Shown here: in pieces, positions 1 through 64,000 of the stretch | How the letters are laid out: the number at the start of each line of letters is the position of its first letter | How positions within the stretch are numbered: position 1 is the stretch's first letter | From: Pseudomonadota bacterium | GTDB taxonomy: Bacteria > Pseudomonadota > Gammaproteobacteria > Burkholderiales > Rhodocyclaceae | Assembly (NCBI GenBank): GCA_018262095.1 | Contig: JAGTRW010000007.1 | Location: 62,001 to 126,000, forward strand | DNA length: 64,000 nt | Direction of reading: 5' to 3' | Position numbers and translations under genes: made by a program | Notes under the pieces: generated by a model | The model's database searches: none | What the model was told of the DNA's origin: nothing | Seen by the model: only the letters and a program-made list of their open reading frames with translations

Positions 1-1
1 C

Positions 2-625
2 GACGCCTTGCTCACGCATTATTCGCCCGAGCGGCCGGCGCGGATCGTCGCGCACAGCATGGGCGCCAATATCGCCGGCACCTACGCCGGGATTTTCCCG
101 CAGCGCGTCGCGCAGCTCGTCATGCTCGACTTTCTGGGACTCAAACCGGCGATCGACGACGATTCGCCGACGCTGATCGGCAACTGGCTCAGGAATCTGC
201 AGAAAGGTCCGCCGCTGCGGCTATTTGGCAGTTGCGAAGCGCTCGCCAGCCGACTGCTCGAGCGCAACCCGCGACTGAGCGAAGAACGCGCCGAGTTCCT
301 GTCGTGGAACGTCAGCCGGGTGCGCGCTGACGGCACGCTTGAAATGGCTTGCGACCCCTGGCACCGGATCCCCTCGCCGGCCGTCTATCACATCGACGAC
401 ACGCTCGCCAACTGGCAGCGGATCAGCGCGCCGGTGCTGCTCCTGATCGCCGACTACGGTCTGGTCAACCGCCGCTTCGGCAACGACCCGGTCGAATTCA
501 AGCGCCGCACCGGCAGTTTTCAACAGCTGCAGACTGAAACCATCCCGGATTGCGCGCACAACCTGCAGCACGACCAGCCCGAGCTCACGGCGGCGGCGAT
601 CGAACGCTTCCTGTCGCGCGACTAA
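2..625 (+). CDS. Alpha/beta-hydrolase fold protein, 5' end outside the window
   Basis: C-terminal ~207 residues of an alpha/beta hydrolase; the reading frame is open to the left edge, so the true start lies upstream. The nucleophile elbow reads AHSMG (serine in HSMG), and the likely catalytic histidine is in CAHNLQHDQPE near the C-terminus, the usual place for the family. The sequence resembles small esterase/lipase or haloalkane-dehalogenase-like members, but the substrate cannot be read. A hairpin with flanking A and T runs follows the stop, so it is probably not co-transcribed with the transporter downstream. Confidence 0.8.
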   Translation, partial: DALLTHYSPERPARIVAHSMGANIAGTYAGIFPQRVAQLVMLDFLGLKPAIDDDSPTLIGNWLRNLQKGPPLRLFGSCEALASRLLERNPRLSEERAEFLSWNVSRVRADGTLEMACDPWHRIPSPAVYHIDDTLANWQRISAPVLLLIADYGLVNRRFGNDPVEFKRRTGSFQQLQTETIPDCAHNLQHDQPELTAAAIERFLSRD

Positions 626-651
626 AAGCGGCGCCATTACGCCGCACTTTT
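624..651 (+). terminator. Probable intrinsic terminator after the hydrolase
   Basis: GCGGCG and CGCCGC form a 6-bp stem around a CCATTA loop. AAAA precedes it and ACTTTT follows it, starting right at the stop codon of the hydrolase gene. Confidence 0.55.
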
Positions 652-662
652 CGGACGACTAG

Positions 663-2099
663 ATGACTTTTCCGCCGCCAGCCGCTTCGTTTGACAATCT
701 GTCGGCGCGTTACGGGTCGCGCTACAAGTGGCTGGTACTGCTGGTGGTCGGCATGGGCTCGGTGGCCGGCGTGCTGTCGACGTCGAGCTTCAACGTCGCC
801 GTACCGACGCTGACGCGCTATTTCGGTCTCGGCCAGGACCAGGTGCAATGGGCGATGACCGGCTTCATGGCGGCGATGACGGTGGCCATGTTACCGGCGT
901 CGTGGCTGCTCGATCGACTCGGTTTCCGGCGGGTCTTCCTGAGCGCGCTCACGGTACTGGCGGTGACCAGCGTCGCCGGCAGCCTGTCGCCGAATTTCGC
1001 CTGCGTCGTCGCGGCGCGAATCATCCAGGGCGCCGCCGCCGGAATCCTGCAGCCGATGGGCGTGCTGGTGGTCATGCGCCTATTCCCGATCCCGAGCCAG
1101 GGCAAGGCGTCGGGCGTGCTGAGCTTTTCCATCGTGCTGGCGCCGGCGGTCGCCCCGGCGCTCGGCGGCATGCTGCTCGATCTCTTCGGCTGGCAGGCGA
1201 TCTTCCTGCTCAATCTGCCGTTCTGCCTGCTCGCCGGCGTTTCCGGACTCTATCTGTTGCCGCTGCCGCGCGAGATCGTGCGCAAACGTTTCGACTGGAT
1301 CGGCGTTGGCCTGCTGACGCTGGCGACGCTGGCGCTGATCGAGAGCGTCGTCAGCCTGCAGCAGCGTGGCCTGTTTTCGCCATGGACCTTGGCGCAGCTG
1401 GCGCTGGCGCTGGCCGCGACCGCATTTTTCATCCGCCATGCCGGTCGCAAGAAAGCGGCTATCATCAGCCTCGGCCTGTTCCGCCACCGCGCCTTCGCGA
1501 TGGGCAGCCTGGTTTCGTTTGCCTACGGCTTCGGCCTCTACGCGTCGACTTACCTGATCCCCGTTTTCCTGCAAAATGCGCTCGATTTTTCGGCAACCGC
1601 CGCCGGACTCGCGCTGATCCCCGCCGGCATCGCGCTGGCGCTGACCATCCCGCTCGCCGGTCGGACGGCTGACCGCCACTCGCCGCAATGGATCACCGCC
1701 GCCGGACTCACGCTCTTCGGCCTGTCGTTTCTGCTGTTCGCGCTGCTCGGCGGGCTGATCTCTTACCCGCAACTGATCGGCGTCACCGTGCTCGGCCGCG
1801 TCGGTCTGGGCTTGATTCTGCCGGCGCTGAGCCTGGCGACGTTGCGCCACCTCGAAGCGCATCACCTGGCGCAGTCGTCGGTGGTGATCAGCTATGTGCG
1901 GCAGCTCGGCGGCGTGCTCGGCATCGCGATTGCCGCGGTCTTCGTCGAATGGCGCGAAGCCGTCTATGGCCGAGTCGCGCCCGGCGTCTTTTCGGCGTAT
2001 TCGCAGGCTTTCCTGTTGCTCACGGCGGTCTTCGTGCTGGCCTTGATCGCCGCGTGTATGATGAAGGCCCCAGCAAAGCAGGCGGCCGACGAGCGTTGA
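663..2099 (+). CDS. MFS transporter, DHA2 (EmrB/QacA-like) drug:proton antiporter
   Basis: Inner-membrane major facilitator protein of 478 residues, length and layout of the DHA2 family, probably exporting toxic compounds by proton antiport. Hydrophobic helices start at about residue 23. The motif A region reads WLLDRLGFRRVF (about 80-91) and the antiporter motif C region is around APAVAPALGGMLLD (about 160-173). There is no periplasmic adaptor (EmrA) gene beside it, so a partner or substrate cannot be assigned. It starts 37 bp after the hydrolase. Confidence 0.85.
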   Translation: MTFPPPAASFDNLSARYGSRYKWLVLLVVGMGSVAGVLSTSSFNVAVPTLTRYFGLGQDQVQWAMTGFMAAMTVAMLPASWLLDRLGFRRVFLSALTVLAVTSVAGSLSPNFACVVAARIIQGAAAGILQPMGVLVVMRLFPIPSQGKASGVLSFSIVLAPAVAPALGGMLLDLFGWQAIFLLNLPFCLLAGVSGLYLLPLPREIVRKRFDWIGVGLLTLATLALIESVVSLQQRGLFSPWTLAQLALALAATAFFIRHAGRKKAAIISLGLFRHRAFAMGSLVSFAYGFGLYASTYLIPVFLQNALDFSATAAGLALIPAGIALALTIPLAGRTADRHSPQWITAAGLTLFGLSFLLFALLGGLISYPQLIGVTVLGRVGLGLILPALSLATLRHLEAHHLAQSSVVISYVRQLGGVLGIAIAAVFVEWREAVYGRVAPGVFSAYSQAFLLLTAVFVLALIAACMMKAPAKQAADER

Positions 2100-2123
2100 G
2101 TCAGGAACACGCTGATCGATTGC

Positions 2124-2152
2124 CCCGTTCGGGCTGAGCCTGTCGAAGCCCC
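2124..2152. repeat. REP-like intergenic element
   Basis: The core GGGCTGAGCCTGTCGAAGCC, with an extra C or two on each side, is an imperfect hairpin of the type known as a dispersed intergenic repeat in many beta- and gammaproteobacteria. It lies in the 77-bp gap between the MFS gene and the amidase gene. Only one copy was recognised in this window, so the repeat call rests on recall of the motif. Confidence 0.5.
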
Positions 2153-2176
2153 TGATCACCTGTCAAAACAACGCTG

Positions 2177-2950
2177 ATGAAAACGACTCGCGCCCCCCTT
2201 CCCGTGCTACTCGCCACGCTGGCCTGCGCTGCGCTGCTTGCCGCCTGCGCGCCGCTCTCGCAGCGACCACCGAGCGCGACCGGTGCCACGATTGCGTCGA
2301 TCCGCTGGCAGAGCTCGCCCAACTTCGACCAGCGCCGGCCGAACCTGGTGATCATCCACCACACCAGCAACAGCACGTCGGCGCAGGCGCTGCGCACGCT
2401 GACCTCGGCCGAGCGCAAGGTCAGCGCGCATTACCTGATCGACCGCGACGGGTCAATCGTCCAGTTGGTGAGCGAGAGCGAGCGCGCCTGGCACGCCGGA
2501 AAATCGTGGTGGGGCGGGATCACCGACGTCAATTCATCGTCGATCGGAATCGAACTCGACAACACCGGCAGCGAGCCTTTTGCCGACGCGCAGATCGACG
2601 CGCTGCTCGCGCTGCTCGCCGACATCCGCCAGCGCTACCCGATTCCGGCGGCCAATTTCATCGGCCACGGCGACGTCGCGCCGACGCGCAAGGACGATCC
2701 GAGTCCGCTGTTTCCGTGGGCCAGGCTCGCCGCTGCGGGCTTCGGACTGTGGTGCGATTCGCCGCTCGCGCCGGCGCCTGACGGTTTCGACCTGACGCTG
2801 GCGCTCGCCGCGCTGGGCTACGACATGGCGACGCCCGACGCCGCGCTGCGCGTCTTCCACCACCACTACTTCGGCGGCGACGAAGCGCCGTCAGCCACGC
2901 AGGAAAACGCGATGGCGTACTGCCTGCTGCAGCAAAAGGCCGTCGACTAG
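2177..2950 (+). CDS. amiD: N-acetylmuramoyl-L-alanine amidase, lipoprotein (AmiD-like)
   Basis: Cleaves the bond between N-acetylmuramic acid and the peptide stem in (anhydro)muropeptides; acts as an outer-membrane lipoprotein. A lipoprotein signal with lipobox LLAAC places the lipidated cysteine at about residue 24. The Amidase_2 domain covers about 50-190: zinc ligands are expected in IIHHTSN and FIGHGDVAPTRKDDP, with the AHYLIDRDG strand between. About 60 C-terminal residues follow, as in AmiD-type proteins. It stands alone; no recycling genes are adjacent. Confidence 0.88.
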   Translation: MKTTRAPLPVLLATLACAALLAACAPLSQRPPSATGATIASIRWQSSPNFDQRRPNLVIIHHTSNSTSAQALRTLTSAERKVSAHYLIDRDGSIVQLVSESERAWHAGKSWWGGITDVNSSSIGIELDNTGSEPFADAQIDALLALLADIRQRYPIPAANFIGHGDVAPTRKDDPSPLFPWARLAAAGFGLWCDSPLAPAPDGFDLTLALAALGYDMATPDAALRVFHHHYFGGDEAPSATQENAMAYCLLQQKAVD

Positions 2951-2983
2951 GCGTTCGTTTTTTCGCCGCTCGCTTGAGGACCT

Positions 2984-3928
2984 CTACGCCGGTCTGCCGA
3001 AGTCAGTTTCCTCGACCTCGACGCGCTCGGCAAGCGCCAGCGTGGCCTCCAGGCTCGGCGGTGTGGCGCCTGCCGACTGGCACGCCGCCGATCCCGCTGC
3101 GACGGCAAAAGCGAGGTGAGACGCCGGGTCGCTGTCGGGCGAGCGAAGCAGGCTGACGATCAGACCGGCAATCGATGCGTCGCCCGCGCCGACCGTGTCG
3201 ATCAGCGTGATCGGCGGCGGGCTCGCCCGCCATTGGCCTTGCGGCGTGAGCAGCGTCGCGCCCTTGGCGCCCTCGGTGTAGAGCAACCAGGCTTGCGGAT
3301 TCCATTCGCGCAGCCGCTCAAGCGCCGGCGCCGGATCGATTCCCGGCAGCAGGCCGGCAAGGTCCTCGTCGGACAGTTTGATCACGCGAGCGATGCGGCA
3401 CATCGATTCGAACGTCGCCGCATAGCGCTCGTCCATCAGATTGCGGAAATTCGCATCGTAGCTGATGTAGACACCGGCCGCCTGCAGGCTGGCGGCCAGC
3501 GCCAGCAGCCGATCGGCGAGTGGGGAACGCGCCAGGCTGATGCCGCCGAAGTGCGCCCATTCGGTCTGCTGCTGCCATCCTGACGGCAGCGCCGCGGGGT
3601 CGAAGTGGAGGTCGGCACTGTCGTTGCCGATGAAAAAGTAATTCGGCGGCTGGCTTTGCGCAACGATCGCCAGCAGCGGCGCTCGCTCGACTCTTTGCAC
3701 GAAGCGCAGATCGAGGCCGGCGCAGGCGCTGGCCGCCCACAGATCATCGCCAAAGCAGCAGTTGCTGATCGCACCGGCAAACGCACTGCGCACGCCGAGC
3801 GCGGCAACCGCGCGGGCGACGTTCCAGGTCGAGCCGCCGGTCTTGCTGACCCACAGCTCGCCTTCGCTGCGGATCATGTCGGTCAAGGCCTCGCCGGCAG
3901 CGACAAAACGCGGAAATTCGGCGCCCAT
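2984..3928 (-). CDS. PfkB-family sugar kinase, probable fructokinase
   Basis: ATP-dependent ribokinase/PfkB-family kinase of 314 residues. The C-terminal signature DTVGAGDASIAGL (about 244-256) carries the anion hole and catalytic Asp; the N-terminal signature GGSTWNVARAVAALG (about 31-45) binds sugar. It starts 3 bp after the stop of the AGE-family isomerase, with AAGGA upstream, so the two are translated together. An isomerase that makes fructose followed by a fructokinase would feed mannose or a similar aldose into fructose-6-phosphate; that pathway is inference from the pairing. Confidence 0.82.
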   Translation of the reverse strand: MGAEFPRFVAAGEALTDMIRSEGELWVSKTGGSTWNVARAVAALGVRSAFAGAISNCCFGDDLWAASACAGLDLRFVQRVERAPLLAIVAQSQPPNYFFIGNDSADLHFDPAALPSGWQQQTEWAHFGGISLARSPLADRLLALAASLQAAGVYISYDANFRNLMDERYAATFESMCRIARVIKLSDEDLAGLLPGIDPAPALERLREWNPQAWLLYTEGAKGATLLTPQGQWRASPPPITLIDTVGAGDASIAGLIVSLLRSPDSDPASHLAFAVAAGSAACQSAGATPPSLEATLALAERVEVEETDFGRPA

Positions 3929-3931
3929 AAC

Positions 3932-5137
3932 TCAATCCTTGAGCGCTGAGATGATTTCGTAGCACGCCCCGGTGGTGTGATAGTCGACCTTGCCCGCCGG
4001 GCTTTTCTCGTCGGTCGTATTGACGTTTTCGCGACTCAGCAGGCGAAACCAGGCGCCGTTTTCATGATCGATCCAGTGCTGCCAGCAATAGTCCCACAGC
4101 GTGTCGTACCAGCGCCAATAGACCGCATTGCCGGTGCGCCGGCCGAGCACGGCGGCGGTGGCCAGGCTTTCGCATTGCACCCAGTGGTACTTTCGATCGT
4201 CGCAGATGCGAAAATCGGGGCCAAAGCCATAGTACAGGCCGCCATATTCGTCGTCCCAGGCACACTTGAAGGCCAGATCGAACAGCGCCTCGGCCTTGGG
4301 CAACAGCCAGGGCAGCGGGCGATGGCGCTCAAGGATGAGCAGCAGCCTGGCCCACTCGGTAAAGTGCCCGGGCTGATAGCCCCAGGGGCGGAAAATATTG
4401 GTCATGTCGTTCTTGTTGTAGTCCCAATCGACCGACCAGTCGCTTTTGTAATGCTCCCAGATCATCAGCCCGTCGGTGAGCGCGGCCTGGCGCTGGGTGA
4501 TGTGGCTCGCCACCAGTTGCGCGCGATCGAGAAAACGCTGCTCGCCGGTGGCCTCGTAGGCGGCGAGACAAGCCTCGGTGGCGTGCATGTTGGCGTTCTG
4601 GCCGCGGTACGGCGAAAGCACCCAGTCGGCAGTCGCTTCGTCGGCGTACAGACCGAAATCGGCTAGCCAGAAGCGTTGTTCCATCAATTCGAAGGTTTCA
4701 TCGAGCCAGGCACCGGCCTCGGCAATCCCGGCGCGCAAGGCATGGGCATAGGCGAGCAGGACGAAAGCCAGCCCATAGCAATGGTTGGTCGCGTCGCTCA
4801 CCGTCGCCCGCCCATCGCGCCAGTCCAGCTGCCAGGCATAGCCGCCGCTGCTCGGGTTGCGGTGCGCAGCGCGCAGGAAATTGACCGCGCGGCGCGCGTT
4901 GTCGATGAACTCGGGGCGGTCCGGAAAATGGCGAGCCGCCATCGCCCAGACGAAGACGTAACGCGCGCTGCTAACGAGATGCCGGGTGTGCGAATCGAAA
5001 ACCGTTCCGTCGTCCTTGAAGAAGTGATAAAAACCGCCGCAGGGATCAATGGCACGCGGATGATAAAAAGCCAGGGTATGCAGGACATGCTCAAGGATCG
5101 GCTGTCGCTGGTGAAAATCGGGGGCGGTCGGGATCAT
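3932..5137 (-). CDS. AGE-family epimerase/isomerase (mannose isomerase-like)
   Basis: N-acylglucosamine 2-epimerase superfamily, (alpha/alpha)6 barrel, 401 residues. The HTRHLVSSARYVFVWA stretch (about 51-66) is the conserved start of the barrel, and EHYKSDWSVDWDYN and HWVQCES contain family histidines. Members interconvert aldoses and ketoses (mannose/fructose, sulfoquinovose) or epimerise N-acylglucosamine. The fructokinase directly downstream favours a mannose-to-fructose isomerase role. No clear ribosome-binding site precedes the ATG, and no sugar transporter is adjacent. Confidence 0.8.
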   Translation of the reverse strand: MIPTAPDFHQRQPILEHVLHTLAFYHPRAIDPCGGFYHFFKDDGTVFDSHTRHLVSSARYVFVWAMAARHFPDRPEFIDNARRAVNFLRAAHRNPSSGGYAWQLDWRDGRATVSDATNHCYGLAFVLLAYAHALRAGIAEAGAWLDETFELMEQRFWLADFGLYADEATADWVLSPYRGQNANMHATEACLAAYEATGEQRFLDRAQLVASHITQRQAALTDGLMIWEHYKSDWSVDWDYNKNDMTNIFRPWGYQPGHFTEWARLLLILERHRPLPWLLPKAEALFDLAFKCAWDDEYGGLYYGFGPDFRICDDRKYHWVQCESLATAAVLGRRTGNAVYWRWYDTLWDYCWQHWIDHENGAWFRLLSRENVNTTDEKSPAGKVDYHTTGACYEIISALKD

Positions 5138-5374
5138 TTTATGGTGTCGATGCGTGGTTGAGCCTCCCCCGGTCTTTCGTCTGCCAGGGAGAGGAATTCA
5201 TGCTAGCAGTTTTTCCTGATGTTGCTTGCCGAGCCAAGCCGCCAAGAACCGTAGCCTTGATCTCGCCGTGCGTAACGTAATTATGCACACTGGCGAATGC
5301 AAAGTCCCGCCCCCGCAAAATCAGCGTCGCCGCAAGTCTGCCACGCGCTCGATCCGGCATCTATCGACTTCCGA

Positions 5375-8164
5375 TCAGGCGTTGGCACGCATCACGAACT
5401 TCAGGAAATCGTCGAGCGGTAGCGGATGACTGAACAAATAGCCCTGGTAGGTCGGGCAACCGTTGCTCAAAAGAAATTCCCGCTGCTCCTCGGTTTCAAC
5501 GCCCTCGGCGATTATTTTCAACCCCAGGCTCCCGGCCAGGACGATGATCATTTTTGCGATCGCGGCGTCATTGGGGTCGGAATAGATATCGCGGACGAAG
5601 CTCTGATCGATTTTCAGTTGATCCAGTGGCATGCGCTTCAAATACGAGAGCGATGAGTAGCCGGTACCAAAGTCATCCAGCGAAAAACCGACGCCCTTGG
5701 TCTTGAGCAAAGTCATCTTGGCAATGATGCCCTCCGCATCGTCCGCCAGCAGACTCTCGGTCAATTCGAGCTTGAGCCGCTGCGGATTGACCTTGCTGCG
5801 CTCCAGAACGGCCAGCACTTGATCGACGAAACTCGCCTGGTGCAATTGGCGCACGCTGACATTCACGGCAACCGAAAGCTGTGCCGTTGCGGGGTGAGCT
5901 GCCCATGCCGCCAATTGGCTACAAACGGTTTCCAGCACCCATTGGCCGATCGGAAAGATTAGCCCGGTATCCTCAGCCAGGGGAATAAACTCGCCCGGAG
6001 ACACCAGGCCACGTTCGGGGTGCTGCCAACGCAACAGCGCTTCAGCGCCGAACACGCGCCCGGAAGAATCGACCTGTGGCTGATAGTAAACAAGGAACTG
6101 CTCCTGCCGAAGCGCCTCGCGCAAACCTGCTTCCAGCGCCGCGCGCGTGTTGACGACCGCCTGCATTTTCGGGTCGAAGAAACGAAGGGTATTGCGGCCC
6201 GCCGCCTTGGCCTGATACATCGCCAGATCGGCGCGCTTGAGCAGATCATCGACGGCGTCCTGATCGTCGGCGAACAGGGTAATGCCAAGGCTGGCCGTGC
6301 TCCGATGGGTGTAACTGCCGAGCAGGTAGGGCGCACTGAGATTGGCGAGAATCTTTTCGCCAACGACTTCAACCTGGGTCGCCGCTTCCTGCACATCCTC
6401 ACTCAGATCCTCCAGCATCACCACGAACTCGTCGCCGCCAATGCGCGCCACCGTGTCGCCCTCGCGCACGCAGCCGGTCAAGCGCTTGGCCACCTGCTGC
6501 AACAGGAGGTCGCCGGTGTCATGGCCCAGCGTATCGTTGAGCGTCTTGAAGCTGTCGAGGTCGAGAAACAGCAGCGCCCCTTCCCGCTTATGGCGGGATC
6601 TCGAGGCGAGCGATTGCTCAAGCCGATTGAACAGCAGCCGCCGGTTCGGCAATCCGGTCAACTGGTCATAGAAGGCGAGATGCTTGATCTCTTCTTCCGT
6701 TGACTTGCGCAGCGTGATGTCCATCACCACGGAGCGGATTCCGGTGATGTTGCCCGCCTTGTCGCGAAGAAGTTTGTCGTCGATGAGCATCGGAATCAAC
6801 GTTCCGTCTTTGCGTACGAAATTCCGCTCAAAGTTGATCCCGGGGGACGACGCGCCGGCGAGTTTCGCCAATACCGCTTTCTTGGAATAGATGGAATCCT
6901 CGACGTATTCCCACGTGTAATGCCCCAGCATCTCTTCCAAAGAGTAGCCCAGGCTTTCAAGCTCGGTCTTATTGACACGAGTAATGCGGCCCTCGGCGTC
7001 AAACTCGTGATAGCCGATGGGAACTTCGTCAAAGAGCTCCCTAAGCTGATTCTCGCTCTCTTTTCGGGCCTCTTCCCGGATTTTAAGCATCGCCAGAAAA
7101 CGGTTGAATCCCCCGATCAACTGACCGATTTCGTCGTTTTTGGCGATCGGCAAGGCCTCGGCAGGCTCGTCGGCAACCGACATCTGCCCCAGCCGTTCCA
7201 GCGTCGCCAGCAGCGGCGATAGCTGTCGTTTGAGTAGCCACCAACCCAGCCCGCCAATCACTACGGTAAGCAGGATGGTCGCCAGCAACAATCGCTTTTG
7301 CATGGCGCGGATCGGTGAAAAGGCCTCGCTGGTGGGCAGATTGGCTTCCAGATGCCAACCCGCCAAAGGAATGTGCTTGACCGAGGCCAGCACTTCCACG
7401 CCACGGGGGTCGGTGTATACGACGGCCCCCTCACGACCTCGATACAAGCGCTCGATCAGCGGGTTGACGGCCTGCGTCGGGCTCTCTCCCATGACGCGGC
7501 TTTTGTCGGTGGCGGTCACGATCAACTGCTGTTTCGTGGCCACCAGCAAATAACCGCCGGCATTGCCGTGACTGTTGTCAGTCAGCTCGTCGAGAAAATT
7601 GGGCTTTCCCAGATTGGTAATACCCGCCAGAGCACCGATCACCTGGCCCTGATAATCGCGGACCGGTACGGCGATGAGAAAGATGGGCGTCCGCAGCGTC
7701 CTGCCGATGATCGGTCGGCCAATTGTCGCTTTCCCGTCCTTGAGGGCGCCGACCAGATAATCCCGATCCAGATAATTGAGACCGATCCGCTCTTTCGCCA
7801 ACGGCGCTGTGGCAATAGCCGTGCCATCGAGTCCGTAGGCCATGACCCCATCATTGAATAAATGGCTGTAAGGATGTTGTTCGAGAAAGGTCTGCACCGA
7901 CGGCGCGCTGCTCATCATCACCGGATGAATGCCTTCGGCCAGGTTCTCCAGAACCTTTAGCCGATCATCCACTTCCCGATTGACCTGCGTGGCGAGCAAG
8001 GAGACCGTCGAAAACTGCTGCTCGCCCAAAAGGCGTTCCATATCCAAACGCAAGGCATGGCTGGCGTAGTACGACAACGACCAGATGCTCAGAAAGAATA
8101 GAACCAGCGTGGTCAGCGTAATTCGGATCTTCAAGGAATGCCGTTGGAACACACTATCCGTCAT
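5375..8164 (-). CDS. Membrane Cache-HAMP-PAS-GGDEF-EAL protein, c-di-GMP synthase/phosphodiesterase
   Basis: About 929 residues from the chosen ATG; an upstream in-frame ATG at 8272 would add 36 residues lacking membrane character. Order: transmembrane helix (about 12-32), periplasmic double-Cache sensor (about 35-280), second helix (about 293-313), HAMP, PAS (about 365-480), GGDEF (about 490-650) and EAL (about 665-920). IGGDEFVVML is an intact diguanylate cyclase signature. GAEALLRW, DDFGTGYSSL, KIDQSF and AEGVE are intact phosphodiesterase motifs. Both activities are therefore possible, as in many hybrid proteins. The Cache domain suggests control by a small extracytoplasmic ligand. Confidence 0.92.
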   Translation of the reverse strand: MTDSVFQRHSLKIRITLTTLVLFFLSIWSLSYYASHALRLDMERLLGEQQFSTVSLLATQVNREVDDRLKVLENLAEGIHPVMMSSAPSVQTFLEQHPYSHLFNDGVMAYGLDGTAIATAPLAKERIGLNYLDRDYLVGALKDGKATIGRPIIGRTLRTPIFLIAVPVRDYQGQVIGALAGITNLGKPNFLDELTDNSHGNAGGYLLVATKQQLIVTATDKSRVMGESPTQAVNPLIERLYRGREGAVVYTDPRGVEVLASVKHIPLAGWHLEANLPTSEAFSPIRAMQKRLLLATILLTVVIGGLGWWLLKRQLSPLLATLERLGQMSVADEPAEALPIAKNDEIGQLIGGFNRFLAMLKIREEARKESENQLRELFDEVPIGYHEFDAEGRITRVNKTELESLGYSLEEMLGHYTWEYVEDSIYSKKAVLAKLAGASSPGINFERNFVRKDGTLIPMLIDDKLLRDKAGNITGIRSVVMDITLRKSTEEEIKHLAFYDQLTGLPNRRLLFNRLEQSLASRSRHKREGALLFLDLDSFKTLNDTLGHDTGDLLLQQVAKRLTGCVREGDTVARIGGDEFVVMLEDLSEDVQEAATQVEVVGEKILANLSAPYLLGSYTHRSTASLGITLFADDQDAVDDLLKRADLAMYQAKAAGRNTLRFFDPKMQAVVNTRAALEAGLREALRQEQFLVYYQPQVDSSGRVFGAEALLRWQHPERGLVSPGEFIPLAEDTGLIFPIGQWVLETVCSQLAAWAAHPATAQLSVAVNVSVRQLHQASFVDQVLAVLERSKVNPQRLKLELTESLLADDAEGIIAKMTLLKTKGVGFSLDDFGTGYSSLSYLKRMPLDQLKIDQSFVRDIYSDPNDAAIAKMIIVLAGSLGLKIIAEGVETEEQREFLLSNGCPTYQGYLFSHPLPLDDFLKFVMRANA

Positions 8165-8376
8165 CGGGGTCAATACCGTAGGAAATACAGTTGATCCAGT
8201 CACATATCCGAAGGGGAGCTGCCGCTGAACGAACGGCAATACGTCTTCGTTGTCGGATTCGACAAAGCACACCAGCAGCGTTCGAGCCCATCACGAATGG
8301 GCAAGACGATATCCTATAGGTCGGCGTTAAGCAATCCAATTGCTTGGAGCAAATCGGAGATCCCGCCGTTCGCGGA

Positions 8377-8398
8377 GCTGCGTCGCAACGCAGCTTTT
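8377..8398 (+). other. Hairpin with short T-run between genes
   Basis: GCTGCGT, loop CGCA, ACGCAGC, then TTTT on the plus strand, inside the 287-bp gap between the GGDEF-EAL start and the TPR gene stop. It would terminate a plus-strand transcript, but no plus-strand gene precedes it. Apart from this and AAGCAAT/ATTGCTT arms near 8330-8347, nothing was recognised in the gap. Confidence 0.4.
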
Positions 8399-8451
8399 GT
8401 CCGGCTTGCCGGTCCGAGCAAGCGATTCGAACTCCGGATAGCCGCCAGCGC

Positions 8452-9834
8452 TCACGCCACGGATTCTACGAACTGCTCAAGCGCTTGGCGCAACTCGCCG
8501 ACGACGCTCGACCAGTCCCCCATCGCGCGCTGGCGAAAAAGGCGCATCACCTGCGGATACCAGGGCGAATCGCTGCGTCCGGTCAGCCAGCGCCAGTCGG
8601 TCTTGTAGTCGGGCAGCAGAACCCAGCAGCGCTTGCCGAGCGCGCCCGCCAGATGCGCCACCGCGGTGTCCACGCTGATCACCAGGTCGAGGTTTTCGAT
8701 GACCGCCGCGGTGTCGGAAAAATCAGCGAGCTGCGGCGCCAGGTCGACCAGCGGCAGGCCGGCCGGCAGCTGCGCCGCCTGGTCCTCGCCCACCTGCAGG
8801 CTGAAGAAGCGAACGCCGGCGACCTCGCCCAGCGGCGCCAGAACATCGAGCGCCGGCAACGAGCGCTGATCGTCGTTCTCGAACGAGGCACCGCCCTTCC
8901 AGCACAGGCCGACGCACAGTTCGCGCGGGGCGCTGTCGCGCTGCAAACGCGCCGACCAATACGCCACCTTGTGCGGATCGGCCGTGAGATACGGCAAGAA
9001 CGCAGGAATCGAATCGATCCGGGTCTGGCAATGAAAGGGGATGCTGAACGGCGGCGTCCACAAATCCCAGCCGCTCTTCGGCACCGCTTCGTTGAAGGCG
9101 ATCACCGAATCGACGCCGTCGAGGCTGGCGAACAGCGTCTTGAGCGCCGGATGACAGAGCAGCGTGATCTGCCTCGCGCCGCGCGCCTTCAATACCGCCG
9201 CGTAGCGACAAAGCTGGATCATGTCGCCGTGCCCAGCCTCGACGCCGATCAACAACGATTTGCCGTCAAGGCTTTCGCCTCGCCAGCGCGGACAGTCCAG
9301 GTAAGCTTCGAGCGGGGCATACCAGTTGCGCGCCTCGAGGCAGCGCCAGCCTTCCTCGTAGCGCCCCTGGCGCAGCAGCAGGTAGCTGAAATTGAAGCGG
9401 GCCAGCGCGTAGTCGGCATCGAGGGCGATTGCCGTCAGGTAGCTGCATTCGGCGTCAGCCTCGTGCTTCAGGCAGGCCTGCAGCACTCCGAGGTTCGACC
9501 AGGCCACCGCTGATCCGGGCATCAGCCTGATCGCCGCACGGTAGGCGGCTTCGGCTGGCGCGAAACGCTTCTGCCCGGCGAGCATCACGGCCAGGTTGAG
9601 ATGAACCTGCCCTTCATCGGGATTGATCGCCAGCGAACGCCGATAATGCGCTTCTGCCTCGGCCTTGCGGCCCGACTGATCGAGCAGCAAGGCGAGATTG
9701 GCGTGCGCCTCGGCAAAACCGGGCCGCCAGCCGATCGCCTCGCGCAGGCACTGCTCAGCCTGCGGCCACTGACCGTCGGCACGCAGGCGGTTGCCTTCGA
9801 AAAAAAGCGCCTCGGCGCGGATCACACTGTCCAT
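8452..9834 (-). CDS. TPR-repeat protein with glycosyltransferase-9-like C-terminal domain
   Basis: About 460 residues. The first half (about 1-170) is a run of 34-residue tetratricopeptide repeats, e.g. FAEAHANLALLLDQSGRKAEAE and the following two units. The second half resembles the ADP-heptose:LPS heptosyltransferase (GT9) fold; the nucleotide-sugar-binding end is VISVDTAVAHLAGALGKRCW (about 385-404) followed by WRWLTGRSDSPWYP. Proteins of this layout often lie in cell-surface or flagellin glycosylation loci, but no such genes are adjacent here. The ATG at 9834 is preferred over a TTG seven codons upstream. Confidence 0.75.
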   Translation of the reverse strand: MDSVIRAEALFFEGNRLRADGQWPQAEQCLREAIGWRPGFAEAHANLALLLDQSGRKAEAEAHYRRSLAINPDEGQVHLNLAVMLAGQKRFAPAEAAYRAAIRLMPGSAVAWSNLGVLQACLKHEADAECSYLTAIALDADYALARFNFSYLLLRQGRYEEGWRCLEARNWYAPLEAYLDCPRWRGESLDGKSLLIGVEAGHGDMIQLCRYAAVLKARGARQITLLCHPALKTLFASLDGVDSVIAFNEAVPKSGWDLWTPPFSIPFHCQTRIDSIPAFLPYLTADPHKVAYWSARLQRDSAPRELCVGLCWKGGASFENDDQRSLPALDVLAPLGEVAGVRFFSLQVGEDQAAQLPAGLPLVDLAPQLADFSDTAAVIENLDLVISVDTAVAHLAGALGKRCWVLLPDYKTDWRWLTGRSDSPWYPQVMRLFRQRAMGDWSSVVGELRQALEQFVESVA

Positions 9835-9931
9835 CGATGTTGGCGGCAATTCCAAGGCAAGATATCAAAAGGCTGCGCGCAGGATAGCGCGAAAAACCCG
9901 GCAGCGGGCCGGCCAGCCCGCTGCTGCAAGG

Positions 9932-10846
9932 TCAGGCCGAGATCGAAAGCGTGCTCGCCACACTGTTTGAATCCGTACTGTTGGTCAGCGCATAGGCGTT
10001 CATCAATTCCATGATCCGCTTCATGATCGCCAGATCGCTGCTGGTCGTGCTGTCGGTCGCCGATGTCGCAGTGGCCTGGCTCGACTTGTCGTAGTCCATC
10101 GCCTCCGCGTTGCTGACCTTGCCGTCGGAGTTGCTGTCGGCGGCAGCGAAGTTGGCGACGACATTGCTGATCAGCTCCGAGCGTGTGCTATCGCTGGTGC
10201 CGATATCGCGAAGCTGCTGCGTCAGCTCGTCCACCGTGAAGCCGGCGTCGGTCGACGCCGTCGATGACGTGCTTGAACTACTCGACGTGGTCGACTGATC
10301 GTAGGCGGTCGCCTCAGCGAAGGTCACCTTGCCGTCGGAATTGGTGTCGGCCGCATCGAAGTTGGCGACGACCTTGGTCAGCAGATCCGAGCGCGCACTG
10401 TCGCTGCTGCTACTGCTGCTACTGATATCGCTGAGTTGCTGCGTCAGCTCATCCTTGGTAAAGCCGGAGTCACTGCTCGGTGGCGGAGGCGGCATACCGC
10501 CGCTCATGCGCATCTGGTTGAACTGACTGTCGAGTTCTTGCGCCAGCGCATCGAGTCCGGTCGACAGCTCATCTTCGGTGACCTTGCCGTCACTATTGCT
10601 GTCGAGCTTGGCAAATACATCGTCCACGCTGGCCGTGCTGGTCGCTGAGGTCGAGGTCGACGACGTGGTTGCTGAGATCTGCGAGAAAGCGGTCGATAAA
10701 TCGCTCTTTTCCAGATAGCCCTTGCCGGTCGTGTCCAACTGGGCGAACAGTTGCTCGACCGCCGAGGACGAGCTGCCCGTCTTCGCGCTCTTCGAACTGT
10801 ACAACGACGCCAGGATGCTGCTGCTGATGCTACTGATACTGCTCAT
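9932..10846 (-). CDS. Serine-rich EF-hand calcium-binding protein
   Basis: About 304 residues, strongly enriched in Ser/Thr/Asp. Three well-formed EF-hand loops are visible, DSNSDGKVTEDE, DTNSDGKVTFAE and DSNSDGKVSNAE, each with Asp/Asn at positions 1, 3 and 5, Gly at 6 and Glu at 12. A degenerate loop, DTTGKGYLEKSD, lies near the N-terminus. Ser/Thr-rich linkers separate the pairs. No signal peptide is evident. The start follows AAGGAAG at good spacing, so the longer upstream reading (to 10957) is rejected. It is divergent from the CpxRA-like system. Function unknown; related proteins are described only as EF-hand domain (XopAW-like) proteins. Confidence 0.8.
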   Translation of the reverse strand: MSSISSISSSILASLYSSKSAKTGSSSSAVEQLFAQLDTTGKGYLEKSDLSTAFSQISATTSSTSTSATSTASVDDVFAKLDSNSDGKVTEDELSTGLDALAQELDSQFNQMRMSGGMPPPPPSSDSGFTKDELTQQLSDISSSSSSSDSARSDLLTKVVANFDAADTNSDGKVTFAEATAYDQSTTSSSSSTSSTASTDAGFTVDELTQQLRDIGTSDSTRSELISNVVANFAAADSNSDGKVSNAEAMDYDKSSQATATSATDSTTSSDLAIMKRIMELMNAYALTNSTDSNSVASTLSISA

Positions 10847-10996
10847 GATCGCTTCCTTTCTTGACGAATAAGACCAACGGCGCGACGGTCGAAACCGCAT
10901 GCCGCCACCTTGACTGCAGGACCTGCCAATGCCATTACCGCTACCCCAGCATTGCAAGATATCGGCCAGGAAGCCCGCATTTAAAGGCTTTGCGGC

Positions 10997-11031
10997 GTAA
11001 AAGGGTGTTAATTGGCGTTAATTCGCGTTGG
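10997..11031. promoter_or_regulatory. Tandem GTAAA/GTTAA direct repeats with 10-bp period
   Basis: GTAAA at 10997, GTTAA at 11007, GTTAA at 11017 and a weaker GTTGG at 11027 lie on the same face of the helix, about 150 bp upstream of the EF-hand start. This is the layout bound by OmpR-family regulators. Assignment to the adjacent regulator is inference. Confidence 0.5.
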
Positions 11032-11272
11032 CATTTTTGAGCGCCAAGGCCGGCGCGCCGTGCGCAAATGTCGATCCCACGCCAAAGCGCCAAAAACGAG
11101 TCGAGATACCGGCAAATTTATCCAAACCGCGACGCCTCGCGGCGCACCGCCATCGCCGACCAAACCCTTTGAATAACAGTCACTTGCCATCAGCCGCGTA
11201 AAATCGAGCCGAGCAGGCGGCGCCGACGGCGGCAAATCTTGCCGCCGCCCGAAGTCTTTTCGTCGTCGACAT

Positions 11273-11287
11273 GTAAAGCGCGGTAAA
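11273..11287 (+). promoter_or_regulatory. CpxR-box-like site upstream of the response regulator
   Basis: GTAAA-GCGCG-GTAAA matches the CpxR consensus of two GTAAA half-sites separated by 5 bases. It sits 88 bp before the start of the CpxR-like gene, a position suited to autoregulation. Confidence 0.55.
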
Positions 11288-11374
11288 TCCGGCGGCCAAA
11301 TTCTGCTTTACGCTGGTGAGCCACCGCCGGCTTGATTAAGATACGCCGCTTGCCAGTCAGGAAAATTACGAACG

Positions 11375-12076
11375 ATGAGCGCCAAAGTATTGCTGGTCGA
11401 TGACGATGTCGAACTGATCGAGATGTTGCGCGATTATCTGCAACGCGACGGCTTCGCCGTGGACGCCGTGCACGACGGCACGACCGCGGTCACCGCCGCG
11501 CTTTGCGGCGACTATGCGATCGCCGTGCTCGACGTGATGATGCCGGGAATGGGCGGCATCGAGGTACTGCGGCAGATTCGTGCCAAGAGCGTGATGCCGG
11601 TGTTGATGCTGACCGCGCTGGGCGACGACGCCGAGCGCATCGACGGCCTCGAGCTCGGCGCCGACGACTACGTTCCCAAGCCGTGCACGCCGCGCGAGTT
11701 GGCGGCACGAATTCGTGCGATCCTGCGCCGCACGGCCGGTGCCGAGCCGAGCACCGAAGCCGATTCGGCGCCGACGGTGGTCAGCGTCGGCGACCTCGTG
11801 CTGTGGCCTGAGCAGCGCCGCGCGGCGTGGGCCGAGCAGCCGCTCGACCTGACCTGCACCGAGTTCAACCTGCTCGAGGTGCTGGCGCGCCATGCCGGTC
11901 ATGCGGTGAGCAAGGATCAACTGTCGCAGCAGGGGCTCGGGCGAGCGCTGTCGCGCTTTGACCGCAGCATCGACGTCCATGTCAGCAGCATCCGCCACAA
12001 GCTCGCGCCGCTGGCCGATGGCCGCTCGCGAATCCAGACGGTGTTCCGCAAAGGCTATCAGCTGGTCCGGGAGTAG
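11375..12076 (+). CDS. OmpR-family response regulator, CpxR-like
   Basis: DNA-binding response regulator of 233 residues. Receiver domain about 4-115: acidic pocket DDD (9-11), phospho-acceptor Asp in VLDVMMPG (about 54), Thr in MLTALG and Lys in YVPKPC. Winged-helix domain about 135-230, ending in RSRIQTVFRKGYQL. It is followed 3 bp later by its histidine kinase. The size and the HELRSP-type partner fit the CpxRA/RstAB group of envelope-stress systems; the actual signal is unknown. A GTAAA-N5-GTAAA site upstream suggests autoregulation. Confidence 0.88.
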   Translation: MSAKVLLVDDDVELIEMLRDYLQRDGFAVDAVHDGTTAVTAALCGDYAIAVLDVMMPGMGGIEVLRQIRAKSVMPVLMLTALGDDAERIDGLELGADDYVPKPCTPRELAARIRAILRRTAGAEPSTEADSAPTVVSVGDLVLWPEQRRAAWAEQPLDLTCTEFNLLEVLARHAGHAVSKDQLSQQGLGRALSRFDRSIDVHVSSIRHKLAPLADGRSRIQTVFRKGYQLVRE

Positions 12077-12079
12077 CGC

Positions 12080-13480
12080 GTGGGACGACTGTTCTGGAAA
12101 TTTTTCGCCTTCTTCTGGCTCGCCCAGCTGACCTCGGTGGTCGGCGCCGGCGTCACCTTCTGGCTGCGCAACGAAATGCAGCAGCGCGTGCCGGACGCGG
12201 TCGACGCCAGTCCGCCGGCGGCGTTTCACAGCGCCGCGGCGGCAGCGACGCTGCGCCATGGCGGCATCGATGCCTTGCGCGATCTGCTCGAAGAAACCAG
12301 CAGCAAAGAAGGCCGCAACGGCGGCCCGCCGGTTTATGCGATCGACGAGACAGCGCATGAACTGCTCGGGCGAGCGCTGTCGCCGGAAGTCATCGCTGCG
12401 CTCGACACGCTTGCGGCCGAACCTGGAAAACACAGCGGCGTCGAATCGGTCGCCGCCGCCGGCCACCGCTATCTGCTCTTCGTACCGCCGCACCGGCGGC
12501 CCGACGCGCCACATGCCGACGCACCGGCCGGTGGTCCCGGCCCGCAGTTCGCCACCCAGCCACGGCCGCCGCGCGGCGGCGGCCTGCCGCTGATGCCGCT
12601 GGCCGCCGGCGCGCTGGTCAGCCTCGCCTTCGCGGCACTGCTCGCCTGGTACGTCGCGCGGCCGATCCGCAATCTGCGCGCCGCTTTCGAAGCGGCGGCC
12701 GATGGCCGGCTCGAACAGCGCCTGGCACCGGCGATGGGGCGACGGCGCGACGAGCTCTCAGACCTCGGCCGCGACTTCGATCGCATGACGGCGCGGCTAA
12801 AAAGCCTGATGGACAGCCAACGGCGGCTGCTGCACGACGTCTCGCACGAGTTGCGTTCGCCGCTGGCGCGGCTGCAGGCGGCGATCGGGCTGGTTCGCCA
12901 GCAACCCGAAAGGATCGAAGACTTTGTCGCGCGCATCGAGCGCGAGTCGGGACGAATGGACACGCTGGTCAGCGAACTGCTGACGCTGTCACGCCTCGAG
13001 GCCGGAATGGCCGGCAAGCTCGACGAACCCGTCGACCTTGGCGAACTGCTCGCCGACGTCGTCGACGACGCGCGCTTCGAGGCGGCAGCCCGCGACTGCC
13101 AGGTCGAGTTTTGCGGCAGCGCGTCGGTTCAGGGCAACGCCGAACTGCTGCATCGCGCGATCGAAAACATCGTTCGCAACGCGGTCAAGCACGCGCCGCC
13201 GGGCAGCCGCGTCGACATCGACGTCGCGCAAGCTGACGGACAGGTGATCATCCGCGTCGTCGACGCCGGCCCGGGCGTCGACGAGGCCGACCTGCAATCG
13301 ATCTTCGCGCCCTTCTTTCGCGGTAGCGCCGCCAAGCCAAAGAACTCTCAGGACGGCCACGGCCTCGGGCTGGCCATTTCGCAGCGCGTCGTCGAGGCGC
13401 ACCGCGGAACGATCGCCGCCGCCAACCGGCCGACCGGCGGCCTCTGCGTCACCGTCTCGCTGCCGAACGCCACCGCGTAA
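12080..13480 (+). CDS. Sensor histidine kinase, CpxA-like
   Basis: Inner-membrane kinase of 466 residues starting at GTG. Transmembrane helix about 8-29, periplasmic domain about 30-170 (Pro/His/Ala-rich near its end), second helix about 173-194, then HAMP. The HisKA box HDVSHELRSPLARL contains the phospho-acceptor His (about 252-257). The ATPase domain shows N box NIVRNAVKHAP, G1 DAGPGVD and G2 GHGLGLAIS. It pairs with the response regulator just upstream. Confidence 0.9.
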   Translation: MGRLFWKFFAFFWLAQLTSVVGAGVTFWLRNEMQQRVPDAVDASPPAAFHSAAAAATLRHGGIDALRDLLEETSSKEGRNGGPPVYAIDETAHELLGRALSPEVIAALDTLAAEPGKHSGVESVAAAGHRYLLFVPPHRRPDAPHADAPAGGPGPQFATQPRPPRGGGLPLMPLAAGALVSLAFAALLAWYVARPIRNLRAAFEAAADGRLEQRLAPAMGRRRDELSDLGRDFDRMTARLKSLMDSQRRLLHDVSHELRSPLARLQAAIGLVRQQPERIEDFVARIERESGRMDTLVSELLTLSRLEAGMAGKLDEPVDLGELLADVVDDARFEAAARDCQVEFCGSASVQGNAELLHRAIENIVRNAVKHAPPGSRVDIDVAQADGQVIIRVVDAGPGVDEADLQSIFAPFFRGSAAKPKNSQDGHGLGLAISQRVVEAHRGTIAAANRPTGGLCVTVSLPNATA

Positions 13481-13491
13481 CCCGCAGCCAA

Positions 13492-13993
13492 TCAGTCGGC
13501 CGAAATGATCGCCAGCAATGGCGCGGCGATGCGCCGGTAGTCGGCTGAATTGAGCAGCATCGAAGTATCGAGCCGGCCGGCGTTGAAAGCGATTTCTTCA
13601 TTCTCTTCGAGCAGTTTGGGATCGACCACCAACTTGACGTTCGGCCACAAGGAAAACGGCGGCACCGCCCCCATGACGCAGCCGGTGAGTCGGGCGGCCA
13701 AATCAGCGCAAACCAGCGACGCCTTCTTGCCCCCCCAGCGCCTGCCCCAATTTCTTGAAATCAAGCTTGCGATTGCCGGATAACACCGCCAGGACAAAGA
13801 GTTCGGGCAGCCCCTTGACCTGGCACAGCATCGCCTTGGCGCCCTGCCCCGGCAGCGTGCCGCGAATCGCCGCCACTTTTTCCGAGCTACCCTCGGCCGG
13901 GTGATCGATGACGCGAAAACGCGCGTTGTGCTGCAGCAAAAGCATATTGAGCCTGTCGAACACGATGCCGTGGCCCTCCAATTCCTGGTGCAC
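13492..13993 (-). pseudogene. YbaK/EbsC-type aminoacyl-tRNA deacylase, frameshifted at a 7-base homopolymer
   Basis: The first ~90 residues (from 13993, reading FRVIDHPAEGSSEKVAAIRGT...GNRKLDFKKLGQALGG) and the last ~85 (KASLVCADLAARLTG...GAVPPFSL) are the two halves of one YbaK/prolyl-tRNA editing domain in different frames. They join at seven consecutive G on the coding strand (13730-13736); six would restore a single reading frame. Such proteins hydrolyse mischarged Cys- or Ala-tRNA. It lies 5 bp downstream of the dehydratase gene in the same operon. Either a recent frameshift or a homopolymer sequencing error. Confidence 0.8.
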
Positions 13994-13998
13994 GAGCC

Positions 13999-14961
13999 TT
14001 ACGAGTGCAGCAGCGAACAGAACCGGTCGAGATCGACGTTGCCGCCGCTGACCACGACGCCGACCCGCTGGCCCTTAAGCTCGCCGGCCATGGCGCGCGC
14101 CGCGGCCAGCCCGAGGCAACCGGTCGGCTCGACCACCAGTTTCATTCGCTCGGCAAAGAAGCGCATGCCATCGACGAGTTGCGCATCGCTGACGGTCAGG
14201 ATGTCGTCGACGTCGCGCTGGATGATCTCGAAGGTATAGGCCCCCAGATGCTGAGTCTGCGCGCCGTCGGCAATCGTCTGCGGCGTGTCGATATGGACGA
14301 TGCTGCCGCTGCGCAAGGAACGCTGGCCGTCGTTGCCGGCTTGCGGTTCGACGCCGTATATTTTGCAGTGCGGTGAAAGTGCCCGCGCCGACAAGGCCGA
14401 CCCCGAAAGCAGACCGCCACCGCCGAGACAGACGAACAAGGCGTCGAGTTCGCCGACTTCTTCAAACAATTCCTTGGCCGCGGTCCCCTGGCCGGCGATC
14501 ACGTCCGGGTGATCGTAAGGCGGGATCAGCGTCAGCCCGTGCTGTTGCGCGAGTTCATTGCCGATCGTCTCGCGATCCTCGGTGTAGCGGTCGTAGATGA
14601 CCACCTTGCCGCCGTAGCCGCGAGTCGCCGCCATCTTGGCGGCCGGCGCGTCGCTGGGCATGACAATGGTCGCCGGAATACCGAGCAATGACGATGACAA
14701 GGCAATCGCTTGCGCGTGATTGCCCGACGAATAGGTCACCACGCCGGCCTTCTTCTGGCGCTCGTCGAATTGCGACAGCGCGTTGAAAGCGCCGCGAAAC
14801 TTGAAGGCGCCCATGCGCTGCAGGTTTTCGCATTTGAAAAAGAGCTCAGCGCCTGTTTCATCGTTGATGGTTCGCGAGGTGAGCACCGGCGTGCGGTGCG
14901 CGACGCCTTCGATACGCGCCGACGCGGCGATCACGTCTTCGTAAGTCGGGAGTTTCTGCAT
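13999..14961 (-). CDS. PLP-dependent threonine/serine/3-hydroxyaspartate dehydratase
   Basis: Fold-type II PLP enzyme of 320 residues with no C-terminal ACT domain, the length of catabolic threonine deaminase, serine racemase and threo-3-hydroxyaspartate dehydratase (BhcB type). The PLP lysine is in KFRGAFNAL (about 53). SGNHAQAIALS and the glycine loop GGGGLLSG bind the phosphate, and SGGNVD lies near the C-terminus. It sits between an ornithine-cyclodeaminase-family gene and the YbaK-like gene under a YheO-type regulator. This context fits hydroxyaspartate or related amino-acid breakdown better than isoleucine synthesis, but the substrate is not settled. Confidence 0.85.
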   Translation of the reverse strand: MQKLPTYEDVIAASARIEGVAHRTPVLTSRTINDETGAELFFKCENLQRMGAFKFRGAFNALSQFDERQKKAGVVTYSSGNHAQAIALSSSLLGIPATIVMPSDAPAAKMAATRGYGGKVVIYDRYTEDRETIGNELAQQHGLTLIPPYDHPDVIAGQGTAAKELFEEVGELDALFVCLGGGGLLSGSALSARALSPHCKIYGVEPQAGNDGQRSLRSGSIVHIDTPQTIADGAQTQHLGAYTFEIIQRDVDDILTVSDAQLVDGMRFFAERMKLVVEPTGCLGLAAARAMAGELKGQRVGVVVSGGNVDLDRFCSLLHS

Positions 14962-14988
14962 GATCTCTATCCTTCTGAAAGAGTGGAA

Positions 14989-16005
14989 TTACCACGGCCA
15001 GTCGACCCGCGTGCCGACGCCGGTCGCTTGCGCCTGTTGCATCACCAGACGAGCGACCGTCAGGTCCTGCAGCGCAATGCCGGTTAGGTCGAAGACGGTG
15101 ATGTCTTGCGCCTGCCGGTCGAAACGAGCCTTGCCGGTCAGCAAATCGCCGAGCGTCGTACAGGGCGTCTCTTTCGCCCATTGCGTCTCGCCGATCTCAC
15201 GCGCTTGCCTGGCGTCGTCGACAAACAGCCGGACCCGCGCGAGCAGGCCTTCCGGAAGCTCGCGCTTGCCGGCGGTGTCGGCGCCGACGCAATTGAGATG
15301 CGTGCCCGGCTTAACGGCGTCGAGATCAAAGAGCGCGCCGGCGCCTGGCGTCGCGGTGATGACGATGTCGCTGGCGGCGACCGCCGCGTCGCGATCGGTC
15401 ACGGGTGAAACCGTACACGCTGCCGCCGCCGTTTGCATCGTCGTTTCGATCGTCGTTTCGATCGCCGCTTTGATCGTCGCCTCGAAGCGAGCGTCGGGCT
15501 GGCCGTCGACGCTCGCGTAGCGAATGCTGCGCAGCGTGGGCAGCAGGCGCAGCGCGAAGCGCGTCTGGATCTGCGCCTGAACGCCGGTGCCGAAGACGCA
15601 CAGCCGGGTGCTGTCGCGCCGCGCCAACTGCAGCAGCCCCAGGCCGCCAGCGGCGCCGGTGCGCAGCGTCGTGACGATATTGCCGTCGATCACGCACAGC
15701 GGGCGTCCGGTCTCTTGATCGAACAGCAAAATGGTCGCCTGATGCGGTTCGCCGCCGAGCGCGCGGTTGCCCGCCCAGAATCCGGCCGCCTTGAAGCCGA
15801 GCAAGCCCTGGCTGGCGACGTCGCCGGACTTGATGCCGAAAACGCCGCCGGCCGGCAGCTTTTCACGAACGACCGGAAATAGTCGGCCCTCGCCCAGGCT
15901 ATGGAGCTTGAATGATTCGCTGACCGCAGCCAGCACGTCATCCGGTTTGAGCAATGACTCGACCTGGTTTTTGTCGAGCAACAACAACTTCGTACATTTG
16001 CTCAT
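14989..16005 (-). CDS. Ornithine cyclodeaminase / mu-crystallin family dehydrogenase
   Basis: NAD(P)-dependent enzyme of about 338 residues. The family includes ornithine cyclodeaminase, alanine dehydrogenase and iminosuccinate reductase (BhcD). The substrate-binding start is GGVFGIKSGDVASQGLLGFK; the Rossmann fold shows CVFGTGVQAQIQTRFAL. The start at 16005 follows AAGGG at workable spacing; the 100 extra residues of the longer reading frame are antisense to the regulator. An in-frame near-repeat, IETTIETTM, encoded by a duplicated 12-mer around 15440-15465, expands the loop after the third Rossmann strand. Probably co-transcribed with the upstream regulator. Confidence 0.83.
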   Translation of the reverse strand: MSKCTKLLLLDKNQVESLLKPDDVLAAVSESFKLHSLGEGRLFPVVREKLPAGGVFGIKSGDVASQGLLGFKAAGFWAGNRALGGEPHQATILLFDQETGRPLCVIDGNIVTTLRTGAAGGLGLLQLARRDSTRLCVFGTGVQAQIQTRFALRLLPTLRSIRYASVDGQPDARFEATIKAAIETTIETTMQTAAAACTVSPVTDRDAAVAASDIVITATPGAGALFDLDAVKPGTHLNCVGADTAGKRELPEGLLARVRLFVDDARQAREIGETQWAKETPCTTLGDLLTGKARFDRQAQDITVFDLTGIALQDLTVARLVMQQAQATGVGTRVDWPW

Positions 16006-16024
16006 GCGTTTGCCCTTATATGAA

Positions 16025-16666
16025 TCAGAGACCGATTTTCCGGGTGTCGATGTAGAGCGTCGTGCGCGAAACGCCCAGATGCTGCGCCACGGTATCGATC
16101 GCGCGCCGCACTTCGAGCAAGCCGCCTTCCTTGAGCTCGCGCAGCAAGGTCCGCCGCTCGTCGGCTTTGAGCGCACGCGGCGTCGTCGACCGATGCGCGG
16201 CGAATTCGTCGATATAGCCCCTGAGCGACTGCGATCCGAGCGGCGCCAGCGATTCATCGACGCCTGGTGCGACGCCTGTCGCGCCGAAGCGGGTGAGCAC
16301 ATTCTGAAGGTTTTGAAAGACCGTCAGATCGACGTTGAGGCACAGCGCAGCGACGTAATTCCCCTGGCTATCCCGGATGCCGATCGACGTGCTCTTGGCT
16401 TGCCGGCCGTCGGGAAAACGATTCGGATAGTTGGCGACGACCTGCGGGAAATCAACGTCGGCAATCCGTTGCTTGCCCAACTCGGTCATCGGATCGCCGA
16501 CCTGCCGACCAGACAGGTTGTTGTGAATCGCCAGGATGGCATGGTCGGGTTTGCTCAGGTCATGCACGACGACTTCGCAAAAGGGCGCAAAAGTCTCGCC
16601 CAGCCCGCGTGCGATCTGCTGAAGTTGGTCGAGCAGGTATTGATGTTCAGGACGTTTCTTTGGCAT
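16025..16666 (-). CDS. YheO/DauR-type transcriptional regulator (PAS + HTH)
   Basis: Regulator of 213 residues with an N-terminal YheO-like PAS domain (about 10-120, with VVVHDLSKPDHAILAIHNNLSGR and STSIGIRDSQGNYVAALCLN) and a C-terminal helix-turn-helix (about 160-213, AIDTVAQHLGVSRTTLYID). The family includes DauR, which controls D-arginine catabolism. It heads the operon for the two amino-acid enzymes, so it probably senses an amino acid and controls them. Direct repeats TTTGTTAAC and TTTGTCAAC lie just upstream of its start. Confidence 0.85.
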   Translation of the reverse strand: MPKKRPEHQYLLDQLQQIARGLGETFAPFCEVVVHDLSKPDHAILAIHNNLSGRQVGDPMTELGKQRIADVDFPQVVANYPNRFPDGRQAKSTSIGIRDSQGNYVAALCLNVDLTVFQNLQNVLTRFGATGVAPGVDESLAPLGSQSLRGYIDEFAAHRSTTPRALKADERRTLLRELKEGGLLEVRRAIDTVAQHLGVSRTTLYIDTRKIGL

Positions 16667-16674
16667 GCGTACAG

Positions 16675-16702
16675 TTTGTTAACTTTTATTCCTTTTGTCA
16701 AC
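16675..16702. promoter_or_regulatory. Direct repeats TTTGTYAAC before the YheO-like regulator
   Basis: TTTGTTAAC (16675-16683) and TTTGTCAAC (16694-16702) are separated by 10 bases in the divergent promoter between the regulator and prfC. A possible operator; weak evidence. Confidence 0.3.
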
Positions 16703-16851
16703 CAAACCCCAAAAAGCCGACTACTTGCCGCACCGATCGGCGGCGCGAAGGACGATGCGACGACGCCAGCACGGTGCTGCTGCGCATCGAACGCGATCGA
16801 AGCCGAGCTTCTTCGGTATACTTCGCCCTTTTGCAGCAGGAAGAAGTCCCG

Positions 16852-18471
16852 ATGAGCAGCCCCGAGAGCAGTCCCTTCCCCCCCGAAATCCTGCGCGACG
16901 TCGCCAAGCGCCGCACCTTCGCGATCATCTCGCACCCTGACGCGGGCAAGACGACGCTGACCGAGAAGCTGCTGCTCTTCGGCGGCGCGATCCAGCTCGC
17001 GGGAACCGTCAAGAGCCGCAAGAGCGCGCGCCACGCCACCTCCGACTGGATGGAGGTCGAGAAGCAGCGCGGTATCTCGGTGACCAGCTCGGTGATGCAG
17101 TTCGAATACCAGGACCACACCGTCAACCTGCTCGACACGCCGGGCCACGAAGACTTCTCGGAAGACACCTACCGCGTGCTCACCGCGGTCGACGCCGCGG
17201 TGATGGTGATCGACGCGGCCAAGGGCGTCGAAGCGCAGACGATCAAGCTGATCAACGTCTGCCGCATGCGCAACACGCCGATCATCACCTTCGTCAACAA
17301 GTTCGACCGCGAGGTGCGCGAACCCTTCGACCTGCTCGAGGAAATCGAAGCGGTGCTCAACATCGAGTGCGCGCCGATCACCTGGCCGATCGGCATGGGC
17401 AAGACCTTCCGCGGCGTCTATCATCTGCAAAATGACAGCCTGCTGCGCTTCGCCCCGGGCGAAGAGCGGCGCGTCGAGTCGGAAAAGCTCGACGGCATCA
17501 TGAACCCGGTGCTCGACGAACAGTTCCCGCTCGAGGTCGGCAAGCTGCGCGAGGACGTCGATCTGATCCAGAGCGCGAGCAGCCCGTTTTCCCTCGTCGA
17601 CTTTCTCGCCGGACTGCAGTCGCCGGTCTTCTTCGGCTCGGGGATCAACAACTTCGGCGTCCAGGAAATCCTGCAGGCGCTGATCGACTGGGCGCCGCCG
17701 CCGCAGGAACGCGATGGCGGCGCACGCATGGTGCAACCCGCCGAACCGGCGTTCACCGGCTTCGTGTTCAAGATCCAGGCCAATATGGACCCCAAGCACC
17801 GCGACCGCATCGCCTTCTTCCGCGTCTGCTCGGGTCGCTATTCATCCGGGATGAAGGTCAAACACGTGCGCATGGACCGCGAAATGAAGCTCGCCAACGC
17901 GCTGACCTTCATGGCCAACGAACGCGTGCTGATGGAGGACGCGGTCGCCGGCGACATCATCGGCATCCACAACCACGGCCAGCTGCACATCGGCGACACG
18001 CTGACCGAAGGCGAAACGCTGGCCTTCAAGGGAATCCCCTACTTTTCCCCGGAGCTCTTCCGCGTCGCACGCTTGCGCGACCCGCTCAAGAGCAAGCAGT
18101 TGCAGAAGGGCTTGCAGGAGCTCGGTGAGGAAGGCGCGATCCAGGTTTTCGAGAACCTGGCGAGCGGCGCGATGCTGCTCGGCGCGGTCGGCACGCTGCA
18201 GTTCGAGGTCGTCGCCCAGCGCCTGCAGACCGAATACAAGGTCGATGCGATTTTCGAGCCCGCCGACATCAATACCGCGCGCTGGCTGACCTTCCCCGAC
18301 GATTTGACTCGCCGCAATTTCGAGCGCGAGCAGCAGCACCGCATGGCCAAGGATGTCGACGGCAACCTGGTTTATCTAGCCAGCACGCGCTACAACCTCG
18401 ACGTGACTCGCGAAAAATGGACCAAGGTCGGCTTCCACGATTCGCGCGAGCACGGCCAGGTGCTCGGCTAG
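16852..18471 (+). CDS. prfC: Peptide chain release factor 3
   Basis: Ribosomal GTPase that removes RF1/RF2 after termination; 539 residues, close to the usual ~530. G1 SHPDAGKTTLTEK (about 28-40), switch II DTPGHEDF, G4 NKFDRE. The ATG at 16852 is chosen because AGGAAG precedes it and the family N-terminus starts here; the longer frame to 16609 is antisense to the regulator. It stands alone, divergent from the YheO-like gene. Confidence 0.97.
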   Translation: MSSPESSPFPPEILRDVAKRRTFAIISHPDAGKTTLTEKLLLFGGAIQLAGTVKSRKSARHATSDWMEVEKQRGISVTSSVMQFEYQDHTVNLLDTPGHEDFSEDTYRVLTAVDAAVMVIDAAKGVEAQTIKLINVCRMRNTPIITFVNKFDREVREPFDLLEEIEAVLNIECAPITWPIGMGKTFRGVYHLQNDSLLRFAPGEERRVESEKLDGIMNPVLDEQFPLEVGKLREDVDLIQSASSPFSLVDFLAGLQSPVFFGSGINNFGVQEILQALIDWAPPPQERDGGARMVQPAEPAFTGFVFKIQANMDPKHRDRIAFFRVCSGRYSSGMKVKHVRMDREMKLANALTFMANERVLMEDAVAGDIIGIHNHGQLHIGDTLTEGETLAFKGIPYFSPELFRVARLRDPLKSKQLQKGLQELGEEGAIQVFENLASGAMLLGAVGTLQFEVVAQRLQTEYKVDAIFEPADINTARWLTFPDDLTRRNFEREQQHRMAKDVDGNLVYLASTRYNLDVTREKWTKVGFHDSREHGQVLG

Positions 18472-18516
18472 GCGGTCAGCCACGCGGCGAACGCCAGCGG
18501 ACGACGCCGGCGTCGC

Positions 18517-19140
18517 CTATTTGGCCGGCGCGCTGCCGCTCTGGCGGCGAATTTCGGCGGCGATGTCGGCGGCGGCCCGGTCGAGCGCGCGGCGCAAAGC
18601 GGCGACCAACGCCGCCGTATCGCCGCCCGCCCCACCAGTCCCGACCAGCGGCTCGCGCAGCGTGCTTCTCCCGACGGTCACCTTGCCTTGCCGCGATTCG
18701 ATCAGCCACATCAGGTCGAGGTCGGCGCCCTGCCCCTCGACGATTTCGAGCCGCTGGATATCGAGCTGCACGTTGAAGTCGGCAGAAAAGCGCTGGACAT
18801 CGACCGGCAAGGCCGCGACGCGCGACGAGTCGAGCAATCGCCCGAGGTCGTCGGCGAGCACGCGCGGGATCTCGTAGCGCAGCGGTTCGGCCCAGCGGCG
18901 CTGTTCGGAAAGCTGCACGCGATTGGCAGCGCTGCGAATCACCAGTTGCGGGCGGTCGAGCGAGTCGGGAAGCTTGGCCTGAACGATGGCGACGCTCGGC
19001 GTCGTTGCGCGCTTCGCGACGCTCATGGCTTGATCGTCGAGCGCGTAGTAAACGGGCGGCGGCGTCGTTCCGCAAGCGCCGAGCAGGACGCTGGCGAGCA
19101 GGCCGCAGCACAGGTTTTTTCGCTTCATTTTCGCTCTCAT
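18517..19140 (-). CDS. pqiC: PqiC-like outer-membrane lipoprotein (ABC-type transport auxiliary)
   Basis: Lipoprotein of 207 residues with lipobox LLGAC (Cys at about 23), then the PqiC/DUF330 domain (YYALDD, KLPDSLDRPQLVIR, RRWAEPL). It is the outer-membrane partner of PqiB in a lipid-transport bridge between inner and outer membranes. The start overlaps the pqiB stop as ATGA, indicating translational coupling; a second ATG four codons in is possible. Confidence 0.87.
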   Translation of the reverse strand: MRAKMKRKNLCCGLLASVLLGACGTTPPPVYYALDDQAMSVAKRATTPSVAIVQAKLPDSLDRPQLVIRSAANRVQLSEQRRWAEPLRYEIPRVLADDLGRLLDSSRVAALPVDVQRFSADFNVQLDIQRLEIVEGQGADLDLMWLIESRQGKVTVGRSTLREPLVGTGGAGGDTAALVAALRRALDRAAADIAAEIRRQSGSAPAK

Positions 19141-20738
19141 TTCTTGCCACTGATCAAGGATTCGGGCTGCCGTTCAAGCAGATCGGCGAGGTTGCGCACT
19201 GCCGTCGCCGCCTTGCCGACCTCGCGCAGCGTCTCGCGCAACTCGGCTTGCAGCGGCGCGTCGCTGTGCAGCGCCTTGTCTGCCGTCGCCAGCATGCGGT
19301 CGGCGGAATCCATCGTCTTGCGCGCGTCGCGCAAAGTGGCGGTCACTTCGGGCGCCACCTCCTTGTCGACGCGAAGCACCAGCGCGTCGACGTGCTGCAA
19401 GGTCAGGCGCAGCGACTCGACGATCGGCAGCAGCTGATCCTGCAAGGAAACGAGCATCGCGGGCTCGGTCGGCAACTCGGGGATACGACCCGTACGAATG
19501 ATTTTCGCTGCCTTGGCGCGCGGAAAGAAATCGAGCGCGACATAGAGCTGACCGGTCAGCAGGTTGCCGGTGCGCGCCTGCGCGCGGAAGCCCTTGGCGA
19601 CCATCCGGTCGAGCGTCTGGCGGATCAACTTGTCCGAGATTTCCCGGTCGACGGGCTGGCCGCTTCGCCGGGCGAAGCGATCCGGATAGAGCGTGACCTC
19701 GACGAGGACGGCGAATTCCGCGTCGCCCGAGTCGAAATTGAGATCGATCCGCGAGACTTCGCCGGCGATCAGTCCGCGGTAGTCGACCGGGGCGCCGACC
19801 GCCAGGCCGCGCAAGGACTCGTGGAAGGTCAGCACGTACTTCTCGACGCGGCTTTCGGGTTGCGACAAGGCGCTGCGTTGATCCGCATGCAGGGTGTAGC
19901 TGGCCGCTGGTTCGGCGCGCGCCGCCGGCGCATCTTCCGTTGACGAAGCGAAGGCCACCCCGCCCAGCGCCAGGCTGAGCAGCGATTGCATGTCGAGCTT
20001 GACGCCGTCGGCATTGAGCGAGAGTTCGAGGCCGCTGGCGTGCCAGAAACGCGTCGCCTCGGTCACCAGGCGATCGTAAGGGGCGTCGACGAAGACGCGC
20101 ACGTCGACGCCGCTGCCGTCCTTCTGCAACGAGTAACCGACGACGCGTCCGACCCGGATCCGGCGAAAATAGACCGGCGAGCCGACATCGAGCGAGCCCA
20201 AGTCGTCGGCACTGAGCTTGAATTGCCGTCCCGGCGTATTGGAAGTGACCTGCGGCGGCTCCTCGAGGCCGATGAATTCGTCCCGGCTCTCTTCCGACTT
20301 GCCCGGGTCGACCGCGATGTAGACGCCGGAAAGCAGTGTCGCCAGCCCCGAGATATTGCCGGCGGCGATTCGCGGCCGCACCACCCAGAAGCGGCTGTCC
20401 TCGACCAACAAGCCCTCGGCCTGCTTGTCCATCTGGACGGTGACGCGCACCGATGCGCGGTCGGGATTGAGCGCGATCGACTTGACCGTTCCGACATCGA
20501 CGTCCTTGAACTTGACGCGCGTCTTGTTGGCCTCGAGCCCTTCGGCCTGGGCAAACTGCAAAGTCACTTCGGGGCCGCGCGCCAGAATCGTCTTGGCCAC
20601 CAAACCGAGGCCAACGAGCACGGCCAGCAGGGGAACGATCCAGATCATGTTCAGGCGTCGGCGCGGCGGGCTAACCCGGCCGGTCGGCAAATGTTCAGGC
20701 GCAGCAGGCTCAGTTGGATTCACGACGGATTTCCTCAT
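19137..20738 (-). CDS. pqiB: PqiB, MCE-domain intermembrane lipid transport protein
   Basis: Inner-membrane-anchored protein of 533 residues: one N-terminal helix (about 31-48) followed by three MCE domains (about 53-145, 170-230 and 285-400) and a C-terminal coiled region. PqiB forms a hexameric syringe-like tunnel for lipids across the periplasm. LNPDRASVRVTVQMD and DYRGLIAGEVSRIDLNFDSGDAE are typical MCE strands. Encoded after the two PqiA halves, overlapping the second by 29 bp. Confidence 0.92.
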   Translation of the reverse strand: MRKSVVNPTEPAAPEHLPTGRVSPPRRRLNMIWIVPLLAVLVGLGLVAKTILARGPEVTLQFAQAEGLEANKTRVKFKDVDVGTVKSIALNPDRASVRVTVQMDKQAEGLLVEDSRFWVVRPRIAAGNISGLATLLSGVYIAVDPGKSEESRDEFIGLEEPPQVTSNTPGRQFKLSADDLGSLDVGSPVYFRRIRVGRVVGYSLQKDGSGVDVRVFVDAPYDRLVTEATRFWHASGLELSLNADGVKLDMQSLLSLALGGVAFASSTEDAPAARAEPAASYTLHADQRSALSQPESRVEKYVLTFHESLRGLAVGAPVDYRGLIAGEVSRIDLNFDSGDAEFAVLVEVTLYPDRFARRSGQPVDREISDKLIRQTLDRMVAKGFRAQARTGNLLTGQLYVALDFFPRAKAAKIIRTGRIPELPTEPAMLVSLQDQLLPIVESLRLTLQHVDALVLRVDKEVAPEVTATLRDARKTMDSADRMLATADKALHSDAPLQAELRETLREVGKAATAVRNLADLLERQPESLISGKK

Positions 20739-21342
20739 TTTGAACGCGGTCCCAGATCAGGCGCGGGTCGAACGCCATGGTCGCCAGCATGCTGAGCACG
20801 ACGACCGCGGCAAAAGCCAACACCCCCGGTCCCGGCGCCATCGTCGCCAAGGACTGCGCCTGGACCAGCGCGACCAGGATCGCGACGACATAGACATCAA
20901 GCATCGACCAGCGACCGATCAGTTCGAGCAGACGATAGAGGCGCGCGCGCGGCAGCCTGGGCCCGGGCCGGCGGCGCTGCACCGAGATCAGCAGGACGGT
21001 GAGCGACAGCAGTTTGAGCAGCGGAACGACGATGCTCGCCGAAAAGACGATCAGCGCCAGCACCCACGAGCCGGAATGCCACAAAAAAGCCACACCGCTC
21101 ATGATGGTGTCGCTCTGGACACCGAACAATGACTGCGTCTCCATGACCGGCAGCAGATTGGCGGGAAGATAGAGCGCATAGGCGGCGATCAGCAGCGCCC
21201 AGCTGCGCTCCAGGCTGGACGGGCGGCGATAGTGCAGACGCGCCCCGCAGCGCAGACAGCGCTCGCTTTCGGCCACTTTGCCGAGGCGACCGCAGACCTC
21301 GCACAAGGCGAAGCCCTGCTCGCGCGCGCTCATCGCGCTCAT
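20710..21342 (-). CDS. pqiA: Paraquat-inducible protein A, second PqiA-domain protein
   Basis: Inner-membrane protein of about 210 residues. A zinc-ribbon-like start has two Cys pairs (CEVC...CLRC at about 13-31); four hydrophobic helices follow, including YLPANLLPVM, the PqiA signature. The start at 21342 overlaps the stop of the preceding pqiA gene as ATGA; the longer frame to 21525 is a shadow. In E. coli one polypeptide carries both PqiA domains; here they are two genes. Confidence 0.88.
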   Translation of the reverse strand: MSAMSAREQGFALCEVCGRLGKVAESERCLRCGARLHYRRPSSLERSWALLIAAYALYLPANLLPVMETQSLFGVQSDTIMSGVAFLWHSGSWVLALIVFSASIVVPLLKLLSLTVLLISVQRRRPGPRLPRARLYRLLELIGRWSMLDVYVVAILVALVQAQSLATMAPGPGVLAFAAVVVLSMLATMAFDPRLIWDRVQNEEIRRESN

Positions 21343-21962
21343 TCTTGCGCCGCCTCCCACGCCTGCCACAAGGCGCGATGATCCAAGAGCGAGCTGAGCA
21401 CGGTGAGCACCAGCATCAGCGCGCCGAAGCACCAGATCGCGGGCCCCGGCAGCACATCGGCGAGGTGCGACAGTTTGACCAGCGAGACCAGCACGCCGAG
21501 GATGAAAACCTCGACCATCGCCCACGGATGCGCCAGTTGCAGCGCCCGGAAGATGATCACGAACCCCGGAGGTCGCCGGCCGCTGCGCAGCGGCAGCAAC
21601 AGCCAGGCCAGCGCGCAGAGTTCGATGAGCGGCATCAGCACCGTCGTCGCCAGCAGCACCAGGGCGACCAGCGGCATGTCGTCACGCCAGAGCTGCCTGG
21701 CGGCGCCGAGCACGGTCGTTTCAACATGATGGCCCTGAATGTTCAAACCGACGATCGGAAACAGATTGCCGACCAGCAGCAGCACCAGCGCGGCGCAAGT
21801 CAGCGCCAGCGTTCGTTCGAGCGCGTCATGACTGACCCGGTAAAGCACGGCGCCGCAGCGCGGACAACTCACGGCGCCGGCGGTGATCGGCAGCGTCAGC
21901 TCGCGCAGCAAAAGATCGCACTCATGGCACGCCGTCACGCTCAAGCCATCGATATCAGACAC
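21339..21962 (-). CDS. pqiA: Paraquat-inducible protein A, first PqiA-domain protein
   Basis: Inner-membrane protein of 207 residues. Its zinc ribbon is CHEC...CPRC (about 12-37), followed by four helices with LLVGNLFPIVGLNIQG matching the PqiA signature. First gene of the pqiA-pqiA-pqiB-pqiC operon, coupled to the second pqiA by an ATGA overlap. Probably the membrane component that delivers lipids to the PqiB tunnel. Confidence 0.88.
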   Translation of the reverse strand: MSDIDGLSVTACHECDLLLRELTLPITAGAVSCPRCGAVLYRVSHDALERTLALTCAALVLLLVGNLFPIVGLNIQGHHVETTVLGAARQLWRDDMPLVALVLLATTVLMPLIELCALAWLLLPLRSGRRPPGFVIIFRALQLAHPWAMVEVFILGVLVSLVKLSHLADVLPGPAIWCFGALMLVLTVLSSLLDHRALWQAWEAAQE

Positions 21963-21968
21963 GTCTCT

Positions 21969-22859
21969 TCAATCGGCGCCGACGCGACGCAATCGCTCCA
22001 TATTGGGTACCGGCAGCGTCCGCCGCAGCACTGTTTCACCGAGCCAGTCGGCCGCCCGCCGCGCCCGGGCGGCGATCGATTCGGCCGGCATCTGCAGATA
22101 GTCGCTGTTGTAGACGTCGAAACTGTAGTCGCCGAAATAACCGATCTCTTCGAGCTTGACGATGAATTTGGCGAGTTCTTCGCTGTGCGCGCCCTCGCCC
22201 GGAAAAACGCGGAAATGCGAAGCCATCGCCGCCTGCTCCTCGGTCGATCGGATTTCCTGCAGCATGAAGTCGGACAGTTGAACCAGGAAAATCTGCTGCG
22301 GCAGGATCAGATCGAGATCGTCGAGCGGAACCCCGGCGGCGATCACGTCGAAGGCATCGATGGCGAGCCCGAGGTTCGGACAGTTGGCCAACGAGACGAT
22401 TTCCGCAGCCGCCGAAAAATTATTGACCGTACGGCTCCACGAGAAGCTCTTGAAGGCGATTCGGATTCCCATCGGCAGCGCCAGGAAAGACAGCTTGCGC
22501 AGATCACGCGCGATCTTCTCCGGATCGACGTCGGCATGGGTCGAAGCCGACGCCTCGGTGAGCAGCAGGCGGCCACCGATGCGATGGCACAGCACGAGCA
22601 TCGACTTGGCGACGTCGAGCTTGTAATCGTGCATCTTGCCGGTCAGCCCCTCGAAATCGCGTAGCGCCTCGAGCCCGGTCACGCGCAGGCCGCTGTCACG
22701 GATCGCGCGTACCGCCGCATCGGTACTCGACGGATGACCGACGATATCGGTCGCCGAAATCATCATCTGCGAAAAACCGGCCTGCCTAGCCGCCGCCAGG
22801 CGGGTTTCGAGCGACCCCGCCATCGACGCGCTGTCAATCCCGAAGTCGTTGAAATTCAT
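21969..22859 (-). CDS. Sugar-phosphate isomerase/epimerase-like TIM barrel (QuiC N-domain-like), metal site altered
   Basis: TIM-barrel protein of 296 residues. Its C-terminal half tracks 3-dehydroshikimate dehydratase (QuiC/AsbF type): FSWSRTVNNF, PNLGLAIDAFD, FLVQLSDF, SHFRVFPGEG and GYFGDYSFDVYNSDY. Compared with that family as recalled, the metal-binding Glu before FSW is Lys (FKSFSW), the His after DxF is Asp, and the Glu of SLEIFND is Asp (SFDVYN). The usual divalent-metal site is thus probably lost. It overlaps the HPPD-like gene by ATGA; in QuiC1 the two domains are one protein. Activity unknown. Confidence 0.75.
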   Translation of the reverse strand: MNFNDFGIDSASMAGSLETRLAAARQAGFSQMMISATDIVGHPSSTDAAVRAIRDSGLRVTGLEALRDFEGLTGKMHDYKLDVAKSMLVLCHRIGGRLLLTEASASTHADVDPEKIARDLRKLSFLALPMGIRIAFKSFSWSRTVNNFSAAAEIVSLANCPNLGLAIDAFDVIAAGVPLDDLDLILPQQIFLVQLSDFMLQEIRSTEEQAAMASHFRVFPGEGAHSEELAKFIVKLEEIGYFGDYSFDVYNSDYLQMPAESIAARARRAADWLGETVLRRTLPVPNMERLRRVGAD

Positions 22860-23755
22860 GACAACGACTTCGCTTCGCCGGCTTCGGCATGGACCAGCTC
22901 GAACATCACGCCGCCAAGAACCGCCTTGGTCAGCGCGCCGCGTTCGCTGGTATGCACCTTGTCGGTGGTGAGAAACTCGATGCCGCGTTTCTCGAGTTCG
23001 CTGGCCGCGGCGATCACGTCGGGCGTTCCCAGGCCGATGCGCTGGAGCTGCTCTTCAATCGGTGCATACTGCGCGGCGCCATCGGGCTCGATCAACTGCA
23101 GATAGAACTTTTTGCACGGGCTTTGCAGCAGCAAGCCGCGCGGCATGATGCCAAAGCGCACGGTATCGGGGATCGCGACGAAGCCGAAGATCTGCGAATA
23201 GAATTCGGTCCAGTCGTTGGTGCGGTCGATCCCGACGTACTGGACGATGCCGAAGAAATCGAGCCCGGCGATCGCCGGCGGATTGGGGTCGACACCGGGA
23301 ATCGCCCGAAAGTCGATGTCGTAGATCGAAAACTCATCGTAGCGATCGACAAAATAGATCAGGCTTTCGCCGACGCCGTGGATACCGGGAATATTGAGTT
23401 CAAGCGCGCGCGCGCGCACCGGGATTTCCCAGGCGCCCAGATCGAGCGCCTTGCGGTAGGCGGCATCGGCGTCGCGAACGCGAATCGCCAGTGCGCTGAT
23501 GATCGGCCGTTCGATCGGCTCGACGGTGCGCGGGATATCGGTGGCCTGGGAGTTGATGATGATGTTCATCGTCCCCTGTCGGTAGAGCTCGACCTCGCGT
23601 GAACGGTGCCTCGCGATCGGGCGAAATCCCATTCGCTCGAGAACGCCACCGAGCGCCTGCGGCCTGGAGGTCGTGAATTCGATGAATTCGATGCCGTCCA
23701 TTCCAATGGGATTCGGGGGTTCTGGAACTGACTCGCGATCCGTGGCGTTGGTCAT
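22856..23755 (-). CDS. 4-hydroxyphenylpyruvate dioxygenase-like (VOC) protein, iron ligands altered
   Basis: About 299 residues with two vicinal-oxygen-chelate halves (about 18-130 and 165-290), the HPPD fold. The three metal positions of HPPD align as follows: His in IDH is Phe (LDFFGIV), His in GIQHVA is Arg (LQRIGL), and only Glu is kept (VMFELVH). A classic Fe(II) dioxygenase activity is therefore unlikely. The start at 23755 has CAGGAG six bases upstream; the 27 extra residues of the longer frame are rejected. Translationally coupled to the TIM-barrel gene and downstream of an IclR regulator. Confidence 0.78.
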   Translation of the reverse strand: MTNATDRESVPEPPNPIGMDGIEFIEFTTSRPQALGGVLERMGFRPIARHRSREVELYRQGTMNIIINSQATDIPRTVEPIERPIISALAIRVRDADAAYRKALDLGAWEIPVRARALELNIPGIHGVGESLIYFVDRYDEFSIYDIDFRAIPGVDPNPPAIAGLDFFGIVQYVGIDRTNDWTEFYSQIFGFVAIPDTVRFGIMPRGLLLQSPCKKFYLQLIEPDGAAQYAPIEEQLQRIGLGTPDVIAAASELEKRGIEFLTTDKVHTSERGALTKAVLGGVMFELVHAEAGEAKSLS

Positions 23756-23900
23756 CTTGGCTCCTGTGCGTGGGCGGGATTTGCTGCGTTCATCCCTTGG
23801 GGTTATCAGCGCAGAGTATATCCCCTGCGCTTGCACGGGTCACCAGCGACGCAGCAAAAAGGCGCTGCGCAGCGGCCCAGACGCCAACCCAAGCCGGCGC

Positions 23901-24674
23901 TCAAAACGTCGAGAGCAGGGCATACTCGGCCTCGCGCAGCAGCGGCAGGGCGCGCGCCACGGCGTGCTCCGGAGTCTCAGTCCCCATATGCAGGCTGACG
24001 CTGATGGCGCCGAGAATCTTGCCCTCGCGATTGCGGATCGGTACGGCGATGCCGCGCACCGACATCGCCAGCTGCTGCTCGAGCAGCGCGTAGCCCAGAT
24101 GGCGCGCCTTCCTGATGCATTCGAGGACGCCCTCGACGGTGGTCGTCGTATAAGGCGAGTACTGGATGAAGCGACGTCCGGCGATCCAGCGATCGACCTC
24201 GTCGTCACTCAGGCACGCCAGCATGGCGATCCCGGCAGCCGAGAGATTGGCTGAAATGCGCGCACCGAGAACGTAGCCGACGTTCTGCACCAGGCTCGAA
24301 CCGTCGCGCGCGACGAACATCACCTCATCCTCGTCGAGCACTGCGAAAAAAGTGGCGCCGCCCAGCGCCACGCTGATTCGCTGCAGGTGAGGCTGGACCG
24401 CGCGCGGCAGCTTGGCCGAGTCGAAATACGACCAGCCCAGCCGCAGCACGCGCGGCGTCAGCCAGAACAGGCGCCCATCGCTCTCGACATAGCCGAGGTG
24501 CTGCAGCGTCAACAGGTAGCGGCGCGCCGCCGTGCGCGTGATCCCGGTGCGCCGCGCGGCGGTCGACGGCGTCAGTCGCGGATGGGCATCGTTGAACGCT
24601 TCGATGATGCGGATGCCTTTTTCAAGGCCGGCAATCCAGTCGCTTCGATCAAGGTCGGGTTTGTTTGTTGTCAT
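23901..24674 (-). CDS. IclR-family transcriptional regulator (PcaR/PobR-like)
   Basis: Regulator of 257 residues: winged HTH about 10-75 (TPSTAARRTGITRTAARRYLLTL) and an effector-binding IclR domain about 80-250. The wording YVLGARISANLSAAGIAMLACLSD resembles PcaR/PcaU/PobR, which respond to aromatic acids. AGGAG lies about 7 bases before the ATG. It precedes the HPPD-like/TIM-barrel pair on the same strand and is divergent from the DctP-type gene, so it may control either. A TTAT-N5-ATAA palindrome lies at 24707-24719 in the divergent promoter. Confidence 0.88.
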   Translation of the reverse strand: MTTNKPDLDRSDWIAGLEKGIRIIEAFNDAHPRLTPSTAARRTGITRTAARRYLLTLQHLGYVESDGRLFWLTPRVLRLGWSYFDSAKLPRAVQPHLQRISVALGGATFFAVLDEDEVMFVARDGSSLVQNVGYVLGARISANLSAAGIAMLACLSDDEVDRWIAGRRFIQYSPYTTTTVEGVLECIRKARHLGYALLEQQLAMSVRGIAVPIRNREGKILGAISVSLHMGTETPEHAVARALPLLREAEYALLSTF

Positions 24675-24897
24675 GAGAACTCCTGCGGAACCTCTGCAGC
24701 GCGCGATTATCGATCATAACCTCGCAAGCAGCAAAAAAATCTGTCGACCAGCGTCGTCACGACCGCATCGTTGACACCCGCAGCGACTCGGCGCAAGGTC
24801 CTGCCTCGCTGCTTCAACAGCGGTCACCGAGTTGAAGCCGTAGCGACCCAGTCCGGCAACGATGGCCGGTATTTCTTTAAACAGGGGAAAAGGACTC

Positions 24898-25926
24898 ATG
24901 AAGAAGACGTTTAAGACGGTATGTGCAGCAATCGCGGCTTGTGGCCTGGTTTTATCGGCTACGTCGGCCAGCGCGGCGGACATCAAGGAACACGTTCTCA
25001 GATTCGCGACGAGCAATGTCGAAGGCAATCCGCAGGTCGATGGCTTGATGAAGTTTGCCGAACTGGTGAAAGAAAAGAGCGGCGGCAAGATCGTCATCAA
25101 GGTATTCACCGCCGCCAGTCTCGGCAAGGACATCCAGGTGCTCTCGTCGATGCAGGGCGGCACCGTCGACGGCGCAACGATGAACACCAACCTGTTGGTC
25201 GGCATCATCAAGGACGCCGGACTCGTCGACCTGCCGTATCTTTTCGACAGCGAACAGGAAGCTTACGCCGTGCTCGACGGCCCGTTCGGCAAGAAGCTGC
25301 ACGCCCAGCTCGAACCCAAGGGGCTGGTCGGCCTGTCTTATTTCGACATGGGCTATTACAGCCTGCACAACAGCAAGCACCCGATCACCAAGGTCGAGGA
25401 TGTCGCCGGTCTCAAGATGCGCGTCACCGAAACGCCGGTGACGATCGACACCTTCAAGGCCTTTGGCTCGTCGGCGGTGCCGCTGCCCTATGCTGAGTTG
25501 TTCACCGCGCTCGAGGCGAAAATCGTCGATGGCGGCGGGCAGCCCCCGCTCAACATGATCTACGGCAAGATCGGCGAAGTCTCGAAGTTCTATTCGGTCA
25601 ATCGCTATTCCTATACGCCGCAGTCGCTGCTGATGGGCAAGAAGAGCCTGGACAAGCTCACCGCCGACGAGAAGAAGATCATCATGGAAGCCGCCAAGGA
25701 ATCGAGCGTCTACGAGCGTCAGGTGTCGCTCAAGAAGTCGATCGACTGCCTCGAAGAGCTCAAGAAGAGCAAGACGACGGTCGTCAATGAAATCTCGCCG
25801 GCCGAAATGGTACGCTTCCGCGAAGCGACCAAGCCGGTAGTCGAGAAGTACCTCAAGGTCTATGACGAGGCGCTGGGCAAGGAACTCTATGCCGAGATCG
25901 CCAAGTATCGCGCTACGAAGAAGTAA
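24898..25926 (+). CDS. TRAP transporter solute-binding protein, DctP family
   Basis: Periplasmic binding protein of 342 residues with a Sec signal peptide cleaved after ATSASA (about 22-27). The DctP signature region is GLKMRVTETPVTIDTFKAFG, where an Arg normally salt-bridges the carboxylate of the ligand, followed by VPLPYAELFTALEAKIVDG. The ATG at 24898 follows GGGGAAAAGGA. No DctQ/DctM membrane subunits are present here, so it must use permease genes elsewhere. A strong terminator follows, so it is a single-gene unit. Confidence 0.9.
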   Translation: MKKTFKTVCAAIAACGLVLSATSASAADIKEHVLRFATSNVEGNPQVDGLMKFAELVKEKSGGKIVIKVFTAASLGKDIQVLSSMQGGTVDGATMNTNLLVGIIKDAGLVDLPYLFDSEQEAYAVLDGPFGKKLHAQLEPKGLVGLSYFDMGYYSLHNSKHPITKVEDVAGLKMRVTETPVTIDTFKAFGSSAVPLPYAELFTALEAKIVDGGGQPPLNMIYGKIGEVSKFYSVNRYSYTPQSLLMGKKSLDKLTADEKKIIMEAAKESSVYERQVSLKKSIDCLEELKKSKTTVVNEISPAEMVRFREATKPVVEKYLKVYDEALGKELYAEIAKYRATKK

Positions 25927-25964
25927 TTTTTGCGGGCGGCGGTCACGCCGTCGCGCAGGCCATC

Positions 25965-26003
25965 GGCGCCACCCCGGTTTTTTTCCGACGTGGCGCCTTT
26001 TTT
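25965..26003 (+). terminator. Intrinsic terminator after the DctP-type gene
   Basis: GGCGCCA (25965-25971) pairs with TGGCGCC (25991-25997), followed directly by six T. Confidence 0.82.
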
Positions 26004-26152
26004 GGATATATCGAGCGAGAATCAGCTCGCCGCCCGAACTTGAAAATCGATTTGCTTGCCAAGACCGGCGAATGGTTTTAACTTGGCGCTCCGTGCGGCT
26101 TGACGCCAATTTTCCCCAAAAAAGCCGGCCCATCAAAAGGAGAGTCGAACCC

Positions 26153-27178
26153 ATGCTGCCCATCAAGAAGACGAGTTGCCTGACCCTGGCGCTGGTTGTT
26201 GCCGGGATGCTGTTGACTGCCTGTGAAAGGGAAAAGCCCTACCCTTCGCAAACCATCAATGGCTTGATCGCCTGGGGAGCGGGCGGCGGCACCGACACCG
26301 TTTCACGGAAATTGACGCTGCTTGCCGAAAAAGCGCTCGGCGGCCCGATCGCGCTGAGCAACAAGACCGGCGGCACGGGATCGGTTGCGACACAGGCGGT
26401 CTTCGAGCAGAAAGCAGACGGCTATACGCTGCTGTTCAACGCCGAGAACCCCCAACTCTATCAGACCCTCGGACTCTCCAAGCTCAGCTATGACGACTTC
26501 GAACCGATCCTGCTTTCGGTTCAGGGCGCGACCGTCATTGTCGTGGCCAACGATTCGCCGTATCAAAGCTATGCCGATCTGATCGCTGCGGCCAAGGTCA
26601 ACCCGGGAAAAATAAGCATCGGCATCAGCGGCATCGGTGGCCAGCCCTACGTCACCGCAGCGATCGTCAAAAAGGTTGAGGGGGTAAGCTTCAACCAGGT
26701 CGCCTTTGACGGCGACGGTCCGCTGGCCAGCGCGCTGCTTGGCAAGCAACTGGGCGTCAGCGGCCTGGCGGTCGGCGCCGCCGTTCCGCACATCAAGAAG
26801 GGTGACCTGCGTGCGCTGGCGATCATGACCAACTCGCCGAATCCGGCATTGCCCGACGTTCCGCCGATTACCGCGCTCAATCCGGCGTATGTCCCGATCA
26901 TGAAAGCATCGGGATTCTTCTACGGGGTATGGGTCAAGAAAGGAACGCCGCAGCCGATTATCGACAAGCTGACGGGGGCTTTCAAAACCGCCTTCGCCGA
27001 CCCGAATTTCCAGGAATACGCGACCAGCAACGGCTTTACCCTGATGGGAATTTCGGGCAAGGAAGCCAAGGATTTTGCCAAAGCCTGGCAATCGCAGATG
27101 GCGTGGCTGATCTTTGAGTCGGGAGGCGCCAAGGAATCTCCCGATCAATTCGGAATCCCCAAGCCGACGGCGAATTGA
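26153..27178 (+). CDS. Tripartite tricarboxylate transporter (TctC/Bug) solute-binding lipoprotein
   Basis: Bug-family binding protein of 341 residues. Unlike most Bug proteins it has a lipobox, LLTAC (Cys about 24), so it should be membrane-anchored. The ligand loop WGAGGGTDTVSRKL and the later NKTGGTGSVATQAV are typical. AAAAGGAGAG precedes the ATG at 26153, which excludes the longer frame. No TctA/TctB permease is adjacent, as is common for Bug proteins; some of these act as sensors rather than carriers. Ligand probably a carboxylate. Confidence 0.87.
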   Translation: MLPIKKTSCLTLALVVAGMLLTACEREKPYPSQTINGLIAWGAGGGTDTVSRKLTLLAEKALGGPIALSNKTGGTGSVATQAVFEQKADGYTLLFNAENPQLYQTLGLSKLSYDDFEPILLSVQGATVIVVANDSPYQSYADLIAAAKVNPGKISIGISGIGGQPYVTAAIVKKVEGVSFNQVAFDGDGPLASALLGKQLGVSGLAVGAAVPHIKKGDLRALAIMTNSPNPALPDVPPITALNPAYVPIMKASGFFYGVWVKKGTPQPIIDKLTGAFKTAFADPNFQEYATSNGFTLMGISGKEAKDFAKAWQSQMAWLIFESGGAKESPDQFGIPKPTAN

Positions 27179-27540
27179 TCGCCGGGACGGTTAAGTCTGA
27201 CCAGCCCCCGCCAATCGATAACGGCGGGGAAAACCCGGCCGCCGTCGTTGCCTGACGGCGACGGCGTGTTTGGCCCGAGCCAGCGTACCGGTTTGGCGAT
27301 AAAAATCGCTTGCCAAGCGCCCTCCGCTTGGCTGACGATCGCTGGCCGATCGGCGCCGACCAATTGCGCAGCGCCCTGCTAAGCGCCTGGACTTGCTTCC
27401 AAAACGGAACAAGCTAGTGCCCATCGATCATTTGCGATCGACCCAAAACCTGGTGAAAATGATCCGTTAACCGCCGAGCAGCAAGCGGCGTCGCTTAACC
27501 GTTCTTCCAACCCGCCTAGACGGATATGAAAGCAAGGAAA
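27179..27540. other. Intergenic region before the nfn-kor operon, with two GC hairpins
   Basis: CCCCGCC/GGCGGGG at 27206-27229 and CGCCGTC/GACGGCG at 27240-27260 are perfect 7-bp stems 28-82 bp after the TctC stop; neither has a T-run, so they are at most weak or Rho-assisted terminators. The remaining ~280 bp should hold the nfn promoter. No gene is seen. Confidence 0.45.
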
Positions 27541-28431
27541 ATGTCGAATTTTGAAATCGTGACCCGAGAGAATTTTTCGGACCTGACCTATCTGCTTGAG
27601 GTTCATCACCCATTGATGGCCAAAGCGGCGAAGCCGGGTCAGTTTGTCATTGTCATGCTCAGCGAGCATGGGGAGCGGATTCCGCTGACGATCGCCGATT
27701 TCGACCGAGAAAAAGGAACGATCACGCTGGTGATCCAGGCAATCGGCAAGACCACGCGGCAGATGCAACAGGAATGCCAGGTCGGCACTTCGCTCTACGC
27801 GCTGGTCGGCCCGATGGGAATCCCCAGCCCGATCAGCCACGCTAAAAAAGTGATCTGCGTCGGCGGCGGCCTCGGCGTCGCGCCGATCTTTCCGCAGGCG
27901 CGCGGCTTCAAGGAAGCCGGCGCCTACGTCATCGGCGTCGTCGGCTTCCGCAACAAGGACCTGGTCTTCTGGGAAGACAAATTCAGAGCCGTTTGTGACG
28001 AATTCATCATCTGCACCGACGACGGCTCGGCCGGAATCAAGGGGATGGTCACCGCCGGAATCCTGCAGGCGATCGACAAGCATCCGGACATCGACGAAGT
28101 GGTCGCCATCGGACCACCGATCATGATGAAGGGCTGTGCCGAAGCGACGCGCCCGTTCAAGATCAAGACCATGGTCAGCCTCAACCCGGTGATGGTCGAC
28201 GGCACCGGAATGTGCGGCGGCTGCCGCGTCAAGATCGGCGATACGGTCAAGTTCGCCTGCGTCGACGGACCCGACTTCGACGGCCACCTGGTCGACTTCG
28301 ACGACCTGATGACTCGCCTCAAACGTTACACCAAGGAAGAACGCATGGCGCTCGACCACTGGGAAAAGGAAAAAGGCTGCCGCTTGCAGAAGGCCGTCGA
28401 CAAGACGATCGCGGCGACCGATTTGCGCTAG
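27541..28431 (+). CDS. nfnA: NfnA/SudB-type NADH-dependent ferredoxin:NADP oxidoreductase, small subunit
   Basis: About 296 residues. FAD domain about 1-100 (LEVHHPLMAKAAKPGQFVIV, RIPLTIADFD), NAD-binding domain about 100-210 (CVGGGLGVAPIFPQARGF), and a C-terminal [2Fe-2S] site with Cys in GMCGGCRVKIG and KFACVDGPDF. It pairs with the next gene as in NfnAB, the flavin-based electron-bifurcating transhydrogenase, or sulfide dehydrogenase SudAB. An ATG five codons upstream (27526) is also possible. First gene of the nfn-kor cluster. Confidence 0.85.
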   Translation: MSNFEIVTRENFSDLTYLLEVHHPLMAKAAKPGQFVIVMLSEHGERIPLTIADFDREKGTITLVIQAIGKTTRQMQQECQVGTSLYALVGPMGIPSPISHAKKVICVGGGLGVAPIFPQARGFKEAGAYVIGVVGFRNKDLVFWEDKFRAVCDEFIICTDDGSAGIKGMVTAGILQAIDKHPDIDEVVAIGPPIMMKGCAEATRPFKIKTMVSLNPVMVDGTGMCGGCRVKIGDTVKFACVDGPDFDGHLVDFDDLMTRLKRYTKEERMALDHWEKEKGCRLQKAVDKTIAATDLR

Positions 28432-28493
28432 GCGATCGGCGGCGAACCTCTCAGGCAGACATGACTAACGCTCCAGTTAAACGGTAAACATCA

Positions 28494-29987
28494 ATGGCCA
28501 AGAAAAAAACGATTCGGACTATCCCCCAAGAGCGCACGCCGATGCGCGAGCAGGACCCGGCAGTACGCGCCAAGAATTTCGAAGAAGTCGCTTGCGGTTA
28601 TCACCCCGACGACGCCATGCGCGAAGCCGAACGCTGCCTGATCTGCCCGGACCAGCCCTGCGTTTCAGGTTGCCCGGTGGGAATCAACATCCCCGGCTTC
28701 ATCCAGAAGATCAGCGAGAAGGATCTGCGCGGTGCCTACGACATCCTGACCGAGACCAGCCTGCTGCCGGCGATCTGCGGCCGCGTCTGCCCGCAGGAGA
28801 ACCAGTGCGAAGGCGTGTGCACGGTCGGCCAGTCGCTCGAAGCGGTAGCCATCGGCCGGCTCGAACGCTTCGTCGGCGACACCGCGATCCGCGAGGGTTG
28901 GGCCAACATTCCCTATATCGAGCCCAACGACTTCAAGGTCGGCATCGTCGGCTCGGGTCCGGCCGGAATGGCCTGCGCCGCCGATATGGCCAAGGCCGGT
29001 TGCGACGTCACCGTATTCGAAGCCTTCCACCAACCCGGCGGCGTGCTCAAATACGGCATCCCCGACTTCCGCCTGCCCAACGCGGTGATCGACGCCGAGA
29101 TCGGCAATCTCAGAAAGCTCGGCGTCAAGTTCGAGTGCAACACGCTGGTCGGCCGCCTGTTCACCATCGAGCAGATGGTCACCGAGATGGGCTTTCACGC
29201 GGTCTTCGTCGGCGTCGGCGCCGGCTATCCGACGATGCTCGGCATTCCCGGCGACTCGCTCAACGGCGTGCTCTCGGCCAACGAACTGCTGACCCGCTGC
29301 AATCTGATGCGCGCCAAGGAATTCCCGAGCTTCGACACGCCGCAGCCGATCGGCAAGCGCGTCGTCGTCGTCGGCGCCGGCAACACGGCGATGGACGCGA
29401 TGCGCGTCTCAGTTCGCCTCGGCGCCGAAAAGGTCTATTGCATCTACCGCCGTTCGCGCAAGGAAGCGCCGGCACGCGCCGAAGAAGTCCATCACGCCGA
29501 GCAGGAAGGCGTCGAGTTCAACTGGCTGACGCATCCGGTCGCCGTGCTCGACGACGGCAAGGGCAACGTTCGCGGCCTGCGCTGCGTGCGCATGGAACTG
29601 GGCGAACCCGACGCTTCCGGCCGGCGTCGCCCGGTGCCGGTCGAAGGCAGCGAATTCGACTTCGAATGCGACCTGATCGTCTATGCGATCGGTACCAACG
29701 CCAATCCGATCATGGGTCAAACCTCGCAGCTCAAGCTCAACAAATGGGGTTACATCGATACCGATGAAGGACTCGCGACGTCGATCGCCGGCGTCTTCGC
29801 CGGTGGCGACATCGTCACCGGCGCGGCGACGGTGATCGAGGCGATGGGTGCCGGACGCACTGCGGCGGCCAGCATGAAGGCCTACCTCGGCATCCGCGAC
29901 AGCGCGCTGCCCTATACCAGCGGGAGCGAAAAACTGTTCGGCATCGATCTGCGCGAACGCAATTTCACGCGCGTGCGAGTGGCCTGA
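28494..29987 (+). CDS. nfnB: NfnB/SudA-type (glutamate synthase small chain-like) NADPH oxidoreductase
   Basis: Flavoprotein of 497 residues. N-terminal [4Fe-4S] domain about 30-135 with CLICPDQPCVSGCP and CGRVCPQENQCEGVC. FAD Rossmann GIVGSGPAGMACAADMAKAG (about 150), NADPH site VVVVGAGNTAMDAMRVSVRLG, and C-terminal GVFAGGDIVTGAATVIEAMG. The partner is the SudB/NfnA-like protein upstream rather than a glutamate synthase large chain, so NADP-linked electron transfer to or from ferredoxin is more likely than glutamate synthesis. The following korAB genes supply a ferredoxin-reducing enzyme. Confidence 0.88.
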   Translation: MAKKKTIRTIPQERTPMREQDPAVRAKNFEEVACGYHPDDAMREAERCLICPDQPCVSGCPVGINIPGFIQKISEKDLRGAYDILTETSLLPAICGRVCPQENQCEGVCTVGQSLEAVAIGRLERFVGDTAIREGWANIPYIEPNDFKVGIVGSGPAGMACAADMAKAGCDVTVFEAFHQPGGVLKYGIPDFRLPNAVIDAEIGNLRKLGVKFECNTLVGRLFTIEQMVTEMGFHAVFVGVGAGYPTMLGIPGDSLNGVLSANELLTRCNLMRAKEFPSFDTPQPIGKRVVVVGAGNTAMDAMRVSVRLGAEKVYCIYRRSRKEAPARAEEVHHAEQEGVEFNWLTHPVAVLDDGKGNVRGLRCVRMELGEPDASGRRRPVPVEGSEFDFECDLIVYAIGTNANPIMGQTSQLKLNKWGYIDTDEGLATSIAGVFAGGDIVTGAATVIEAMGAGRTAAASMKAYLGIRDSALPYTSGSEKLFGIDLRERNFTRVRVA

Positions 29988-30041
29988 TCAGCCGGATTTC
30001 CCCAGACACCCACGCATCACAGCGACTATGGAAAAAACGAT

Positions 30042-31943
30042 ATGGCATCCAACAAACCCATGAAAAAAGCCGAACCCGGCAAGCGTGCAGGCAGTAGCAA
30101 GAGCGCGCCGGTCACCTTGAGCGAACACATCGTCGAGATCATCAGCGATTCCGGCGAAGGCGCCCAGCGCTGCGGACAATCGCTCGGATCGATCGCGGCG
30201 CGGATGGGCAACGGCATCTGGACCACCGAGATCATCCCCGCCGAAATCCGCCCGCCGGCGCGCAGCGTCGCCGGCGCCAGCGGCAACCGCATCCGCATCG
30301 GCTCCAAGTACATCACCAACGGCGGCGACCAGACCGACCTCGTCGTCGCGTTCAACGAGCAGGTGCTGCTCGGCCGCGTGCGCGATCGCGAGCTCAAGCC
30401 CGGCTGCATCATCTTCCTCGAAAGCATGTGGCGCAAGCATTCGAACATCAACATCTCGATGGCTTATATCGAGACGCACGACCGCCTGGTCGCCGCCGGC
30501 TACGACGTTCGCGAAACGCCGATGGAGCAGGAGTGCCAGCGGCTCAACGCCGACCCCAAGCGCGGCAAGAACATGTTCGCGCTGGGCATGCTGTGCTACA
30601 TCTACAGCTTCGATTTGCAGGCGGCACGCGACCAGGTTGCACTGACCTTCGGCAAGAAGGGCAAGAGCGTCATCGACGCCAACGTCAAACTGCTCGAAGC
30701 CGGCCATCAATGGGCAAGTGCCAATCTCGACTTCCGCTTCTCGATTCCGGCGACGCCGGCCAAACACCCGCAGATCGTCACCAACGGCAACACCGCGCTG
30801 GCGCTCGGCGTCATGGCGTCGGGCATCGAGCTGTGCGCGATGTACCCGATCACCCCGGCCACCTCGGCGTCGCATTATCTTTCCGACGTCTTCGAGAAAG
30901 TCGGCGGCATGGTGCATCAGGCCGAGGACGAAATCGCCGCCTGCGCCTTCGCGATCGGCGCGTCGTACGCCAGCAAATGCACCGTCACCATCACCTCGGG
31001 GCCGGGCTATTCGCTCAAGCAGGAAGCGATCGGACTGGCGGTGATGGCCGAAATCCCGCTGGTGGTGGTCAATGTCCAGCGCGGCGGACCGAGCACCGGC
31101 CAGCCGACCAAAGTCGAACAGGGCGACCTGATGTGCGCGATCTTCGGCAGCCACGGCGACGCGCCCAAGGTGGTGATGGCGCCGGCGACGATCGAGGACT
31201 GCTTCTACTCGATCATCACCGCGCGCAAGATCGCCGAAGCCTTCAATATGGTCGTTGTGGTCTTGACCGACGCCAGCCTGTCGTCGTCGCAGCAACCCTT
31301 CAACCGGCCGACGTTCAATGAATCGTGGCTGGCGCCACCGATCGACCAGAGCCCGATTCCGGAAGGCGCCCGGCCCTACGACTGGGACGCCACCACCGGC
31401 ATCGCGCGCCGTTTCATCCCCGGTCAGCCGGGCGGCATGCATACGGTGACCGGACTCGCGCACGACCGCGACAGCCATGTCGCCTACGACCCGGACATCA
31501 ACCAGGAGAGCCTGCGCGCGCGCAGCCTCAAGCTCGCGGCGCTGCAAAAGACGCTGACGCCGCCGGAAGTCCATGGCGATGCCAAGGGCGATCTGCTGCT
31601 GATCGGCTGGGGCAGCACCAAGGGCGCGATCGAGGAAACCGTCGATATCCTGCGCGCCGAGGGCAAGAAGGTCGCTTCGATCAATCTGCGTTTCCTGCAG
31701 CCGATGCAGCCCGGGATCAAGGAAATCATGCAGCGCTTCAAGAAGGTGATGACCATCGAGGTCAACTGGAGCGACAGCCCCGACGAGGAGATCATCGACG
31801 AGTCGAACCGTCGTTATTCGTCGCTGGCGATCCTGCTGCGTTCGCGTTATCTGGTCGATGTCGATTGCTGGAGCGAGGTCAGGGGCCAGCCGGTCAAGCC
31901 GAGCACCATCCGCCGCGTCGCACTCGCCAAGCTAAAGAAGTAA
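30042..31943 (+). CDS. korA: 2-oxoacid:ferredoxin oxidoreductase, alpha subunit (gamma-alpha fusion)
   Basis: 633 residues. The gamma domain is N-terminal (about 25-215, with SDSGEGAQRCGQSLG) and the alpha (pyrimidine-binding) domain follows, with the YPITP motif MYPITPATSASHYLS (about 267). The CoA/TPP-facing loops TSGPGYSLKQEAIGLAVMAE and QRGGPSTGQPTK are intact. It oxidatively decarboxylates a 2-oxoacid, probably 2-oxoglutarate, to acyl-CoA and reduces ferredoxin. The size matches the large KorA subunit of Thauera-type enzymes. 13 bp separates it from the beta-subunit gene. Confidence 0.9.
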   Translation: MASNKPMKKAEPGKRAGSSKSAPVTLSEHIVEIISDSGEGAQRCGQSLGSIAARMGNGIWTTEIIPAEIRPPARSVAGASGNRIRIGSKYITNGGDQTDLVVAFNEQVLLGRVRDRELKPGCIIFLESMWRKHSNINISMAYIETHDRLVAAGYDVRETPMEQECQRLNADPKRGKNMFALGMLCYIYSFDLQAARDQVALTFGKKGKSVIDANVKLLEAGHQWASANLDFRFSIPATPAKHPQIVTNGNTALALGVMASGIELCAMYPITPATSASHYLSDVFEKVGGMVHQAEDEIAACAFAIGASYASKCTVTITSGPGYSLKQEAIGLAVMAEIPLVVVNVQRGGPSTGQPTKVEQGDLMCAIFGSHGDAPKVVMAPATIEDCFYSIITARKIAEAFNMVVVVLTDASLSSSQQPFNRPTFNESWLAPPIDQSPIPEGARPYDWDATTGIARRFIPGQPGGMHTVTGLAHDRDSHVAYDPDINQESLRARSLKLAALQKTLTPPEVHGDAKGDLLLIGWGSTKGAIEETVDILRAEGKKVASINLRFLQPMQPGIKEIMQRFKKVMTIEVNWSDSPDEEIIDESNRRYSSLAILLRSRYLVDVDCWSEVRGQPVKPSTIRRVALAKLKK

Positions 31944-31956
31944 GGGAAAGGAAATC

Positions 31957-32910
31957 ATGAAATCTTCTGCCACCGACTGCCTGCTCGATCTCTACGACGA
32001 GCAACATGAACTGGAAGACTATCAGAGCGGCGTTCCGCGCTGGTGTACCGGTTGCGGCGACAACGCCATCCTCACCGCCGTCCAGCGCCTGTGTCGCGAC
32101 GAGGCACTGCGCCCCGAAAAAACCGTTTTCGTTTCGGGGATCGGCTGTTCGAGCCGTTTCCCGCACTACATGAAGACCTACGGCTTCCACGGCATCCACG
32201 GCCGCGCCTTCCCGGTCGCCGAAGGCGTCAAGATGGCGCGTCCCGACCTCACCGTGTTCGTCAACACCGGCGACGGCGACTGCTGCAGCATCGGCGCGGC
32301 GCACTGGATCCACGCCATTCGCTACAACATGAACCTGACCGTTTTCCTGCACGACAACCGGATCTACGGCCTGACCAAGAAACAGGCGTCGCCGACTTCG
32401 CCGATCGGCACCAAGAGCAATACCACGCCGCGCGGCAGCTATCTGGACGCCTTGAATCCCTTGAGCGTGACGCTCGGCGTCGCCAACGCGTCGTTCGTCG
32501 CGCAAGCCGTCGACTGGATTCCGGAAAGCCTGTTCGAGATCGTCAAGGCGGCGTATCACCATAAGGGAATGTCCTTCGTCCGCGTCCTGCAGCGCTGCCC
32601 GGAATGGCTGCCCAACTCGTTCGAGCCGTGGATGCAGGACCCCGACCGGATCCAGTTGCTGCACCACGAGAATTCGCTGCAGCTCTCCGCAGGCCTGTCC
32701 AAGGTCTACAAAAATCAGCTACAGCACGACCCGCTCGACATGAACCGGGCGCGCGAAATCGCCTCGAGCGAAGACGTCATTCCGGTCGGCATTCTCTATC
32801 AGAACCGCGACATCCCGCGTTACGAGGAAACGCGGCAGACCGGTGTGCTGCGCACGACCGAGACGATCAGAAAAGGTTTTGACGCCGAACTCGACAAGTA
32901 CACGGTCTGA
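31957..32910 (+). CDS. korB: 2-oxoacid:ferredoxin oxidoreductase, beta subunit (KorB-like)
   Basis: 317 residues. Thiamine diphosphate motif NTGDGDCCSIGAAHWIHAIR followed by DNRIYGLTKKQASPTSP, the version typical of 2-oxoglutarate enzymes. Cluster cysteines include WCTGCGDN and GIGCSSRFP near the N-terminus. TTPRGSYLDALNPLSV and SFVRVLQRCPEW complete the beta fold. AAAGGAAA precedes the ATG. A perfect 8-bp hairpin lies between this gene and the next. Confidence 0.9.
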   Translation: MKSSATDCLLDLYDEQHELEDYQSGVPRWCTGCGDNAILTAVQRLCRDEALRPEKTVFVSGIGCSSRFPHYMKTYGFHGIHGRAFPVAEGVKMARPDLTVFVNTGDGDCCSIGAAHWIHAIRYNMNLTVFLHDNRIYGLTKKQASPTSPIGTKSNTTPRGSYLDALNPLSVTLGVANASFVAQAVDWIPESLFEIVKAAYHHKGMSFVRVLQRCPEWLPNSFEPWMQDPDRIQLLHHENSLQLSAGLSKVYKNQLQHDPLDMNRAREIASSEDVIPVGILYQNRDIPRYEETRQTGVLRTTETIRKGFDAELDKYTV

Positions 32911-32933
32911 TCTGCGGCGCCCGATGAAACGCA

Positions 32934-32953
32934 GCCCCGCGCAATCGCGGGGC
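32934..32953 (+). other. Perfect 8-bp hairpin between korB and the ferredoxin-fusion gene
   Basis: GCCCCGCG, loop CAAT, CGCGGGGC. It is followed by a mixed AT sequence and not a T-run, so it could slow or partially end transcription, or protect the 3' end of the upstream message. Confidence 0.55.
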
Positions 32954-32991
32954 AGGTATTTAAACGACTTATACGAGATGGCTAGACTCCT

Positions 32992-35169
32992 ATGGATGCT
33001 GATCTGCAAGCGCATATTGCTTTTTATTTGACCGGAAAGAGGCACAGCCCCAATCTGCTGGCGATCGACGGTCTCAAGCTGCAACCCGCCCTGTTCGCGG
33101 GCTATCGCGACCTCACCCGGTTGCGCTATGACTTCCCGCTGGTGCTGGTCAAGGAAGGACCGGCGGCGGTCGAACCGCTGTCCGGCCTGATCGACGCCAT
33201 CCTCGACAAGGTGGCGCGCGGCGACGACGGCGAGCGAATCCGCAAGCACGTGCTGCGCCTCGAACAGGAGATTCGCACGCGGGTGGCCAAGGGCACCAGC
33301 GGAACGTTCTCGACGCTCTGGGATGCGGCCGCACCGGCGCTCGCCAAAGACAACAAACTGATGGCCGAGAGCCTCTCTCGCGCGCGCGCCAACCTCAAGG
33401 TCGACGGCGACGTGATCGACTGCGACGCATCGCTGCCCTACCACCTGCTCGGCCACGCCTGGGCAATCACCCAGACACAACGGGCGAAAAAATTCGCCAA
33501 GGACATCAATCGACTGGTGCAGAAGCTCTCTGACATCATCAAGGCCGACTTCGTCAATTCGGATGCCGGCAAGAGCGCCGAAAACCTCAGGGCGTCGTTC
33601 GGCAACGGTCCGATGGACAGCTTCGATTTCGCAGCGATGTCGCGCATCCTGGTCAAAGCGTCGGCCAAGAAAAAACCCGCCAAGAGCCGGCAAAAACGCG
33701 TGCAAAACCTGCTCGCCGTGCTGCAATCGCAGCGCTTTTTCCCGACCTCGAGCGCGACGGCCGAGGCGCCCTATTCCTTCGCCTTCGATTCGTGCAACGA
33801 CGCGCTCAAGGCCTATCGCGAACGTCTGCCCAAGGCCATCGAGCTGGCGCGTGCAATCGCCATGGCCGAACTCGAGGTCCGCGGCGAATACAGCGAAGTC
33901 AAGCACGACGCGCTGTTCGAGTCGTTCGGTCAGAACGGGCTCGACGAAGCAGAACTCGCGCTGCTGCCCGACTATCTGGTGCGCATCAACGCCACCAGCC
34001 TGAGCGGCGCCGAGCAGAGCAAGCTCAACGAAATCCTGGCGATCGACCTGCCGATCAAGGTCGTGGTGCAGACCGACGACGTCATCGAGGAATCGCCGGT
34101 CGGCCACCTGGCGTTTGCGCTGCGCAGCCGCCAACTGGCGAGCATGGCGATGGGAATCAACGACGTATTCGTGCTGCAATCGCCCGCCGCCAGCCTCTAC
34201 CAGCTGCGCGAGCAGATCCAGCGCGGGCTCGATTACACCGGCCCGGCGCTGTTCAGCGTCTTCTCCGGAGCGACCAAGACCAGCGGCGGCCTGCCGCCCT
34301 ACCTGATCGGCGCGGCAGCGCTCGAATCGCGCGTCTTCCCGGCATTCACCTTCGATCCATCGGCGGGTCGCGACTGGGCGTCGCGCTTCTGCCTGGCGAC
34401 CAACCCGCAGGCCGAAGAAGACTGGCCGCTGCGCGAGTTCGCCTATGAGGACGAAAAGAATCAGGCGGTTGCGCAGCAGCTGCCCTTCACGCTGATCGAT
34501 TTCGTCGCCTGCGACACCCGCTACAGCAAGCATTTTTCGTTGATCCCGAGAACGCACTGGAACGACACGCTGGTCCCCGTCGAAACGGCGCTGGCACAAC
34601 CAGGCCGCGGGTCGCTCGACAGCGTTCCGTGCCTGACGATGGTCGACGGCGAAGACCGGCTGCAGAAGGTGATCGTCGACGAAAAGTTAATCCGCGAGGC
34701 GCGCCGTTGCCGCTCGATGTGGAACAGCCTGCAGGAACTCGGCGGAATCCACAACTCGCACGCCGAAAAGCTGCTGGCGAGCGAACGCCTGCGGTGGGAA
34801 GAAAAGCTGGCCGCGGCATCGGCGAGCGCGGCCAAGCCTGCCGCCGAGCCCGTCGCCAGCGTCGCGGCGCCGGTCGCCGCGGCAGAGGCTGCGCCGGTCG
34901 AGCCTGAAGCCGAAAGGTCGCCCGACGAGGCTTACATCGAAACGGCGCGCTGCTCGACCTGCAACGAGTGCGTCCAGTTCAACAACAAGATGTTCGCCTA
35001 CGACGGCAACCAGCAGGCCTACATCGCCGACGTCAATGCCGGAACCTACGCGCAACTCGTCGAAGCCGCCGAGAATTGCCAGGTTTCGATCATCCACCCG
35101 GGCAAGCCGCGCAACCCCAATGAACCGGGGCTCGAAGAACTGATCAAGCGCGCCGAGCTGTTCGCGTAA
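32992..35169 (+). CDS. 725-residue PFOR-domain-like protein with C-terminal ferredoxin domain
   Basis: Unrecognised as a named family. Residues ~350-505 (VVVQTDDVIEESPVGHL, ASMAMGINDVFVLQ, REQIQRGLDYTGPALFSVF, AALESRVFPAFTFDP) resemble the thiamine-binding beta-type domain of single-chain pyruvate:ferredoxin oxidoreductases, where GPSLIIAY and YWPLYRYNP occupy these places. The GDG thiamine motif is not visible, so it is probably non-catalytic. An Ala/Pro/Glu-rich linker (~602-640) leads to a ferredoxin-like module with CSTCNEC and a distant Cys in ENCQVSIIHPG, enough for one [4Fe-4S]. Last gene of the nfn-kor operon, before a strong terminator; likely an electron-transfer partner of KorAB/Nfn. 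Confidence 0.75.
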   Translation: MDADLQAHIAFYLTGKRHSPNLLAIDGLKLQPALFAGYRDLTRLRYDFPLVLVKEGPAAVEPLSGLIDAILDKVARGDDGERIRKHVLRLEQEIRTRVAKGTSGTFSTLWDAAAPALAKDNKLMAESLSRARANLKVDGDVIDCDASLPYHLLGHAWAITQTQRAKKFAKDINRLVQKLSDIIKADFVNSDAGKSAENLRASFGNGPMDSFDFAAMSRILVKASAKKKPAKSRQKRVQNLLAVLQSQRFFPTSSATAEAPYSFAFDSCNDALKAYRERLPKAIELARAIAMAELEVRGEYSEVKHDALFESFGQNGLDEAELALLPDYLVRINATSLSGAEQSKLNEILAIDLPIKVVVQTDDVIEESPVGHLAFALRSRQLASMAMGINDVFVLQSPAASLYQLREQIQRGLDYTGPALFSVFSGATKTSGGLPPYLIGAAALESRVFPAFTFDPSAGRDWASRFCLATNPQAEEDWPLREFAYEDEKNQAVAQQLPFTLIDFVACDTRYSKHFSLIPRTHWNDTLVPVETALAQPGRGSLDSVPCLTMVDGEDRLQKVIVDEKLIREARRCRSMWNSLQELGGIHNSHAEKLLASERLRWEEKLAAASASAAKPAAEPVASVAAPVAAAEAAPVEPEAERSPDEAYIETARCSTCNECVQFNNKMFAYDGNQQAYIADVNAGTYAQLVEAAENCQVSIIHPGKPRNPNEPGLEELIKRAELFA

Positions 35170-35201
35170 TTACCGTCAGGCGCAAGCCTGAAACACAGAC
35201 A

Positions 35202-35227
35202 GGGCGCCCGTTGCGGCGCCCTTTTTT
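35202..35227 (+). terminator. Strong intrinsic terminator of the nfn-kor operon
   Basis: GGGCGCC, loop CGTTGC, GGCGCCC, then six T; 32 bp after the stop of the ferredoxin-fusion gene. Confidence 0.92.
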
Positions 35228-35254
35228 ATGCCGAGAAAACCGCCGACGCGCTCT

Positions 35255-35608
35255 TCAAACGAGCTTTTCGCCGCCGAACTCCTCGTAGGCGAGCATCGCT
35301 TCAGCAGCGGTCATCAGCGACGGACCGCCGCCCATGTACGCGGCAACCTGCAGCATTTCCTCGAACTCGGCGCGTGTCACGCCAAGCCTGACGCAGGCCT
35401 GCGCGTGAAAGGCCAGACAGCCCTGGCAGCGCGCGGCGATCCCGATCGCCATGGCGATCAGCTCCTTGGTCTTGGCATCGAGCGCACCATCGGCATGCGT
35501 CGCCTTGCCCATCTGGTTGAACCCCTGCATCGTCTCCGGAATCCTTTTGCCGAATTCCTTGAGCTTCGCGCCGATCAGCTGCGCGGTGTTCTTGTAACTT
35601 TCAGTCAT
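35255..35608 (-). CDS. Carboxymuconolactone decarboxylase/AhpD-like protein
   Basis: 117 residues of the CMD fold. ARCQGCLAFHAQACVRLG carries the CxxC-x3-His motif of AhpD-like alkylhydroperoxidases, a peroxide or disulfide-reducing site, rather than the decarboxylase active site. AAAGGA lies 8 bases upstream of the ATG at 35608. It is followed on the opposite side by the terminator of the nfn operon, and lies downstream of the YeeE/YedE sulfur genes on the same strand, so it may belong to the sulfur/redox unit. Confidence 0.85.
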   Translation of the reverse strand: MTESYKNTAQLIGAKLKEFGKRIPETMQGFNQMGKATHADGALDAKTKELIAMAIGIAARCQGCLAFHAQACVRLGVTRAEFEEMLQVAAYMGGGPSLMTAAEAMLAYEEFGGEKLV

Positions 35609-35636
35609 TTTGCTTTCCTTTCGTATCAGAATCACG

Positions 35637-36062
35637 TTATCGACGGGACGTCAGCCAGCGTTGGCTCGCTTCAAAGAGCGCCATCCCGGCGAGCAGCGCC
35701 AGGACAAATACGACGCCCTTGACCGCACCCGCGCCGAGCAACACCAACGCCGGCCCGGGGCAGATTCCGGCCAGCCCCCAACCGACGCCAAAGATCGCGC
35801 TGCCAACGACGAGCCGTTGGTCGATCTGTTTGGCGGTCGGCATTTGCATCGGCTGGCCCAGCAAGGACGCGCTCCGCCGCCCGCCAAAGCGGAAGGCGAC
35901 GACGCCCAACGCAATGGCGCCGCCCATGACGAAGATCAGCGAAGGGTCCCAGTTGCCGGCGAGGTCGAGGAAGCCGAGCACCTTGGCCGGATTGGCCATG
36001 CCTGAAATGATCAGCCCGAGACCAAAAATCAACCCGCTTAGCAATGCAATCAGAATATTCAT
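35637..36062 (-). CDS. YeeE/YedE-type membrane protein, second half (DUF6691)
   Basis: 141-residue inner-membrane protein with four helices. [16 protein letters not shown] and [16 protein letters not shown] are hallmark stretches of the C-terminal half of YeeE/YedE (thiosulfate or sulfur-compound) transporters. The start at 36062 is 2 bp after the stop of the partner half. Together they resemble the PmpAB pair next to BigR regulators. Confidence 0.87.
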
Positions 36063-36064
36063 TT

Positions 36065-36502
36065 TCACCCCCCAAGAAGATGGCGAACGATGTACACCGC
36101 GATGAAACCGGTGCTCATGAACGTTGCCGTCGCCACCAGCGAACGAGGCGACAGGCGGGATATCCCGCAGACGCCGTGGCCGCTGGTGCAACCCGAACCG
36201 AGGCGGGATCCGAAGCCGACCAATACGCCGGCGACGACGAGTGTCGCCCAGTGGGCATCGATCCGACTCTGCGGCAGTTCGCCAAAGACACGATAGAGCA
36301 CGGGGGCGAGAATCAGGCCCGACACGAAGGCTGCACGCCAGCCGAAATCGCCCGCCTTGGAGCGCTGCAGCAAGCCGCCGACGATGCCGCTGATGCCGGC
36401 AATACGCCCGTTGCAGAGCAGCAGAACGGCCGCCGAAAGACCGATGAGCAAGCCGCCGCACAACGCCGTGAGCGGGGTGAAATGTGACCAGTCGATCGTC
36501 AT
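36065..36502 (-). CDS. YeeE/YedE-type membrane protein, first half
   Basis: 145-residue inner-membrane protein, four helices. [17 protein letters not shown] and the cysteine-containing [17 protein letters not shown] are the conserved sulfur-handling motif of YeeE/YedE transporters. Start overlaps the ArsR-family stop by ATGA, so the repressor and the transporter halves are translated from one message. Confidence 0.88.
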
Positions 36503-36834
36503 GATTTCTCACACTCCTCTTTGGGACAAAAAAGTTCATACATCGTACCCAGCAAAACGAGCACCCGCTCGTCGGCCACCGAGTAATAAATCCGCTTGCC
36601 GTCGCGGCGTGTATTGACCAAACCTTCCGAGCGCAATACGCCGAGTTGTTGCGACAGCGTCGGCTGGTGAATATCGAGCAACTCCTCCAGTTCGCTCACC
36701 GACTTTTCACCCTTGGTGAGTTGGCAAAGCAGCAGCAGTCGATTCTCGTTGGCCAGCGCGAACAACAGCGCCGTGGCCTCGCCGGCGGCGGCGCGCATGG
36801 CATCGATGTGCTGTACAGCGTCGCTGTTTTCCAT
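36499..36834 (-). CDS. bigR: ArsR-family repressor, BigR/SqrR-like persulfide sensor
   Basis: 111 residues, winged helix (HQPTLSQQLGVLRSEGLVNTR recognition region). Cys37 (LLLLCQL) and Cys103 (ELFCPKEEC) match the two cysteines that form a tetrasulfide link in BigR/SqrR when reactive sulfur is present, releasing DNA; an extra Cys108 follows. AGGAGG just upstream supports the ATG at 36834 over one six codons earlier. Divergent from the CoA-disulfide reductase gene across a 35-bp palindrome. Confidence 0.87.
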   Translation of the reverse strand: MENSDAVQHIDAMRAAAGEATALLFALANENRLLLLCQLTKGEKSVSELEELLDIHQPTLSQQLGVLRSEGLVNTRRDGKRIYYSVADERVLVLLGTMYELFCPKEECEKS

Positions 36835-36860
36835 GCATCCTCCTAAATTCATTTGTTACT

Positions 36861-36895
36861 AATATATTGACAAACATTATGTTCGTCAATATATT
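36861..36895. promoter_or_regulatory. 35-bp palindromic operator in the divergent sulfur-module promoter
   Basis: Arms AATATATTGAC (36861-36871) and GTCAATATATT (36885-36895) are perfectly inverted, and the inner AACAT-T-ATGTT is also inverted. Only one base pair of the 17-pair palindrome is mismatched. It is AT-rich in a GC-rich genome and lies between the repressor and the CoA-disulfide reductase gene, as expected for a dimeric ArsR-family site controlling both directions. Confidence 0.85.
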
Positions 36896-36949
36896 GTTTG
36901 CATCGCCCGCGATCGGGAATCCCAACCAAGCCATTTCAGGAGTTAAGCC

Positions 36950-38614
36950 ATGGAACATATCAACATCATCGTCATTGGCGGCGTCGCCGCGGGCGCATCG
37001 TTTGCCGCCCGCGCGCGGCGGCTCGACGAATCGGCGCGCATCACGATCCTCGAACGCGGGCCCGACGTTTCGTTCGCCAATTGCGGTCTGCCCTACCACA
37101 TCGGCGGCGAGATCCCGACCCGCAACGCGCTGGCGGTGCACACGCCGGAGTCGCTCAAGGGCCTGCTCAATCTCGATGTGCTCACCCAAAGCGAAGTGAC
37201 GCGAATCGATCGCGCCAACAAGCGGGTCGATGTACGCGACCTCAGAACCGGCCAGACCCAATCGCTGACCTACGACAAGCTGATGCTGGCCCCGGGTGCT
37301 TCGCCGATCCGCCCGAACTTGCCGGGAATCGACGATGCGCGCATCCACACGCTGCGCAACCTCCAGGACATGGACCGTATCGTCGCCGCCAGCGAAACGG
37401 GAATGCGCGCCGTCGTCATCGGCGCCGGCTTCATTGGCCTTGAAATGACCGAGCAACTGCAGCGCAAGGGGCTGTCAGTGCAACTCGTCGAATTGCAGCA
37501 ACAGGTCATCCCGCCGCTCGATGCGCCGATGGCCGCGCTGCTCGAAAGCGAACTGCGCCAACACGATGTCGCTCTCCATCTGGGCGACGGCGTGGCGCGC
37601 TTTGCCGGTAACGAAAACCACGTGCTTTGCCATTTGAATTCGGGGAAAGTGCTCGAAGTCGACCTCGTCATCCTCTCGATCGGCGTCAAGCCGGACAGCG
37701 AACTGGCCAGCAACGCCGGCTTGCAGCTCGGTGCGCGCGGCCATATCGTCGTCGACGAATTCCAGCGCACGTCAGACCCGCACATCTACGCGGCGGGCGA
37801 CGCCGTCGAGACGAGCGATCGCGTTCTCGGCGGCAAGACCGTCGTCGCCATGGGCGGCCCGGCCAACCGTCAGGGGCGCGTCGCCGCCGACCATATCTTC
37901 ATGGGCGACAAGGCCCGCCCCTATCCCGGATCGGTCGGCACCGGAATCGTTCGCGCCTTCGCTGCGGTCGCCGGAATCACCGGTTGGAGCGAGAAACGCT
38001 TGCAGGCTGCGGCAATCCCCTATCAGACCGTGACGGTCAACGACAACCATCACGCCTCGTATTACCCCGGCGCCAAGCCGATCACGCTGAAGATCATCTG
38101 GTCACCTGAAGACGGCCGCCTGCTCGGCGCCCAGGCGAGCGGCTGGGAAGGCATCGACAAGCGTATCGACGTGCTGTCGACGGCCATCGTCGCCGGAATG
38201 AGCATCGACGACCTGTGCCATCTCGAACTCGCCTATGCGCCGCCGTTCGGTTCGGCCAAGGACGTCATCAACCTGGCCGGCTTTGCCGCCTGCAACCGAC
38301 GCGACGGCCTGGTCAAGCATACCAGCGTGCTGCCCGACGATCCTTTGGTGCAGGTCGTCGATGTGCGCGGCAAGCCGCTCGCCGACGCTTTCCCGGCCCC
38401 CGGAAAGACCATCAACATTCCTTTTCCGACGCTACGCGCGAGGCTCGACGAGCTCGACCGCAGCCGTCCGGTGGTGACGCTCTGCGCCTTCGGCAAGATG
38501 AGCTACTTCGCCGCCCGGGTACTGACGCAGAACGGCTTTTCGGTGAGCAGCTTCAGCGGCGGCCTGAAAGCCAACATCGACCCGCGCACGCCGGCCAAAC
38601 TGCCGAATTCCTGA
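36950..38614 (+). CDS. CoA-disulfide reductase with C-terminal rhodanese domain
   Basis: 554 residues. FAD/NAD(P)H-dependent pyridine nucleotide-disulfide oxidoreductase (about 1-450) with the single catalytic Cys of the CoADR class in SFANCGLPYHIG (about 44), FAD motif IGGVAAGASFAARARR, second Rossmann VVIGAGFIGLEMTEQL and AAGDAVE. A rhodanese domain (about 465-545) has active Cys in VTLCAFGKMSY. Such CoADR-Rhd proteins act on CoA persulfides/polysulfides. AGGAG precedes the ATG. Divergent from the BigR-like repressor, which probably controls it. Confidence 0.92.
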   Translation: MEHINIIVIGGVAAGASFAARARRLDESARITILERGPDVSFANCGLPYHIGGEIPTRNALAVHTPESLKGLLNLDVLTQSEVTRIDRANKRVDVRDLRTGQTQSLTYDKLMLAPGASPIRPNLPGIDDARIHTLRNLQDMDRIVAASETGMRAVVIGAGFIGLEMTEQLQRKGLSVQLVELQQQVIPPLDAPMAALLESELRQHDVALHLGDGVARFAGNENHVLCHLNSGKVLEVDLVILSIGVKPDSELASNAGLQLGARGHIVVDEFQRTSDPHIYAAGDAVETSDRVLGGKTVVAMGGPANRQGRVAADHIFMGDKARPYPGSVGTGIVRAFAAVAGITGWSEKRLQAAAIPYQTVTVNDNHHASYYPGAKPITLKIIWSPEDGRLLGAQASGWEGIDKRIDVLSTAIVAGMSIDDLCHLELAYAPPFGSAKDVINLAGFAACNRRDGLVKHTSVLPDDPLVQVVDVRGKPLADAFPAPGKTINIPFPTLRARLDELDRSRPVVTLCAFGKMSYFAARVLTQNGFSVSSFSGGLKANIDPRTPAKLPNS

Positions 38615-38642
38615 GCGACCTGCCCCGACCAAGGAGCCTGCC

Positions 38643-39113
38643 ATGAGCGACACACGCCAGATCGTCTGCCCCCATTGCGCCACGACGAACCGCGTCGCCA
38701 TCGACCGCATCGCCGACCGGCCGCTGTGCGGCAGGTGCAAGCAGCGCCTGTTCGTCGGCGCGCCGCTGACGCTGACCGCCGGCAATTTCGACCGTCAGGT
38801 CAACAATTCCGACCTGCCCGTGCTGGTCGATTTCTGGGCACCCTGGTGTGCGCCGTGCAAAGCCATGGCCCCGGTGATCGACGCGGCGGCCAAGGCGCTG
38901 GCAACGATGGTCCGGGTCGCCAAGCTCAATACCGAGGACGAAGGCGAAATCGCCGCGCGCTTTGGCATCCGCAGCATTCCCACGCTGATCATCTTGCGGC
39001 GCGGACGAATCATCGAGCGGCACTCGGGCGCGATCGATCTTGACCGCCTGATCGGCTGGGTGCAGTCCGCCATCGCTGGCGCGCAGCCGCCGCGCGGCCG
39101 AACGAAGCCGTAA
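38643..39113 (+). CDS. trxC: Thioredoxin 2 (TrxC) with zinc ribbon, WCAPC active site
   Basis: 156 residues. N-terminal zinc ribbon CPHC...CGRC (about 9-36), then a thioredoxin fold with FWAPWCAPCKAMAP; the usual WCGPC has Gly replaced by Ala. The cis-proline SIPTLIIL is intact. It lies 28 bp after the CoA-disulfide reductase gene, suggesting one message and a role in reducing persulfides or disulfides in that module. Confidence 0.92.
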   Translation: MSDTRQIVCPHCATTNRVAIDRIADRPLCGRCKQRLFVGAPLTLTAGNFDRQVNNSDLPVLVDFWAPWCAPCKAMAPVIDAAAKALATMVRVAKLNTEDEGEIAARFGIRSIPTLIILRRGRIIERHSGAIDLDRLIGWVQSAIAGAQPPRGRTKP

Positions 39114-39247
39114 CGCTTGCGGCTGGCCACTGGCCGGCCACGCTGGCGCGCGCCGCACTCGCCCGAAGCGACCTGAACGGCGATTGGAGTACCATCTATG
39201 CTTTTTTCCCGTTCAGGCGCCACATACGCCGCCGGGCGCCCCCGCTC

Positions 39248-40570
39248 ATGTTCACCCCCATCCTGCTGAAACGAATCTTTCTCCTGATCGCCGGCCTGTT
39301 CGTCATGGCCTTCGGCGTTGCGCTGTCGGTCAAGGCCAACCTCGGCACCTCGCCGATCTCCAGCCTGCCTTATGTGCTGAGCCTGATCTTCCCCTGGTCG
39401 ATGGGCGTCTTCACGATGCTCATGAACTCGCTGCTGGTGCTCTCCCAGGTCTTCGTGCTCAAGCGCGACTTCCGCCTGACGCACGCGCTCCAGATTCCCA
39501 TCGTGCTGATCTTCAGCCTGTTCACCGACTGGACGCTGGCAATGGTCTCGGCGCGCTCTTACGTGACCGGCTATCCGCAGCAAATGACCTTATGCCTCAT
39601 CAGTGTCCTCGTCGTCGCCTTCGGCGTATTTCTGGAAGTCAAAGCCAAGCTCCTGTACATGGCCGGCGAAGGCGTCGTCATCGCCATCGTTCGCGTCTTC
39701 AAGCGCGAATTCGGCAAGGTCAAGATCGGCTTCGACTGCACCCTGGTGACACTCGCGCTGATCTGTTCGCTGACCATGTTGCACGAGCTGCGCGGCATCC
39801 GCGAAGGAACGGTGCTGGCGGCGCTGCTGGTCGGCTTCGTGATCCGGCTTCTCAACCGCCACCTCAAATTCGTCGATCGCTGGGTCGGCAACAGCGAAGC
39901 CCCCGCCGTCGCCGCACCGACCGAGCCCGCCGCGGCGACCAAGTTCGTCGTCACCATCGCGCGCGAATACGGCAGCGGCGGCCACGCGATCGGAGCGATC
40001 GTCGCCCGGCGGCTGGGCATCCCGTTCTACGACAAGAACCTGATCGCTTTGTCCGCCGCCGAGGCAAGGCTCTCCCCCGACTACGTCGAAGCGCACGAGC
40101 AGAAGCTCGCGAGCGCGCTGCTCTACGAGCTGTACAGCCAGAACTACGCCTACGTCGACGGCGAAACGCCGCCGCTCGACGCGCTGTTCCTGGCGCAGAC
40201 GAAGATCGTGCACGATCTATCGGAAAAAGAGTCGTGCGTCATCGTCGGACGCAACGCCGACTTCATCCTGCGCGGGCGGCCCGACTGCCTGCGCGTTTTC
40301 GTGCACGCCGACCGATCGTCACGGATTGGGCGCATCATCGGCGAATACGGCATCGACCGCGCGCAGGCGGCGCGGGTGCTGGAGACGCGCGACCGCGAGC
40401 GCGCCAACTACTGCGAACACTACACCCACCAGAAGTGGGGAATGCTCGGCAATTACGACCTCACCATCGACAGCTCGCGCTTCGGCATTGAACGCACCGC
40501 CGAGCTCATCGTCGCTGCGCTGCTGGCGCGCACGGCGGCCAGCCCCAATACCGCTCAGGCTTCGCGCTGA
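39248..40570 (+). CDS. YczE/YitT-like membrane protein fused to a cytidylate-kinase-like domain
   Basis: 440 residues. Residues 1-205 are five or six hydrophobic helices with MAFGVALSVKANLGTSPISS, the YczE/DUF6198 signature. Residues ~232-425 are a soluble Cytidylate_kin2-type domain: IAREYGSGGHAIGAIVARRL, PFYDKNLI, CVIVGRNADFIL and DRERANYCEHYT. The first replaces the classic P-loop with the REYGSGG version. A membrane sensor or transporter coupled to a nucleotide kinase fold is implied, substrate unknown. Its last 16 bp overlap the 3' end of the convergent next gene. Confidence 0.85.
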   Translation: MFTPILLKRIFLLIAGLFVMAFGVALSVKANLGTSPISSLPYVLSLIFPWSMGVFTMLMNSLLVLSQVFVLKRDFRLTHALQIPIVLIFSLFTDWTLAMVSARSYVTGYPQQMTLCLISVLVVAFGVFLEVKAKLLYMAGEGVVIAIVRVFKREFGKVKIGFDCTLVTLALICSLTMLHELRGIREGTVLAALLVGFVIRLLNRHLKFVDRWVGNSEAPAVAAPTEPAAATKFVVTIAREYGSGGHAIGAIVARRLGIPFYDKNLIALSAAEARLSPDYVEAHEQKLASALLYELYSQNYAYVDGETPPLDALFLAQTKIVHDLSEKESCVIVGRNADFILRGRPDCLRVFVHADRSSRIGRIIGEYGIDRAQAARVLETRDRERANYCEHYTHQKWGMLGNYDLTIDSSRFGIERTAELIVAALLARTAASPNTAQASR

Positions 40571-41169
40571 TCGGCCAGACCGGCCGGCGCCAATGCGGCG
40601 ACCGCGCGCTGCTCGCGCTCGATACGCTTCCTGCGCTTGAACAAGGTGGTGTAACCGGCGCCGATGCCGATCATCAGCAGGCTCAACGTGAAATTGAACG
40701 ACGAGGCCGTCCCCACCATCTTTTCGACCGCCGCGATGAGCGCCGAGATCGTCATCATCACGCCCCAGAAAAGCGAAATATGCAGCCCGCCGCTAACCAG
40801 ATGCGGATCGTCCCATTGTTCACGCGGCACCTCCTGGCGGGCGTATTGCAGCGCGAAAGGACAACCGATCAGGATCGAAACCCAGACGATCGCGGCGAAC
40901 ACGCCGTTGGCCAGCGCCGCCATGTTTTCCGCCACCCAGACGATGTTGAAGACATTGACCAGCAGAATACAGGCGATGAAAAAGAGCAGCGTCCCCCAGG
41001 CCAGTATCATGCCTTTTTTGAGGTCGCCAAAACCGATGACCAGCGACGCGGCAAAGCAGACGGCAATCGAAAACTTGAGCTCGCCCAGGGAATCGGCGGG
41101 GAGGACCATGAACAAAAGCCAGGGAATGAAGCTCAGCATGAAAAGGAGCAGTTCTTTGAGGTCGCGCAT
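40555..41169 (-). CDS. Inner-membrane protein of unknown function
   Basis: 204 residues with about six hydrophobic helices (ELLLFMLSFIPWLLFMVL at the N-terminus, MILAWGTLLFFIACILLV, FWGVMMTISALIAA) and a basic C-terminus (FKRRKRIEREQR). No catalytic motif seen; family not recognised. Convergent with and overlapping the YczE-kinase fusion by 16 bp. Upstream 219 bp to rubrerythrin contains no other gene. Confidence 0.7.
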   Translation of the reverse strand: MRDLKELLLFMLSFIPWLLFMVLPADSLGELKFSIAVCFAASLVIGFGDLKKGMILAWGTLLFFIACILLVNVFNIVWVAENMAALANGVFAAIVWVSILIGCPFALQYARQEVPREQWDDPHLVSGGLHISLFWGVMMTISALIAAVEKMVGTASSFNFTLSLLMIGIGAGYTTLFKRRKRIEREQRAVAALAPAGLADQREA

Positions 41170-41388
41170 TGGCAGTTATCCTTTTTCGAAGGCGATTGGC
41201 CGGCAGGTCGGCTGATATTCCACGCGATTTTACCGCCGCCCACCTGCGGCGACCAGCAAATAGGCACGATGGGCGACAGACCACGGTTTTTCATACTTCG
41301 CCCCAGCCGATGCCGCTTCTGGTGTGGCATTGACGTTTGGAGTAGGCTGCACGAGTCTTCTTAAACCCGTGACTGAAAGGGACTTGTT

Positions 41389-41886
41389 ATGCCGACCACC
41401 CAGGAAAATCTAAAGGAAGCCTTCGCCGGCGAGAGCCAGGCCAACCAGAAGTACCGCGCCTTTGCCAAGAAGGCCGAGCAGGATGGCTTTGGCGCCATTG
41501 CCAAGCTGTTTCGACTCACCGCTGAGGCCGAGCGAATCCATGCCGAAGGCCACTTGAAGTCGCTCGACGGCGTTGGCTCGACGGCGGACAATTTGCAGGC
41601 CGCGATCAGCGGAGAGACGTTCGAATTCAGCGACATGTATCCGCCGATGCTCAAGCAGGCTCAAGCGGAAGGCCACAAGGCAAAACGGATGTTCGAGTAC
41701 GCCGTCGCCGCCGAAGAGGTTCACGCCAAGCTCTACCAATTGGCTCTCGACGCGGTCAAGCAGGGAAAGGACCTGGTCGCCGACTTCTACCTCTGTCCGG
41801 TCTGCGGCTACATCGAAATGGGGAAACCTGAGGTAGCTTGTCCCGTTTGTGGCACAAAGCCGGAACGCTTTATCCTCGCCGAGTAA
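41389..41886 (+). CDS. Rubrerythrin
   Basis: Non-haem di-iron peroxidase of 165 residues that reduces hydrogen peroxide. Four-helix domain with ligands in GESQANQKY, EAERIHAEGH and AVAAEEVHAKLY; C-terminal rubredoxin centre CPVCGYIEMG...CPVCGTKPERF. It faces a rubredoxin-rubredoxin reductase fusion, the natural NAD(P)H donor, across a long hairpin. Confidence 0.96.
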   Translation: MPTTQENLKEAFAGESQANQKYRAFAKKAEQDGFGAIAKLFRLTAEAERIHAEGHLKSLDGVGSTADNLQAAISGETFEFSDMYPPMLKQAQAEGHKAKRMFEYAVAAEEVHAKLYQLALDAVKQGKDLVADFYLCPVCGYIEMGKPEVACPVCGTKPERFILAE

Positions 41887-41903
41887 GACCGCTCAACGAA
41901 AAC

Positions 41904-41940
41904 CGTCGACCGCCACAGGCCAAGCCGGTGGCGGTCGACG
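41904..41940. terminator. Bidirectional hairpin between rubrerythrin and rubredoxin reductase
   Basis: CGTCGACCGCCAC (41904-41916) and GTGGCGGTCGACG (41928-41940) are a perfect 13-bp inverted repeat with an 11-base loop, between two convergent stop codons. No T-run, but position and strength suit a shared terminator. Confidence 0.65.
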
Positions 41941-41941
41941 A

Positions 41942-43297
41942 TCAAGCCAGAGTCGCTGGCAGACGAGCCGCCAATTCCTGGCTTCGTCCCGTCGCTTTTC
42001 CCAGTAGAGCGAAGCCGAGCAAGGCGCCTGTCGGACTCTGAAAGAGCGCTTCCAAGCCCCCGTCGACCGCCTGGCATTGCCAGCTGCCCTCTGCGCCCGG
42101 CGCGGGCGGACAGACCACCGTCGGACAGGCCGGCGTTTTGACCATCACCGGCATCGCCGGATAGCACAGTTGAGTCGGCGTCCCGGCCAGCGTCTTGGCC
42201 AGCGCCGCGGCCTGGTGCATGATCGGCAGGACGAACGGGAGGTTCAGACCGGCGATTTCGGCGCAATCGCCCATGGCGTAAATTCCCGCGCTATCGGTTT
42301 CGAGAAATCGGTCGGTGACGATGCCGCGCTGACACGAAATCCCTGCCGCTTGCGCGACGGCAGTCCGTGGCCGCAAGCCGATCGCTGACAGGATCTGGTC
42401 GGCGCAGAGCTGGCGACCATCGGCGAGCTCGACGCGGTAAGCGGAAGCGGCCTGCCAGATGCCTTTGACCGAGGTAGCGAAAAAGAACTCGACGCCTTTG
42501 GCTTGCAATCCGGCGGTGAAATATCGCCCGGCTTCTTCCGGCAGCAGCCGCGAAAGCGGCCAGGCCGAAGGATCGACGAGACTGGCGGTGATCTGGCGGC
42601 TGGCCAGATCATTGGCAAATTCGCAGCCGATCAGCCCGGCGCCGATGACGACCACCGACCGCGCCTTCTCGAGTCCCGCATGAAAGCGGCGGTAGTCGTC
42701 CAGATCATTGACCGATTGGACATCATCGGCGCCGTCGCCGGCGAAGGGCAGACGAATCGGGTCGGCGCCCCAGGCGATGACCAGCCGGCCATAGGCGAGC
42801 TGGCTGCCATCACGCAAACGCAGCTGCCGGGTTTGCGCATCGATAGCAATCACTTCGCTGCGCACCCGGATATCGGCATTGAGCTCGCCAGCCATCTGTT
42901 CGGCCGTCCTGGTCTGCAACGCTGCCGGCGTTTTGTGATTGGCCAGCGCGTTCGAGAGTGAAGGTTTGGCATAAAAGCCGCCGCCGTCGCGCGTCACCAA
43001 CACGAGCGAGGAGGCGCTGTCGATCTTGCGAAACTCACGGGCCAGCGTGTAAGCGGCAAGACCGCTGCCGATGATCACCAGCGAAGCGGCTTGGCCTTCT
43101 GCAAGCGTCGCCGCAGGATGCGCGACGGCCGCTTCGACGGCGACCATGTCGAACTCGCCCTTGCTGGCGCCGCAAGCGGGGCAGCACCAGTCGTCAGGAA
43201 CATCCTGCCAGCGGGTTCCGGCGGGGATTCCCTCTTCGGGACAGCCTTTGGCCTCGTCGTAAATCCAACCGCAAACCATGCACTCATACGTTTTCAT
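41942..43297 (-). CDS. Rubredoxin-NAD(P)H:rubredoxin reductase fusion
   Basis: 451 residues. Rubredoxin domain 1-55 with [13 protein letters not shown] and [12 protein letters not shown]. From ~72 a FAD/NAD(P)H reductase: [17 protein letters not shown], second Rossmann [17 protein letters not shown], and [12 protein letters not shown]. It should carry electrons from NAD(P)H to its own rubredoxin and on to rubrerythrin, encoded convergently, for peroxide or oxygen reduction. Confidence 0.93.
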
Positions 43298-43584
43298 TAT
43301 TCCCCCTTGTCATTCTTATCGATTCCCGGGCGGGCAGCGGCGCCGTTTGCCAAGCACCTGCTGCGCCGGTCCTTGCTGGCCATGATACAAGACCACGGCA
43401 TTGACGTGGCCAGGCGTTTGCTGGCGCCGAGGTAAGATTGCTCGACGGCGGCAAAGAAAATGGACGAAAAATCGGGCCACGGCATGGATTTCCTCACGAC
43501 ACCTCGCACCCAGAAATCCTGACTCTCCCTGCCTCGGAAAAATCGGACCGGTCCCCGCTTCTCTCTTGCGAACGGGAGCCCAAA
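43298..43584. other. 287-bp intergenic region, promoter side of the rubredoxin reductase fusion
   Basis: No conserved gene or structured element was recognised; short frames here look like chance. Confidence 0.4.
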
Positions 43585-44838
43585 TTATTCCGATAGTCGC
43601 CCCTTCGCCGCGGCCATCGCACCAGGAAGGTCGGCGAGCGCGACGGCGACGATCGCAGCGTCGACATCGCCGCGACCGGCGAGCTCGCGCATGAAGTCGC
43701 GCACCGCGTCGGCCGACAGGCCGGCGCGATAGGGGCGATCCTGAACCATCGCCTGGAAAATGTCGGCGACGCGCAGGATGCGCGCCTCGAGCGCCAGCGC
43801 CTTGCCCGGCAGATGGAAGGGATAGCCGTCGCCGTCCGGCTGTTCGTGGTGACAGGCGGCCCAGCGCGCGATCTCCGCGAAGCCGGGAATCAGGCGCAGG
43901 ATCAGGAAGGTTTCGAAGCTGTGCGCGTTCATCAGCGCGCGCTCGCGCTCGTCGAGCCGCGCCGGCTTGTCGAGGATCTCATCGGCGACGCGCAGCTTGC
44001 CGATGTCGTGCAGCAGGCCAGCGATCTCGATCTTGTCGCAGTTGTCCGCGCCGACCCCCAGGCGCTGGGCGAGAAAACGCGCGAGGCGTGCGACGCCGAG
44101 CGAGTGCTGCGCGGTGAACGGGCTTTTGGCGTCGACGATGCGCGAGAAGATCGTCGCCAGCTGCCGAAGTTCGTGCATCGTCGCAGCGTAGGGCTCGCCC
44201 TGCGCCAGCATGTCGGCGAGGTAGGCCTGAATGCCGCGCGCTTCGAGGTTGAGCCAGAAGGCTTCGGCGCGCGACGCGACGAGAAAAGCGTCGACCAGTT
44301 CGGGCAAAAAGTAGCTGTTGGCGTGCGCCGCGAGCTGCGCACGGATACGCGGCACGTGCAGCAGCAGACTGCCGTCGGCGTAGTGCGGCGCGGCCATCGC
44401 GTCGACGCGGTCGACCAGGTAGATCAGGTTGGCACGCCGTGCGACCTCGCGCTCGACGCCTTGCTCGAGCAGCGTCGGCCAACGCGTGTGGTGGTACTTG
44501 ACCGGCAGCGCCAGCGCCGCCAGCGGCGCGAAGTCGCGCAGCAGCGCGTGGCCGACTTCGCAGTGCCCCTGCGAGCTCTCCCAATCGAATTCGGCGACCA
44601 AGTGGTAATGCGTCACCGTCGACGAAACGCCGATGTCGTGCAGCAGTCCGAGGTCGAAGAGCAGCGCCGTCTCGCCCGCCGTCAGCCCCATCTGCTGCGC
44701 GCACTGCGCGGCCATGATGCCGACGCGCTTGCCGTGTGCGATGTCGTCGATGCCGACCAGGTCGAGCGCGTCGGACAGCGCGTAGATGACCCGGCGAAGG
44801 TCGGCGCGCAAGGCGTGGTCAGAGGTGGACAGGTCCAT
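43585..44838 (-). CDS. HD-GYP c-di-GMP phosphodiesterase with an extra N-terminal HD domain
   Basis: 417 residues. N-terminal HD-type domain about 20-180 (LLHDIGVSSTVTHYHL, KYHHTRW) and C-terminal HD-GYP about 215-405 with LLHDIGKLRVADEIL, HSFETFLIL, HHEQPDGDGYPFHLPGKAL and RILRVADIFQAMVQDRPYR. The metal-binding and GYP residues are present, so c-di-GMP hydrolysis is expected. No receiver or membrane domain is visible. Monocistronic. Confidence 0.9.
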   Translation of the reverse strand: MDLSTSDHALRADLRRVIYALSDALDLVGIDDIAHGKRVGIMAAQCAQQMGLTAGETALLFDLGLLHDIGVSSTVTHYHLVAEFDWESSQGHCEVGHALLRDFAPLAALALPVKYHHTRWPTLLEQGVEREVARRANLIYLVDRVDAMAAPHYADGSLLLHVPRIRAQLAAHANSYFLPELVDAFLVASRAEAFWLNLEARGIQAYLADMLAQGEPYAATMHELRQLATIFSRIVDAKSPFTAQHSLGVARLARFLAQRLGVGADNCDKIEIAGLLHDIGKLRVADEILDKPARLDERERALMNAHSFETFLILRLIPGFAEIARWAACHHEQPDGDGYPFHLPGKALALEARILRVADIFQAMVQDRPYRAGLSADAVRDFMRELAGRGDVDAAIVAVALADLPGAMAAAKGRLSE

Positions 44839-45014
44839 GCGGTGCTCCGTACGCGAACGAAAAGACTAGCTGGACAAGGCGCTATGCCGCGACGCGAAAG
44901 CCGCCGCCCTTTTTTCCTGCAGATTACCACATTCGTATTGGCGGCTCGCGAGGCTCGCAGCAGCGCCGCAGGTGATCGCCGCGCCGACGATAGACCGTGC
45001 CACAGAGAGGGCGA

Positions 45015-45704
45015 TCACTCCAGGCCGAACGCTCTCATCGTTCGCTGGAAACACTGATCCGCGATCTCATTCGCTGCTCTGCCCACTGCCGCGTAGCGAT
45101 CGGATTGCCATGCCTCAAGCGGCATCTTCTCCGGAGCAACTCCCTGGCAGCGAACGCTCTTGAGCGTTTTCGGCTTGTCCGCATCCCGACCAACGGCACG
45201 CACCTCGAATTCGTAGCCCAGCGAATAATCGCTGCTTCCCAGGAAAGACTCGTAGCCAAGTTCCCAGTGGATCGTCGAAACGGTCAACTCGACAGGGGGC
45301 GTGGTCGGCAGATCTGGAGCGACCGAAAACCGCTCGCTCAGCCGGCTCGCCAGAAGCGTATCGGCACTGCCTCCGCCTTCTGCTTCGGAGCCAGTCGGCA
45401 GCGCTGTATTCAATTGCTGGCCGAAGGTCTGGCCGATTTCCGTATTGGCCTGAAACTCGCTCGTTGACCGGGCGCCCGTGCCGCTCATCGCGACGCTGGA
45501 AACGATGCTGGCGAACAGAAAATTGCCGACGGACTGCCCCTTGGTGCGCTCCACCAGCTTCGCCGGCGACGTTACCGGGCGAATGCTCACGGCGCTATGC
45601 TGCAATCTGTCCTTCAGTTCTTGCCCGATCAATTCGGAAACCTGAGGGCTTGTCGTGGCGCACCCGGCAAGCGCCAGGAGACAAAGGATTGACGAATTTT
45701 TCAT
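45015..45704 (-). CDS. Lipoprotein of unknown function
   Basis: 229 residues with a lipoprotein signal; lipobox LALAGC (Cys about 15). AAAGGAAACACTG precedes the ATG at 45704, excluding the longer reading to 45806. The mature part (VSELIGQELKDRLQHSAVSIRPV, STIHWELGYESFLGSSDYSLGYEFEVRA) looks like a compact beta-rich periplasmic domain with one disulfide candidate pair (RCQGVAP, DQCFQRT). No family recognised. Confidence 0.75.
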   Translation of the reverse strand: MKNSSILCLLALAGCATTSPQVSELIGQELKDRLQHSAVSIRPVTSPAKLVERTKGQSVGNFLFASIVSSVAMSGTGARSTSEFQANTEIGQTFGQQLNTALPTGSEAEGGGSADTLLASRLSERFSVAPDLPTTPPVELTVSTIHWELGYESFLGSSDYSLGYEFEVRAVGRDADKPKTLKSVRCQGVAPEKMPLEAWQSDRYAAVGRAANEIADQCFQRTMRAFGLE

Positions 45705-46042
45705 CAGTGTTTCCTTTCGTGTTGTCGTAAGGTCGTTCCAAATCGCCAATATGCATTTAGCATTTGTCAACATCAAAGCGGCCGAGTTCAGATTTCCGCT
45801 ACGCACGACAAGAAGCCTTGGCCCAGAGGAACCGAGGGATTTTTGGAAAAGAGGGGATCCCCATTTCTGAAACGCGCCGAGTTGTTGGCGTAATTGCGCT
45901 CAGGTCAGCGCCTGAGCGCAGACAGGAAAAACAGGCGTGCGCGGGGGCGCCCCGGTTTCTTGGCAAGCCGCCGGCGTGATGGGGCTAACCTTCAGTGCTC
46001 GGCTCCTTATAATGAACCATCCATCTGCGGAGCCGGTGCCCC
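45705..46042. other. 338-bp divergent intergenic region
   Basis: It contains a perfect 10-bp stem TGCGCTCAGG/CCTGAGCGCA (45895-45920, loop TCAGCG) and, about 35 bases later, a GGGGGCGCCCC palindrome followed by GGTTTCTT. Together these look like the remains of a plus-strand terminator with no gene before it. A TATAAT at about 46009 may be the -10 of the next gene. Confidence 0.45.
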
Positions 46043-46732
46043 ATGAAACCTTATATTGTCTGCCACATGATGTCCTCCATCGACGGACATGCGCTCACTG
46101 ACGGCTGGGATCGACCGTTCAAGAAAAACGCCGGCGAGCTGTACGAATCGCTGGCCCAGGAATTCAAGTTCGATGCGTGGGTCTGCGGCCGAGTCACCAT
46201 GCAGGAAATTTCGCATGGCGATGATTACCCGAGAGGCTTGGCCGAGGCCCCCATTCCCCGTGCCCACCATTTCGCCCAGCGCGATGCGGCGACCTATGCG
46301 GTGTCGATCGACCCGCATGGCAAGGTCGCCTGGAAGAGCAATGAAGCGCTCGCTTCGCACCTCGTCGAAGTCGTCACGGAAACCGTTTCGGACGACTATC
46401 TGGCGTATCTGCAGTCGATCGGCGTTTCCTACATTTTTGGCGGCAAGACGCGAATCGATCTCGCACAAGTCGTTGCCATCCTGGCCAGCGAGCTTGGCGT
46501 CAAGCGCCTCATCGTCGAAGGTGGCCCCACGCTCAGCGGCTCGTTCGTCAATGCCGGCCTGGTCGATGAAGTCAGCGTGCTGATCTTGCCGCTCGTCGAC
46601 GGCCGTGGCGAGCATCCCGCCTCGTTCGAGATTCCCATGAACGACTGGAAGACGCCGACGTATCTTTCGCTGAGCTCGGCGAAAGTGCAGGAGGGCGGCG
46701 CGATCTGGCTCCGCTACAAGACAAACGCATAG
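46043..46732 (+). CDS. RibD C-terminal-domain (dihydrofolate reductase-like) reductase
   Basis: 229 residues of the RibD_C/DHFR-like NAD(P)H reductase fold. N-terminal VCHMMSSIDGHALTDGWD, nucleotide-binding YIFGGKTRIDL and VKRLIVEGGPTLSGSFVNAGLVDEVSVLILP are the family signature. It lacks the deaminase domain of RibD and no riboflavin genes are adjacent, so the physiological substrate is unknown. Confidence 0.85.
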   Translation: MKPYIVCHMMSSIDGHALTDGWDRPFKKNAGELYESLAQEFKFDAWVCGRVTMQEISHGDDYPRGLAEAPIPRAHHFAQRDAATYAVSIDPHGKVAWKSNEALASHLVEVVTETVSDDYLAYLQSIGVSYIFGGKTRIDLAQVVAILASELGVKRLIVEGGPTLSGSFVNAGLVDEVSVLILPLVDGRGEHPASFEIPMNDWKTPTYLSLSSAKVQEGGAIWLRYKTNA

Positions 46733-46796
46733 ACACAAAGTGCAATTGCAGAAGCATCGTCCGCTACAATGCCGGACATGTGCTGAGGGCGAAATC

Positions 46797-48038
46797 ATGG
46801 CTATGCAAAAAACCCGCGTCGACCATCTGCAACCCGGGGTCTTCATATCCCTTCCCAACATCGGTTGGTTGAATCATCCTTTTTTGCTCAACGAGTTCCG
46901 CATTTCCAGTGCGAAGCAGATTCGCGTCCTGCAAGAGATGGGGCTCGAGGAAATTTCCTGGGATCCGGCGCGCAGCAGCGCGACGCCATTATCCCTATCG
47001 CCACTTGCCGTTGAAGAAGACTTCGGCGCCATGGCGCTCGCCGGCATGCTTGACGAGAAACGTTCGCGCATCGAACGGGTCCGTGTGTGCCGCGAACAAT
47101 TCGCTCGCCGCGAGCGCGAGTATGAAAAGGACACTGAGGCCGCCAGCGATATTTTGAAGTCCTTTGCTGGCCGGCCGACGGCGGCCCATGCGCAGAGCCA
47201 GGCGCTGGTCTCGAACGTCCTGAGTGGCCTGCTCAACGCCGAGAGCGAAGTCATCCATCTCGTCAGCAGCAAAGCCAAGGATGCCGGGCAAGCCTCCCAT
47301 TCGGTCAACGTCATGGTGCTTTCGCTGCTGCTTGGCAAAGCCATGCGCTTGTCGGAAGAGGAAATGAAGTGGCTGGGGATGGGCGCGCTACTCCACGACG
47401 TTGGCAAGTCGGAGGTGCCATTGCGCATCGTCCGCTCCAGCAACCGCACCAAACCCGAAGAGGATTTCTATCGCGCGCACGTGGCCTATGGCATCAAGGT
47501 CGTTGCGGGCGTTCGCGATCTCGGCGCGCCGGTCAGAAACATCATCGCCTGCCACCATGAATACTGGGACGGTAGCGGCTACCCGAACCGGCTGACTGCC
47601 GACAAGATTCCGAAGCTGGCCAGGCTGGTATCTCTGGCCAACCGTTACGACAATCTGTGCAACCCCTTTGATATCCAGCAGGCCAAGACGCCGGCAGGAA
47701 CCCTCTCGCATCTCTTCAAGAATGAAACGGCGCGTTTCCAAAGCGAACTGCTGCAAACCTTCGTCAAGGTGCTCGGCGCCTATCCGCCCGGCAGTTTTGT
47801 CGCGCTGTCGAACGGCGCCGTTGGACTGGTGATCGAGTCGAACTCGGCCGATATCCTGCACCCCTTGCTGATGCTGCACGACCCCGAGATTCCGCGCACC
47901 GAAGCCATCCTGATCGATCTACGGGGTACCGATCTGAACATCGTGAGCGCAGTCAATCCGGCGACGCTTCCCCTCGAAGTCGTCGAATATCTGGCACCGC
48001 GCGGTCGCGTGGATTACTACATCGAGGGCGCCGGTTGA
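46797..48038 (+). CDS. HD-GYP c-di-GMP phosphodiesterase with DUF3391 N-terminal domain
   Basis: About 413 residues. DUF3391-type domain 1-130 (QPGVFISLPNIGWLNHPFLLN at the start) with a charged helix, then HD-GYP about 145-330: LLHDVGKSEVPLRIV, CHHEYWDGSGYPNRLTADKI, SLANRYDNLCNP. All HD and GYP residues are present. GAGGGC precedes the ATG at 46797; an ATG two codons later is equally possible. The low-GC island begins right after it. Confidence 0.9.
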   Translation: MAMQKTRVDHLQPGVFISLPNIGWLNHPFLLNEFRISSAKQIRVLQEMGLEEISWDPARSSATPLSLSPLAVEEDFGAMALAGMLDEKRSRIERVRVCREQFARREREYEKDTEAASDILKSFAGRPTAAHAQSQALVSNVLSGLLNAESEVIHLVSSKAKDAGQASHSVNVMVLSLLLGKAMRLSEEEMKWLGMGALLHDVGKSEVPLRIVRSSNRTKPEEDFYRAHVAYGIKVVAGVRDLGAPVRNIIACHHEYWDGSGYPNRLTADKIPKLARLVSLANRYDNLCNPFDIQQAKTPAGTLSHLFKNETARFQSELLQTFVKVLGAYPPGSFVALSNGAVGLVIESNSADILHPLLMLHDPEIPRTEAILIDLRGTDLNIVSAVNPATLPLEVVEYLAPRGRVDYYIEGAG

Positions 48039-48118
48039 ACACCGGCCAGCGCAAAATTCGCAAAATTCGAACCTGGCCCCTTTTACTGCCCTTATTTCAT
48101 TCTTTTATATGCGGATAC

Positions 48119-49390
48119 TCAACGTTGAATTTCGAATCGCACAAGCTGATAAGTAAACTCCCCAAATTTCGACTTTTCGTCCAAATGGACGATTATGCCG
48201 AGGTCTTCTATAAATACTTTTTTATTAATGACGTCGTTATTATCAGAAGTGCACGACAGTCCAAAAGCTCGGCCTGTTAGCGTTGAGAATACTGTTTCGG
48301 CACCTACTTCATCGACAACATCACAAAGAATAGATACCCGCATTTCCTTATCATTCACTTTAGGTGGCTGCGCTCTCATGACCTCAATTGCACTCAGCTT
48401 TGCACCTTTGTTAAGGATGGCAGGCAGAGATATGTTGAGATCGGTTGTAAGGACAACACGACCATCCCCCACGCCATTCATGTGCGCTTTCAGTTGAACT
48501 AACCCAGCAAGCATCAGCCGTTGTACATTGAAGTTTGGGCTATAAATCTCCTTTACACGCACCAGCCCATCCTGAACCTCCATTTCGATTGTCGCTGAGC
48601 TTTCTCTAGGCGGATTAGCTGTCTTTGCGATGTATGTGTAGCTCAACTTTTTGAACTTAGGGATCCAATTCGTGCTATGGGCGACCTTGGCTACACTCTC
48701 GGGGATTTGTACGTCATCAAACAGTGTTGTTGAAAGCTGTTTCGGATAATCTTTGGGGATAATGTCTGGCCGTATTTCTTGGAGAATATCTGCAGTTACT
48801 CCTCCTTGTAATGAACAGCTTACGCGAACAACATCTTTCCGAGTTTCATGCGGTTCGATCAGAAATACGCGTTCAATTTTGTGGAGGCCTACAGCAGTGT
48901 TCGAGCTCGTAGCCAATGGAATCCAACGCGATCCGAGGACTTTGATTTCCGTACGGGCATAGCTCCCATCATCACGCCGTAGTCGTTCACCACTGTGAAT
49001 TAGAGGTTTGAGCTTCTGGACGACATCCTCCACATTACCTGAAACCAGGAAGCCCCAATATAAGTAGAGCCCCATACTATTCAAGTCGGAAATTTCGTCG
49101 AAATAGGAAAGTAGCTTCAAACCGCCTACTGTTGGGAAATTTGAGAAATCGATATTGTTGTCACGTTGTTCATAACGATTTTTGACTTTTATCCAACTGT
49201 ATTTCCCGATATTTTCTAATGGCGCTACCAATTTCCAAGCTGCTGTTTCTCGATTTAGCGTACGAAAGATACCTGCATCGCAATACGAAAAATCGCGGAA
49301 AGTGTCTTCAAAAACGTCAGCATGTGCACTCGTCAGAACTGAAATCAGCAACCCGAAAACACAACAAATTCTCTTTATTTTATTGCTCAT
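48119..49390 (-). CDS. Exported protein of unknown function in a low-GC island
   Basis: 423 residues with a Sec signal peptide ending in SAHA (about 21-24). Codon use and base composition are clearly more AT-rich than the surrounding genes. No family recognised: the mature protein mixes beta-rich stretches (IKVLGSRWIPLATSSN, RVFLIEPHETRKDVVRVSCSLQGG, GDGRVVLTTDLNISLP) with a few cysteines (CSL, ILCDVV, LSCTSD) that could form disulfides. No transmembrane segment after the signal. It may be the last gene of a minus-strand unit that starts at the c-di-GMP riboswitch at 50.3 kb, 850 bp upstream. Confidence 0.7.
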   Translation of the reverse strand: MSNKIKRICCVFGLLISVLTSAHADVFEDTFRDFSYCDAGIFRTLNRETAAWKLVAPLENIGKYSWIKVKNRYEQRDNNIDFSNFPTVGGLKLLSYFDEISDLNSMGLYLYWGFLVSGNVEDVVQKLKPLIHSGERLRRDDGSYARTEIKVLGSRWIPLATSSNTAVGLHKIERVFLIEPHETRKDVVRVSCSLQGGVTADILQEIRPDIIPKDYPKQLSTTLFDDVQIPESVAKVAHSTNWIPKFKKLSYTYIAKTANPPRESSATIEMEVQDGLVRVKEIYSPNFNVQRLMLAGLVQLKAHMNGVGDGRVVLTTDLNISLPAILNKGAKLSAIEVMRAQPPKVNDKEMRVSILCDVVDEVGAETVFSTLTGRAFGLSCTSDNNDVINKKVFIEDLGIIVHLDEKSKFGEFTYQLVRFEIQR

Positions 49391-49446
49391 TAATTGTTTT
49401 ATCCATAAATATGTTCAACTAACAACACATCACCTTTGAATAACCG

Positions 49447-49662
49447 CTAAGGCAGAACTGCGGCCCAATTGGGTTGCGCAATAGCGGTCAGAGTGATTTG
49501 GTGTTCTGCAGCCAACGAATACGAAACCAGTTTGCCCGGAAGGACGGAAATGACTTTGACCCCAATGGCTCTCGTGATCAGCGTGTTGTCCCAGACCGTT
49601 TTCTTGCCGTCGGCCTTGCCCTGCGACCGGCTCGCGTTGAGCTGGAACGAGAGCCTGTTCTT
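49447..49662 (-). pseudogene. Reading-frame fragment without a start, possible gene remnant
   Basis: A 71-residue open frame on the minus strand reads coherently, e.g. GKKTVWDNTLITRAIGVKV, then SYSLAAEHQITLTAIAQPNW, and ends at 49447. It is preceded by an in-frame TGA (49663-49665) and has no ATG, GTG or TTG with a ribosome site. It looks like the 3' remnant of an unidentified gene inside the low-GC island. Confidence 0.35.
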
Positions 49663-49714
49663 TCATAGCAAGGCAGCGTATTGTTCAAAACCGTGGTATT
49701 CCCGATTTTTCGAA

Positions 49715-49942
49715 TCAGAGAATCCCTGCTTTTCGGAAATATTTTGGAAGAACAAAAACGCAAAAAGGAATGAATCCGACAAAAATCGGCAATGCTATCC
49801 ATAGAAGCGCCGTTTCTTCTTCCAACCCAAGCAACCACCTGCCGAGCCCCGCCCCCAGCATCCCCCAGACAATTCCCGCTCCTGTTGATCCGACAATGAT
49901 CATCCAATAGCGAATTGTGTAGCGAATTCTTGGCCAGTTCAT
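49715..49942 (-). CDS. Small two-helix membrane protein
   Basis: 75 residues with two hydrophobic helices: a glycine-rich WMIIVGSTGAGIVWGMLGAG and WIALPIFVGFIPFCVFVLP, separated by LEEETA. GGAGAGGGGA directly before the ATG is a strong ribosome site, supporting a real gene. No family recognised. It follows the riboswitch/terminator region on the same strand and may be the regulated gene. Confidence 0.6.
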   Translation of the reverse strand: MNWPRIRYTIRYWMIIVGSTGAGIVWGMLGAGLGRWLLGLEEETALLWIALPIFVGFIPFCVFVLPKYFRKAGIL

Positions 49943-49960
49943 TCCCCTCTCCGCATTCTC

Positions 49961-50122
49961 TCAGCATCCGTACAAGGCGCCGAACAGCAGCAGCGCCGCC
50001 AGACCGAACCCGTTTCGGCGGAACGCCCAGGCCATCGACCATGCGAAAAGACAACCGACATCGCCGGTATTGGTGCGCAGAACATGCGGGCAGGATGAGG
50101 CTTGCCCCCCCACGTCAGGCAT
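49961..50122 (-). CDS. Possible small membrane peptide downstream of the riboswitch
   Basis: 53 residues ending in FRRNGFGLAALLLFGALYGC, a single hydrophobic helix. The frame stays open upstream through the terminator, no ribosome site is seen at the chosen ATG, and the start is uncertain. Listed because it lies between the riboswitch terminator and the better-supported 75-residue gene. Confidence 0.3.
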   Translation of the reverse strand: MPDVGGQASSCPHVLRTNTGDVGCLFAWSMAWAFRRNGFGLAALLLFGALYGC

Positions 50123-50164
50123 CGAACCGAAGTTCTCGGAATTGCTGATAAAGCACCGCCACGC

Positions 50165-50201
50165 ACAAAAAAGCCCTCGGTCCAGATGGAGCGAGGGCTT
50201 T
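50165..50201 (-). terminator. Intrinsic terminator downstream of the c-di-GMP riboswitch
   Basis: On the minus strand AAAGCCCTCG and CGAGGGCTTT form a perfect 10-bp stem with a 12-base loop, running into six T. It begins 36 bases after the aptamer's last paired base, the standard position for an expression platform that ends transcription. An 8-bp palindrome (AAACGCAT/ATGCGTTT, 50220-50236) lies between and could take part in the switch. Confidence 0.85.
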
Positions 50202-50236
50202 ATGGAAATCATCTTCAACAAACGCATCATGCGTTT

Positions 50237-50320
50237 GGCGGCCCCGCTGTCATAGAATTCTCCTTAGACTGGAAGCTTTGCGTCGCCAACTTTCGTTGGC
50301 TTTGCCCTCTGTGGCCGGCA
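50237..50320 (-). ncRNA. Cyclic di-GMP-I (GEMM-I) riboswitch
   Basis: On the minus strand, in order: GGCC (P1), AGGGCAAA (50301-50308), stem GCCAAC-GAAA-GTTGGC with a GNRA tetraloop (50285-50300), the hallmark GACGCAAAGC (50275-50284), an 11-nt tetraloop receptor made of TCTAAGG (50262-50268) and TATGAC (50249-50254), AGCGGGG (50242-50248), and GGCC closing P1. These are the conserved parts of the class I c-di-GMP aptamer, in the right order and spacing. A TATAAT at 50320-50325 would start transcription at about the first aptamer base. A terminator follows, so it probably controls transcript elongation. Confidence 0.87.
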
Positions 50321-50431
50321 TTATATCCGATTCAGGTAATAAAAATCCTGCCGCATCTTGCCACAGGCATTCACGGACCGACGATTTTTATGCCCTTTCA
50401 CTGCTGGCCGATCGCGCGACGGCGCTGCCGC

Positions 50432-51271
50432 TCACTTTCGACGCGCTGTCTCGGCCAGCGCCACGAGCCACGGTTCCAGCCGTCTTCCGAAAGCGACGGT
50501 GGCCGAAAACGAGCCTGTTTTGGCCGCCGCTGCAGGCGGCTTAAGTGCCGGCTGAAATTGAAGCGGCACGTTGATTGGCGCGATGCTGAGCGCGGCGATA
50601 TGGCCGCGCAGGCTATCCTGCCGATCGCGCGTGGCCCGCTGCGGACGGACCTGGCCGCGCACGATCAGGGTGTGCGTCGGGTCGGGATACTGCGCGCGCA
50701 AGGCTGCCGCGTCGAGGCCGGCATCGACGACGAAGAGGCGGCTGCTGTCACTCGCCTCGCGCTTGGCATTGTCCCTGGCCCGCTTGGCGCGTCGTTCGAA
50801 TTCCTGGTTGCCGGGGTTGGCCAGCTGCAGTTTCTCTTCGTCGTCGGCGCTCTGCTGCGCGCGCGCCAGCGCTTGCCGATACGCCGGACCATCGAATTCG
50901 AGCACCAGCAGCACTTCCTTGCTGCGCCACGGCTTGAATTTCCGGCGCGCGGTGTCCGAGCCGACGTCGAAACCCAGCGCGGCCAGCTTGGCCTGGTCGA
51001 GCCAGTCGGCAGCGCCGCCGTAGGCGCCGTAATCGGCGCCGTCGGCGTCATTGCCGCGGCGAACCCGCCAGACGAGGCTCAAGGAAACGCCGCTGTTTTC
51101 CTTGCTGCTGACCCGGCCATAGGGCAGTTGCAGTTCGCGCTCGCTCAAATGCAGGATGCTGGTCGGCTCGCCGCTGCGGTTGTAAGCGACGCCGGCCAGC
51201 GCGAAGACATTGACCGCGATGATCAACAGGGCGCCGGCGATCAGCGTGCGCCGCCTGCTCCAGGCGATCAT
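50432..51271 (-). CDS. Membrane-anchored protein, DUF4824-like
   Basis: About 279 residues: one N-terminal helix (LIAGALLIIAVNVFALAGVAY) then a soluble domain with SERELQLPYGRVSSKENSG and SLVWRVRRG, matching the DUF4824 family as recalled. Start at 51271 overlaps the stop of the DUF2157-like gene (ATGA), indicating a functional pair. Last gene of the minus-strand TCA operon; no known function. Confidence 0.65.
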   Translation of the reverse strand: MIAWSRRRTLIAGALLIIAVNVFALAGVAYNRSGEPTSILHLSERELQLPYGRVSSKENSGVSLSLVWRVRRGNDADGADYGAYGGAADWLDQAKLAALGFDVGSDTARRKFKPWRSKEVLLVLEFDGPAYRQALARAQQSADDEEKLQLANPGNQEFERRAKRARDNAKREASDSSRLFVVDAGLDAAALRAQYPDPTHTLIVRGQVRPQRATRDRQDSLRGHIAALSIAPINVPLQFQPALKPPAAAAKTGSFSATVAFGRRLEPWLVALAETARRK

Positions 51272-52341
51272 CGCGCGCCTCCCGAACTCAGGCTGGCCGT
51301 TCGCAGGCGTTTCAGGATGAGCAGGATCAGCACGGCAAGCAGGCCGACGACCAGGAAGAAGAGATACTTCGGCATGATCTCCCAGCACCAGTCATAAAGT
51401 TTTGTGTAGAGAAAGATCACGAAGAAGGTGATGCCGGTGTTGATCACCTCCGGCCAGCCGCGCCGCGCGCCGAGCCAGATGGCGCTGGCGCTGAGCGCGA
51501 AGCCGAAGAGCTGGTAGCCGCCTTCGATCACGCTGTTGTCGAGATCGAGGTAACTGGCGCCACCCCAATGCGAGAGCACCAGCACCGGCAGCAGCGCGGT
51601 GAGCAGGCCGAACACCCGGTAGATCGGCAGAAATTCGGCAAAGCGCCGGCGATGAAGCAGCGACGGAACGATAAAGAGCAGCAGCGCCGCCGGCAAGAAG
51701 TTCTCCGGACGCTCGCCGAAAGACAACCAGTACATTCCGCTCCAGGTCCCGGTGCGCGCCGAGATATAGGCGATGACGCAAAGGATTCCGGCCGCCAGCA
51801 ACAGCCGCAGATCGCAGCTGTAGGCGAGCAGCAAGGCATAGGCGGCCCAGGCAAGCAGCGCCTGGTCGGACGGGGTGATGTTGAAGATCTGTCCGAGCAT
51901 GACGACGTTGAGCACAAAACAGACGAAGGCCAGCAGCGCGGCGAGCTTGGTGAAATAGCCCGAATGGTCGCGCCCCTGCAGCCACAGCGTCGCGATGAAC
52001 GAGCCCAGCGCCGCGCAGACCAGCAGCCCGACCTGGACCGCCGTCGGCAAGCCGCCCCAGAACTGGTAGAAAAGAAAGAGCACGCTGGCCGCCAGCGCCA
52101 GTGCGCCGAGCAAGGACGCCACGCGCATGCCGAGCGAGAGCTGCCCGGCCTTGACGTCCTGATCGATGTCGAAGCGCTGCGCATAGCCGGCCAGCAAGGC
52201 CCGGTGATATTCGGCGACGGCGGCGGCCTGCGCTGCGGAAAGCTCGAGAACGCCTGCGCGCTGCAGGCGATCGGCCTCGCGCCGGAAGACGCGGATTTCG
52301 TCGGCGCGTTGCTGAGCCTCGCTGCGAGTAGCCTGGGTCAT
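51268..52341 (-). CDS. Multi-pass membrane protein, DUF2157-like
   Basis: About 357 residues. A short cytoplasmic start (about 1-75) leads into eight to ten hydrophobic helices, e.g. MRVASLLGALALAASVLFLF and LVGLLAVLILLILKRL at the end. The pattern fits DUF2157 membrane proteins paired with DUF4824. It begins 122 bp after lpd on the same strand; probable read-through from the TCA operon, but a functional link is not established. Start at 52341 chosen because the 37 extra upstream residues look non-coding. Confidence 0.65.
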   Translation of the reverse strand: MTQATRSEAQQRADEIRVFRREADRLQRAGVLELSAAQAAAVAEYHRALLAGYAQRFDIDQDVKAGQLSLGMRVASLLGALALAASVLFLFYQFWGGLPTAVQVGLLVCAALGSFIATLWLQGRDHSGYFTKLAALLAFVCFVLNVVMLGQIFNITPSDQALLAWAAYALLLAYSCDLRLLLAAGILCVIAYISARTGTWSGMYWLSFGERPENFLPAALLLFIVPSLLHRRRFAEFLPIYRVFGLLTALLPVLVLSHWGGASYLDLDNSVIEGGYQLFGFALSASAIWLGARRGWPEVINTGITFFVIFLYTKLYDWCWEIMPKYLFFLVVGLLAVLILLILKRLRTASLSSGGAR

Positions 52342-52462
52342 CGAGGATTCCCGGTCGTTGTGATGGTCAATGGCAGTTGCATTGTCGCACCCATCGAACA
52401 GAATTTCCGGAAAATGTATGATCAGCCGCGTGAACTCGTGAGGCGAGCCCACGCGGCGTCGA

Positions 52463-53887
52463 TCAGAAGTGCAGCGCGCGCTTGTCGCAGGCCAGCGCCG
52501 CTTCGTGCACCACTTCGGAGAGCGTCGGGTGGGCGTGGCAGATGCGCGCCAGGTCCTCGCTCGCAGCGCCGAATTCCATCGCCACCACGGCTTCCGAAAT
52601 CAGTTCGGAAGCGTTGGCGCCGATGATGTGCACGCCGAGGATGCGGTCGCTCGCGGCATCGGCGAGCATCTTGACGAAGCCGGTCGTCTCGCCCATTCCC
52701 AACGCGCGGCCGTTGGCGGCGAACGGAATCTTGCCGACCTTGTAGGCGACGCCGTCGGCCTTGAGCTGCTGTTCGGTCTTGCCGACCCAGGCGATTTCAG
52801 GACTGGTGTAGAGCACCCAGGGAATGGTGTCGAAATTGCAATGTCCCGATTGGCCAGCCATCAACTCGGCGACCATCACGCCCTCTTCCATCGCCTTGTG
52901 CGCCAGCATCGGCCCGGAGACGACGTCGCCGACCGCCCACACGCCGGTCAGGTTGGTGCGGCACTGCGCGTCGACGTCGATGCGGCCGCGCGGGTCGAGC
53001 TTGAGGCCGACGACTTCGGCGTTGAGACCGTCGGTATTGGGGATGCGACCAACCGAGACGATCAGCCGGTCGGCGTCGAGCTTCTGCTCGTTGCCATCCT
53101 TGTCCGTATAGGCAATCGAGACGCCCTTCTTGAGCGCCTTGACTTCGCCGAGCGCAACGCCGAGCTCGATCTTCAAACCTTGCTTGGCGAAAACCTTGGC
53201 CGCCTCCTTGGCGACATCGACGTCGGCGACCGAGAGGAATTCGGGCAGCGCTTCGAGCAGGGTGACGTCGGCACCGAGGCGGCGCCAGACGCTGCCCATT
53301 TCCAGGCCGATCACGCCGGCGCCGATGATCGCCAGCTTCTTGGGAACGGCATCGATGTCGAGCGCGCCGACGTTGTCGCAGATGAGCTTGTTATCGACGG
53401 CGATTCCGGGCAGGTGGCGCGCGCTCGAACCGGTGGCGATGATCACCTGCTTGGCATCGACGATCTCGTCGCCGACCTTGACCTGCCAACCGCCTTCGGT
53501 GTGCGCGACGAAAGCGCCGAGGCCACCCAGCAGCGTGACCTTGTTCTTCTTGAACAGCCCCTTGATGCCGCTGGTGAGCTGATTGACGATGGTGTTCTTG
53601 CGCCCGACCATGGTCTTGACGTGGATCTTCGGCGTACCGACCGAAATGCCCTGCGCGGCAAAGCTGTGCGCGGCTTCTTCAAACAGGTGCGAAGTGTGCA
53701 GCAGCGCTTTCGACGGAATGCAGCCGACGTTCAGACACGTGCCGCCGAGGCGCGGCTCGCCCTTGGGGTCGGCGTAGGGACTGGCTTCGCAGCAGGCGAC
53801 CGAAAAACCGAGCTGGGCGGCGCGGATCGCCGCGACGTAGCCGCCGGGACCGCCACCGATGACGAGCACATCGAATTGCTTTGACAT
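52463..53887 (-). CDS. lpdA: Dihydrolipoyl dehydrogenase (E3)
   Basis: 474 residues, FAD disulfide reductase that re-oxidises lipoamide for 2-oxoglutarate dehydrogenase. FAD motif VIGGGPGGYVAAIRAAQLG, redox pair GGTCLNVGCIPSKALL, second Rossmann AIIGAGVIGLEMGSVW, and the catalytic His-Glu in HAHPTLSEVVHEAAL. Lies 113 bp after sucB in the operon; this location makes it the OGDH-dedicated E3. Confidence 0.97.
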   Translation of the reverse strand: MSKQFDVLVIGGGPGGYVAAIRAAQLGFSVACCEASPYADPKGEPRLGGTCLNVGCIPSKALLHTSHLFEEAAHSFAAQGISVGTPKIHVKTMVGRKNTIVNQLTSGIKGLFKKNKVTLLGGLGAFVAHTEGGWQVKVGDEIVDAKQVIIATGSSARHLPGIAVDNKLICDNVGALDIDAVPKKLAIIGAGVIGLEMGSVWRRLGADVTLLEALPEFLSVADVDVAKEAAKVFAKQGLKIELGVALGEVKALKKGVSIAYTDKDGNEQKLDADRLIVSVGRIPNTDGLNAEVVGLKLDPRGRIDVDAQCRTNLTGVWAVGDVVSGPMLAHKAMEEGVMVAELMAGQSGHCNFDTIPWVLYTSPEIAWVGKTEQQLKADGVAYKVGKIPFAANGRALGMGETTGFVKMLADAASDRILGVHIIGANASELISEAVVAMEFGAASEDLARICHAHPTLSEVVHEAALACDKRALHF

Positions 53888-54000
53888 TTACGAACCTCTC
53901 TATGCAGGCAGAGCGCGGAAAAACAAAGAGCACGAGAATAAATGAACTCCGTGCTCTGTGTATCCCGGTGATCTGCGTATTGAACGCGGTTAGTTGTAAA

Positions 54001-55260
54001 TCAAACCCCGAGCAGCAGGCGCGACGGATCTTCCAGCGCCTCCTTCATCATCACCAGGCCGAGCACCGCTTCGCGGCCGTCGATGATGCGGTGGTCGTAG
54101 GACATCGCCAGATAGTTCATCGGACGGACGACGACCTGCCCGTTCTCGACGACCGCGCGGTCCTTGGTCGCGTGGATGCCGAGGATCGCCGACTGCGGCG
54201 GATTGATGATCGGCGTCGACAACATCGAGCCGAAAACGCCGCCGTTGGAAATCGAGAAGGTGCCGCCGGTCAGGTCTTCCATCGACAGCTTGCCGTCCTT
54301 GGCTTTCTGGCCGAATTCACCGATCTTCTTCTCGATGTCGGCGATGCTCATCTGGTCGGCGTCGCGCAGGATCGGAACGACCAGGCCGCGCGGGCTGCCG
54401 ACGGCGATACCGATGTCGATGTAGCCGTGGTAGACGATGTCGTTGCCATCGACCGAGGCGTTGATGATCGGGAATTTCTGCAAGGCGGCGACGGCGGCCT
54501 TGACGAAGAAGCCCATGAAACCCAGACGAACGCCGTGCGCCTTTTCGAACTTCTCGCCGTATTGCTTGCGTAGCGCCATCACCGGCGCCATGTTGACTTC
54601 GTTGAAGGTGGTCAGGATGGCGTTGGTCGCTTGCGACTGCAGCAGACGCTCGGCGACGCGCGCGCGCAGCCGCGACATCGGCACGCGCTGCTCGGGCCGA
54701 TCGCCGAGCGACAGCGTCACGCTCGGCGCCGGCGCCAGCGCGTAGGGCGCCGCCTTGGCCGGCGCCGCGGCAGCGGGCGGCATCGGGGCTGGCGCGGCAA
54801 CCGCTTTGGCCTGCGCCGCCAGCGCGTCTTCCTTGCTGATGCGTCCGCCGCGACCGGTGCCGGTCACCTCGCTGGCATCGATTCCCTTCTCGTCGAGGAT
54901 CTTGCGCGCGGCGGGCATGGCCACGCCGGCGGCCGACTTGGCCGGCGCGACGGCGACCGGCGCCAGCGGCGCGACGGGCACCGCCTTGGCGGCCGGTGCC
55001 GAGGCGGCAACGGTGGCCGTCGCCTCGGTGTCGATACGCGCGATCACTTCTCCGGCGACGACGGTATCGCCATTGCGTTTGATGATTTCTACCAGCACAC
55101 CGCTCGCTGACGCAGGAAGCTCGAGAACGACCTTGTCGGTCTCGATGTCGATCAGGTTCTCGTCTCTCGATACGGCCTCGCCGGCCTTCTTGTGCCAGGT
55201 CACGAGGGTCGCTTCAGCGACGGATTCTGATAGCTGCGGAACTTTGACGTCGATGATCAT
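54001..55260 (-). CDS. sucB: 2-oxoglutarate dehydrogenase E2, dihydrolipoyllysine succinyltransferase
   Basis: 419 residues: lipoyl domain 1-75 with the lipoylated Lys in IETDKVVLE, Ala/Pro-rich linker, E1/E3-binding domain about 118-150 ([20 protein letters not shown]), linker, and the catalytic domain from ~190 ending in [17 protein letters not shown] (active His and Asp). Twelve bp after sucA. Confidence 0.97.
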
Positions 55261-55272
55261 TTTGACTCCGAA

Positions 55273-58113
55273 TTAAGCGGGTTTGTACGGTCCGATTTCG
55301 CCCAGGGCGGACTCGATCAGCGCTTTTTGTTGTGCGTTGTGCTTGCTGTAATAGCCCGCTGCTGGCGATGGCGACGCCGGACGCGAAACCAGCAGCAGGT
55401 GCTGTTTGCTGTTGAACGAGCGGTCCAGGTGCTGACGCGAAGCGATCCAGTACCAGGCGCCCTGGTTGCGCGGCTCTTCCTGGCACCAGACGATCTCGGT
55501 GGCCTTGGAATATTTGGCCAGTTCGGCGGCAAACGCCTCGCGCGGGAACGGGTAGAGCTGTTCGAGGCGGGCGATGGCGATCGTCGTGATGTTCTGCGCG
55601 CGGCGCGCCGCCATCAGCTCGTAGTAAATCTTGCCGGAACAGAAGATGACGCGAGTCACTTTCTTGGCGTCGATCGGATCGACTTCGCCGATCACCAGCT
55701 GGAACTCGCCCTTGGCGATTTCGTCGATGGTCGATACCGCCTCCTTGTGGCGCAGCAACGATTTGGGCGTGAACACGATCAGCGGCTTGCGCTGCTTGCG
55801 GATCGCCTGACGCCGCAACATGTGGAAAACCTGCGCCGGCGTCGATGGCTGGCAAACTTCCATGTTCATCTCGGCGCACAGCGTCATGAAGCGCTCGATG
55901 CGCGCCGACGAGTGCTCGGGCCCCTGCCCTTCGTAACCGTGTGGCAACAGCAGCACCAGGCCGCAGGCGCGGCCCCACTTGGTTTCGCCCGAAGCGATGA
56001 ACTGGTCGATGACGACCTGGGCGCAGTTGGCAAAGTCGCCGAACTGCGCTTCCCAGATCACCAGCTCGTACGGATTCGACGTGGCATAGCCGTATTCGAA
56101 GGCGACCACGGCCTGCTCCGACAGCACCGAGTCGACGCACTGGATATTCGCCTGCTTGGCCTGCAGATTGGCGAGCGGACAATAGGCGCCCTCGTCCCAG
56201 TTCTCGCGGTTCTGATCGTGCAGAACGGCGTGACGATGGAAGAAGGTGCTGCGGCTGACGTCCTCGCCGGAAAGCCGAATGCCATAGCCCGAGACGAGCA
56301 GCGACGCGTAGGCCAGGTTTTCGGCCATCCCCCAGTCGAAGGGAATGCTGCCCAGCCCCATCAGGCGCCGGTCATCGATGATCTTCTTGACCCGGCTGTG
56401 CAGCACGAAGCCGTCGGGAACCGACGACAGGCGGTCGGAGAGCCGCTTGATTTCCTTGACCGGAACGGTGGTGTCGCAGTTCTCGATGTACTTCTTGGGC
56501 AGGAAAGGCGTCCAGTCGATCACGATCGGGTTGGTGTAGCCGGCGATCACCGGGTTGTAAAGCAACTCGCCGCGATCGAGGTGATCGCGGTAACTCTGGA
56601 TCATGTCGTCGGGTCCGTCGCCCGGCAGCACGCCTTCGGCGACCAGTTTGTCGGCGTAGAGCCGGCGCGTTCCCGGATGCATCGCGATGCGCTTGTACAT
56701 CAACGGCTGCGTCACCAGCGGCTCGTCCTGCTCGTTGTGGCCGAGCTTGCGGAAGCAGACGATATCGACGACCACGTCCTTCTTGAATTCCTGCCTGAAC
56801 TCGATCGCCAGACGCGTGACCAGCGCGACCGCTTCGGGGTCGTCGCCATTGACGTGGAAGATCGGCGCATCAGCCATCTTGAAGATATCGGTGCAGTACA
56901 GCGACGAACGAATGTCGCGCGGATCGGAGGTGGTAAAGCCGATCTGGTTGTTGACCACCAGGTGCACCGTGCCGCCGGTACCGTAGCCGCGCGTCTGCGC
57001 GAAGTTGAGCATTTCCTGGTTGACGCCCTGACCGGCGACCGCGGCGTCGCCGTGGATCAGGATCGGCATCACCTTGTCGTGGCCTTCTTCGCCACGGCGA
57101 AGCTGGCGCGCATAGACGGCGCCGGCGACCACCGGATTGACGATCTCCAGGTGCGACGGGTTGAACGCCAGCGTCAGGTGACAGGGGCCGCCAGGCGTCG
57201 TGACGTCGGACGAATAACCCAGGTGGTACTTGACGTCGCCAGAGGTCAGCGTCGTCGACTTCTTGCCTTCGAACTCGTCGAACAGCATCGACGGCGCTTT
57301 GCCCAGGGTATTGACCAGCACATTGAGCCGGCCGCGGTGCGCCATGCCGACGACGATGTCATCGATTCCCAGGCCACCGGCGACGCGAATCGATTCGTCG
57401 AGCGAAACGATCAGCGCTTCGCCGCCCTCGAGCGAAAAGCGTTTCTGGCCGACGTAGCGCGTATGCAGGTAGCGTTCGAGCGTTTCCGCCGCCGTCAGGC
57501 GCTCGAGAAAACGCAGCTTCTGCGCCGCGGTGTAGGTCCCCTTGGCGCGGATCGGCTCGAAGCGCGACTGGATCCAGCGGCGCTCCTCGATGTTGTTGAT
57601 GTACATGTACTCGACACCGATCGAACCGCAATACGTCTCCTTGAGCGTATCGAGAATTTGACCGAACGAGGCATGTTCGGCAACGCCCTTGAACGAGCCG
57701 GCATTGAACATCGTATTGACGTCACCGTCGTCAAGCCCGTAGAAAGAAGGATCGAGCTGCTCGATCTTCTGGCGCACCTGGCGCTTGAGCGGATCGAGGT
57801 TGGCGCGGCGCGCGCCCAAGGTGCGGTAGGCGCTGATCATCTGCAGGACGCTGACCTGTTTCTTGTCATCGACCGGCCGCGACGCGACGGCGCGATAACC
57901 GCCCTTCCTGGCCTGTTCGGCGAAGGCGTGAACGATCGGCAGATGCGGCACGTCGCGCGCCACCGCACCGGGCAGTTGCCCCAGCTTGTCGAAGTAATCG
58001 CGCCACTCGCCGGGAACAGACGAGGGATCGTCGAGATAGTTTTCGTAGATCTCCTCGACAAACGGGGCATTGCCACCGAAGAGGAGAGAGGTTCCGGACA
58101 GCTGATTCATCAT
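55273..58113 (-). CDS. sucA: 2-oxoglutarate dehydrogenase E1 component
   Basis: About 946 residues, the usual length. Thiamine/Mg motif around HGDAAVAGQGVNQEMLNFA and VVNNQIGFTTSDPRD; N-terminal FGGNAPFVEEIYENYLDDPS typical of E1o. It catalyses decarboxylation of 2-oxoglutarate and succinyl transfer to E2. ATG at 58113 follows AGGTAAAG; the 18 further codons upstream lie in the intercistronic hairpin region and are rejected. Downstream of gltA. Confidence 0.97.
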   Translation of the reverse strand: MMNQLSGTSLLFGGNAPFVEEIYENYLDDPSSVPGEWRDYFDKLGQLPGAVARDVPHLPIVHAFAEQARKGGYRAVASRPVDDKKQVSVLQMISAYRTLGARRANLDPLKRQVRQKIEQLDPSFYGLDDGDVNTMFNAGSFKGVAEHASFGQILDTLKETYCGSIGVEYMYINNIEERRWIQSRFEPIRAKGTYTAAQKLRFLERLTAAETLERYLHTRYVGQKRFSLEGGEALIVSLDESIRVAGGLGIDDIVVGMAHRGRLNVLVNTLGKAPSMLFDEFEGKKSTTLTSGDVKYHLGYSSDVTTPGGPCHLTLAFNPSHLEIVNPVVAGAVYARQLRRGEEGHDKVMPILIHGDAAVAGQGVNQEMLNFAQTRGYGTGGTVHLVVNNQIGFTTSDPRDIRSSLYCTDIFKMADAPIFHVNGDDPEAVALVTRLAIEFRQEFKKDVVVDIVCFRKLGHNEQDEPLVTQPLMYKRIAMHPGTRRLYADKLVAEGVLPGDGPDDMIQSYRDHLDRGELLYNPVIAGYTNPIVIDWTPFLPKKYIENCDTTVPVKEIKRLSDRLSSVPDGFVLHSRVKKIIDDRRLMGLGSIPFDWGMAENLAYASLLVSGYGIRLSGEDVSRSTFFHRHAVLHDQNRENWDEGAYCPLANLQAKQANIQCVDSVLSEQAVVAFEYGYATSNPYELVIWEAQFGDFANCAQVVIDQFIASGETKWGRACGLVLLLPHGYEGQGPEHSSARIERFMTLCAEMNMEVCQPSTPAQVFHMLRRQAIRKQRKPLIVFTPKSLLRHKEAVSTIDEIAKGEFQLVIGEVDPIDAKKVTRVIFCSGKIYYELMAARRAQNITTIAIARLEQLYPFPREAFAAELAKYSKATEIVWCQEEPRNQGAWYWIASRQHLDRSFNSKQHLLLVSRPASPSPAAGYYSKHNAQQKALIESALGEIGPYKPA

Positions 58114-58157
58114 CGCTTTACCTGTGGTCAGGGGTTCTGGGAATTCTTCAGGAGAGT

Positions 58158-58182
58158 TGGCCGGCAAGCGTTCTGCCGGCCA
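58158..58182 (-). other. Perfect hairpin between gltA and sucA
   Basis: TGGCCGGCA and TGCCGGCCA, 9 bp with a 7-base loop, in the 110-bp gltA-sucA gap, followed on the minus strand by GAACTCTCC... with no T-run. Probably an RNA-processing or stability element rather than a full terminator. Confidence 0.5.
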
Positions 58183-58223
58183 GCAGACGAAGGCGGCAGC
58201 CGCCGCCTCGCCTGGTCGGCGTT

Positions 58224-59525
58224 TCAGTCTTCACGCTGGTGGATCGGGGGGACGTCGCGGAACGGCGCGCCGGTATAAAGCTGGCGCGGACGACCGATCT
58301 TGTATTCCGGATCAGCGATCATTTCCTCCCACTGCACCATCCAGCCGACGGTACGCGCCAGCGCGAAGATGCAGGTGAACATCGAGGTCGGAATACCCAT
58401 CGCCTTCTGCACGATGCCGGAGTAGAAATCGACGTTGGGATAGAGCTTCTTCTCGATGAAGTAGTCGTCCTCGAGCGCGATTTTTTCGAGCTCCATCGCC
58501 AGCTTGAACAGACGGTCGTTCTCCAGCCCCTGCTCCTTGAGCACGTCGGCGCAGATGCCGCGCATCAGCTTGGCGCGCGGGTCGAAGTTCTTGTAGACGC
58601 GGTGCCCGAAGCCCATCAGCTTGAACGGGTCGTTCTTGTCCTTGGCGCGCGCGATGTACTCGGGAACGCGCGAGACGTCGCCGATCTCTTCGAGCATGTT
58701 GAGGCAGGCCTCATTGGCGCCACCGTGCGCCGGCCCCCACAAACAGCCGATCCCGGCCGAGATGCAGGCATACGGATTGGCGCCCGACGAGCCGGCCAGG
58801 CGGACGGTCGAGGTCGAGGCGTTCTGCTCATGATCAGCGTGCAGCGTGAAAATGGTATCGAGCGCGTGCACCAGCACCGGATTGGGTTCGTAGCGTTCGC
58901 ACGGCGTGCCAAACATCATGTGCATGAAGTTGGCCGTATAGCCCAGATCGTTGCGCGGGTACATGAAAGGCTCGCCCATCGTGTACTTGTAGGCCATCGC
59001 GACGATCGTCGGCAACTTGGCGACGATGCGGTTGAAACTGATATTGCGGTGCGTCGCGTCGGAGAAGTCCTCGGCTTCGTGGTAGAAGGCGGAGAGCGCG
59101 CCGACGACGCCGACCATCACCGCCATCGGGTGTGCGTCACGGCGGAAGCCCTGATAGAACTTGGCCATCTGCTCGTGCACCATGGTGTGTTTCTTGATGA
59201 TCGAGACGAACTCCAGTTTCTGCTTGGCATCGGGCAGGTCACCGTGTTTGAGCAGATAGGCCACATCGAGAAAGTTGCAGTGCTTGGCCAACTGTTCGAT
59301 CGGATAACCGCGGTAGAGCAGTTCGCCCTTGTCGCCGTCGATGAAGGTAATTTTCGACTGACACGCGGCCGTCGACAAAAAACCGGAATCGTAGGTAAAC
59401 ATCCCGGTTTTGGCGGCCAGCGATCGGATATCGATACAGTCGTTACCGTGAACCGGAGTCATGATGGTAAATTCGACGGGATCCTGCCCTTCGATGATCA
59501 GTGTGGCCTTGCGTTCAGTCGTCAT
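58224..59525 (-). CDS. gltA: Citrate synthase, type II
   Basis: 433 residues. Catalytic His in [12 protein letters not shown] and [14 protein letters not shown], Asp region [10 protein letters not shown]; the long N-terminal beta domain ([25 protein letters not shown]) is the NADH-sensitive type II Gram-negative form. ATG at 59525 has GGAG eight bases upstream and is preferred over a TTG two codons earlier. Lies between sdhE and sucA. Confidence 0.97.
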
Positions 59526-59597
59526 TAACAAATCTCCAGTTCAGGTTTTTTTTGATCCAAAAAATCGACGAGAAGCCGTGCTACTGCGGCGGCCCGC

Positions 59598-59852
59598 TTA
59601 CTTTATTCTTACGTCGCGCAGCATCGCCACGACCTGCGCCTGGAGCGGATTGTCACACTCGCGCTTGCCGGTGATCAGCGGCCACAGTTCGAGATCCTCC
59701 ATGTCGGCCAGAACGACGAAAGCGTCTGCCTGCTCGGGCGTCAAGCTGGCGTAACGCCTCTCGAGAAAGCCGCCAAGCAGGATATCCATCTCCAGCATGG
59801 CGCGGCGCGTGCAGCGCCAGCGCAAACGGTTGAGTTGTTCGGCTGCGTCCAT
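59598..59852 (-). CDS. sdhE: SdhE, succinate dehydrogenase flavinylation factor
   Basis: 84 residues. Promotes covalent FAD attachment to SdhA. The conserved RRGMLExD motif appears as RRAMLEMD (about 15-22), with Gly replaced by Ala; FVVLADMEDLELWPLITG is the usual C-terminal half. The ATG overlaps the sdhB stop as TGATG. Confidence 0.92.
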   Translation of the reverse strand: MDAAEQLNRLRWRCTRRAMLEMDILLGGFLERRYASLTPEQADAFVVLADMEDLELWPLITGKRECDNPLQAQVVAMLRDVRIK

Positions 59853-60565
59853 CAAATAGCTCTCCTCAGCATCATTTCTTTAATTTTCCCGATGGCTTTG
59901 GTCGGGTTGAGTCCCTTGGGACAGACCTCGACGCAATTCATGATCGTGTGACAACGGAACAGTCGATAAGGATCCTCAAGATCGTCGAGCCGCGCGTTGG
60001 TCGCCTCATCGCGGGTATCGGCGATGAAGCGGTAGGCGTTGAGCAGGCCGGCCGGACCGACGAACTTGTCGGGATTCCACCAGAACGACGGACACGAAGT
60101 CGAACAGCAGGCGCACAGAATACACTCGTAGAGGCCGTTGAGCTCTTCACGGTCCTCGGGCGACTGCAATCGCTCACGCTCGGGCGGCGGCGTGTCGTTG
60201 ATCAGATAAGGCTTGATCGAGTGGTATTGCTTGAAAAACTGCGTCATATCGACGATCAGGTCGCGAATCACCGGCAGGCCAGGCAGCGGGCGCAGCACGA
60301 CCGGTTCCTTGAGCTCGCTGATCTCGGTGAGACAGGCGAGTCCGTTCTTGCCGTTGATGTTCATCGCGTCCGAGCCGCAAATGCCCTCGCGGCACGAGCG
60401 GCGGTAGGACAGCGAATCGTCCTTGGCCTTGATCTTGGTGAGCACGTCGAGCAGCTTGCGGTCGATCGCGGTATCGATCTCGACCGAGATGTCCTGCATG
60501 TACGGCGCGCTATCCTTGTCCGGATCGTAGCGGTAGATCTTGAACTGCATGGTATGGGCCGGCAT
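59852..60565 (-). CDS. sdhB: Succinate dehydrogenase iron-sulfur subunit
   Basis: 237 residues. [2Fe-2S] ligands in SCREGICGSDAMNINGKNG and its following Cys; [4Fe-4S]/[3Fe-4S] ligands in CILCACCSTSCPSF and CHTIMNCVEVCPKGLNP. Passes electrons from SdhA FAD to ubiquinone. AGGAG lies nine bases before the ATG at 60565; the longer upstream frame is shadow of sdhA. Confidence 0.97.
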   Translation of the reverse strand: MPAHTMQFKIYRYDPDKDSAPYMQDISVEIDTAIDRKLLDVLTKIKAKDDSLSYRRSCREGICGSDAMNINGKNGLACLTEISELKEPVVLRPLPGLPVIRDLIVDMTQFFKQYHSIKPYLINDTPPPERERLQSPEDREELNGLYECILCACCSTSCPSFWWNPDKFVGPAGLLNAYRFIADTRDEATNARLDDLEDPYRLFRCHTIMNCVEVCPKGLNPTKAIGKIKEMMLRRAI

Positions 60566-60587
60566 GGTCATGGTCTCCTGCGCGCGG

Positions 60588-62372
60588 TCAGTAGGCGCGC
60601 GTCTTGAGCGCGATGGTTTCGACGGAAAGCGGCGTGAGCACCACCGGCTTGTAGGAGAGCGTGCTGCCCTCGCGGTGCCACAGCGAATGCTTGAGCCAGG
60701 CCTCGTCGTCGCGGCCGTTGGGATGGGCGGGCGTGTCGGGCGCGTCGTCGCGCACATGCGCGCCGCGCGATTCGCGGCGCGCCTCGGCCGAGACCATCGT
60801 CGACTTGGCGACCTCGATCAGGTTGTCGAGCTCGAGCGCCTCGACGCGCGCCGTGTTCCAGGTCTGCGACTTGTCGCCGATCTCGGTCGCGTGCACTGCC
60901 TGCTCGATTTCGCAGATCTTGGCGACGCCTTCGACCAGCATGTCCTTGAAGCGGAAAACGCCGCAATGCTTCTGCATCGTTCGCTGCATTGCGAGCCGCG
61001 TTTCATCGACGCTGGCGCCCCCCTTCTGCGTATTGAGCCGATCGAGGCGTGAGAGCGTGCGCTCGGCGAAGTCGGCGGGAAGGTCCTGGTGCGCGGCGCC
61101 ATTCTTCTTGACCGCATCGACCACCGAGTCGCCCGAGGCCTTGCCAAAGACCAGCAGATCGAGCAGCGAGTTGGTCCCCAGCCGGTTGGCGCCGTGCACC
61201 GAGGCGCAGGCCGCTTCGCCGGCGGCGTAGAAGCCGGCAACGACGCTGCCGTCGGCATTGACCACCTGGCCATGATAATTGGTCGGAATGCCGCCCATCA
61301 TGTAATGGCAGGTCGGCACCACCGGGATCGGCGCCTTGATCGGATCGATTCCGGCGAACTGGATCGAAATGTCGCGGATCCCGGGCAGACGCTTCATGAT
61401 CGTCGCCGGGTCGAGGTGGGTGATGTCGAGCAGAACGAAATCCTTGTGCGGACCGCAGCCGCGCCCTTCGTTGATTTCGGTGACCATGGCGCGCGAGACC
61501 ACGTCGCGCGACGCGAGATCCTTGGCGTTCGGCGCGTAACGCTCCATGAAGCGCTCGTTGTCCGAGTTGCGCAGGATGCCGCCCTCGCCGCGAACGCCTT
61601 CGGTGATCAACACGCCAGCGCCGGCGACGCCGGTCGGATGGAACTGCCAGAATTCCATGTCTTCGAGCGCGATTCCGGCGCGCGCCGCCATGCCGAGTCC
61701 GTCGCCGGTGTTGATGAAGGCGTTGGTCGACGAATGGTAGATGCGGCCGGCGCCGCCGGTGGCGATGATGGTCGCTTTGGCGTGAAAGGCGACGACCTGA
61801 CCGGTTTCCATTTCGAGCGCAATGACGCCGAGGATCTGGCCTTGCGCGTTGCGGATCAGGTCGAGCGCCATCCATTCGACGAAGAACTGGGTGTTGGCGC
61901 GAACGTTGCGCTGATAGAGCGCGTGCAGCATCGCGTGACCGGTGCGGTCGGCCGCCGCGCAGGCGCGCCGCACCGGCTTCTCGCCGAAATTGGACATGTG
62001 GCCGCCGAACGGGCGCTGATAGATCTTGCCCTCGTCGGTGCGATCGAACGGCATGCCGAAGTGCTCGAGCTCGACCACCGCTTCGGGCGCCTTGCGGCAC
62101 ATGTATTCGATCGCGTCCTGGTCGCCGAGCCAGTCGGAGCCCTTGACGGTATCGTACATATGCCAGTGCCAGTGGTCTTCCTCGGAGTTGCCGAGCGACG
62201 CCGAGACGCCGCCCTGCGCCGCGACCGTATGCGAGCGCGTCGGAAACACCTTGGACAACACCGCGGTCTTGAGCCCGGCTTCGGACAGCTGGATGGCGGC
62301 ACGCAGCCCGGCGCCGCCGGCGCCGACGATCACTGCGTCGAACTTGCGAATGGGGATGGTTAGCGCGCTCAT
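60588..62372 (-). CDS. sdhA: Succinate dehydrogenase flavoprotein subunit
   Basis: 594 residues. FAD motif VIVGAGGAGLRAAIQLSEAG, the flavinylated His in RSHTVAAQGGVSA, and active-site HGANRLGTNSLLDLLVFG. Oxidises succinate to fumarate as part of complex II. Starts at the base next to the sdhD stop. Confidence 0.98.
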   Translation of the reverse strand: MSALTIPIRKFDAVIVGAGGAGLRAAIQLSEAGLKTAVLSKVFPTRSHTVAAQGGVSASLGNSEEDHWHWHMYDTVKGSDWLGDQDAIEYMCRKAPEAVVELEHFGMPFDRTDEGKIYQRPFGGHMSNFGEKPVRRACAAADRTGHAMLHALYQRNVRANTQFFVEWMALDLIRNAQGQILGVIALEMETGQVVAFHAKATIIATGGAGRIYHSSTNAFINTGDGLGMAARAGIALEDMEFWQFHPTGVAGAGVLITEGVRGEGGILRNSDNERFMERYAPNAKDLASRDVVSRAMVTEINEGRGCGPHKDFVLLDITHLDPATIMKRLPGIRDISIQFAGIDPIKAPIPVVPTCHYMMGGIPTNYHGQVVNADGSVVAGFYAAGEAACASVHGANRLGTNSLLDLLVFGKASGDSVVDAVKKNGAAHQDLPADFAERTLSRLDRLNTQKGGASVDETRLAMQRTMQKHCGVFRFKDMLVEGVAKICEIEQAVHATEIGDKSQTWNTARVEALELDNLIEVAKSTMVSAEARRESRGAHVRDDAPDTPAHPNGRDDEAWLKHSLWHREGSTLSYKPVVLTPLSVETIALKTRAY

Positions 62373-62720
62373 TTAAATCCTCCCCAGGATCTGCATCACC
62401 CAGCCGGTGTAACCGACCAGCGCCGCAGCGGTGGCAATCATCAGCAGCAGGCGCAGACCATCCGGCTTGACGTAGTCCATCCAGATGTCGCGAATGCCGA
62501 TCCAGGCATGGTAGAAAAGGCTGACGAAGAACAGAAAGGTCGCGAACTTCATCAAGCCGTTGGCGAAAATTCCGCGCCAGGCAGCGAAGGAATCCGGCCT
62601 GACGACGGCAATCGCGGCGAACAAGACGACCGTGTAGATGGCCATGATGATCGCCGTGGCGCGCTGGATGACCCAGTCCTTGAGCCCGTAGTGGGCGCCG
62701 ACAAGCACTCGATTTACCAT
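62373..62720 (-). CDS. sdhD: Succinate dehydrogenase membrane anchor subunit
   Basis: 115 residues, three helices. Haem-ligand His in FYHAWIGIRDIWMDYVKPDG, the Asp-Tyr pair near the quinone site; GLKDWVIQRATAI at the N-terminus is typical. Overlaps sdhC by 7 bp. Confidence 0.95.
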   Translation of the reverse strand: MVNRVLVGAHYGLKDWVIQRATAIIMAIYTVVLFAAIAVVRPDSFAAWRGIFANGLMKFATFLFFVSLFYHAWIGIRDIWMDYVKPDGLRLLLMIATAAALVGYTGWVMQILGRI

Positions 62721-63106
62721 AGCAGCGCCCCTCCGATGAAGAACGTCAGCGCGATGCTCACGGCAAAGACGATCTTGCTCGAGCGGCGCGCCGATTCGAG
62801 CTCGACGCCAAGGTGCAGGTCGAGCAGCAGATAGCGGATTCCCGCGCAGAAGTGATGCAGATAGAGCCAGATCAAACCGAACAGCACGAGCTTGACCAAG
62901 GGATGGGTCAGCAGCCCCTTGGCCACGGCAAAAGTCTCGGCCGAACCCAGACTGCTCTGGAACAGCCAGAGCAAGACCGGCAACAGCAGGAAGATCCCGG
63001 CGCCACTGACGCGATGAATGATCGAAAGAATCCCCGGTAACGGCAATCTGATGGTCATCAAATCAAGGTTTTTCGGGCGCATCTTCTTGATCGTTATTTC
63101 TGCCAT
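62714..63106 (-). CDS. sdhC: Succinate dehydrogenase cytochrome b556 subunit
   Basis: 130 residues, three helices. HRVSGAGIFLLLPVLLWLF lines the quinone site and LHHFCAGIRYLLLDLHLG carries the haem ligand. ATG at 63106 is chosen because GGGGGG lies at normal distance; an ATG two codons earlier is too close. First gene of the TCA operon, 112 bp after the GntR-type gene. Confidence 0.95.
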   Translation of the reverse strand: MAEITIKKMRPKNLDLMTIRLPLPGILSIIHRVSGAGIFLLLPVLLWLFQSSLGSAETFAVAKGLLTHPLVKLVLFGLIWLYLHHFCAGIRYLLLDLHLGVELESARRSSKIVFAVSIALTFFIGGALLW

Positions 63107-63112
63107 GAACAT

Positions 63113-63217
63113 TCCCCCCTTTTATTTGTTTGAGCGGTTGGTAAAAGCCCCGCTCCGACCGATAAAGCTCGCGAAAAGTTCAAATCATCGAAAAAACTGT
63201 TCTGCCCCTCCTAAAAC
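63113..63217 (-). promoter_or_regulatory. Probable sdh/TCA operon promoter region
   Basis: AT-richer 105-bp gap between the GntR-type gene and sdhC; the promoter for the whole operon most likely lies here. No operator palindrome could be picked out with confidence. Confidence 0.4.
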
Positions 63218-63958
63218 CTAGCCCAATTCGTTGTGATAATAATAACTGTGGGTCGAATAAAAACCCCGGCGCCATTCAACCGGCTTGTTGCCATAGGTAT
63301 AGGTGACGCGCTCGACGAGCAGCAGCGGGCTACCCTCGGCGACCTGCAACAGCTCGGCACTGACGCGGTCGGCGGCAATGGCGCGCAACCGCTCATTGGC
63401 GCGGATCATGCGAACCGCGTAGCGGCTTTCAAAAAGACTGTAGAGCGACATCTCGTTGGCCTGCAGAACGTCCATCGAGAGGTCGGCGAATAGCTCGCCC
63501 GGCAGGTAGATTTCGTCGAAGACCGCCGGCTCGTCGCCGCTTTTGAGCAGCCGGCGCAGGATGATGATAGCCGCACCGGGCTCGAGCGCCAGGACGCGAG
63601 CGACGTCGGCGCCGGCCTTGGCGCGCCAGCACTCGAGCGGAACGCTCTTGAGCGCGAGCGGCTTGCCGTCATTGGCGGCCAGACGCAAAAAGCGCACGAA
63701 GGAACGCGGATCGTCGTGCGTCGCGACAAAAGTCCCCTTGCCCTGACGGCGCACCAGCAGATTCTCTGCCGCCATTTCGTCGATCGCCTTGCGCACCGTT
63801 CCCTGGCTCACGCCGAAGCGCTCGGCGAGTTCGGATTCGCTGGGAATGATGCCGCCAGGGCCCCATTCGCCGGACTCGAGGCTTTTGGTGATCAACTCCC
63901 GGATCTGTCGATAGAGCGGACTGAAGGTGGGCGACTGAGTGTGTGTTGAGCGGGCCAT
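63218..63958 (-). CDS. GntR-family regulator, HutC/UTRA subfamily, beside the TCA operon
   Basis: About 246 residues: winged HTH about 10-78 (IIPSESELAERFGVSQGTVRKAIDEMAAENLL) and UTRA ligand-binding domain about 95-240, ending in VERVTYTYGNKPVEWRRGFYSTHSYYY. Regulators of this kind next to sdhCDAB are common in betaproteobacteria and are presumed to tune the operon to a small-molecule signal. Start at 63958 preferred to one six codons upstream. Confidence 0.85.
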   Translation of the reverse strand: MARSTHTQSPTFSPLYRQIRELITKSLESGEWGPGGIIPSESELAERFGVSQGTVRKAIDEMAAENLLVRRQGKGTFVATHDDPRSFVRFLRLAANDGKPLALKSVPLECWRAKAGADVARVLALEPGAAIIILRRLLKSGDEPAVFDEIYLPGELFADLSMDVLQANEMSLYSLFESRYAVRMIRANERLRAIAADRVSAELLQVAEGSPLLLVERVTYTYGNKPVEWRRGFYSTHSYYYHNELG

Positions 63959-64000
63959 AGGTTTGGATTTCAGCACAAAATATTCATTTAGTCCATTTTA

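Follow-up and report, generated by a model that had tools for sequence, protein, structure and literature searches.

The minus strand of the 64-kb window, that is, the whole stretch of DNA analysed here, carries a class I c-di-GMP riboswitch. The class is confirmed by comparison with the Rfam model, and binding of c-di-GMP is predicted from the sequence. The aptamer is followed by a hairpin and an intrinsic terminator. Its construction and the genes behind it are uncommon among related copies. With moderate confidence, the element is read as an OFF switch that acts by transcription attenuation, in which ligand binding and the start site are predicted and the polarity and targets are putative. 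The features of the region are collected in Table 1.

Table 1. Position and basis of the riboswitch features and of the genes around them, in coordinates of the window
Feature	Position	Strand	Basis or remark
-10-like box TATAAT	50320..50325	-	TANAAT recurrence in terminator-type copies
c-di-GMP-I (GEMM-I) aptamer	50234..50316	-	cmscan, RF01051, 67.1 bits
Aptamer 5' strand GAGGGC, candidate antiterminator	50304..50309	-	complementary to terminator 5' arm GCCCTC (50198-50193)
Aptamer 3' strand GCGGGGC, second possible partner	50241..50247	-	pairs with terminator 5' arm GCCC(T)CGC (50198-50191)
Hairpin CAAACGCA-TGA-TGCGTTTG	50219..50237	-	directly 3' of the aptamer; halves CAAACGCA 50237-50230 and TGCGTTTG 50226-50219
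Intrinsic terminator	50167..50201	-	10-bp perfect stem (AAAGCCCTCG 50201-50192, CGAGGGCTTT 50179-50170), inner TCC/GGA pairs, T run (six T at 50172-50167)
First plausible downstream gene, 75 aa	49715..49942	-	two hydrophobic stretches and Shine-Dalgarno-like GGAGAGGGGA, by eye
Second downstream gene, 423 aa	48119..49390	-	signal-peptide-like N terminus by eye; AT-rich
Upstream gene, DUF4824	50432..51388	-	in 8/59 genomes including the host; stop about 115 nt before the switch
HD-GYP-like gene	46740-48038	+	HD and GYP motifs read by eye in translation
HD-GYP-like gene	43585-44838	-	HD and GYP motifs read by eye in translation
GGDEF-EAL protein gene	5375-8272	-	c-di-GMP-type

Identity and abundance of the aptamer

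At gathering thresholds, the sole Rfam match in the 64-kb window is the c-di-GMP-I riboswitch at 50316-50234 on the minus strand. It scores 67.1 bits against a cut-off of 35 (E 5.7e-11), covers model positions 1-87, and is not cut off. P2 with its GAAA loop, GACGCAAAG, both receptor strands, and AGCGGGG all align to RF01051, and AGGGCAAA occupies 50308-50301 on the same strand. The GNRA tetraloop on P2 and its receptor in P3 are both aligned and are predicted to dock. The window copy shares with the RF01051 class the full-length match, P2, the tetraloop, the receptor, P3, and the ligand-contacting G, and differs from it in its P1, which is no longer than 3 bp in the register tested and is probably untranscribed. 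The 160-nt RNA has a better fold than 200 of 200 shuffled sequences (z -3.27). An earlier note on this DNA had described a GEMM-I signature on the minus strand; every stretch that it listed was located there, and the class it proposed is upheld by the covariance model.

The base at 50306, which we take to be the equivalent of Vc2 G20, is a G in the window copy. The same position was compared in 117 copies, comprising 50 listed from close relatives and 67 among the matches listed family-wide; this set was not drawn at random and is enriched in the strongest scores. It is G in 113/117 copies and A in 4/117, one of them the copy G000:C71. The GEMM-Ib (cGAMP) mark, an A at this position, is absent from the window copy. 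In the available text of two studies, G at Vc2 G20 has a role in selectivity and indicates a preference for c-di-GMP rather than cGAMP (PMC6456294, PMC9262584).

Matches to RF01051 are present in 30 of 59 close relatives, 16 of 28 genomes of the genus, and 149 of 297 sampled genomes of the family (147 over the cut-off), and the class is thus ordinary here. The 14 control genomes contain none. Three copies were found in the host genome, namely C72 (73.1 bits), the window copy (67.1 bits), and C71 (66.7 bits). The gene behind C72 (G000:C72:115529-115623; L033 4030-4124) encodes a 189-aa protein that belongs to no Pfam family and has relatives behind the copies of G005 and G026. C71 (G000:C71:88024-88109; L034 4025-4110), with its A at the selectivity position, precedes a 785-aa GGDEF-EAL protein, and the same arrangement of an A-type aptamer before a GGDEF-EAL protein occurs in G017:C94. 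This A is described as a mark of the cGAMP-selective GEMM-Ib group in Geobacter in the accessible part of PMC6456294. Judged by its sequence, C71 is a possible cGAMP-sensing or promiscuous variant controlling a cyclic-dinucleotide enzyme. In G030:C18 (L035), two nearly identical c-di-GMP-I aptamers, at 88577-88664 on the minus strand and 89017-89104 on the plus strand, are divergent and about 350 nt apart.

The terminator and the copies that share its layout

A terminator-like hairpin lies within 150 nt after the aptamer in 8/117 copies, against 0/117 in a control stretch from +300 to +450. Two of the eight (G150 and G170) are weak and unlike the other six. These six are alike, and comprise the window copy, G006:C7, G017:C197, G023:C10, and G027:C114 from one genus, and G250:C39 from another genus of the same family. 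They are not independent, as five come from one genus and G017 and G027 are nearly identical. Their platform consists of a TANAAT box (5/6), a P1 that is short or missing, a hairpin immediately behind the aptamer, and then the terminator. About 10% of Pseudomonadota riboswitches have terminators according to the available text of PMC12452182, in which the data are not shown. A degenerate pattern for further copies of this type, built from the known ones, has matches in 41/395 family genomes; 30 of the 41 were turned into loci, and the five that contain an aptamer core are all copies already known. The five sister aptamers (L063, L064, L065, L066, and L175) have GGCATA in place of GGCAAA in the conserved 5' strand, and the triplet ATA is found at this place in 6/117 copies.

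The 10-bp intrinsic terminator claimed in the earlier note is present with its stem and T run, and relatives with the same layout back it. In a listing of inverted repeats its arms are 50170-50184/50187-50201, with 93% complementarity. The hairpin before it recurs in the terminator-type copies. A 6-bp stem right after the GCC of the aptamer is found in all six of them and in 18/111 others, and a looser test for a stem of 7-8 bp after the aptamer gives 6/6 and 25/111. Changes on both sides of a stem pair are seen twice, from C-G to T-A in G006 and from A-T to G-C in G023. The suggestion that this palindrome competes with the terminator was abandoned, because their sequences are separate and the minimum-energy fold contains both hairpins.

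The switch was also proposed to have its own promoter. The TATAAT at 50325-50320 and a layout shared with relatives speak for this part of the claim, whereas no -35 box is visible by eye upstream of TATAAT and a simple promoter and terminator scan missed the site. TANAAT is located at most 22 nt upstream of the aptamer, or just inside it, in 5/6 terminator-type copies and 2/111 others. A control stretch some 100 nt further upstream contains it in 0/5 terminator-type copies and 1/72 others. The scan, with a loop limit of 8 nt, reported neither the promoter nor the terminator at 50201-50167, as the former lacks a visible -35 box and the latter has a 12-nt interior to its perfect stem. Its output consists of other sites, with one promoter-like site inside the aptamer (expected 0.4) and one terminator-like site at 50068-50054 (expected 2.2). 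Should the -10 box be genuine, +1 is predicted at about 50313, inside the Rfam-aligned stretch and past the GGC at 50316-50314. A 14-nt inverted repeat (50334-50347 / 50383-50396, 86%, 35 nt apart) lies just 5' of TATAAT and is a possible operator or hairpin.

A GGCC/GGCC helix, earlier taken as P1, is ruled out as the canonical P1 by the Rfam alignment and the P1 register test. Its 3' GGCC (50243-50240) belongs to P3 in the alignment, with which the proposal clashes, and its 5' half is probably untranscribed. In the tested register, the window copy has only the 3 bp between GGC 50316-50314 and GCC 50239-50237. A P1 of at least 4 bp is present in 61/111 other copies, against 30.5% in a control in which strands of different copies were paired, and in one of the six terminator-type copies. 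The Cd1 riboswitch of C. difficile has no P1, still binds c-di-GMP, and is counted in the class in the available text of PMC9262584. The absence of P1 therefore does not exclude function.

Strand complementarity and the proposed polarity of the switch

The 5' arm of the terminator is complementary to two strands of the aptamer. For comparison, 73 background terminators were taken by a simple rule from the window and the fetched loci. The duplex with the aptamer 5' strand, in which GAGGGC contains the ligand-contacting G, has an energy of -13.3 kcal/mol in the window copy, and 0/73 background arms are as good. The corresponding numbers of 73 are 0 for G006, 1 for G250, 4 for G017, 4 for G027, and 14 for G023. 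AGGGC is absent from the 3' arms of the background terminators (0/73). The duplex with the aptamer 3' strand, the strand reported as the partner in Cd1, has -14.4 kcal/mol and does not stand out from the background, with 5/73 arms as good for the window copy and 11 to 35 of 73 for the other five. If the 3' arm of the terminator is constrained to be unpaired, 5/6 copies, the window copy among them but not G023, fold with the terminator 5' arm paired to the aptamer 5' strand. At the sequence level, both the duplex energy and the constrained fold thus provide an alternative pairing that excludes the terminator.

The fold with the terminator has -58.5 kcal/mol, compared with -42.3 kcal/mol when its 3' arm is unpaired. 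Given this wide margin in favour of the terminator, switching would have to be kinetic and decided during RNA synthesis. The aptamer and the terminator have no strand in common and are both present in the fold, so ligand binding should favour termination, as in Cd1. The complementarity of the arm above background likewise suggests that c-di-GMP promotes termination, by analogy with the P1-less Cd1 as presented in the available text of PMC9262584.

Cd1 is among the closest known parallels to this arrangement. The available text of PMC9262584 presents it as a transcriptional OFF switch that lacks P1 and whose aptamer and terminator can exist side by side. The window copy resembles it in the probable absence or near absence of P1 and in the coexistence of aptamer and terminator. 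In contrast, it belongs to another phylum, is associated with other genes, and has a conserved hairpin between the aptamer and the terminator. The antiterminator of Cd1, as far as the source describes it, is the aptamer 3' strand (strands T and A), whereas in the window copy the 5' strand stands out against the background.

In the proposed mechanism, RNA polymerase would start at or just inside the aptamer and produce a transcript with little or no P1. Bound c-di-GMP would lock the strands around the ligand pocket and leave the terminator 5' arm free for its 3' arm. The terminator would then form, and transcription would end after about 147 nt. When c-di-GMP is not bound, the terminator 5' arm would pair with GAGGGC, or with GCGGGGC on the 3' side, and the antiterminated polymerase would continue into the 75-aa and 423-aa genes. 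c-di-GMP would thus be expected to turn both genes OFF. Counting against this model are the missing -35 box, the wide energy margin of the terminator, the ordinary complementarity in G023 (14/73), the relatedness of the six copies, the unexceptional 3'-strand duplex, the lack of a conserved link between these two genes and the switch, and the lack of an in vivo response in the Bc1 switch described below.

The same riboswitch may have ON polarity, with c-di-GMP binding preventing the terminator, and this is the less probable direction. Both polarities are known in the class, with ON behaviour described for a Geobacter reporter and for the cGAMP-type pilM switch in the available texts (PMC9262584, PMC6456294), and the post-aptamer hairpin, of unproven role, might alter the choice. 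The coexistence of aptamer and terminator in the fold, with no shared strand, resembles the OFF-type Cd1 and argues against ON polarity, whereas the two are mutually exclusive in pilM in the portion of the source available.

Genes behind the switch and the series of copies

The OFF switch proposed here has different genes behind it in different copies. 4HB-type chemotaxis-receptor genes lie behind the terminator in G006, G017, and G023 (by Pfam) and in G027 (by similarity, same cluster). In G250, a lipoprotein-like gene without a Pfam family begins right after the terminator. The window contains no chemotaxis-receptor remnant, the best tblastn match being at E 4.2. As 4/5 sister copies precede a receptor gene that has no counterpart here, the window unit has probably lost or changed its target. 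Seven receptor paralogs with 52-62% identity are found elsewhere in the host genome, and loss of every such receptor is therefore not claimed. A class I switch with terminators also precedes the chemotaxis-receptor gene mcpE of Bacillus thuringiensis. This switch, Bc1, resembles the four sister copies in its layout, and downstream expression is unaltered by c-di-GMP in vivo in the available text of PMC11218506. Bc1 has two terminators, in contrast to the single terminator of the window copy, which no receptor gene follows.

The 75-aa gene begins about 225 nt after the terminator, compared with about 130-285 nt to the first gene at the receptor loci. Among the 59 genomes searched it is present only in the host genome, and a wider contig search yielded no relative. 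The protein matches GDT1 at 19.7 bits, under the cut-off of 27. The 423-aa gene is also confined to the host genome among these 59, and none was found in the wider contig search. Its protein has no Pfam family, even at E 10, and no resemblance to the downstream protein of G250. Partial relatives with 24-33% identity, none covering 80%, occur on 14 plasmid records from Rhizobium, Pantoea, Duffyella, and Kosakonia. A single-sequence AlphaFold model of the protein has a mean pLDDT of 31.3 and is useless. One Pantoea relative is followed by an Adhesin_E gene, and the Rhizobium relative has an Adhesin_E domain outside the matching part. A fusion of two neighbouring Pantoea genes, one of them Adhesin_E, was considered for the 423-aa protein but is not supported: there is no match to the Pantoea Adhesin_E protein, and the match in the Rhizobium protein comprises residues 348-492, outside the Adhesin_E stretch 166-232. 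The GC content is 0.40-0.47 in 48000-49499, 0.52 and 0.57 in two 500-bp intervals between there and DUF4824, and 0.56-0.72 further out.

At 12 congener lpd loci, of which 10 reach at least 6 kb past lpd and two less than 0.8 kb, none of DUF2157, DUF4824, the two reading frames, or the switch is found beside lpd. Two of these loci have distant HD-GYP relatives with 27-29% identity. As nothing of the segment lies beside lpd at these 12 loci, it is taken to be particular to the host genome, which again points to a probable change or loss of the target. These loci and the limited occurrence of DUF4824 speak against a conserved synteny of the switch, which was rejected. The earlier note had connected the switch with three c-di-GMP enzymes in the window. 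The three proteins are present, but about 42 kb separate the GGDEF-EAL gene from the switch, and the first gene downstream is not one of the HD-GYP genes. The two HD-GYP-like genes are on opposite strands within 3.2 kb, in the segment that was not found beside lpd in the congener loci.

It is improbable that the element is a relic, left behind by a lost chemotaxis-receptor gene and without an important regulatory role today. The aptamer, the hairpin pairing, and the terminator are intact despite sequence divergence from the sister copies. A relic would nevertheless fit the genes between lpd and the HD-GYP genes, which are not found beside lpd in the 12 congener loci, as well as the absence of a following receptor and the AT-rich DNA behind the element.

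Slightly less probable still is a c-di-GMP-binding small RNA of about 147 nt that stands on its own, the switch having lost its target gene and the terminated transcript itself being active. The promoter box, the full-length aptamer, and the terminator are all present, no downstream gene is conserved in the other 58 genomes searched, and no receptor match in the window is better than E 4.2. The merRNA of Bdellovibrio bacteriovorus, 445 nt long and massively expressed in the available text of PMC3627812, is a precedent; it too combines a c-di-GMP aptamer with the lack of a conserved gene downstream. It differs in length from the approximately 147 nt predicted here. Sister copies of the same layout precede genes, and within about 225 nt there is a 75-aa reading frame preceded by a good ribosome site, which argues against a free RNA.

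Very unlikely is an element that lacks its own promoter and lies in the 3' UTR of the DUF2157-DUF4824 genes, with a terminator that simply ends their transcript: it is on the same strand shortly past the DUF4824 stop and has no -35 box, but TANAAT recurs beside the aptamer in the terminator-type copies at the frequency given above and the upstream reading frames differ among the G006, G017, and window copies.

The class, the terminator logic, and the receptor context of the proposed OFF switch are already known from RF01051, Cd1 (PMC9262584), and Bc1 (PMC11218506), the last two in their available texts. For the combination of features in the six copies, no description was found in a narrow literature search, which says little. 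Tentatively, the six copies may form a distinct, movable c-di-GMP-I subtype of the family. Transcription would start inside the aptamer, P1 would be absent, and the hairpin would replace it under P3. The terminator 5' arm would compete for the ligand-binding 5' strand, and the cassette would stand before unrelated genes, such as a chemotaxis receptor, a lipoprotein-like gene, and lineage-specific genes, with the window copy perhaps a free RNA.

Six related copies from two genera, with the same platform and a different gene behind it, are a small natural series worth keeping. If the hairpin replaces P1 and the OFF logic holds, the series would reveal the workings of a Cd1-like platform in another phylum, as well as the way in which a riboswitch passes from one gene to another.
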